25,020 bases of DNA from a virus. Location: positions 1 through 25,020 of IMG/VR virus record IMGVR_UViG_3300048927_000245; one strand, written 5' to 3'. Made by a program: the position numbers and the translations under genes. Within the stretch, counting starts at the first letter, position 1. Every line of letters starts with the position of its first letter. Below the pieces are notes generated by a model that did not search any database, was not told the DNA's origin, and saw only the letters and a program-made list of their open reading frames with translations. This document shows, piece after piece, positions 1-25,020 of this stretch.

Positions 1-254
1 GCTACCAGGAACACGACTGGGAGCGGGTACGCCAAGCGCTGGCTCAGTCCGGTTTGTTCGACGATGTGTTGGGCGTCAAGCCCGTACAAGGCGAGCGCGT
101 TGACGCTGACGAAACACCGGCAGCGGCACCGACACCGGTTGCGGCGCGTCAGTCGCTACCCGCACCGCCTCCTGCAGCACCTATGGCCCAACCGCGACCC
201 GCTGCACCCCCACAACGCCGCAGCTCCACCAGCGGTTACCTGAAGAGACGCTGA
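1..254 (+). CDS. Phage terminase large subunit, C-terminal end (partial)
   Basis: The reading frame is open from base 3 and its start lies left of the window, so only the last 83 residues are visible. They begin YQEHDWERVRQALAQSGLF and pass into a Pro/Ala-rich low-complexity stretch that ends in a basic SGYLKRR tail. That pattern is familiar from the C-terminus of lambda gpA-type large terminases of Pseudomonas phages; the ATPase and nuclease domains are outside the window. The enzyme cuts concatemeric DNA and drives it into the prohead. The call rests mainly on position: a gpW-like joiner gene starts 1 base after its stop and the portal gene follows, which is the lambda head order (A-W-B). 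The low-complexity tail alone would not identify it. Confidence 0.72.
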   Translation, partial: YQEHDWERVRQALAQSGLFDDVLGVKPVQGERVDADETPAAAPTPVAARQSLPAPPPAAPMAQPRPAAPPQRRSSTSGYLKRR

Positions 255-255
255 T

Positions 256-462
256 ATGTCGTTTACCCCGAAGCACCTCGAAGCCATCGAGCGCGCCATT
301 GCACGCGGTGAAAAGACCGTGCGCTACAGCGACCGCACGGTGGAGTACCGCTCTATCGACGAACTGCTCAAGGCCCGCGACGAGATCCGCACATCGTTGA
401 GCCAAGCCGCTGGGCCGCGCGCTCGCGTGATCCGGCTAACCCATGGAGGCAAGGGAATCTAA
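256..462 (+). CDS. gpW-like head-tail joining (head completion) protein
   Basis: This 68-residue protein has the size of lambda gpW, which plugs the portal vertex after DNA packaging and provides the site where FII and the tail attach. It opens with MSFTPKHLEAIERAIARGEK, a helix, followed by a short strand-like part (VRYSDRTVEYRS) and a second helix (IDELLKARDEIRTSL). This helix-hairpin-helix layout is typical of the gpW family. The start ATG lies 2 bases after the terminase stop, with GAAGAGA as a modest ribosome site inside the end of the terminase gene. Its stop overlaps the portal start by one base. The terminase-W-portal order supports the call. Confidence 0.85.
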   Translation: MSFTPKHLEAIERAIARGEKTVRYSDRTVEYRSIDELLKARDEIRTSLSQAAGPRARVIRLTHGGKGI

Positions 463-1943
463 TGGCCCGACATTATCCGACGCTAACCCGTAACGGATTC
501 TTGCTGCCGTCGAACATCAGGGCCAGCTACGAAGGCGCCGGAGAGGGCCGTCGTTCGGCCAGTTGGGAAGCCACCGACAACGGCATCAATAGCATCAACA
601 CCCCGGCCCTGCGCAACCTGCGGGCTCGCTCGCGGGCGGCGGTGCGCAATGACCCGTACGCGTTCAACGTCATCGACAAGCGCGCCAGCAACCTGATCGG
701 CACGGGCATTACACCCAGGCCGACCACGGACGATGCGGCACTGCGCAAACTCAAGCAGCAGCTGTGGGATGACTGGGTGGATGAAGCGGACGCCGACGAA
801 CTGACCGACTTCTACGGCATGCAGGCCCTGGTGGCGCGCACCGTGGAAACTGCCGGTGAGTGCTTTGTGCGGTTGCGACCGCGCAGCCCGAGCGAAGGTC
901 TAGCTGTGCCGCTGCAGTTGCAGGCGTTGGCACCTGAGTTTGTCCCTCACGACAAGTTCGAGACGGCCAAAAACGGCAACGTTATCCGCGCCGGGATCGA
1001 GTTCAACCCAGCCGGCAAGCGGGTGGCGTACTGGATGTACTTGTCGCACCCACGCGATTCATCGTCGCTGAATGCCGGTTACAACCAGTTGGTGCGCGTA
1101 CCGGCAACACAGGTGCTGCACATCTTCGAACCGATGGAGCCTGGGCAGTTGCGCGGCGTGCCGCGTCTGGCTCCAGTGTTGAAACGCCTGCGCAGTCTCG
1201 ACAACTACGACGACGCGGTGCTGTTCCGGCAGGAGGTGGCGAACCTGTTCGCGGGCTTCATCAAGCGCCCGGCACCGGAGGCAATGCAGCAGCCTCGCGA
1301 TCCCGTTACTGGCATGCCATTAAACGTTGACCGAGACGGTTTCACACCGATGGTGGCCCTGGAGCCCGGCACCATGCAGGAACTGGGGCCAGGTGAAGAG
1401 GTGGAGTTCTCCAAGCCACCGGACGCAGGCAACAACTATCCGGACTTCATGCGGCAGCAACTGATGGCTGCGGCGGCGGGTTCGGGCACACCTTACGAAA
1501 TCCTCACCGGCGACATGCGCGAGGTCAACGACCGGGCGCTGCGGGTGGTGCTCAACGAGTTTCGTCGGCGCCTCGAGCAACTGCAATTCGGCGTGTACGT
1601 GCACCAGCTGTGTCGCCCGGTGCGCGCCGCGTGGATGGACATGGCGGTGTTGTCCGGCGCCCTGGTGCTGGAAGACTACGCGCAACGGCGCCGCGAATAC
1701 CTGCGCACACGTTGGGTACCGCAAGGCTGGGCCTACATCCAACCGGTGCAGGACGTACAGGCGCGGAGGATGGAAGTGCAGGCGGGCTTTGGTTCGCGCA
1801 GTGAAATGTGTCTGCGCAACGGTTACGACGCCGAAACCATCGACGCTGAAAACGCTGCCGACCTCGCCAGGTCCACTGGCCTCGGTCTCAACTACACGAC
1901 TCTTGATGCCATCGAGCCTATTGATGACAAGGAATTACCATGA
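462..1943 (+). CDS. Phage portal protein, lambda gpB family
   Basis: At 493 residues this matches the lambda-family portal (lambda gpB is about 530). Twelve copies form the ring at one capsid vertex through which DNA enters and leaves. Typical features are the early LRARSRAAVRNDPYAFNVID segment, where fresh rings nucleate in this family, the middle part with VLHIFEPMEPGQLRGVPRLA, and the GTPYEILTGDMREVNDRALR segment near residues 345-365. The C-terminal part is charged and helical. The ATG overlaps the last base of the gpW stop and is preceded by GGAGGCAAGGG. The 3' end overlaps the protease gene by 4 bases, which points to coupled translation. Confidence 0.93.
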   Translation: MARHYPTLTRNGFLLPSNIRASYEGAGEGRRSASWEATDNGINSINTPALRNLRARSRAAVRNDPYAFNVIDKRASNLIGTGITPRPTTDDAALRKLKQQLWDDWVDEADADELTDFYGMQALVARTVETAGECFVRLRPRSPSEGLAVPLQLQALAPEFVPHDKFETAKNGNVIRAGIEFNPAGKRVAYWMYLSHPRDSSSLNAGYNQLVRVPATQVLHIFEPMEPGQLRGVPRLAPVLKRLRSLDNYDDAVLFRQEVANLFAGFIKRPAPEAMQQPRDPVTGMPLNVDRDGFTPMVALEPGTMQELGPGEEVEFSKPPDAGNNYPDFMRQQLMAAAAGSGTPYEILTGDMREVNDRALRVVLNEFRRRLEQLQFGVYVHQLCRPVRAAWMDMAVLSGALVLEDYAQRRREYLRTRWVPQGWAYIQPVQDVQARRMEVQAGFGSRSEMCLRNGYDAETIDAENAADLARSTGLGLNYTTLDAIEPIDDKELP

Positions 1944-3070
1944 GTAAAAAAGCCAAACCCCGCGTCTATGACAAGGCGGGCAAGCAGGTCAAGGTCGCAG
2001 ACAAAAGCTGGTACACCCTCCAGGCAAGCGGCGAAGCCGAGCAACGCAGCATCGAAATCTTCGTGTACGGCGAGATCGGCGCCTGGGGCGTCACCGCCAA
2101 TCAGTTCGTGCAGGATCTGCGCGCCATGGATGACGGCGAGTCACCGGTGATTGTTGCCTTCAACAGCATCGGCGGGGACTTGTTCGACGGCCTGGCGATC
2201 CACAACGCATTGTCGCGCCTGGGCGAGCGTTGCACTGGTCGCATTGATGCCCTGGCGGCGAGCGCTGCCAGTGTCGCGGTATGCGGCGCTCACCGAGTGG
2301 TGATCGCGGCCAATGCCATGCTGATGATTCACAACCCATATACCTACGCCGGTGGTGATGCTGAAGACTTCCGCCGTGTCGCGGATGTGCTGGACCAGAC
2401 CCTGGAAGCGATTATCGCGGCCTACAAATCCAAGGCGCCGGACATCGACGAAGCCGAGCTGCGGCGCATGGTCAACGCTGAAACCTGGCTCACGGCCAAT
2501 GAGGCGGTGGCGTTGGGCCTGGCCGATGAAGTCGGCGACGGCCTCAAGGTCAGCGCCTGTCTCGGCCAGGGCAGCGTGTTGCAGCGCTTCCAGAATGCCC
2601 CGCCCGAGCTGCTCGCCCAACTGGACGAAGAGCCGGAAGTTGAACCGCCTGAACCAGATCCAGCGCCTGTGCTGGATGCAGCCAAGCTGGCGCTGATGGT
2701 CACGCAGGGGTGTGCTGCAGCGGGCATCGGTAACCTGGTGGATCCGCTACTTGCCACGACCAAGCTGGAAAGCGAAGCCGTGGTCCAGGCTGCGCTGACA
2801 AAGGCCAAAGCGCTGCATGGGCTTTGTGTAGCGGCGCGCTTGCCTGAGCTAACCGGTGAGTTCATCTCGGCGGGCCTGGATGAGGCGGCAGTGCGTGCGC
2901 GGCTGTTCGACAAGCTTGTGGGCAGTGGCGGCGGCTTTGAGATCAACAATAGCCTGCCGCTGGACGATGACCCAGCCCCAACCATCAAGGCCAAACAGGT
3001 CGACACCCAATCAATCTGGGCTACCCGTCAGGCGGCACAGAACGGAGCCTCGAAAGGAGTAAGAACATGA
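1940..3070 (+). CDS. ClpP-like prohead maturation protease with long C-terminal (scaffold-like) region
   Basis: The first 200 or so residues form a ClpP/S49-type serine protease domain. The likely nucleophile is Ser108 in DALAASAASV and the likely general base is His131 in MLMIHNP. An acidic residue in the AETWLTANEAVALGLADEV segment lies where the third catalytic residue sits in this fold. In phages such a protease trims scaffold and portal proteins during head maturation, as lambda gpC does. From about residue 205 an acidic, Pro-rich linker (EEPEVEPPEPDPAP) leads to about 130 helical residues. These could act as the scaffold, like lambda Nu3, which is encoded inside gene C. I found no internal start with a convincing ribosome site, so the scaffold role is inference. 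The start overlaps the portal stop. Confidence 0.88.
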   Translation: MSKKAKPRVYDKAGKQVKVADKSWYTLQASGEAEQRSIEIFVYGEIGAWGVTANQFVQDLRAMDDGESPVIVAFNSIGGDLFDGLAIHNALSRLGERCTGRIDALAASAASVAVCGAHRVVIAANAMLMIHNPYTYAGGDAEDFRRVADVLDQTLEAIIAAYKSKAPDIDEAELRRMVNAETWLTANEAVALGLADEVGDGLKVSACLGQGSVLQRFQNAPPELLAQLDEEPEVEPPEPDPAPVLDAAKLALMVTQGCAAAGIGNLVDPLLATTKLESEAVVQAALTKAKALHGLCVAARLPELTGEFISAGLDEAAVRARLFDKLVGSGGGFEINNSLPLDDDPAPTIKAKQVDTQSIWATRQAAQNGASKGVRT

Positions 3071-3405
3071 AAATCGAATCGATGCACGCAGGTGAGTTCC
3101 TGCTGTCTGAGGGCCCCGGCACCATTTCCCGCGAAGCGATCAACGTCGCAGCAGGCCCGGCGCTGGAGCCGGGCCAGATCCTGGGACTGGTGACCGCTAC
3201 GGGCGAGTTCGCCCCCTATCTACCGACAGCTGAGGACGGCTCTGAGAACGCCATCGCGATTCTTTACGGTCCGCTGGGGCAGTCTGATGTGGTCCGTCGC
3301 GGCCGAGCCATAGTGCGCCAGGCCGAGGTCAGCGAAGCCCATTTGACCGGTCTCGACCCCGCTGCCGAAAGGGCTCTTGCCGCTCATTTCGTGATCGTTC
3401 GCTAG
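3067..3405 (+). CDS. Head decoration protein, lambda gpD family
   Basis: This 112-residue protein matches lambda gpD in size (110 residues). gpD trimers bind the expanded capsid lattice and stabilise it against DNA pressure. The sequence has the family pattern of an N-terminal segment ending in EGPGTISREAINVAAG, a central LEPGQILGLVTATGEFAPYL with the gpD-type G-x-V/L-L-G turn, and a closing strand (RGRAIVRQAEVSEAHL). The start codon is preceded by AAAGGAGTAAGAAC, a strong ribosome site, as expected for a capsid-lattice protein. It overlaps the end of the protease gene by 4 bases and lies directly before the major capsid gene, the same order as in lambda. Confidence 0.9.
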   Translation: MKIESMHAGEFLLSEGPGTISREAINVAAGPALEPGQILGLVTATGEFAPYLPTAEDGSENAIAILYGPLGQSDVVRRGRAIVRQAEVSEAHLTGLDPAAERALAAHFVIVR

Positions 3406-3425
3406 GACGCTCATTCCATTTATCC

Positions 3426-3448
3426 ATCCCGCCGAGTGCGGGATTTTT
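3426..3448 (+). terminator. Hairpin with T-run before the capsid gene (recurring CCCGC-hairpin, copy 1)
   Basis: The left arm ATCCCGC (3426-3432), loop CGAGT and right arm GCGGGAT (3438-3444) form a perfect 7-bp stem, followed by TTTT. It resembles an intrinsic terminator but sits inside the late operon, 20 bases before the capsid start and immediately before that gene's ribosome site (TTTCAGGAG). It may be a partial terminator, a processing signal or an mRNA-stabilising element. The same CCCGC-loop-GCGGG design recurs at four other gaps. Confidence 0.7.
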
Positions 3449-3467
3449 CGTTTCAGGAGAGTACCTC

Positions 3468-4463
3468 ATGGCCGATATCGCTATTTTTGAAGATGATGTG
3501 TTCAGCGTTTCCTCGTTGACCGCTGCAATCAATGAACAGGAATACCTGCCGGGCCGCATTAGCAGCCTGGGCCTGTTCCGTGAGGAGGGCATCAGCACCC
3601 TGACTGTGCAGATCGAAAAGGATGGCGACACCCTGGCGTTGGTGCCGGCAGGTGAACGTGGTACGTCCGGCCTGGTGGTCGGCGCTACTAAGCGTAAGTT
3701 GATCCCGTTCAATACCGTGCACCTGCCCGAACGCTTCACCATTAGAGCAGATGAGATCCAGGGTATTCGCGCCTTCGGCACGCTCACCGAGTTGCAGGCG
3801 GTGCAAGACGTGGTCAACAAGCGCCTGGGTAAGGCGCGCCGTCAGTTGGATGCCACTCACGAATTTCAACGCATGGGTGCTATGAACGGCACGGTGCTGG
3901 ACGCGGACGGCAAAACGGTACTGTTGGACATTTATGACCGTTTCGGTGTGAAACGACAGAGATTACCTATGGAGCTGGGCAACCCGAAGACGGAAGTCCG
4001 GGTTAAGTGTGGCGTGGCTTTGGACATGCAGGAGGACGCGCTGGGCAACGTAACTACTACCGGCTCCCGCGCTTTCTGCGGCAAAAACTTCTGGAACGAG
4101 CTGATCGTCCACGAGTCGGTCAAAGAGACCTACCGCAACACTATGCAGGCCGCTTCTCTGCGCGGTGATGCACGCGAAAGTTTCGAGTTCGGCGGGATCG
4201 TCTGGGAGCGTTATCGCGGCAGGGTTGCCGGCGTTGCGTTTGTCCATGACGACAAAGCACTGCTGGTCCCCGAGGGCGTCCCTGACCTTTACATTTCGTG
4301 CTTCGCACCGGCCGATTACATGGAAACGGTCAATACCCAGGGCATTCCGTATTACAGCAAGATCGAGCCGTTGCCTTTCAACAAGGGCGTGGCCGGCGAA
4401 GCTCAGTCCAACCCGCTGCACCTGTGCACGCGGCCTCGGGCGCAGATCCTGCTGGAAATGTGA
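3468..4463 (+). CDS. Major capsid protein, lambda gpE family
   Basis: The 331-residue product is close to lambda gpE in size (341). It begins MADIAIFEDDVFSVSSLTAA and has an extended N-arm with LTVQIEKDGDTLALVPAGERG, then TVHLPERFTIRADEIQGIRAFG, a stretch characteristic of this HK97-fold capsid family. Later parts (FWNELIVHESVKETYRNT, and the C-terminal PLPFNKGVAGEAQSNPLHL) agree with the family. It forms the icosahedral shell together with gpD. The start has TTTCAGGAG upstream at good spacing, after a hairpin, in line with high independent expression. The GTG of the next gene follows two bases after its stop. Confidence 0.93.
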   Translation: MADIAIFEDDVFSVSSLTAAINEQEYLPGRISSLGLFREEGISTLTVQIEKDGDTLALVPAGERGTSGLVVGATKRKLIPFNTVHLPERFTIRADEIQGIRAFGTLTELQAVQDVVNKRLGKARRQLDATHEFQRMGAMNGTVLDADGKTVLLDIYDRFGVKRQRLPMELGNPKTEVRVKCGVALDMQEDALGNVTTTGSRAFCGKNFWNELIVHESVKETYRNTMQAASLRGDARESFEFGGIVWERYRGRVAGVAFVHDDKALLVPEGVPDLYISCFAPADYMETVNTQGIPYYSKIEPLPFNKGVAGEAQSNPLHLCTRPRAQILLEM

Positions 4464-4465
4464 CC

Positions 4466-4786
4466 GTGGCCTTCCGCGATCTCATTGACGACATCGACGA
4501 CGTGGTCTTTGAAACTCTGGGCGATAGTGCGGTGATCGAAGGCCACGCTGAGCCGGTGCTGGGCATGTTCTCTGCGCCCTGGAAACAGCCCCAGTTCGGC
4601 AAGCTCAACACCGGCCTACGGGAGCCACGCTTCGAGATCCGCGTTAAGGATTCGGACGGATTGGTAAAGGGCTTACGGGTCAGCGTCGATCTACCGGCGT
4701 TGGATGGCGGCGGCGACTATGACCTGCTGCAGCTTGAGCCAAACGGCAATGGCTTGGTGGCCTTGATCTTGAGGAAGCGTCCATGA
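4466..4786 (+). CDS. gpFII-like head-tail attachment protein
   Basis: With the GTG at 4466 as start, two bases after the capsid stop, the product has 106 residues, close to lambda FII (117). FII binds the W-plugged portal and offers the surface to which a finished tail joins. The sequence begins VAFRDLIDDIDDVVFETLGD, then GMFSAPWKQPQF and a strand-rich end (FEIRVKDSDGL; LLQLEPNGNGLVALILRKRP), fitting the small beta-sandwich of FII-type attachment proteins. The frame is open further upstream, but that would mean a long overlap with the capsid gene, so the GTG is preferred. Similarity is moderate; position between E and Z supports the call. Confidence 0.72.
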   Translation: MAFRDLIDDIDDVVFETLGDSAVIEGHAEPVLGMFSAPWKQPQFGKLNTGLREPRFEIRVKDSDGLVKGLRVSVDLPALDGGGDYDLLQLEPNGNGLVALILRKRP

Positions 4787-5439
4787 GCATCGGCAGCTAC
4801 ACCCAGCAAAAGCGTGACGGCGGGATGCTCACCATTCAACCGTCGGCGGTGCATGTTCAGACGTTGAAAGAGTTCGGCGAGCTGGTGCCCAAGGCAGCAG
4901 CGGCGGCCCAGCGGCGTGCAATCAACAAGACAATACGTTGGCTGCGCACCCACATTGCACGGGCGGTAGGCAAGCAGGAGCGGATCGCTATCGGCGCCGT
5001 CCGGCAACGTCTTCGGGCGTATCCGGTGACCGGTGGCGATATGCGCGGCAAGTTGTGGTTCGGCATCAATGCCATTGAAGCCAGCCGCACTGGCCGGGCA
5101 CGGCAAACCGGAGCAGGCGTATCGGTTGCAGGTCGGCGTTACCAGGGGGCCTTTTTCAAGAAGGTCTACGGCAGCAAAGCCGATATCTGGATCCGCACGT
5201 CAAGCAAACACTTCAACACCACCGACTACCCAGATGCCGCGCAGGGTGGCAGACGCTCTGGCTTCGTCGAAGAAAACGACAACCGCTTCCCCCTGGCAAA
5301 AGCCAAGGTGTCACTGGAGCAAGTGAGACCGCACTTTGATGCCTGGGTAAAGCGTGCCGACGAGCGCCTGCTGGAGATCCTCAAGCAAGAACTCAACTTT
5401 GAATTGCAGAAGTACCTTGAGGAGACCGCCCGTGTCTGA
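4783..5439 (+). CDS. Minor tail protein, lambda gpZ-like
   Basis: This 218-residue, mostly basic protein follows the FII-like gene with an ATGA overlap, the position of Z in lambda. gpZ-type proteins act at the head-proximal tail end; in lambda gpZ is needed for correct insertion of the DNA end. Visible features are a helical part with AAAAAQRRAINKTIRWLRTH, GNR-type turns, and the segment RYQGAFFKKVYGSKADIWIR, which is recognisable in prophage gpZ-like proteins. The C-terminus is helical and overlaps the next gene by 8 bases. Another in-frame ATG at 4825 could be the true start; translational coupling favours 4783. A lambda-type Z in front of a contractile tail shows where the two modules meet. 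Confidence 0.72.
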   Translation: MSIGSYTQQKRDGGMLTIQPSAVHVQTLKEFGELVPKAAAAAQRRAINKTIRWLRTHIARAVGKQERIAIGAVRQRLRAYPVTGGDMRGKLWFGINAIEASRTGRARQTGAGVSVAGRRYQGAFFKKVYGSKADIWIRTSSKHFNTTDYPDAAQGGRRSGFVEENDNRFPLAKAKVSLEQVRPHFDAWVKRADERLLEILKQELNFELQKYLEETARV

Positions 5440-5950
5440 TCAGCCTTTCAGCCTCGACCGTCTGTATGAAGTCATCGAGCAGCACCTGCAGGAGCACTTG
5501 CCGGGTATTCAGGGAGCGTCGTTCTGGCCGGATCTGTCGGCAGACACCAGCATTCCCACGCCGGTGGTGCTGCTGGAGATGGCTGAAATGGAGCCGGCGA
5601 CCGATATCGGTACCGGTGAAACTGCGCTGACCTGCAAGTTCGAGGCGCGGATCATTGTCGATTCGATCAGCGCGGATCCGCAACGCCAGGCCGTGCAACT
5701 GGCCTCACAACTGGCGGTGCTTCTGCGAGGGCAGAGCTGGGGCTTGGAGGTCGCCTGCGCGCAGTTCGTGCGTTCCACTCAGGACTGGACCAAACCCGAA
5801 CTGGATGGCTACTTCGTCTGGCTGGTGGAGTGGGATCAGACGGTATACCTGGGCGCTGAGGAATGGCCATGGCCTGATGAGCCGCCTGGTTCGCTGGCTT
5901 TCAACATCGAGCCGGGCGACGGGCCCGTGAGCCCCGAGGACACTCAGTGA
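5432..5950 (+). CDS. Probable tail terminator / tail-completion protein
   Basis: The GTG at 5432 is chosen as start because TTGAGGAGACC precedes it and it overlaps the gpZ-like gene by only 8 bases; the product has 172 residues. It begins with a helix (LDRLYEVIEQHLQEHLP), then alternating strands (FEARIIVDSI; the SADPQRQAVQLASQLAVLLRG helix; LEVACAQFVRST; GYFVWLVEWDQTVYLG). This helix-strand pattern suits the tail-terminator fold, which caps a finished tail and joins it to the head, as in lambda gpU or Mu gp37. I do not recognise a specific family. The C-terminal 30 residues are acidic and Pro/Gly-rich. It stands between the head module and baseplate V, where a terminator is expected. Confidence 0.5.
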   Translation: MSDQPFSLDRLYEVIEQHLQEHLPGIQGASFWPDLSADTSIPTPVVLLEMAEMEPATDIGTGETALTCKFEARIIVDSISADPQRQAVQLASQLAVLLRGQSWGLEVACAQFVRSTQDWTKPELDGYFVWLVEWDQTVYLGAEEWPWPDEPPGSLAFNIEPGDGPVSPEDTQ

Positions 5951-6552
5951 GTTACGCCAGTGCGGAACATGACCGCATGATCGCCGCGATGCTGATGCCC
6001 TGCGTGGTGGTCGGAGTGGACCTGGCGGCGCCGGCGGTGCGTGTCAGCAATGGCGAGTGGACGAGCGCCTGGGTGCGCTGGCACAGCCTGGCCGCCGGTA
6101 AGGCGCGGCACTGGCGCGCGCCAAGCCTGGGCGAGCAGGGGGTGTTGTTCAACCCCAGCGGCCAAGCGGGCATGGGCACGTTTATCCCTGGGCTGTACGG
6201 CAATGCCGGCGGCCCGCCAGATAACCGCGACCATGTAGAGGTCTGGCGATTTGATGATGGGGGCTCTCTGGTTTACGACTGGGAGGCCAAAACCTACACC
6301 ATCACGTTGCCCACCGGCACGGTCACCATCAAAGTGGGCAGCACGGTTGTAACCGTTACGGATAACGCGGTGAATGCCACGGTGGGCGGTTCCGAGTTCG
6401 ATCTGGCTCCCGCTTGGGCCGCGATCAAATCGCCACAGATAGCGTTGATCGGCGCGGTAGAAATCGACGGCCCGTTACACGTAACGCAAAGCATCACCGG
6501 CGACGCCGATATTCTGGCAGCCGGTAATAGCGATAACCACCACAAGCACTAA
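5947..6552 (+). CDS. Baseplate assembly / tail spike protein, P2 gpV type
   Basis: The 201-residue product is close to P2 gpV (211), the central baseplate spike that pierces the outer membrane. It has an N-terminal OB-fold-like part (VVVGVDLAAPAVRVSNGEWTSAWVRWH), the conserved LGEQGVLFNPSGQAGMGTF segment, and a C-terminal run of short strands (YTITLPTGTVTIKVGSTVVT) typical of the spike beta-helix. It ends in SDNHHKH; closely spaced histidines near the tip suit a metal-binding spike apex as known in gpV. The GTG start overlaps the previous stop (GTGA). It opens the P2-type baseplate block V-W-J-I-H. Confidence 0.9.
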   Translation: MSYASAEHDRMIAAMLMPCVVVGVDLAAPAVRVSNGEWTSAWVRWHSLAAGKARHWRAPSLGEQGVLFNPSGQAGMGTFIPGLYGNAGGPPDNRDHVEVWRFDDGGSLVYDWEAKTYTITLPTGTVTIKVGSTVVTVTDNAVNATVGGSEFDLAPAWAAIKSPQIALIGAVEIDGPLHVTQSITGDADILAAGNSDNHHKH

Positions 6553-6566
6553 CCCAATTTACCTAC

Positions 6567-6589
6567 AGCCCGCCGCGTGCGGGTTTTTT
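6567..6589 (+). terminator. Hairpin with T6 run after gpV (recurring CCCGC-hairpin, copy 2)
   Basis: CCCGC (6569-6573), loop CGCGT and GCGGG (6579-6583) are followed by six T. It lies 17 bases after the V stop and just before the ribosome site (CTGGAG) of the next gene. Its layout is the same as copy 1. It looks like an intrinsic terminator but lies within the baseplate block, so full termination here is unlikely. Confidence 0.7.
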
Positions 6590-6605
6590 CATGCCTGGAG
6601 AAATC

Positions 6606-6827
6606 ATGGCCAAGCCCATCGAAAAGCCCGCAACCGAAGAGCAAGCCGCCGCCGTGCCGGCGTCTTTGACGTTCCGCGATCTGGTCTACACGTCGCGCAC
6701 GTTGGTTGTTCCTGATACCGACCGCACTTATCCGGTGGTCAAGAGCCTGGTGGTGGTGCCGGAGTCCGACAAAGAGGCTGTGGCCTTCCTGAAGGCTCAT
6801 AGCGAATACGCCGCCCAGGAGGGCTAA
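6606..6827 (+). CDS. Small phage protein between V and W, unknown function
   Basis: This is a 73-residue product starting at the ATG at 6606, which has CTGGAGAAATC in front; an upstream in-frame ATG at 6591 lies too close to the hairpin and lacks a ribosome site. An N-terminal Lys/Pro/Glu/Ala-rich part (AKPIEKPATEEQAAA) is followed by a compact part with strand-like VYTSRTLVVPDTDRTYPV and KSLVVVPES, and a final helix. I do not recognise the family. P2 and R-type pyocins have V directly followed by W, so this is an insertion relative to them. It has its own hairpin and ribosome site, and may be a small tail or chaperone protein. Confidence 0.7.
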   Translation: MAKPIEKPATEEQAAAVPASLTFRDLVYTSRTLVVPDTDRTYPVVKSLVVVPESDKEAVAFLKAHSEYAAQEG

Positions 6828-6831
6828 CCTG

Positions 6832-7158
6832 ATGATCGGAATGGATCGCCACACCGGGCAACCCATATCCGGCATCGAGCATTTACGGCAGTCCATCGCT
6901 GACATTTTGAGTACGCCCTTGGGCAGTCGACGGCATCGACCGGAGTACGGCAGCAAGCTACGCCTGTTCGTTGACTTGCCGATCAACGCTGGCTGGAAAA
7001 GCGCCGTCCAGGCTGAAGCGGCCAGGGCCCTCGGCCTTCAAGAGCCGCGCTTGAAGCTGGAGCGAGTGACGGCGCTGTCGCTGCTGGATGGAAAAATAAA
7101 CATGCGCGTTGCCGGCGAGTACTTGGGCGACAGCTTTGTCTTGGAGGTAAGCGTATGA
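6832..7158 (+). CDS. Baseplate wedge protein, P2 gpW / T4 gp25 family
   Basis: The 108-residue protein matches the gp25-like baseplate family, which starts sheath assembly at the edge of the baseplate. The tell-tale stretch is LRQSIADILSTPLGSRRHRP, the PLGSR motif typical of gpW/gp25 proteins, followed by EYGSKLRLFVDLPIN. The C-terminal half has the expected strands (LKLERVTALSLLDGKINMRV). A strong ribosome site (CAGGAGGG) precedes the ATG, and a second in-frame ATG lies three codons later. Its stop overlaps the J start (ATGA). The neighbours V, J and I are its partners in the wedge. Confidence 0.93.
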   Translation: MIGMDRHTGQPISGIEHLRQSIADILSTPLGSRRHRPEYGSKLRLFVDLPINAGWKSAVQAEAARALGLQEPRLKLERVTALSLLDGKINMRVAGEYLGDSFVLEVSV

Positions 7159-8057
7159 GCATCGTGGATTTGTCGGCGTTGCCGGCACCGGAGGTGCTTG
7201 AGCCGCTGGACTTTGAAGAGGTCTACGACGAAGGGTTGTCAGCATTCCGCGCCTATATGGGCGACAACTGGAACGCCGCGCTTGAAAGCGATCCTGTTAC
7301 CAAGGTGCTGGAGGTGGGGGCCTATAACAAGGTCGGCAACCGCGCCCGGGTTAACGATGCATGCAAGGCGTTGCTGTTGGCTCACGCGATCAATGGTGAC
7401 CTCGATCAGCTGGGCGCAAACGTCAACCTTCAGCGCCTGGTGATTCAACCCGAGGATCTGCTGGCTGTTCCACCGGTGGCTGAAGTCCTTGAGGACAATG
7501 ATTCGTTCCGCGAGCGTATCCAGTTGGCCTATGAGGGGCTAACTACGGCGGGGCCGCGTAACAGCTACATCCTGCACGCGCGCAACGCGTCGGGCCTTGT
7601 ACGGGATGCCACGGCGGAAAGCCCATCGCCGGCACGCGTTACCGTAACGGTGCTGAGTACCGAGGGGGACGGCACGGCTACGCCGGCGCTGTTGGCCACG
7701 GTGGCTAAAGCCATTAGCGACGACGATGTACGGCCGTTGGGTGATCGCGTCACAGTCCAGGGCGCCGAAATTCTGCATTACCGAATTGACGCAATCCTGC
7801 ACATGAATAGCGCCGGGCCAGAAGGTGACGCCGCCCTGACCGAAGCATTAAACCGCCTGTCGAAATGGGTAAACCCCCGTAAACGCCTTGGCGTTGAGGT
7901 GGCCCGGTCTGCTGTTGACGCCCAGGTGCATGTTGCCGGCGTTTCGCGTGTCGAGCTGCCCGGGTGGGTCGACCTGGCTCCTACTAAAGCCCAGGCCGCG
8001 TACTGCACGGGTTACAGCGTGAGGTTGGCGGATGAAAAGCCTACTGCCCAGCAATAG
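7155..8057 (+). CDS. Baseplate protein J (P2 gpJ / Mu gp47 family)
   Basis: This 300-residue protein has the length of P2 gpJ (302) and belongs to the baseplate J-like family, which links the central hub to the wedge edge. It begins MSIVDLSALPAPEVLEPLDF, then FEEVYDEGLSAFRAYMG. A middle segment carries FRERIQLAYEGLTTAGPRNS, a conserved patch in gpJ proteins. The C-terminal part is mixed alpha/beta with VTVTVLSTEGDGTA. Its start lies in an ATGA overlap with W, preceded by TTGGAGG, and its 3' end overlaps gene I by 26 bases. Confidence 0.93.
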   Translation: MSIVDLSALPAPEVLEPLDFEEVYDEGLSAFRAYMGDNWNAALESDPVTKVLEVGAYNKVGNRARVNDACKALLLAHAINGDLDQLGANVNLQRLVIQPEDLLAVPPVAEVLEDNDSFRERIQLAYEGLTTAGPRNSYILHARNASGLVRDATAESPSPARVTVTVLSTEGDGTATPALLATVAKAISDDDVRPLGDRVTVQGAEILHYRIDAILHMNSAGPEGDAALTEALNRLSKWVNPRKRLGVEVARSAVDAQVHVAGVSRVELPGWVDLAPTKAQAAYCTGYSVRLADEKPTAQQ

Positions 8058-8637
8058 CACGCAGCTGGAGCGCGCCATGGAGGCAGCGCTCTACGAAAAA
8101 ACCATTGTTCCGCTACGCACGCTTTACAACGCCGATACGTGCCCGGCCCATTTGCTGTTGCATTTGGCGTGGGCCTGGTCGGTCGACCGCTGGGATTACC
8201 GGTGGAGCGAGGCGACTAAGCGGGCCGCAATCAGGGCCTCGTATTACATCCATAAGCACAAAGGCACGATTGGCGCATTGCGCCGCGTTGTCGAGCCGCT
8301 GGGTTATCTGATTGAAGTCGTTGAATGGTGGCAGACGGCGCCGGAGGGTGTTCCCGGTACGTTCGCGCTGAAAGTCGGCGTTCTGGACACCGGTATTACC
8401 GAAGAGATGTACGAAGAGCTTGCCCGGCTCATTGATGACGCCAAGCCCGTCAGTCGGCATATGACAGGCCTTGCGATAAGCCTTGAAACGCGTGGCGCCG
8501 TAAATATCGGCGTTGCCCTCTACGACGGCGACGTAATCGACGTCTATCCACCAGTACAGCGTGATATCGACGTGACCGGCTATATCAGCGCGGCCGGTCG
8601 TGAGCACAGCATAGACACCCTGGATGTGTATTCATGA
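8032..8637 (+). CDS. Tail protein I (P2 gpI-type baseplate wedge protein)
   Basis: The 201-residue product begins MKSLLPSNSTQLERAMEAAL and continues with HLAWAWSVDRWDYRWSEATK and the helix RAAIRASYYIHKHKGTIGAL, the highly characteristic segment of P2 gpI-like proteins. P2 gpI has 176 residues. It forms part of the wedge that carries the tail-fibre network. The C-terminal 60 residues (GAVNIGVALYDGDVIDVYPP) are strand-rich. It overlaps J by 26 bases, and its stop overlaps the fibre start (ATGA), so J-I-H are translated as one unit. Confidence 0.92.
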   Translation: MKSLLPSNSTQLERAMEAALYEKTIVPLRTLYNADTCPAHLLLHLAWAWSVDRWDYRWSEATKRAAIRASYYIHKHKGTIGALRRVVEPLGYLIEVVEWWQTAPEGVPGTFALKVGVLDTGITEEMYEELARLIDDAKPVSRHMTGLAISLETRGAVNIGVALYDGDVIDVYPPVQRDIDVTGYISAAGREHSIDTLDVYS

Positions 8638-10313
8638 TTGATCAAAACTCGCAATTTATGGCGATCCTCACGAACGTGGGCGCTGCCAAACTCGCTAATG
8701 CTAATGCCCTCGGTACGGCCTGGAGCCTTACAGCCTTGGGTGTTGGCGATGCCAACGGTACAGACCCGATTCCCAGCAGCACACAAACAAAGCTCATTAA
8801 CGAGCGTCGTCGTGCGCCGCTCAATCAGGTCCGCGTCGATCCAGTAAATGACGCCGTTATCATCGCTGAACAAGTAATTCCGCCGGATGTGGGGGGCTTC
8901 TGGATTCGTGAAATAGGCGTGTATGACGCGGACGGCGATCTCGTGGCGGTTTCGAACTGCGCGCCTAGCTTCAAGCCAGTGCTATCCCAGGGGTCGGGAC
9001 GCACGCAGATTGTGCGTATGAATTTCATCGTTTCCAGTACTGGCAACATCGTTCTTAAAATTGATCCGGCGGTTGTGCTGGCGACGCGTGAGTATGTCGA
9101 CCAGGCTGTTGCTGAGGCTTTCAACAAGCAGGACTTTAAAAACTCTGTGCTGTTGGCGACTACTGGCCCCATCACGCTCAGTGGCTCTCAAATGGTTGAC
9201 GGTGAGGCGAGCCCTGACAAGGCCAGGGTGTTAGTTAAGGATCAGCCTGAGGCCAAGGACAATGGCATTTACATCGTTTCTCACAGCGGCGCCTGGGTGC
9301 GATCACAAGATGCTGACGTAAGCATTGAGGTCACGCCAGGCCTCATGGTGCCGGTCGAAAAAGGTGTGGCAAACGGCGACAGCGTTTTTCAGCTTACTGC
9401 TGACGGGCCGATTGTGTTGGGAACTTCACGGCTTACTTTCGAAAAGATTGCTGGTCGTAGTGGAGTTTATGCCGGTTCGTATCGGTCGGTTACCGTCGAT
9501 AGCATGGGTAGGGTTATTGGTGGAAGCAATCCGACGACGCTTGCGGAGTACCAGATTGTTGATGCTGCACCGCTTAATAGTCCTTCGCTGTCAGGTACGC
9601 CCAAAACGCCCACGCCGAGCGCGGGAACGAACAATGAGCAAATCGCTAATGCTGCGTTCGTAAACACGGTTGTGCAGACCGCCATAGCGGCGTTGGTCAA
9701 TGGTGCACCTGGTGCGCTGGATGCCCTCAACGAGCTGGCAGCCGCGATTGGTAACGACCCCAACTTCGCCGCTACCATGACCAACGTGCTGGCGACCAAG
9801 GCGCCGCTGGCGAGCCCTTTGCTTTCAGGGAAGCCCAAAGCGCCAACGCCAGAATTTGATGCCGATATCGACCAAATTACCAACGTGGCGTATGCAAAAG
9901 GCATACGTAGTGAATTACTGGGTGGTGTGTCCGAGTCGCTGAATACCCTCGCCAAGCTGGCGAATGCTCTTGCTCAAAAAGCGCCGCTGGAGAGCCTGGC
10001 AGCATTACTTCCTAAGCGCAGCTTTGCTGCGAACGACTTTATTCGGATTCCCGATGTTCCGGGGGGCCTTATTATCCAGTTCGGTAGCGCGGTGGTATCG
10101 CCTGAAGCGACCTATGACGTGACTTTGCCTATTTCCTTTAACAACATTCGTGGAGCTATCGCTGGAATGGGGGTTTCAGGTTGGAGCAACAACGGCAACT
10201 ACAGCGCTTATGCGGGTCTTATCTCACAGTCTGTGATCAGGCTGACCCAAGACGTTTCATCCACCGGGGGCGCGGGTAATCAGACGTTGTATTACCTGGC
10301 ATGGGGGAATTGA
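8634..10313 (+). CDS. Tail fibre protein, P2 gpH type
   Basis: This 559-residue protein is the receptor-binding fibre. Residues 1 to about 155 form the gpH-type N-terminal domain that docks on protein I (MAILTNVGAAKLANANALG; GGFWIREIGVYDADGDLVAV). Residues 167-273 form a segment common to many phage fibres (VLVKDQPEAKDNGIYIVSHS and TPGLMVPVEKG). From residue 312 on there are repeated shaft motifs of the type APLxSPxLSGxPKxPTP. The last 100 residues (about 460-559) form a compact end with GGLIIQFGSAVV and a Gly/Ser/Asn-rich tip ending TLYYLAWGN, as in gp53-like fibre tips. The tip is where host range should vary. Third-position base use is less GC-rich here than in the baseplate genes, as is common for fast-changing fibre genes. 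The dedicated assembly protein follows at once. Confidence 0.9.
   Translation: MIDQNSQFMAILTNVGAAKLANANALGTAWSLTALGVGDANGTDPIPSSTQTKLINERRRAPLNQVRVDPVNDAVIIAEQVIPPDVGGFWIREIGVYDADGDLVAVSNCAPSFKPVLSQGSGRTQIVRMNFIVSSTGNIVLKIDPAVVLATREYVDQAVAEAFNKQDFKNSVLLATTGPITLSGSQMVDGEASPDKARVLVKDQPEAKDNGIYIVSHSGAWVRSQDADVSIEVTPGLMVPVEKGVANGDSVFQLTADGPIVLGTSRLTFEKIAGRSGVYAGSYRSVTVDSMGRVIGGSNPTTLAEYQIVDAAPLNSPSLSGTPKTPTPSAGTNNEQIANAAFVNTVVQTAIAALVNGAPGALDALNELAAAIGNDPNFAATMTNVLATKAPLASPLLSGKPKAPTPEFDADIDQITNVAYAKGIRSELLGGVSESLNTLAKLANALAQKAPLESLAALLPKRSFAANDFIRIPDVPGGLIIQFGSAVVSPEATYDVTLPISFNNIRGAIAGMGVSGWSNNGNYSAYAGLISQSVIRLTQDVSSTGGAGNQTLYYLAWGN
9567..9902 (+). repeat. Degenerate repeats in the tail-fibre shaft
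   Basis: Two copies of a shaft motif can be read: APLNSPSLSGTPKTPTPSAG at residues 312-331 and APLASPLLSGKPKAPTPEFD at 390-409, each followed by an xxQIxNxAxxxx helix-like part. A shorter third start (APLESLAALLP) falls near residue 450. Such units are widespread in phage fibre shafts and are recombination points for fibre exchange. The DNA copies are diverged, so they are old. Confidence 0.7.
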
Positions 10314-10315
10314 AC

Positions 10316-10747
10316 GTGCGTTTTTTTTACTGCTACGACTTATCCGGCTGGTTTAGCCCTGAATACAATGAAGTGATACCACCCGATGCTGTAGAGGTCG
10401 ACCTCAAAGAGCGTCAGGCACTGCTCGCGGGGATTGAGGCGGGTCTCGTCGTTGTGAAGGGCAAGGATGGCAGGCCGCAGCTTGCAGACCGTCCTGGCCC
10501 TTCCCTGGATCAACTACAGGCGAAAGAGCGCGTTTGGCGGGATGCACAATTGGCACTAACTGACTCGCTTGTTATGCGTCACCGCGATGAGTTGGAGCTT
10601 TCGAAAGTGACCACTTTAACTTCCGAGCAGTACGTTCAGTTGCAGTCTTACCGAAGCGAGCTGCGCAATTGGCCGGACGGCTCGCTGTTTCCAGCGCCTG
10701 CTTATCGCCCTGTTTTGCCTTCCTGGCTTGCCGCCGAACCGGTGTAG
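10316..10747 (+). CDS. Tail-fibre assembly protein / tail assembly chaperone
   Basis: Starting from the GTG at 10316, which has TGGGGGA at good spacing and lies two bases after the fibre stop, the product has 143 residues. A further upstream ATG at 10301 would overlap the fibre gene. It starts MRFFYCYDLSGWFSPEYN and its C-terminal part has TSEQYVQLQSYRSELRNWP and a Pro/Trp ending (AYRPVLPSWLA). That pattern belongs to small fibre-associated chaperones of Pseudomonas phages (tail assembly chaperone, APC-like). Such proteins help the adjacent fibre fold and trimerise and usually co-vary with its tip. The start is GTG, and the gene ends before a hairpin. Confidence 0.82.
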   Translation: MRFFYCYDLSGWFSPEYNEVIPPDAVEVDLKERQALLAGIEAGLVVVKGKDGRPQLADRPGPSLDQLQAKERVWRDAQLALTDSLVMRHRDELELSKVTTLTSEQYVQLQSYRSELRNWPDGSLFPAPAYRPVLPSWLAAEPV

Positions 10748-10803
10748 TCGCCCTTACCGTTTTTTGGGTGCGCTCCAAGTACAGCTAACACGAACAACCT
10801 ATG

Positions 10804-10826
10804 GCCCCGCTCATGCGGGGCTTTTT
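10804..10826 (+). terminator. Hairpin with T5 run before the sheath gene (recurring hairpin, copy 3, variant loop)
   Basis: GCCCCGC (10804-10810), loop TCAT and GCGGGGC (10815-10821) form a perfect 7-bp stem followed by TTTTT. The sequence after it, CGTTTCTGGAG, matches the part after copy 1 (CGTTTCAGGAG), so hairpin and ribosome site recur together. It could end the V-to-Tfa transcript while leaving the sheath gene strongly expressed by read-through or from its own promoter; I see no clear promoter in the short gap. Confidence 0.72.
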
Positions 10827-10847
10827 CGTTTCTGGAGATTGAGCCTT

Positions 10848-12014
10848 ATGAGTTTCTTTCACGGCATCACCACTTCGCTGATCGACACCGGGGCGCGCAC
10901 TATCTCGCTCCCGTCGTCCTCGATCATTGGCCTGTGCGACACCTTTACCCCTGGCGTACTGGGTGGCGGCAGTGCCAAGGCTGGCGAGCTTAAGCTGATC
11001 ACGTCCGAGCGTGAGGCCATTGCCGCGTTCGGTGCTGACTCGGCTATCACCCGGGCGTGCCAGGCGGTCTATGTGCGGGCGAAGGCTGTAATCGTCGCCG
11101 TTGGCGTCCCTAAGCTTGCTGACGCCGCGCTGCAAACGTCGGCCATCATCGGTGGCGTTCTGGCGGATGGGCAGCGCACAGGCCTTCAGGCGCTGCTGGA
11201 CGGCAAGAGCCGACACAATGCCCAGCCTAAGTTGCTGATTGCCCCGGGGCATTCGGCCACGCAAGCGGTGGCCACCGAAATGGACGCCCTGGCCGGCAAG
11301 CTGCGCGCGATTGCCATTGTCGATGGGCCGAATACCACCGATGAGGCCGCCATGGCCTACGCGCTGAACTTCGGCAGTAAGCGCATTTACTTGGTGGATC
11401 CGGGCGTGCAGTTCTGGAGCACCGTCGAAAGCGCGACCGTGGACGCCCCGGCCTCGGCGTGGGTGGCAGGCCTGTTTGCCTGGACCGATGCCGAGTACGG
11501 CTATTGGGCGTCGCCATCGAACAAAGAGTTTGTGGGTATCACCGGTACCACCCGCCCGGTGGAGTACTTGGACGGTGACGCAACGTGTCGGGCCAACCTG
11601 CTCAATAACGCGAACATCACCACGATCATTCGTGACGGCGGCTACCGCCTGTGGGGTAACCGCACCTGCTCGGCCGATGCCAAGTGGTCGTTTGTCACCC
11701 GCGTGCGAACTTGCGACATCCTCATGGATGCGATCCAGGCCGGCCACAAGTGGGCGGTAGACCGCTCGATCACGAAAACCTATGTGTCGGACGTGACCGA
11801 AGGGCTTCAGGCCTTCATGCGTGACCAGAAAAACGCCGGCGCTGTGATCAACTTTGAGGTGTACGCAGACACTGAAATGAATACGGCCTCCCAGTTGGAG
11901 CAGGGCAAAGTCTACTGGCGCATTCGCTTCACCGACGTGCCGCCGGCCGAGAACCCGAATTTCCTGATCGAAGTCACCAACGAGTGGCTGACCGAAGTAC
12001 TTGAAGCAGCCTAA
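10848..12014 (+). CDS. Contractile tail sheath protein, P2 gpFI type
   Basis: The ATG at 10848 gives 388 residues, close to P2 FI (396). The N-terminus MSFFHGITTSLIDTGARTI is typical of P2-type sheath proteins, as are SSIIGLCDTFTPG, the TEMDALAGKLRAIAIVDGPN segment and the C-terminal part with GGYRLWGNRTCSAD, FVTRVRTCDILMDAIQ and NPNFLIEVTNEWLTEVL. The sheath polymerises around the tube and contracts at infection. The frame is open far upstream through the hairpin, but CTGGAG before 10848 and family length fix the start. It is followed after 12 bases by the tube gene, the usual FI-FII pair. Confidence 0.96.
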   Translation: MSFFHGITTSLIDTGARTISLPSSSIIGLCDTFTPGVLGGGSAKAGELKLITSEREAIAAFGADSAITRACQAVYVRAKAVIVAVGVPKLADAALQTSAIIGGVLADGQRTGLQALLDGKSRHNAQPKLLIAPGHSATQAVATEMDALAGKLRAIAIVDGPNTTDEAAMAYALNFGSKRIYLVDPGVQFWSTVESATVDAPASAWVAGLFAWTDAEYGYWASPSNKEFVGITGTTRPVEYLDGDATCRANLLNNANITTIIRDGGYRLWGNRTCSADAKWSFVTRVRTCDILMDAIQAGHKWAVDRSITKTYVSDVTEGLQAFMRDQKNAGAVINFEVYADTEMNTASQLEQGKVYWRIRFTDVPPAENPNFLIEVTNEWLTEVLEAA

Positions 12015-12026
12015 GGGGGCCGAGTA

Positions 12027-12530
12027 ATGATTCCTGAAATATTGACCAACTGCGTCATGTTCTGTGACGGCGTGAGCTTTTCCGGTGACGTGCCATCGAT
12101 GACGTTGCCTAAACTGGCAATCAAGAGCGAAGAATACCGGGGCGGCGGCATGAGCGGCCCTGTCGACCTACCCACCGGCTTGGACAAGCTGGAGGCGGCA
12201 TTCACCACCAACGGCGTGCGTAAAGAGTCGCTGAAGTTCTTCGGCCTGGCGGATCAGACCGCGTGCAACCTCGTTTTTCGTGGCTCGTTCAAGGGCCAGA
12301 AAGGCACCGTTAAGTCGGTCGCTGTGACCCTGCGCGGATCGCTCAAAGAAGTGGATATGGGCGATTGGAAGCCGGGCGACAAGGCCGAAATCAAGCATGC
12401 CGTTGCCGTCACTTACTACAAGCTCGAAATCGACGGTCGTGTGATGTTCGAAATCGACTTTGCCAACATGGTGCAGGTGATCAACGGTGTTGATCAGCTG
12501 GCCGCTGAACGTTCGGCCCTGGGCCTCTAA
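12027..12530 (+). CDS. Major tail tube protein, P2 gpFII type
   Basis: This 167-residue protein matches P2 FII (172). It forms the inner tube along which DNA passes. It begins MIPEILTNCVMFCDGVSFSG, with the family's ExxRGGGMSGPVDL region near residues 35-50, then KESLKFFGLADQTACNLVFRG and VKSVAVTLRGSLKEVDMGDW. The C-terminal half has strands typical of the tube fold (VAVTYYKLEIDGRVMFEIDF). AAGGGGGCCGAG gives a very strong ribosome site. It sits directly after the sheath and before E, as in P2. Confidence 0.95.
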   Translation: MIPEILTNCVMFCDGVSFSGDVPSMTLPKLAIKSEEYRGGGMSGPVDLPTGLDKLEAAFTTNGVRKESLKFFGLADQTACNLVFRGSFKGQKGTVKSVAVTLRGSLKEVDMGDWKPGDKAEIKHAVAVTYYKLEIDGRVMFEIDFANMVQVINGVDQLAAERSALGL

Positions 12531-12541
12531 GGATTGATGAC

Positions 12542-12850
12542 ATGACCGATTCTCTTACTGCGCCGCTGCCTACCTGGCTGACCCTGAGTGACGACGGCGT
12601 TACGGTAACGCTCAAGCACAAGGCCAATTTCAATGGCGTTGTGACCGACAAGCTGATGATGCGCGCGCCCAGCGTGAAGGATGTTATGGCCGCCAAGATC
12701 GCCGGCAATGGTGACCATGAAAAGGTGGAGCTGAATTTGTTTTCCAGCCTGCTCATGGCTACTGAGGCCGAACTCACAGCCCTCAAATACAAGGACTACA
12801 TGCGCCTCCAGGCGGGCTATTTTCGCCTGGTTGAGGAAGACGACGTGTAA
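12542..12850 (+). CDS. Tail assembly chaperone, gpE (Mu gp41 / P2 E-like)
   Basis: The 102-residue protein (MTDSLTAPLPTWLTLSDDGV) begins strand-rich with TVTLKHKANFNGVVTDKLMMR, then PSVKDVMAAKI and the helical part LLMATEAELTALKYKDYMRLQ that is typical for short tail assembly chaperones of contractile phages. These bind the tape measure protein until the tube is built. It ends with an acidic LVEEDDV. The ATG is preceded by AAGGATTGAC. Downstream in another frame lies the E'-like ORF, so a longer E-E' protein may be produced by recoding; the family is known for this. Confidence 0.82.
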   Translation: MTDSLTAPLPTWLTLSDDGVTVTLKHKANFNGVVTDKLMMRAPSVKDVMAAKIAGNGDHEKVELNLFSSLLMATEAELTALKYKDYMRLQAGYFRLVEEDDV

Positions 12851-12962
12851 CGAATCCACGCTCAAGGTGCTGGCCAAGCGCTTGGCAAAAGAGACGGGTT
12901 TTTCGTCTGCCGAGATCCTGGCCATGCCCTTTAACGTGATGGTGTGGTGGCTCACGGATTGA
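12849..12962 (+). CDS. gpE'-like extension in another reading frame (probable recoded product of E)
   Basis: The frame is open from 12735 to the stop at 12960-12962 and so overlaps the end of E by more than 100 bases. The part past the E stop reads NESTLKVLAKRLAKETGFSS, then AEILAMPFNVMVWWLTD. The FSSAEILAMPFNVMVWWL pattern fits the short GpE-type chaperone extension of contractile phages. It has no ATG with a ribosome site; the first alternative starts after the E stop (GTG at 12867) have no ribosome site either. The simplest route is ribosomal recoding in E by +1 or -2. The reading is too short for confident homology; position before the tape measure gene is what supports it. Confidence 0.6.
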   Translation, partial: NESTLKVLAKRLAKETGFSSAEILAMPFNVMVWWLTD

Positions 12963-12998
12963 TCCGCTGTTTATCTACACGACGTATAGGGCGCGCAC

Positions 12999-15485
12999 AT
13001 GGCGAACAAACTTGCTCTCGGCCTGGTGATTGGCGGGGCCGTCAGCTCGACGGTAGGGGCGGCGTTCAAGGACGTCAGCAACAAAATTAAAAAGCTGGAG
13101 GAACAAGGCAACAGGGCGCGGGTACTGCAAAAGACCATCGGCGAAACCATGCGTTTGCGTGAGGAATGGCTCAAAGCGCACATGGCCGGCGAAAAGGGCG
13201 CTGATGCGCTACGGCGGAAGCTGGAGAATAATCTGGATGGCCTGCGTAAGCAGGGCGTGGAAGTGCGCAATCTGACCAAGGCTTACGCGGCCATGGGGCA
13301 GGCGGCGACCAAGGCAGAGCTAAAAGCCAAGGGCCATATGCAGCTTGATGCTGGTAAACAGCAGTTGAAAAGCAGCATAGGCCAGGCGGCGGCGGCCACG
13401 GCCGCGATGGCCGTTCCTACGAAGGTTAGCGCGGACTTTGGCGCGATCATTCGTGACATTGCGATCAAGGCGAACATTGCCAACAAGCCCGAAGAAGCGC
13501 AGATGGCCAAGACGATTATTGGCACGTCGCGCGATACCGGCATGGCCCGTAATCAGGTGGCCGAGGTGGTCAACGCTTTGGTGGGTGCCGGCATGGAGCT
13601 TGATAAGGCCATGTCTTACGCACCGGTGGCGGCAAAGTTTGCAATTGGCCAGGGGTCGGACGGCGGCGAAACGGCCCGCATGATCAACGCTCTGGGGCAG
13701 AACGCCAAAATCTCCGATCCGGCCGTGATGCAAAAGGCGCTGGAGGCCATCGCCTATCAGGGCCAGGCGGGCAGTTTTGAAGCGGCCGACATGGCGCGCT
13801 GGTTCCCCGAGCTGCTGGCAGGTATGGGCAAGATCGGCATTACTGGCATGGATGCGGTCACGCAGCTGGGCTCAATGCTTCAGGTGCAAATGAAGACCGC
13901 CGGCGGTGCCGACGAAGCGGCCAACAACCTCAAAAACTGGATGGAGAAAATCGGTTCTGGCGATACCGTCAAGGCCTACAAGGATGCCGGGATTGACTAT
14001 CAAGGGTCGATGAATACCGGCCTGCAGAACGGTAAATCCACCCTGGAATCCAGCTTTGAGCTGGCACAGAAGTACATTGCGGCAACGGATCCGAAGAAGG
14101 CCGCCGCCATGGCCGCCGCTACGGCGAAGATCAGTAAGGAGACTGATCCCGAGAAAGCCAAGGCCATGATTGCCTCCTTGGAACAGGCTTTGCGTACCGG
14201 GGATCTGTTCGCAGACATGCAGGTTAAGGGTGCTTTGACGGCCTTCATGCAGAACAAAGAGCTGTACGCGCAGCTCAAGAAAGACTCGGCCAGTGCCACC
14301 GGGATCCTTGATAAGAACCTTGAGGAACGCAGGCAGGCGTCAGCGCAAAAATGGGCGGAAATGGCCCAGGGCATGGATGACGCCATGCGCGCTATTGGTG
14401 ATGCGTTCCGGCCGGTCACTGACAAAGTGGCGGATGGCCTGGCTTACGTCTCCCAGGGGCTGGCCAAGCTGTCGGACGAATCGCCCCGGGTTGTGACCGG
14501 TATCGGCGCTGCCGTTGCCGCCGTGATCGCTTTCCAGACCGCTATGAGCGGATTCAAGATCGCCAAGGGCCTGCTCAACCTTGGGCGCGGCTCGTTGATG
14601 GGTAATCCCAATATCCCGCAAAAAGTCATTGTTACCAACATGCCCATGGGTGGGTCTGGTGGCATGGATTTGGGTGGCGTCGATGACGCTGGCGGTAAGG
14701 ATGGGAAGGGCAAGGGCAGGGGGGGCGGCCGTGGCCGAAGCCCAGGCCGTGGCGTTGGCGCGGGCCTGAAGGGGCCGGCGGTGTTGGCTGTAATTGAGGC
14801 CGGCTTTAAGGTCAAAGACACTTACGACAACGCTGAAACCCAGGACGAAAAAGCTGAAGGCTATGGCGCGGCGGCCGGCGGGCTTGCTGGCACTCTTGCC
14901 GGTGCGGCGGCCGGTGCTGCAATCGGGTCGGCGGTACCGGTAATCGGCACCATCTTGGGCGGCCTGATTGGTGGGTATCTAGGGAGCTTGGGCGGTGACG
15001 CCCTGGGCGGTGCCATCGGCAAGTCGGTGTTTGGCGCTGACGAAAGCAAGAAGGTCATGCCCGTGGCCGGCCCATTGATGATGAAGGATGCCGGCAAGGA
15101 CATCCCGCCGGCATTAGGGGATATCGCCAAGTCGTTTGCCCCGTCGCGCACTGGGCCTCTCATGTTGACCAATCCGGGCCAGGGCGCGTTACCGACAGCA
15201 CCTGGCGCAGTTAACCCGGGTGATGCCGCTCGCTCCATGATGTTGCCACAGGGTAGTGCTGACGCGTTTGCAGCGCCACTTGCTGCGGCCGTGGTGTCGA
15301 AGGTCCAGCCGGCCAAGATCGAGCCCAAGGTGGACATTCAGGCGCCTATCACGCTGACGGTGCAAGGCGATGTGAAGGATCCGGCCGAGCTTATGGCCCA
15401 GCTGCGGCCGCTGATGGAGCAGCAGCAACGGGAAATCGCCCAGCAGCTCGAAAACCGCAAGCTATACGACGCGCCGCATACCTAA
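12999..15485 (+). CDS. Tape measure protein, P2 gpT type
   Basis: At 828 residues it matches P2 gpT (815) and is by far the longest gene, as expected because its length sets the tail length. Residues 20-110 are strongly helical and charged (coiled coil: DVSNKIKKLEEQGNRARVLQ). A central part around residues 130-330 has the TP901-type tape measure pattern (VAEVVNALVGAGMELDKAMS; MARWFPELLAGMGKIGITGM). Two hydrophobic stretches lie near residues 497-530 and 627-675; the second is almost pure Gly/Ala/Leu/Ile and is separated from the first by a Gly/Lys/Arg-rich linker near 565-590. Such segments may enter the inner membrane at DNA delivery. The last 60 residues are helical. Only a weak ribosome site precedes it. 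Confidence 0.95.
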   Translation: MANKLALGLVIGGAVSSTVGAAFKDVSNKIKKLEEQGNRARVLQKTIGETMRLREEWLKAHMAGEKGADALRRKLENNLDGLRKQGVEVRNLTKAYAAMGQAATKAELKAKGHMQLDAGKQQLKSSIGQAAAATAAMAVPTKVSADFGAIIRDIAIKANIANKPEEAQMAKTIIGTSRDTGMARNQVAEVVNALVGAGMELDKAMSYAPVAAKFAIGQGSDGGETARMINALGQNAKISDPAVMQKALEAIAYQGQAGSFEAADMARWFPELLAGMGKIGITGMDAVTQLGSMLQVQMKTAGGADEAANNLKNWMEKIGSGDTVKAYKDAGIDYQGSMNTGLQNGKSTLESSFELAQKYIAATDPKKAAAMAAATAKISKETDPEKAKAMIASLEQALRTGDLFADMQVKGALTAFMQNKELYAQLKKDSASATGILDKNLEERRQASAQKWAEMAQGMDDAMRAIGDAFRPVTDKVADGLAYVSQGLAKLSDESPRVVTGIGAAVAAVIAFQTAMSGFKIAKGLLNLGRGSLMGNPNIPQKVIVTNMPMGGSGGMDLGGVDDAGGKDGKGKGRGGGRGRSPGRGVGAGLKGPAVLAVIEAGFKVKDTYDNAETQDEKAEGYGAAAGGLAGTLAGAAAGAAIGSAVPVIGTILGGLIGGYLGSLGGDALGGAIGKSVFGADESKKVMPVAGPLMMKDAGKDIPPALGDIAKSFAPSRTGPLMLTNPGQGALPTAPGAVNPGDAARSMMLPQGSADAFAAPLAAAVVSKVQPAKIEPKVDIQAPITLTVQGDVKDPAELMAQLRPLMEQQQREIAQQLENRKLYDAPHT

Positions 15486-15494
15486 GGGGGGAAC

Positions 15495-16340
15495 ATGGAA
15501 TCACTGGCACAGCTACAGTCTGGCCTGAAGTACCTGGCCTCGGCCGGCGAAGCGGGTCGGCGCAGTATCGACGGGGTGATTGGGCCGGTAAACGGTGCTA
15601 TCAGCGAAATCACCGGCGCGGCCAACGAACTGGAGGATCTGCCGTTTATTGGCCCCGCCGTGGGGGAAAAACTTCAGCGAGTCATGCGCGGCATTGCCAC
15701 TGCCCAGGCCAAGGTTGGCCAGGTTGTGGCCACCTATAACCGTGCAACGCGCGCCCTGTCGCAGATTGACGAGCGCCTGGGCACGCTGAAGGAGCAGGCC
15801 GGCCGGGCGGCTACGGCGATCAACAAGATCGCCGGCAAGGTTGACCCGTCGTTGGCCAATATCCTGCCGACCGGTGCCTTTGCCACTGATGGCACGCCGG
15901 CGAAAGAGGCGGTGAAGCCTTTCCCCCATCTGCTGATCATTCAGCCGCTGGATCCGAAGGCGCAACCGTATTACTTCAACCTCGATACGGCGGCCTTTGA
16001 TTCGCTGCGCCGCTCGACCGAGTACCGCTGGGCCTCCCAGGAGCGCCTGACGCGTCGGTCTGCCCAGCAGGCCGTGGGCATGGGAGACGAGAAAATCACG
16101 CTGAAGGGCGATATTTTCCCAGGCTACCGGGGCGGTCTGGAGCAGCTCAACACGCTGCGCTCAATAGGCTCCCAGCTCAAGCCGGTGACCCTGACCACGG
16201 GCTATGGCGTGGTGCTTGGCACCTGGTGCCTCAAGACCATTGACGAAGACCAACGCGCGCTGATGCAGGGCGGTATCCCCCGCAAACAGGCGTTTACCTT
16301 GGAGTTTGTGCGCTATGGCGACGACATGCAGAACATCTGA
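15495..16340 (+). CDS. Tail protein, P2 gpU type with long N-terminal extension
   Basis: The 281-residue product has a C-terminal half (about residues 140-281) that follows P2 gpU: FPHLLIIQPLDPKAQPYYFN, STEYRWASQERLTRRSAQQA, the DIFPGYRGGLEQLNTLRSIG segment with GY-R-G-x-x-Q-x-x-x-L, and KAFTLEFVRYGDD-like ending. P2 gpU has about 160 residues and closes the tail tip region. The N-terminal 140 residues are extra: Ala/Gly-rich, helical, with a coiled-coil-like VGQVVATYNRATRALSQIDE. This extension has no catalytic motif I can see. CTAAGGGGGGAAC gives a strong ribosome site 9 bases after the tape measure stop. The X gene overlaps its end. Confidence 0.88.
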   Translation: MESLAQLQSGLKYLASAGEAGRRSIDGVIGPVNGAISEITGAANELEDLPFIGPAVGEKLQRVMRGIATAQAKVGQVVATYNRATRALSQIDERLGTLKEQAGRAATAINKIAGKVDPSLANILPTGAFATDGTPAKEAVKPFPHLLIIQPLDPKAQPYYFNLDTAAFDSLRRSTEYRWASQERLTRRSAQQAVGMGDEKITLKGDIFPGYRGGLEQLNTLRSIGSQLKPVTLTTGYGVVLGTWCLKTIDEDQRALMQGGIPRKQAFTLEFVRYGDDMQNI

Positions 16341-16521
16341 CGGGGATCTGCTCGATACCATTTGCCATAACTTCTATGGCCATCTGGTGGGCAGTGTTGA
16401 GGCGGTACTGGCGGCCAATCAGGGCCTGGCGGACGAGGATCAGCCTTACCGTGCCGGCGTGGTGATTGTCTTGCCAGATCTGCCAGGTCCTGTGGATGAG
16501 CAAGTGGCCTTGTGGAATTGA
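16315..16521 (+). CDS. Tail protein X (LysM-like), P2 gpX type
   Basis: This is a 68-residue protein with the length of P2 gpX (67). The start ATG at 16315 lies ten bases after GGAG, inside the end of the U gene; a TTG at 16306 is in frame but less likely. The sequence DGDLLDTICHNFYGHLVGSV then EAVLAANQGLADED and GVVIVLPDLP matches the LysM-like fold of tail protein X, in which the middle pattern is Y-G-x-x-x-G-S-V-E-x-V-L-x-x-N-x-G-L. It is a baseplate hub component between U and D, the P2-like order. Confidence 0.9.
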   Translation: MATTCRTSDGDLLDTICHNFYGHLVGSVEAVLAANQGLADEDQPYRAGVVIVLPDLPGPVDEQVALWN

Positions 16522-16575
16522 TTCAGTCCTATTGGCTGCATCCTTGTTCCGTTATGCGTAACGCCTCCTTTCCCT

Positions 16576-16599
16576 AAAGCCCGCCCAGTGCGGGTTTTT
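16576..16599 (+). terminator. Hairpin with T5 run before gpD (recurring CCCGC-hairpin, copy 4)
   Basis: AAAGCCCGC (16576-16584), loop CCAGT and GCGGGTTTT form a stem of 5 strong plus 4 weaker pairs, with a T-run at 16595-16599. It fills the 94-base gap between X and D. A second, smaller inverted repeat (CGTTA-TGCG-TAACG, 16550-16563) lies upstream. The D start 17 bases later has no clear ribosome site, unlike after copies 1-3. Confidence 0.68.
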
Positions 16600-16615
16600 A
16601 ATTGGCCAATGCCCT

Positions 16616-17665
16616 ATGACTCCACAATTTAGAATCGTCGCGAACGGTTCCGATATCACGTCGCTGATTAACGATCGGCTTTTGCTGTTGCGCACCACGG
16701 ACAAGCCCGGCATGGAGTCGGACGAATTTGAGCTGCGCATTGATGACCGTGACGGACTGGTGACCCTGCCCAGGCGCGGCGCAGGGATAGAGGTCTACTT
16801 GGGCTATGCCGAGACCTCCCTGGTGCGTTTAGGCCGGTATGTAGTCGACGAGATTGAGGTATCCGGTCCGCCGGACACCATCGTTATTCGGGGCAAGGCC
16901 AGCGACATGCGCGGCACCGGGAAATCCATCCGTAGCGGTAGCTGGGAAGACGTGCCACTGTCTAAAATTGTTTCCGATATCGCGGCGCGCAATGGCTGGA
17001 CGCCCGCTTGCACCATTGCCACGAAGGTCGTCCGGGCTGACCAGCTCCACGAATCTGACTTCAGCTTTGTCACGCGCCTGGCAAAACAACACGACTGCAC
17101 CGCCAAGGTGGGCGACGGCAAACTGATGGTTATGCAGCGCCAAGCGGGCATGAGTGCTAGCGGCCAGGTAATTGGCGCGATCACCCTCACGCGTAGCGAC
17201 GTAAGCCGCTGGCAGTTTCGCCTGGGGGACCGCAACGCGCACAAGACAGTGGCGGCCAAGCATCAGGACAAGAAGACGGGCAAGTTGACAGTGGTCTCCT
17301 TGGAGAATGCCGACGTGCCGGACGGCTTGCCGGCAGTACATACAGATCGCCATATCCACCCAAACAAAACCGCCGCCGAATCAGCGGCTAAGGCCCGTCT
17401 CGCAGCGTTCAACCGCTCCACGGCTGGTGTGCGCCTGGAAATGCCCGGTCGCACGGACCTATTCGCGGAGCGCTCTATCAATGCCTTGGGCTTCAAGATG
17501 GGGCTCGATGGCGAGTATCTGGTGGATTCCGTCGAGCAGACATTTACCCAAGCGGGCTGGTCCACCACCGTCGAATGCAACGGCGGCAAAAAGGGCAAGG
17601 CCAAGGCGAAGGGCAAGAAAGCAAAAAAGGCCGCGAAATCTGTCGAGGTCGTAAGCCTGGCATAG
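16616..17665 (+). CDS. Baseplate hub protein D (P2 gpD, late control gene D family)
   Basis: The 349-residue protein is of the gpD / T4 gp27-like hub family that holds the spike V at the tail end. It begins MTPQFRIVANGSDITSLIND and carries the family segments MESDEFELRIDDRDGLVTLP, GAGIEVYLGYAETSLVRLGR and the SDMRGTGKSIRSGSWEDVPL stretch. The core domain ends with FAERSINALGFKMGLDGEYL and the VDSVEQTFTQAGWSTTVEC ending. The last 27 residues (323-349) are a Lys/Ala/Gly tract (GGKKGKAKAKGKKAKKAAKS), an unusual basic tail. P2 gpD has 387 residues. Start 16616 is fixed by family length; no good ribosome site is visible, so translation may rely on the U-X block. Confidence 0.93.
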   Translation: MTPQFRIVANGSDITSLINDRLLLLRTTDKPGMESDEFELRIDDRDGLVTLPRRGAGIEVYLGYAETSLVRLGRYVVDEIEVSGPPDTIVIRGKASDMRGTGKSIRSGSWEDVPLSKIVSDIAARNGWTPACTIATKVVRADQLHESDFSFVTRLAKQHDCTAKVGDGKLMVMQRQAGMSASGQVIGAITLTRSDVSRWQFRLGDRNAHKTVAAKHQDKKTGKLTVVSLENADVPDGLPAVHTDRHIHPNKTAAESAAKARLAAFNRSTAGVRLEMPGRTDLFAERSINALGFKMGLDGEYLVDSVEQTFTQAGWSTTVECNGGKKGKAKAKGKKAKKAAKSVEVVSLA

Positions 17666-17683
17666 CGGTTGAGCATCACAACA

Positions 17684-17698
17684 CCCGCCAAGTGCGGG
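17684..17698 (+). promoter_or_regulatory. Recurring CCCGC-hairpin, copy 5, without T-run
   Basis: CCCGC (17684-17688), loop CAAGT and GCGGG (17694-17698) lie in the gap between D and the endolysin. The loop follows the C-N-N-G-T pattern of copies 1, 2 and 4, but the sequence after it is CTAATCAC, so it should not terminate. Hairpin end and endolysin start are 21 bases apart, with TAGGAG between. Confidence 0.55.
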
Positions 17699-17719
17699 CT
17701 AATCACGTTAGGAGCTTGT

Positions 17720-18253
17720 ATGCCCATCACCCAGCAGCAGTTGCTGCAGATCCTCCCGAACGCCGGCCGCCAAGCCGGCGTTTTTGTTCCTGTCCTGAAC
17801 ACAGCCATGAACCGTTATGGCATCGTCGGCACAGCGCGCGCCGCCGCATTCATCGCCCAGGTCGGGCACGAGTCAGGGCAGTTGCGTTTTGTGCGCGAGA
17901 TTTGGGGGCCCACGGTGCAGCAGGCCGGCTATGAAGGGCGCGCCGATCTAGGTAACACCTTGAGGGGGGACGGCCCCAGGTATCGTGGCCGGGGTCTGAT
18001 CCAGATCACCGGCCGGGCGAATTACGCGGCATGCGGCCAGGCGCTTGGCTTGGACCTGATCAGTACGCCAGAACTGCTTGAGCTGCCGCAACATGCCGCA
18101 ATGTCGGCGGCTTGGTTCTGGTCTACGAAAGGCCTGAATACGCTGGCGGACCAGGGCGGTTTCGCGAAGATCACCCGTCGCATCAATGGCGGGCTCACCG
18201 GCCAGGCCGCCCGCCAGTCGCTGTACGACAAGGCGCTGAAGGTGCTGATATGA
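17720..18253 (+). CDS. Endolysin, GH19 (chitinase/lysozyme-like) family
   Basis: The 177-residue protein starts MPITQQQLLQILPNAGRQAG and carries the hallmarks of GH19-type phage endolysins: IAQVGHESGQLRFVREIW with the catalytic Glu in HES, GPRYRGRGLIQITGRANY, and a C-terminal ITRRINGGLTGQ segment. It would cleave the sugar backbone of peptidoglycan at the end of the lytic cycle. There is no signal peptide, so a holin is needed; none is present in this window and it may lie left of the terminase genes. The start ATG at 17720 has TAGGAGCTT upstream. The stop overlaps the Rz start (ATGA). The first codons contain a perfect hairpin, described separately. Confidence 0.94.
   Translation: MPITQQQLLQILPNAGRQAGVFVPVLNTAMNRYGIVGTARAAAFIAQVGHESGQLRFVREIWGPTVQQAGYEGRADLGNTLRGDGPRYRGRGLIQITGRANYAACGQALGLDLISTPELLELPQHAAMSAAWFWSTKGLNTLADQGGFAKITRRINGGLTGQAARQSLYDKALKVLI
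17759..17785 (+). promoter_or_regulatory. Terminator-like hairpin inside the endolysin coding sequence
   Basis: AACGCCGGC (17759-17767), a six-base loop and GCCGGCGTT (17774-17782) form a perfect 9-bp stem merging into TTTTT (17781-17785). It spans codons 14-22 (NAGRQAGVF). It looks like an intrinsic terminator within the gene and could reduce or delay endolysin expression. Codon constraint alone may explain part of the symmetry. Confidence 0.5.
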
Positions 18254-18765
18254 CTGCCGGGCATATTATGGGCGCGACCCTGCTAGCGATGGCCATCAGC
18301 GCGGCCGGAACCTGGCAGGTGCAGGACTGGCGCTACGACAGAAAGCTGGCGGATCAGGCCGACCAATTCCAGACGGACCTCGGCCTAGTCAGTGCTGCGG
18401 CAGCTAAACAGGCTCGCGACCAGACCGATAAGCGCCTGGCCCTGGAGCAGCAGCTCGCCGGCCAGGACCAACAACACTTGAGGGAATTATCCGATGCTCA
18501 ACGCAACCAGGCTATTCTGCGCGATCGCCTTGCCACTTCTGATGTCAGGCTGTCAGTCCTTCTCGACTCCGGTGATTCAGCCAGTGGCTGCAACGTGCCT
18601 GCCGCTCCCGGCACCGTCGGCGTGGTTCATGCAACCTATCGAGCCCAACTTGACCCAGCGCATGCGCAAAGAATTATCGCCATCACCGACGACGGGGATA
18701 ACGCCGTGATCGCGCTGCGGGCGTGCCAAGGATATGCACGGACTGTATCCAAAGAAGAAAAATAG
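18250..18765 (+). CDS. Rz-like inner-membrane spanin subunit
   Basis: The 171-residue protein has one N-terminal membrane segment (GATLLAMAISAAGTWQVQDW, about residues 8-24) followed by a long charged helix (KLADQADQFQTDLGLVSAAA to about residue 105), the layout of Rz-type i-spanins. It would span the periplasm and, with an outer-membrane lipoprotein, fuse the membranes in the last step of lysis. It overlaps the endolysin stop (ATGA). A complete Rz1-like lipoprotein gene lies within it in the +1 frame. It ends LRACQGYARTVSKEEK; the ALRACQ-x-Y part is common in Pseudomonas phage Rz-like proteins. Confidence 0.88.
   Translation: MTAGHIMGATLLAMAISAAGTWQVQDWRYDRKLADQADQFQTDLGLVSAAAAKQARDQTDKRLALEQQLAGQDQQHLRELSDAQRNQAILRDRLATSDVRLSVLLDSGDSASGCNVPAAPGTVGVVHATYRAQLDPAHAQRIIAITDDGDNAVIALRACQGYARTVSKEEK
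18494..18709 (+). CDS. Rz1-like outer-membrane lipoprotein (o-spanin), nested in Rz
   Basis: This 71-residue product starts MLNATRLFCAIALPLLMSGC, a short signal peptide ending in a lipobox with Cys20 as the predicted lipidated residue. The mature part is Pro-rich (STPVIQPVAATCLPLPAPSA), a hallmark of Rz1 lipoproteins. The gene lies entirely within Rz, shifted +1, and has GAGGG at good distance before the ATG. Rz1 meets the Rz helix across the periplasm. The combination of nesting, lipobox and proline content makes chance unlikely. A small ORF like this is easily missed in automatic annotation. Confidence 0.85.
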   Translation: MLNATRLFCAIALPLLMSGCQSFSTPVIQPVAATCLPLPAPSAWFMQPIEPNLTQRMRKELSPSPTTGITP

Positions 18766-18771
18766 GAGCGG

Positions 18772-18798
18772 TTTAGAATCAAATAAATTGTGTATACT
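18772..18798 (+). promoter_or_regulatory. Weak candidate promoter for the gtr cassette
   Basis: TATACT (18793-18798) fits a -10 box, and TTTAGA (18772-18777) matches four of six -35 bases at a short 15-base spacing. It lies between the lysis and gtr genes, where base composition turns AT-rich. No GATC occurs between 18766 and 18873, so the Dam/OxyR phase switch known from several gtr operons is not visible here. The promoter call is by eye only. Confidence 0.4.
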
Positions 18799-18813
18799 CG
18801 CTGGCCTTTTGCC

Positions 18814-18851
18814 CACTGGTACGGAGAGGCTCTCAAACCAGAGAGCCAGTG
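18814..18851 (+). promoter_or_regulatory. Leader hairpin upstream of gtrA-like gene
   Basis: GGCTCTC (18828-18834), loop AAACCA and GAGAGCC (18841-18847) form a perfect 7-bp stem. An outer CACTGG (18814-18819) can pair with CCAGTG (18846-18851), partly in competition with the inner stem. There is no T-run, so this is an mRNA leader structure or an operator rather than a terminator. It ends 22 bases before the GtrA start. Confidence 0.45.
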
Positions 18852-18873
18852 TTGATATGCAGCTTATGGATGA

Positions 18874-19242
18874 ATGCATTTGATAAATCTATTTAAGCGA
18901 TATGCAACTGTAGGTGTGTTAAATACCGCAGTTCATTGGCTAGTTTTTCTTTTAACGTTTTACGTGATCGGTTTTGAGCAATCTGTCAGCAACTTCATAG
19001 CGTTCTGCGTTGCGGTGAGCTTTTCTTTTGTTGTGAATTCTAGATTTACATTCAAACGCAAGGCGACTGGCGTAATGTATGTGGTGTATGTTGTCTTTAT
19101 GGGGTGCTTGAGTTTGCTGGTAGGGGCGATATCTGATTTGTTTCAGTTTATTCCTCTGTTAACTCTAATTGTGTTCTCAGTTGTCAGTCTCGTTATTGGC
19201 TTTTTGTTCTCAAGGTTTGTTATTTTTCGGGATGCGAAATAA
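18874..19242 (+). CDS. GtrA-like flippase of undecaprenyl-phosphate sugar
   Basis: The 122-residue protein has four predicted membrane segments: residues 12-32, 37-55, 67-87 and 93-115. The pattern [20 protein letters not shown] at the start and [14 protein letters not shown] in the middle are classic for the GtrA family, as is the ending [13 protein letters not shown]. GtrA flips lipid-linked glucose across the inner membrane for O-antigen modification. The start may be the ATG at 18874 or the TTG at 18880; many homologues begin M-I-x-L-F-x-R-Y, which favours the TTG slightly. The gtrB start overlaps its stop by one base. DNA here is clearly AT-richer than the late genes. Confidence 0.88.
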
Positions 19243-20177
19243 TGAAAATATCTTTAGTTGTACCTGTCTTCAATGAAGAAGATGCTATACCTATATTCTA
19301 TAGCGAGGTGCGCAGGCAGGAGCAACTACAGAAGTATGACGTAGAACTGATATTTGTTGATGACGGTAGCCGAGATGACACTTGCTCAATCATCGAGGGG
19401 TTGGCCGCGTCAGATAATTTGGTAACTCTCGTTAGGCTGTCGAGGAACTTCGGTAAAGAGGCAGCGCTTTTCGCAGGCTTGGATTACTCATCTGGGGATG
19501 CCGTAATCCCCATAGATGTTGACCTGCAAGACCCTATAGCGGTGGTTCCCTTGCTTATTGAGAAGTGGCTTTCAGGCTATGACGTTGTGCTTGCAAAGCG
19601 AATGGATCGGACGTCTGACAGCTTCATGAAGCGGGCCAGCGCCGAGATGTTCTACCGACTCCACAATAAAATCTCGAACCCACGAATAGAGGAAAACGTT
19701 GGTGACTTCAGGCTGATGTCGAGGCAGGTTGTCGAAGAGATAAAAATGCTGCCCGAGCGCCATCTATTCATGAAAGGGCTGCTTAGCTGGGTTGGGTTTG
19801 AAACTGCCATTGTCGAGTATGCCAGGGCTGATCGTGTTGCAGGCACATCAAAATTCAATGGCTGGAAGCTGTGGAATCTTGCACTGGAGGGGATCACTTC
19901 TTTTTCCACAATCCCCTTGCGTATGTGGACTTATCTCGGAATGGTCGTGGCCACATTCTCATTGGGGTACGCATTGTGGATGGTTGCCGACAAACTTATT
20001 TGGGGTAATGCTGTCCCTGGCTATCCGTCAATCATGACCGCTATTCTATTCTTAGGTGGCGTGCAACTCATAGGGATAGGTGTGCTCGGAGAATATATAG
20101 GGCGAATATACATAGAGACGAAGAAGCGTCCGAAGTATATCGTTAAGAAAGTTTCTAATGGGGGGGAATTGCAGTGA
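19242..20177 (+). CDS. GtrB-like bactoprenol glucosyltransferase (GT2)
   Basis: The 311-residue protein begins [19 protein letters not shown], an N-terminal GT2 domain with the nucleotide-binding DDGS (D40, D41) and the DVDLQD motif (D92, D94, D97) that binds metal and sugar donor. [20 protein letters not shown] and the later [15 protein letters not shown] and [20 protein letters not shown] are typical of GtrB/DPM1-like enzymes. Two C-terminal membrane segments (about 225-248 and 262-285) anchor it. It moves glucose from UDP-glucose onto undecaprenyl phosphate on the cytoplasmic side. It lies between gtrA and a gtrC-type gene with one- to four-base overlaps. Confidence 0.93.
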
Positions 20178-21829
20178 CTGCTAAAAGGATAATGTTTTTA
20201 CTGGCTTTAGCGTTTGTGTTCGTGGCGGTTCTAATTCCTTCTTTGCATGTTCCAATGCAATCTGATGACTTTGCATATTACAGTTTAGGTTTGTCTCTGG
20301 ATGCGCAGTTGGTGCATTACATGGGTTGGAGCGGTCGTATAGTCACAAACACTATTAGCTCGTACCTTCTAAATCTCCTACCTCATTTTGCATACGAAAC
20401 GGTAAATAGCTTTGTCTTTGCACTGCTTATGCTGTTTGTATGCGTGATGCCGCACTCATTGACTGGCCTAAAAAATAAGGCTGGCCCCGTATCCCTATTG
20501 ATTATTTTTTCTCTCTATTGGATTGCAAATCCAGCACTTGGGGAGACATCATTTTGGATTGTAGGATCTACCAACTATCTTTGGACCAGCATGTTTGTGT
20601 CTGGTTTTTTTGTATATGTCTTTAAGTCTATTGATAAAGCATCGGGTATTAAAGAGTCTTGCCTAGCTGTCGTATTAGGTTTTCTCGCTGGGTGCTCAAA
20701 CGAAAACACAAGCGTGGTTGTTGTTCTTATAACTCTGTTTGTGGTTTTTTCTGAAAAAAACAAAAGAACCGCTATTTATGGGTTAGTCGGTGCAGCCATC
20801 GGCGCAGCGGTATTAATCCTCAGCCCCGGCAACAGGTCACGCGCAAATAGTTTCGTCGAATGGAAATCGATGAGCTTTTTGGATAAGTTTGATCTTCATT
20901 TTTACGATCGATTCCCTGGCATTATGTCAACGTACTGGCAAGTATACCTTGTCATAATCGTGTCACTGCTGGCGGTCTGCATCATCGTCGTGCCCAACAG
21001 AAAGCATCTTCTGTACGCAGGTGTGTTTTTCATAGGCGCTGTCCTGTCAAATGCAGCGTTCATTGGCTCCCCGTTTGTTCCTGAGAGAGCGTACAACGGT
21101 GCCCTAGTGTTAATGTTGATTTCGCTGTCATTCGTGATGAGCGTGGTATGCGACTCCGAGGCTAGGAGAATAAAAACGCTGTATGCGATGGCGGTCTCAG
21201 CGTTTATTTTAGTCTACTTTGTGCCGTCCTATTTGCTGTTTAGTAATGCGGTCATAAATGTTTGGGCGCAGAGCAAAATACGGGAGTCAATCATCCTTGA
21301 CGCCAAGGCAAAAGGCTTGAAAGAGGTTCAGGTTCCGAGTTACTACTACACCAAACTTCTGAAGCCAAGCGACAAGTTAGCCTCATTTGACAATAATGCA
21401 GTGGATCTTTATTACGGTCTCGACAGGATTAGCTACTACACAGCTCCGTTCAATTACGCTGGAATCGAGCGGCTTCCAAAAGCAGATTTAAGTTTGCCTG
21501 TAATTGACGGGGTCTTGATCAATAGGATTTATGCCTACGACGATGGATTTGGTCGCGGAAGCAAGCTTTTGTTCAGAGTCGATGGGAACATCAGCGCGGC
21601 TTTCGCAAGCGGCGTATTCATGTATGTTCACGTATTCCTTAAAGACGGAACTTATGTAAACCGAGATACTGCAGTTCCTACTATGCAATTCAACGGTTCA
21701 AACTATACATTCTCAGAGTTAGGTGTTGATTACGAAAAAATTGATCGAATCGAGCTTGGCATGTACAGAACTACAGGAACAATATCCAGTTTCGTGATAA
21801 AAGATCCTAAGTTCGTGAAATCAAACTGA
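20174..21829 (+). CDS. GtrC-type serotype-specific glycosyltransferase (polytopic, GT-C-like)
   Basis: The 551-residue membrane protein has a first membrane segment at about residues 6-24, then an external loop with [12 protein letters not shown] (D31, D32) and [12 protein letters not shown] (W52-R55), the acidic-plus-SGR pattern seen in GtrC/GT-C-type enzymes that use lipid-linked sugars. About nine more hydrophobic segments follow up to around residue 365. The last 180 residues are soluble and strand-rich ([28 protein letters not shown]), probably periplasmic. It would transfer the sugar brought by GtrA/GtrB to O antigen. The sugar, linkage and exact acceptor cannot be read from the sequence. 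The GTG start overlaps the GtrB stop (GTGA). The gene is AT-rich, which suggests transfer from another source. Confidence 0.8.
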
Positions 21830-21842
21830 TCATAGGGAAAGC

Positions 21843-21869
21843 TTGGCGCGCCTGCGATAGGCGCGTCAA
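21843..21869 (+). terminator. GC-rich hairpin after the gtr cassette
   Basis: TTGGCGCGCC (21843-21852), loop TGCGATA and GGCGCGTCAA (21860-21869) form a 10-bp stem with one G-U pair, 13 bases after the GtrC stop. No T-run follows on either strand, so termination would need another factor, or the hairpin protects the mRNA 3' end. Confidence 0.5.
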
Positions 21870-22177
21870 ACAAATGTCAGGGGCGTCGCCCTCTGTATAC
21901 GGATAGCTCCAGCAACAGTCATTGATTTTCTCTCAGCAGAAATTCTTTTTAGCTTTCAATCGTCTTCACACTCATGATTTTTGTGCCCCTTTCCGAACTC
22001 TCCACGTTTGCTAGGAACAGGCCCGCACGTAGCTGTGGAACTCAGAAAAGCCGGCGATATAGCTCGCCAGGTTGTGAGTGATCTCTTAAAGAGCACCACG
22101 TTATGAACTCATTGGATAAATTCGCAGTTATACGTGTGCCGGACGTGATCCGTAGCCGCGCAGCGGGTCGTGCTTTG
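21870..22177. other. No gene recognised between gtrC and the minus-strand gene
   Basis: This stretch holds no ORF I can support. It has stops in all frames and AT-rich runs around 21930-21980. A short inverted repeat (GGCGA-TATAGC-TCGCC) occurs near 22052-22067. It probably forms the 3' untranslated part of the minus-strand gene and phage DNA near the attachment site. Confidence 0.5.
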
Positions 22178-22390
22178 TCAGAGACGTTTGGTTCGTAACT
22201 TCGCCAGGCCCTGCTTGATGTGCCCAGCATTTTCGCCGATCACGAATAGCGCACCACGTACGTTATTGCCAACCTCATCCAGGCCTTGCTTTTCGCCTTG
22301 GAGAGCCAATTCCATCCGAGCCGCTTCTAACGCGAGCTGATTCTCGTACATTCGTTCAAGCAAATCCGGGAGTGAGTATTCCCCTGACAT
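22178..22390 (-). CDS. Small hypothetical protein, minus strand
   Basis: This 70-residue protein begins MSGEYSLPDLLERMYENQLA and continues with LEAARMELALQGEKQGLDEV and GNNVRGALFVIGENAGHIKQ. It reads as three helices with regular charge spacing and a basic end, and looks like a real protein rather than a shadow frame. I have the impression of having met similar short prophage proteins in Pseudomonas, but no function can be named. It is the only plausible gene in the region between gtrC and the attachment site and runs opposite to all phage late genes. A GATGAGA stretch nine bases before the start is a moderate ribosome site. A small regulator or a lysogeny-expressed accessory gene would fit. 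Confidence 0.7.
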   Translation of the reverse strand: MSGEYSLPDLLERMYENQLALEAARMELALQGEKQGLDEVGNNVRGALFVIGENAGHIKQGLAKLRTKRL

Positions 22391-23000
22391 GTGTGCAATC
22401 TCATCGAAAAAGCCTAAGCACAGCAGGGGCCTACCAGATTGATGCTTGCTTAGAAATTGCTACAAGGCCGGCCGCTCGATGCCCGGTAAGCCATAACTGG
22501 CGGTGTTTTGAGGACGGCTATGTCCAATCCATCATCGGACGGATCGTGTCTGTCGAGCATTGAGCACCGAAGTGGGTGGCAGAAATGAACCTACTGGTCC
22601 TCGCATACCGCAGGTCGATTGGAGATTTGCTTACATGGTAGCGGATGACGCGATTGAACTGAGGCACACGAACCGGCTCAATAAGCACTGTCAGATTAGG
22701 GCATATGCTGGGCCTCTGTAGGCCGTTTCTATCCTTACAGCTTACCCAAACCAATACAATTGCGGCCTAGAGCGGGTTGTGAGGCGTGCTGGTCCGCTTC
22801 GAATCCCTATCACGTACCTTTGAATGGAAGGTTTGATGGGGCCACCCCTAGGGCTATTCGGCTGCACTCGACGAGGCATGGAAATCCATTCCGCAACTGA
22901 AATAGAACCTCCCGATTTTATAGGGCTCCAGCGAGTAAAAAATGTTAGTGATGCGGAATAGATATTCATACAACCTATTGAAAGTAATGAGGAAATTAGT
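22391..23000. other. Non-coding stretch before the attachment site
   Basis: No ORF here has both a ribosome site and a protein-like composition. A plus-strand frame (22372-22563) and minus-strand frames (22518-22754, 22742-23047) are open, but the last runs through the tRNA remnant. The bases around 22795-22815 (CGCTTCGAATCCCT) recall a tRNA T-arm without a matching acceptor. The stretch may hold remains of older insertions at this tRNA locus, a small RNA, or phage arm sequence. Confidence 0.5.
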
Positions 23001-23046
23001 GGATTGCAAATCCGCCTACGCCGGTTCATTCCGACCTCGGCCTCCA
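23001..23046 (+). other. Attachment site: decayed 3' part of tRNA-Cys(GCA)
   Basis: GGATTGCAAATCC (23001-23013) is a tRNA-Cys anticodon arm with anticodon GCA. It is followed by CTACG, a T-arm-like part and CTCGGCCTCCA, an acceptor strand with encoded CCA (ends 23046). The 5' half (acceptor, D-arm) is absent; the bases before it do not fold into a tRNA. The T-arm is damaged: the loop reads TTCATT, one base short of TTCRANY, and its stem has a mismatch. This is what a prophage leaves at the end away from the intact tRNA. The intact tRNA and the integrase would be beyond the left window edge. Confidence 0.75.
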
Positions 23047-23053
23047 CTCTTAG

Positions 23054-23085
23054 AAACCCCGTAGCCTAGCGTCTACGGGGTTTTT
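23054..23085 (+). terminator. Strong intrinsic terminator after the tRNA remnant
   Basis: AAACCCCGTAG (23054-23064), loop CCTAGCGT and CTACGGGGTTT form an 11-bp stem followed by further T (23081-23085). It is most likely the original terminator of the host tRNA-Cys transcript, now separated from the functional gene by the prophage. Confidence 0.85.
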
Positions 23086-23201
23086 ATCGTTTTTAAAAAA
23101 GCAACGCACAATGGTCGTTATGGCATTCACTCCCAGCCTCTACTGGAGGGTCATGGCCAATGCGTATAACCAGGCATGGAACGGAATAAGGAAATCGATG
23201 G

Positions 23202-23495
23202 ATGAAGGCCCTTGCAGAACTCTCATTCGAGTTTATCTGGCACCTGGCATTTACCGAGGAAGAGTACCTCGACTTGGATTTCTCAGTACGGTGGCTGTCA
23301 TCGCTGGGGGTCTACGTGAACGCGATGACCGCGGAAGAAAAAGCCGCGCTCGTCGCCGTTGCCATGGATCGACAGGCTCGTTGGTTGGCACCACCGGACG
23401 CGCAGGGGTTTACTCAACGGAACCTCGTTACGGCGGAACAGAAGGCGTTTCTGGACAGTATGATTTCGGGTGAGTTTTTCAGTCAGTTCGATTGA
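23202..23495 (+). CDS. Hypothetical protein (host flank)
   Basis: The ATG at 23202 has AAGGAA eight bases upstream and gives 97 residues. The protein begins MKALAELSFEFIWHLAFTEE and is acidic and helical, with aromatic residues in the first half (EEYLDLDFSVRWLSSLGVYV) and a Lys/Ala-rich middle helix (MTAEEKAALVAVAMDRQARW). No membrane segment or signal is visible. I do not recognise the family. A longer frame at 23111 overlaps it but has a poorer composition. It is the first gene beyond the presumed attachment site, so it should be found next to tRNA-Cys in strains without this prophage. Confidence 0.75.
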   Translation: MKALAELSFEFIWHLAFTEEEYLDLDFSVRWLSSLGVYVNAMTAEEKAALVAVAMDRQARWLAPPDAQGFTQRNLVTAEQKAFLDSMISGEFFSQFD

Positions 23496-23561
23496 TAACC
23501 GTATTGACGTTAACCCTGCGTGAGTTGAGCACGTTGGGTAGTTGTTTTCTAAGGAATGGAT

Positions 23562-23891
23562 ATGAAGTGGTCAGAAGTGCTAAGTGTGGTGAGTTCTGTA
23601 GCGTCAATAACCGGTATGTCACTGTTTAGCGCAAGCCTGCTGTTCGAAGGGATGAGTTTTCGGCAGATCGCGTGGGTCGCCAGTATCACCATGATTGTCG
23701 TCTTGGTGACATTGGGGTGCGTAGTGGGGGTTGTTCAAGGGGCGCTTTGGGTGGGGCGAACGTACTGTTTTGGAGCACTCAGTTTTGTGTATTGGTGCTT
23801 CGCTGGCGCTGTCATCATCGTTATTACGGGCATGATGGTGATGAGTGCTTCGTATATGATTGAAGATGCAGCGTCCTTCATCGTTCCTTGA
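23562..23891 (+). CDS. Small membrane protein, unknown (host flank)
   Basis: The start at 23562 is preferred over the ATG at 23556 because AAGGA abuts the first and lies six bases from the second; the product has 109 residues. Three hydrophobic segments are clear: about residues 6-28 (LSVVSSVASITGMSLFSASL), 38-60 (ITMIVVLVTLGCVVGVVQGA) and 70-98 (FAGAVIIVITGMMVMSASYM). Loops are short and mostly uncharged. I do not recognise the family. It follows the 97-residue gene by 66 bases on the same strand and may be co-transcribed. Confidence 0.7.
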   Translation: MKWSEVLSVVSSVASITGMSLFSASLLFEGMSFRQIAWVASITMIVVLVTLGCVVGVVQGALWVGRTYCFGALSFVYWCFAGAVIIVITGMMVMSASYMIEDAASFIVP

Positions 23892-23911
23892 ATCGTAAAC
23901 CGGGATAAAAC

Positions 23912-23951
23912 GGGGTCAGACCACGATAGGCGAGCGTCAATGGTCTGCCCC
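23912..23951 (-). terminator. Long inverted repeat, terminator for the minus-strand pair
   Basis: GGGGTCAGACCA (23912-23923) pairs with TGGTCTGCCCC (23941-23951) with one bulged T: 11 pairs around a 17-base loop. Read on the minus strand, the stem is followed by GTTTTATCC, so it can end transcription of the gene that stops at 23958. It may also serve the convergent plus-strand gene. The sequence looks like a dispersed Pseudomonas intergenic repeat, but a genome-wide count is needed to say so. Confidence 0.6.
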
Positions 23952-23957
23952 AGCATA

Positions 23958-24221
23958 TCAACACCACTCCTGGCCTGCGGTCCTCCTGCCTGGACGCTTT
24001 GCAAGCTCCACCGCCGCAGTAATCGCTGCGCGCGCCTGAGGGCTGTTCTTCCAGCAGGTTGACCCGAGTGCGGCGGACGCTTGCGCCAGGATGTCATCGA
24101 TATCCGATTGCGCAGGCGCGTCCATTGACTCGATCCCCATCTGCTCCAATCGGCTAATAACGGTGGGACCTACGCCCTTGAGCGCGAGTAAAGCCGTTCT
24201 TTCTTCCAATGAAAATGCCAT
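23958..24221 (-). CDS. Helix-hairpin-helix protein
   Basis: The start at 24221 (MAFSLEERTALLALKGVGPT) has a TGGAA nine bases upstream and gives 87 residues; a longer frame begins at 24257 but lacks a ribosome site. LALKGVGPTVISRLEQMGI is a helix-hairpin-helix motif with the G-V-G turn that contacts DNA backbone in many proteins. The second half (DIDDILAQASAALGSTCWKN, then SPQARAAITAAVELAKR) is helical. Proteins of this size with this motif occur widely in Proteobacteria without a known role; non-specific DNA binding is inference. It lies 38 bases after the end of the 84-residue gene, probably in one transcript. Confidence 0.8.
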   Translation of the reverse strand: MAFSLEERTALLALKGVGPTVISRLEQMGIESMDAPAQSDIDDILAQASAALGSTCWKNSPQARAAITAAVELAKRPGRRTAGQEWC

Positions 24222-24259
24222 GTGTAAATTCCATTTTTTGAGTTTGTAAACGAGCACAG

Positions 24260-24514
24260 CTACGTGATTTCAGACCTGGCGATGCGCTGGTCTTTCACCT
24301 CATTTGCGTACCCGTTAATTTTTTCCTGCTGCGCCGCCAGCAACGCGCATATTTTCATCAACGTCACGGACTCATTCGGCGTTCTGCCGCTGGCTGCCAT
24401 AGCCGTCAGCTCAACCACCGACCAGCCGATAATTGCCGCCGCGTCCTCCAGGTCGAAAAACAATTCCTGCTGAGCGGTCCTGGGGCCGTCCAGCCCTTGC
24501 ATCAATTCGTCCAT
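24260..24514 (-). CDS. Hypothetical protein, minus strand
   Basis: This 84-residue protein starts MDELMQGLDGPRTAQQELFF and has a perfect ribosome site (GGCAGGAGG) six bases before the ATG, which makes it a firm gene. LEDAAAIIGWSVVELTAMAA and SVTLMKICALLAAQQEKING are helices; the middle ASGRTPNES is a turn. It is acidic overall and has no signal peptide. I do not recognise the family. It leads a probable two-gene unit with the helix-hairpin-helix gene. Confidence 0.78.
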   Translation of the reverse strand: MDELMQGLDGPRTAQQELFFDLEDAAAIIGWSVVELTAMAASGRTPNESVTLMKICALLAAQQEKINGYANEVKDQRIARSEIT

Positions 24515-24902
24515 TCAGTCCTCCTGCCATTCAGTTCCAGGCCCATGATATCGGTCGTCGATATTACAACGGCCAGCCCGGCCCGATGTACTTACCGCCG
24601 TCGACATCCGCTACGTGGCCGGCGCCCATACCTGTCGGGGCTGTGAAGCTTCGACTGTGCCGCCAACGGTGGCCTGAAAGGCACCGTTACCGATGCCCTT
24701 GCCAAGTCTGCGCAGATCATCGAAATCAGCGCCAACAACAACCGAACTGGACGCCACCACACAACGCCGCAGAACGTGACCACACGTTGTATCGTCAGGC
24801 ATACAAAGCCTACCAACGCGTTACACGATCGCCGTGACGGACTTCGGTTGGCACTGTCAAACCTAGCGAGAAGTTGATCTCGCCAAGTAAGAGAGTGTTG
24901 CC
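24515..24902. other. Gene-poor stretch with degenerate coding-like sequence
   Basis: A plus-strand frame is open from 24433 to 24837, but its first part is antisense to the 84-residue gene and it has no start with a ribosome site. Patches such as YYNGQPGPMYLPPS and AERDHTLYRQAYKAYQ look protein-like in one frame, and DIRYVAGAHTCRGCEAS in another, as if a gene had been broken by frameshifts. I cannot name a parent. The last 60 bases are the leader of the lipoprotein gene. Confidence 0.45.
24866..24883 (+). promoter_or_regulatory. Leader hairpin before the lipoprotein gene
   Basis: GCGAGA (24866-24871), loop AGTTGA and TCTCGC (24878-24883) form a perfect 6-bp stem ending 19 bases before the start codon. 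No T-run follows. It could influence ribosome access; the ribosome site (AGAGAG) lies just after it. Confidence 0.35.
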
Positions 24903-25020
24903 ATGAAGTTGAGTGTTCTAACCAAGGCGGCTGTGGTGGTCGCGTTGTTGTCGACGTTGTCGGGCTGCTGGATATTCATGCCACCGGGCGGTGGCGGTGG
25001 TGGGGGGCATGGTGGCGGAC
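24903..25020 (+). CDS. Glycine-rich lipoprotein, N-terminal part (runs off the window)
   Basis: The ATG at 24903 opens MKLSVLTKAAVVVALLSTLS followed by GC: a basic start, a hydrophobic core and a lipobox LSGC with Cys22 as the predicted lipidated residue. The mature part starts CWIFMPPG and turns into a Gly-rich run with one His (GGGGGGGHGGG) at the window edge. Residue +2 is Trp, not Asp, so sorting to the outer membrane is expected. Function is unknown; the rest lies right of the window. AGAGAG before the ATG is a modest ribosome site. Confidence 0.72.
   Translation, partial: MKLSVLTKAAVVVALLSTLSGCWIFMPPGGGGGGGHGGG

What the first reader, a model, noticed from the sequence alone, without database searches (positions are those of the whole stretch)
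12735..12962. Tail chaperone E/E' pair requires +1 or -2 recoding
E ends at 12850. A second frame, open from 12735, continues past it to 12962 and encodes a GpE-like end (FSSAEILAMPFNVMVWWL). The shift from E to this frame is +1 (equivalently -2), while the -1 frame closes at a TGA near 12832-12834. lambda G/GT and P2 E/E' use -1; -2 has been described in Mu. Sites to consider are TTT_C at 12821-12824 and GTG_TAA_C at 12845-12851, with an SD-like GAGGA at 12833-12837 upstream. The order E, E', tape measure is conserved in contractile phages, which makes a functional recoding event plausible and its direction unusual.
Basis: partly seen in the sequence, partly recalled or inferred. Interest (0 to 1): 0.62.

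Follow-up and report, generated by a model that had tools for sequence, protein, structure and literature searches.

The report
Plus-one frameshift in tail-chaperone gene
In Pseudomonas phages, and apparently in the R-type pyocins that Pseudomonas cells use to kill rivals, ribosomes must skip one base forward at a conserved UUU-C to make the long form of a tail-building helper protein, whereas related phages slip one base back at the equivalent place.

Summary
E (12542-12850) sits between tail tube and tape measure. A second frame, +1 relative to E, carries a conserved domain E' ending at 12962; the -1 frame closes at 12832-12834. In 198 distinct relatives E' is always +1. Each has exactly one TTT_C in the overlap (window 12821-12824, TTT_CGC). 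On the E tree the codon shows no synonymous change, against 13-42 at other twofold codons. In 18 loci with a duplicated E domain, only the copy next to E' keeps Phe-TTT. E' is under strong protein-level selection, has no conserved start codon, and never occurs fused in frame. More distant homologues (80 loci: Mica, ep3, Persinger, FoX) reach a homologous E' by -1 at xxT_TTY, around the equivalent Phe. The tree needs one change of direction. Best explanation: tRNA-Phe slips from UUU to UUC, giving a 139-aa E-E' chaperone. UUU_CGN is also the influenza A PA-X motif. An R-type pyocin locus of P. aeruginosa has the same arrangement. Nothing here measures translation; -2 is not formally excluded. 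A +1 shift in tail chaperones was already known (HSTV-2): a new variant, not a new kind.

The parts
12027..12530 (+). FII, major tail tube protein (upstream neighbour)
   Evidence: Pfam PF04985 Phage_tube, E=7.3e-60
12542..12850 (+). E, short tail assembly chaperone (102 aa), zero frame
   Evidence: PF10109 Phage_TAC_7, E=1e-11; 59 viral-contig relatives in the first scan
12821..12824 (+). +1 shift site UUU_C (full context UAU_UUU_CGC_CUG, 12818-12829)
   Evidence: TTT_C in 198/198 distinct +1 loci, one candidate each; no synonymous change on the tree against 13-42 at other twofold columns; kept only in the E'-proximal copy of duplicated E domains, 18/18
12825..12962 (+). E' read after the +1 shift: AWLRKTTCNESTLKVLAKRLAKETGFSSAEILAMPFNVMVWWLTD, then TGA. 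E-E' fusion is 139 aa
   Evidence: translation; purifying selection in this frame; homology to E' of -1 chaperones, hhalign probability 97.7, E=1.4e-12
12832..12834 (+). TGA that closes the -1 frame soon after the shift site
   Evidence: sequence; the -1 frame stops within 45 codons in 178/198 loci
12848..12850 (+). TAA stop of E; not the shift site
   Evidence: stop type and position vary among relatives
12999..15485 (+). tape measure protein (downstream neighbour)
   Evidence: PF10145 PhageMin_Tail, E=2.1e-25

Best explanation
This is a programmed +1 ribosomal frameshift that makes the long form of a contractile-tail assembly chaperone. Most ribosomes translate E and stop at 12848-12850. A minority, with peptidyl-tRNA-Phe (anticodon GAA) in the P site on UUU (12821-12823) and Arg codon CGC waiting in the A site, slip one base forward so that the tRNA pairs with UUC (12822-12824). 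They then read GCC UGG UUG... and end at 12962, giving a 139-aa E-E' protein. By analogy with lambda G/GT and P2 E/E', E coats the tape measure protein and E' links that complex to tail tube subunits. Shown here by sequence comparison: the conserved frame, the conserved and codon-specific site, the homology of E' to that of -1 chaperones, and the single change of direction on the tree. Inferred: that translation occurs, its efficiency, the tRNA movement, and the assembly role.
For:: E' is +1 in all 198 distinct loci, each with exactly one TTT_C in the overlap (GYFRL 171, GYFRM 13, AYFRL 9, YTFLV 4, GYFRV 1). In the four YTFLV loci Phe has moved one codon downstream and TTT_C moved with it; shift-site Phe is TTT in 196/196 with 0 synonymous changes; another Phe column is 96 TTT/93 TTC with 27 changes; other twofold columns have 13-42; in 18/18 loci with a duplicated E domain the first copy has Ser, Ala or Thr (TCG, GCG, ACG) at this position and the copy next to E' has TTT_CGN; an E homologue without recognisable E' (L422/L423) has TTC_A here. 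E' codon differences are 314 synonymous and 166 non-synonymous, 65% synonymous against 22% expected; the -1 clade instead has T before the Phe codon in 79/80 and accepts TTC (17/80), which is what a -1 slip needs. One search also shows no start codon shared by the loci.: +1-frame residues upstream of TTT vary freely. PMC3498833: UCC_UUU_CGU is the mass-spectrometry-proven +1 site of influenza PA-X.
Against: No fusion peptide, reporter or ribosome-profiling data were available. No stimulatory structure stands out (fold z-scores -1.5, -0.9, -0.5), and CGC/CGU are not rare codons in Pseudomonas as far as I know, so the cause of the pause is unexplained. One locus (L086) has E' out of register with stops, probably a decayed copy at a contig end. 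Loci share ancestry, so counts are not independent events, although parsimony counts allow for this in part. If the shift lay upstream of TTT, keeping Phe (TTC) in the +1 frame would also favour TTT; the free variation of the +1 residues just upstream argues against that.
Confidence: 0.92

Rival explanations
1. A -2 frameshift, as in phage Mu, reaches the same frame and adds one residue (Phe) at the junction.
For: +1 and -2 give the same downstream frame; Mu is a tail-chaperone precedent (PMC5009743; PMC3498833).
Against: A -2 slip of tRNA-Phe from UUU would have to pair with AUU after UAU, or ACU after UAC. UAC occurs in 26 of the 198 loci, and ACN UUU in four more, without compensation. Mu's G-rich site (CGG GGG CGA in the Mu sequence) is absent. 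The invariant part is TTT_C, not the bases 5' of it.
Confidence: 0.04
2. E' is translated from its own start codon, by re-initiation or coupling to the E stop.
For: Some loci have TTG, GTG or ATG in the +1 frame; the window has TTG 12831 and GTG 12867.
Against: No start position is shared: 56/198 loci have no ATG/GTG/TTG in the +1 frame before the conserved helix, and only 26 have one with a 4-nt SD match. Window TTG 12831 becomes TCN in other groups and GTG 12867 becomes GCG. It does not explain the TTT invariance.
Confidence: 0.02
3. A +1 shift at the E stop codon (GTG_TAA_C), as in release factor 2.
For: Stop codons in the A site promote +1 shifts in prfB and in Listeria phage tsh (PMC5009743).
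Against: The stop is TAA, TAG or TGA, the codon before it varies (GTG, GTT, GAC, CTT, CTG), the next base varies, and it lies 7 to 23 codons after TTT. Val-GUG re-pairing with UGU would be poor.
Confidence: 0.01
4. The +1 frame is a fossil: E' is a decayed or separate ORF and no fusion is made.
For: No direct protein evidence.
Against: Strong purifying selection on E', codon-level conservation of the site, 198 intact loci, and homology to E' of Mica, whose depositors annotate it as a frameshift product.
Confidence: 0.01

Closest known systems
Phage P2 E/E+E' (Peduoviridae) and lambda G/GT
   Same: Same place between tail tube and tape measure; short chaperone plus a minor, longer, frameshifted form; P2 also shifts within ...GGT TTT TTG.
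   Different: P2 and lambda shift -1; here +1 at UUU_C. P2 E' is similar only at motif level in what I examined.
Tail chaperones of Burkholderia phage Mica, Pseudomonas phage Persinger, Escherichia phages ep3/ECO1230-10 and Xanthomonas phages FoX/Murka
   Same: Homologous E (tblastn E down to 1e-7) and E' (hhalign E=1.4e-12); shift around the equivalent C-terminal Phe codon.
   Different: -1 at xxT_TTY in 79 of 80 loci, against +1 at TTT_C. About five residues shorter between shift site and helix.
Influenza A virus PA-X +1 frameshift (UCC_UUU_CGU)
   Same: P-site UUU_C with an A-site CGN codon, no evident stimulatory structure, UUU re-pairs with UUC (PMC3498833).
   Different: Unrelated gene, eukaryotic ribosome, UCC rather than UAU/UAC in the E site. 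Four phage loci use UUU_CUG instead of UUU_CGN.
Haloarchaeal myovirus HSTV-2 tail chaperone; forward-shift tail chaperones in the PRFect training set
   Same: Tail chaperones read with a +1 shift: HSTV-2 'very likely' (PMC5009743); 350 forward positive sites in the annotated training data, not experimentally tested (PMC10274946).
   Different: Different proteins and sites; I did not compare their sequences.
Phage Mu gp41 (-2 frameshift)
   Same: Same gene position and same final frame offset.
   Different: -2 at a G-rich site; nothing like it is present here.

Membership tests
Frameshifted tail assembly chaperones (lambda G/GT type) | Lies between major tail (tube) protein and tape measure genes | tested here: met
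   FII at 12027-12530, tape measure at 12999-15485
Frameshifted tail assembly chaperones (lambda G/GT type) | Short ORF in a known chaperone family | tested here: met
   PF10109 Phage_TAC_7, 45 bits, cut-off 25
Frameshifted tail assembly chaperones (lambda G/GT type) | Overlapping second frame conserved as protein and lacking its own start | tested here: met
Frameshifted tail assembly chaperones (lambda G/GT type) | Both short protein and fusion are made | not testable with these tools
   needs mass spectrometry or reporters
P2-type -1 E/E' frameshift | Downstream frame is -1; T_TTT_TTG-like slippery site | tested here: not met
   E' is +1 in all 198 loci; the -1 frame closes at 12832-12834 in the window and in 178/198 loci
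PA-X-like +1 sites (UUU_CGN) | P-site UUU followed by C, A-site CGN | tested here: met
   TTT_C 198/198; CGN 194/198, CTG in 4
PA-X-like +1 sites (UUU_CGN) | Direction shown to be +1 by junction peptide | not testable with these tools
   predicted peptide LQAGYFAWLR
Mu-type -2 frameshift | Site where P-site tRNA can re-pair two bases back | tested here: not met
   AUU or ACU would be needed; UAC precedes UUU in 26 loci without compensation
[quoted passage not shown]
   stop identity and position vary; GAGGA is not conserved
   no Pfam family at E<=1 for either E' reading; phrog_10636 only at E=0.067
R-type pyocin locus (record OQ658366) | Contractile-tail and regulator genes next to trp genes, without head genes | tested here: met
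   trpG-like GATase and trpD-like Glycos_transf_3, sheath, P2 GpU, DksA/TraR zinc finger and an HTH-S24 repressor; none of the 25 annotated features is a capsid, portal or terminase

The most novel reading that the evidence does not exclude
A bacterial class of +1 frameshift sites of the PA-X kind (UUU_CGN) arose once from an ancestral -1 site at the equivalent Phe codon of a tail chaperone. It is now used by the E/E' chaperones of Pseudomonas contractile phages and of R-type pyocins and tailocins, that is, also by machines that serve the cell.
Probability: 0.8. Interest if true: 0.66.

Novelty: new variant of a known kind. Interest (0 to 1): 0.6.

Why it matters
Frameshift direction is usually treated as fixed within a gene family. 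Here one homologous gene pair is read with -1 in one clade and +1 in the other around the equivalent Phe codon, with a different site signature in each, and the tree needs one switch. That makes a direct test of how the identity of a shift site sets direction possible. The site is a bacterial counterpart of influenza PA-X; the PA-X authors predicted a UUU_C class and left open whether cellular genes use it. R-type pyocins are studied as antibacterials, and the record examined leaves the E' segment unannotated, so a recombinant cluster that loses UUU_C through synonymous recoding could fail to assemble tails.

Tried and rejected
Shift at GTG_TAA_C: rejected because stop and context vary. SD-like GAGGA as stimulator: not conserved and downstream of the shift site. 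Independent start for E': no shared start codon. RNA structure: a hairpin CAGGCG...CGCCUG surrounds the site in the window, but folding is not significant and the upstream arm is lost in groups with TCG for CAG. Transcriptional slippage: the longest T run is four, too short by general knowledge. DNA-level blastn search of phages: no match. Structure prediction of the fusion: one alignment was not letter-exact and the tool does not accept this four-base step, so it was not pursued. Several literature queries failed on '+1' and '-2' as terms. Prior reports of +1 in Pseudomonas P2-like tails or R pyocins: none found in the held open-access library; subscription journals are mostly not held.

Full report
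What is in the window. The 25,020-base window is a linear IMG/VR virus record. It encodes a lambda-family portal, a ClpP-like protease, a capsid E protein and a P2-like contractile tail. Between the tail tube gene FII (12027-12530) and the tape measure gene (12999-15485) lies E (12542-12850, PF10109, E=1e-11). A second frame, +1 relative to E, is open from 12735 to 12962, and the -1 frame closes at 12832-12834.

The +1 frame is real coding sequence. A scan of viral contigs with E gave 59 relatives, and in every one that could be read the same domain (..LAKRLAKETGFSAAEIxAMPF..MVWWLTD) lies in the +1 frame. Scans with E' and of bacterial genomes, and a profile search of 299 Pseudomonas genomes (92 with a match), brought the set to 198 distinct +1 loci. 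No in-frame fusion was seen. Among 88 independent close pairs, codon differences in E' downstream of the E stop are 314 synonymous and 166 non-synonymous, 65% synonymous where random point changes would give 22%. The -1 frame runs into a stop in 178 of 198 loci.

Where the shift happens. Every one of the 198 loci has exactly one TTT codon followed by C in the stretch where both frames are open, in nearly all in the context GGN TAY TTT CGY NTG. The E stop lies 7 to 23 codons downstream and differs in type, so a stop-codon site is excluded. On a tree of E built without the site, the shift-site Phe is TTT in 196/196 with no synonymous change. Another Phe column is split 96 TTT to 93 TTC with 27 changes, and other twofold columns have 13 to 42. 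The codons around it wobble freely (TAT/TAC, CGC/CGT). Residues of the +1 frame upstream of TTT are unconstrained; directly after it come Ala or Val and then an invariant Trp in nearly all loci.

Three natural experiments. First, in four loci (YTFLV: L308, L313, L317, L320) the Phe codon has moved one codon downstream, and TTT_C moved with it. Second, in 18 loci with a tandemly duplicated E domain, the first copy has Ser, Ala or Thr (TCG, GCG, ACG) at the site, while the copy next to E' has TTT_CGN in all 18. Third, an E homologue that has no recognisable E' (L422/L423, two copies in one genome) has TTC_A there. The Phe-UUU is thus kept where a +1 shift leads into E'.

Alternatives. Independent initiation is unlikely: 56 of 198 loci have no ATG, GTG or TTG before the conserved helix, only 26 have one with any SD-like match, and none is shared across groups. 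A -2 shift would need tRNA-Phe to pair with AUU or ACU and predicts constraint 5' of TTT, which is not seen; only a junction peptide can exclude it formally. No significant RNA structure was found. One locus, L086, has E' out of register with stops and is probably decayed.

The direction has switched. More distant homologues (phages Mica, Persinger, ep3, ECO1230-10, FoX, Murka and many viral contigs) carry a homologous E' (hhalign probability 97.7, E=1.4e-12) in the -1 frame; the Mica record is annotated as a frameshift product. Around the equivalent C-terminal Phe they have T before the Phe codon in 79 of 80 loci and use TTT or TTC (63 and 17), which suits a -1 slip. The +1 clade always has TTT followed by C, which suits a +1 slip. 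On the E tree the two directions are separated by one branch (support 99, one change). P2, experimentally -1, has GGT TTT TTG at its site (PMC3091744), so -1 is probably ancestral; that polarity is an inference. The Pseudomonas phage Persinger is -1, so the host does not set the direction. A sample of 369 genomes of the class gave no +1 case outside the Pseudomonas centre genome; the two distant hits were -1.

Beyond phages. The record OQ658366 ('Pseudomonas phage sp.') has E/E' with TAC_TTT_CGC. It is flanked by trpG- and trpD-like genes, has a repressor and a DksA/TraR-like zinc-finger gene, and no annotated head gene, which identifies it as an R-type pyocin locus. Its E' segment is unannotated. 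Another +1 locus lies near recA with contractile-tail genes (L419), as expected for a tailocin; its head genes were not searched exhaustively.

Mechanism. UUU and UUC are read by one tRNA-Phe with anticodon GAA (general knowledge); moving from UUU to UUC improves the third pair. This is the explanation given for the influenza A PA-X site UCC_UUU_CGU, shown by mass spectrometry to be +1 (PMC3498833). [quoted passage not shown] Here 194 of 198 loci have CGN. The four UUU_CUG loci, and a divergent possible relative with TTT_CAA (L425, E' only 9 bits), suggest CGN is not essential. CGN may also be kept because the +1 frame needs Ala or Val followed by Trp. What makes the ribosome pause is unknown.

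Novelty. Tail chaperones read by -1, -2 and +1 are already known (PMC5009743; PMC10274946). New, as far as the held open-access literature goes, are a +1 E/E' family in Pseudomonas phages and R-type pyocins, its PA-X-like site, and the reversal of direction between homologous genes.

Noticed in passing
L095, L096, L099, L302, L312, L318, L321, L325, L326, L330, L333, L335, L341-L346, L424: E ORF with two tandem PF10109-like domains (about 200 aa) in many Pseudomonas tail loci. Only the second copy keeps the UUU_C site, and the ratio of chaperone domains to E' must differ from that of single-domain E.
   Followed up: partly
L422, L423 (two copies in one genome): E homologue with TTC_A at the site and no recognisable E'; a different short ORF (MNREHELSAELDNYIAGL...) follows. 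How this tail makes or dispenses with the long chaperone is unclear.
   Followed up: partly
L425:about 619-1030 (reverse strand): Divergent E with TTT_CAA and a weak E'-like +1 frame (LARWFRFQPSEIEALTVERFLTWCEQA): a possible second, non-CGN member of the +1 group.
   Followed up: no
L387 (GenBank OQ658366): Record labelled 'Pseudomonas phage sp., complete genome' looks like a P. aeruginosa R-type pyocin locus with trp flanks; several product names look wrong (for example GpU called XRE regulator).
   Followed up: yes
window 18874-21826: gtrA-like flippase, glycosyltransferase 2 and DUF6056 genes after the lysis region, resembling an O-antigen (serotype) conversion cassette.
   Followed up: partly
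L251:around the E stop: The one -1 clade locus without T before the Phe codon has GGG_TTT_A, possibly a G-run slippery site instead.
   Followed up: no
L086: P. morbosilactucae copy with E' out of register and stops: the only apparently broken E/E' pair in the +1 clade.
   Followed up: no
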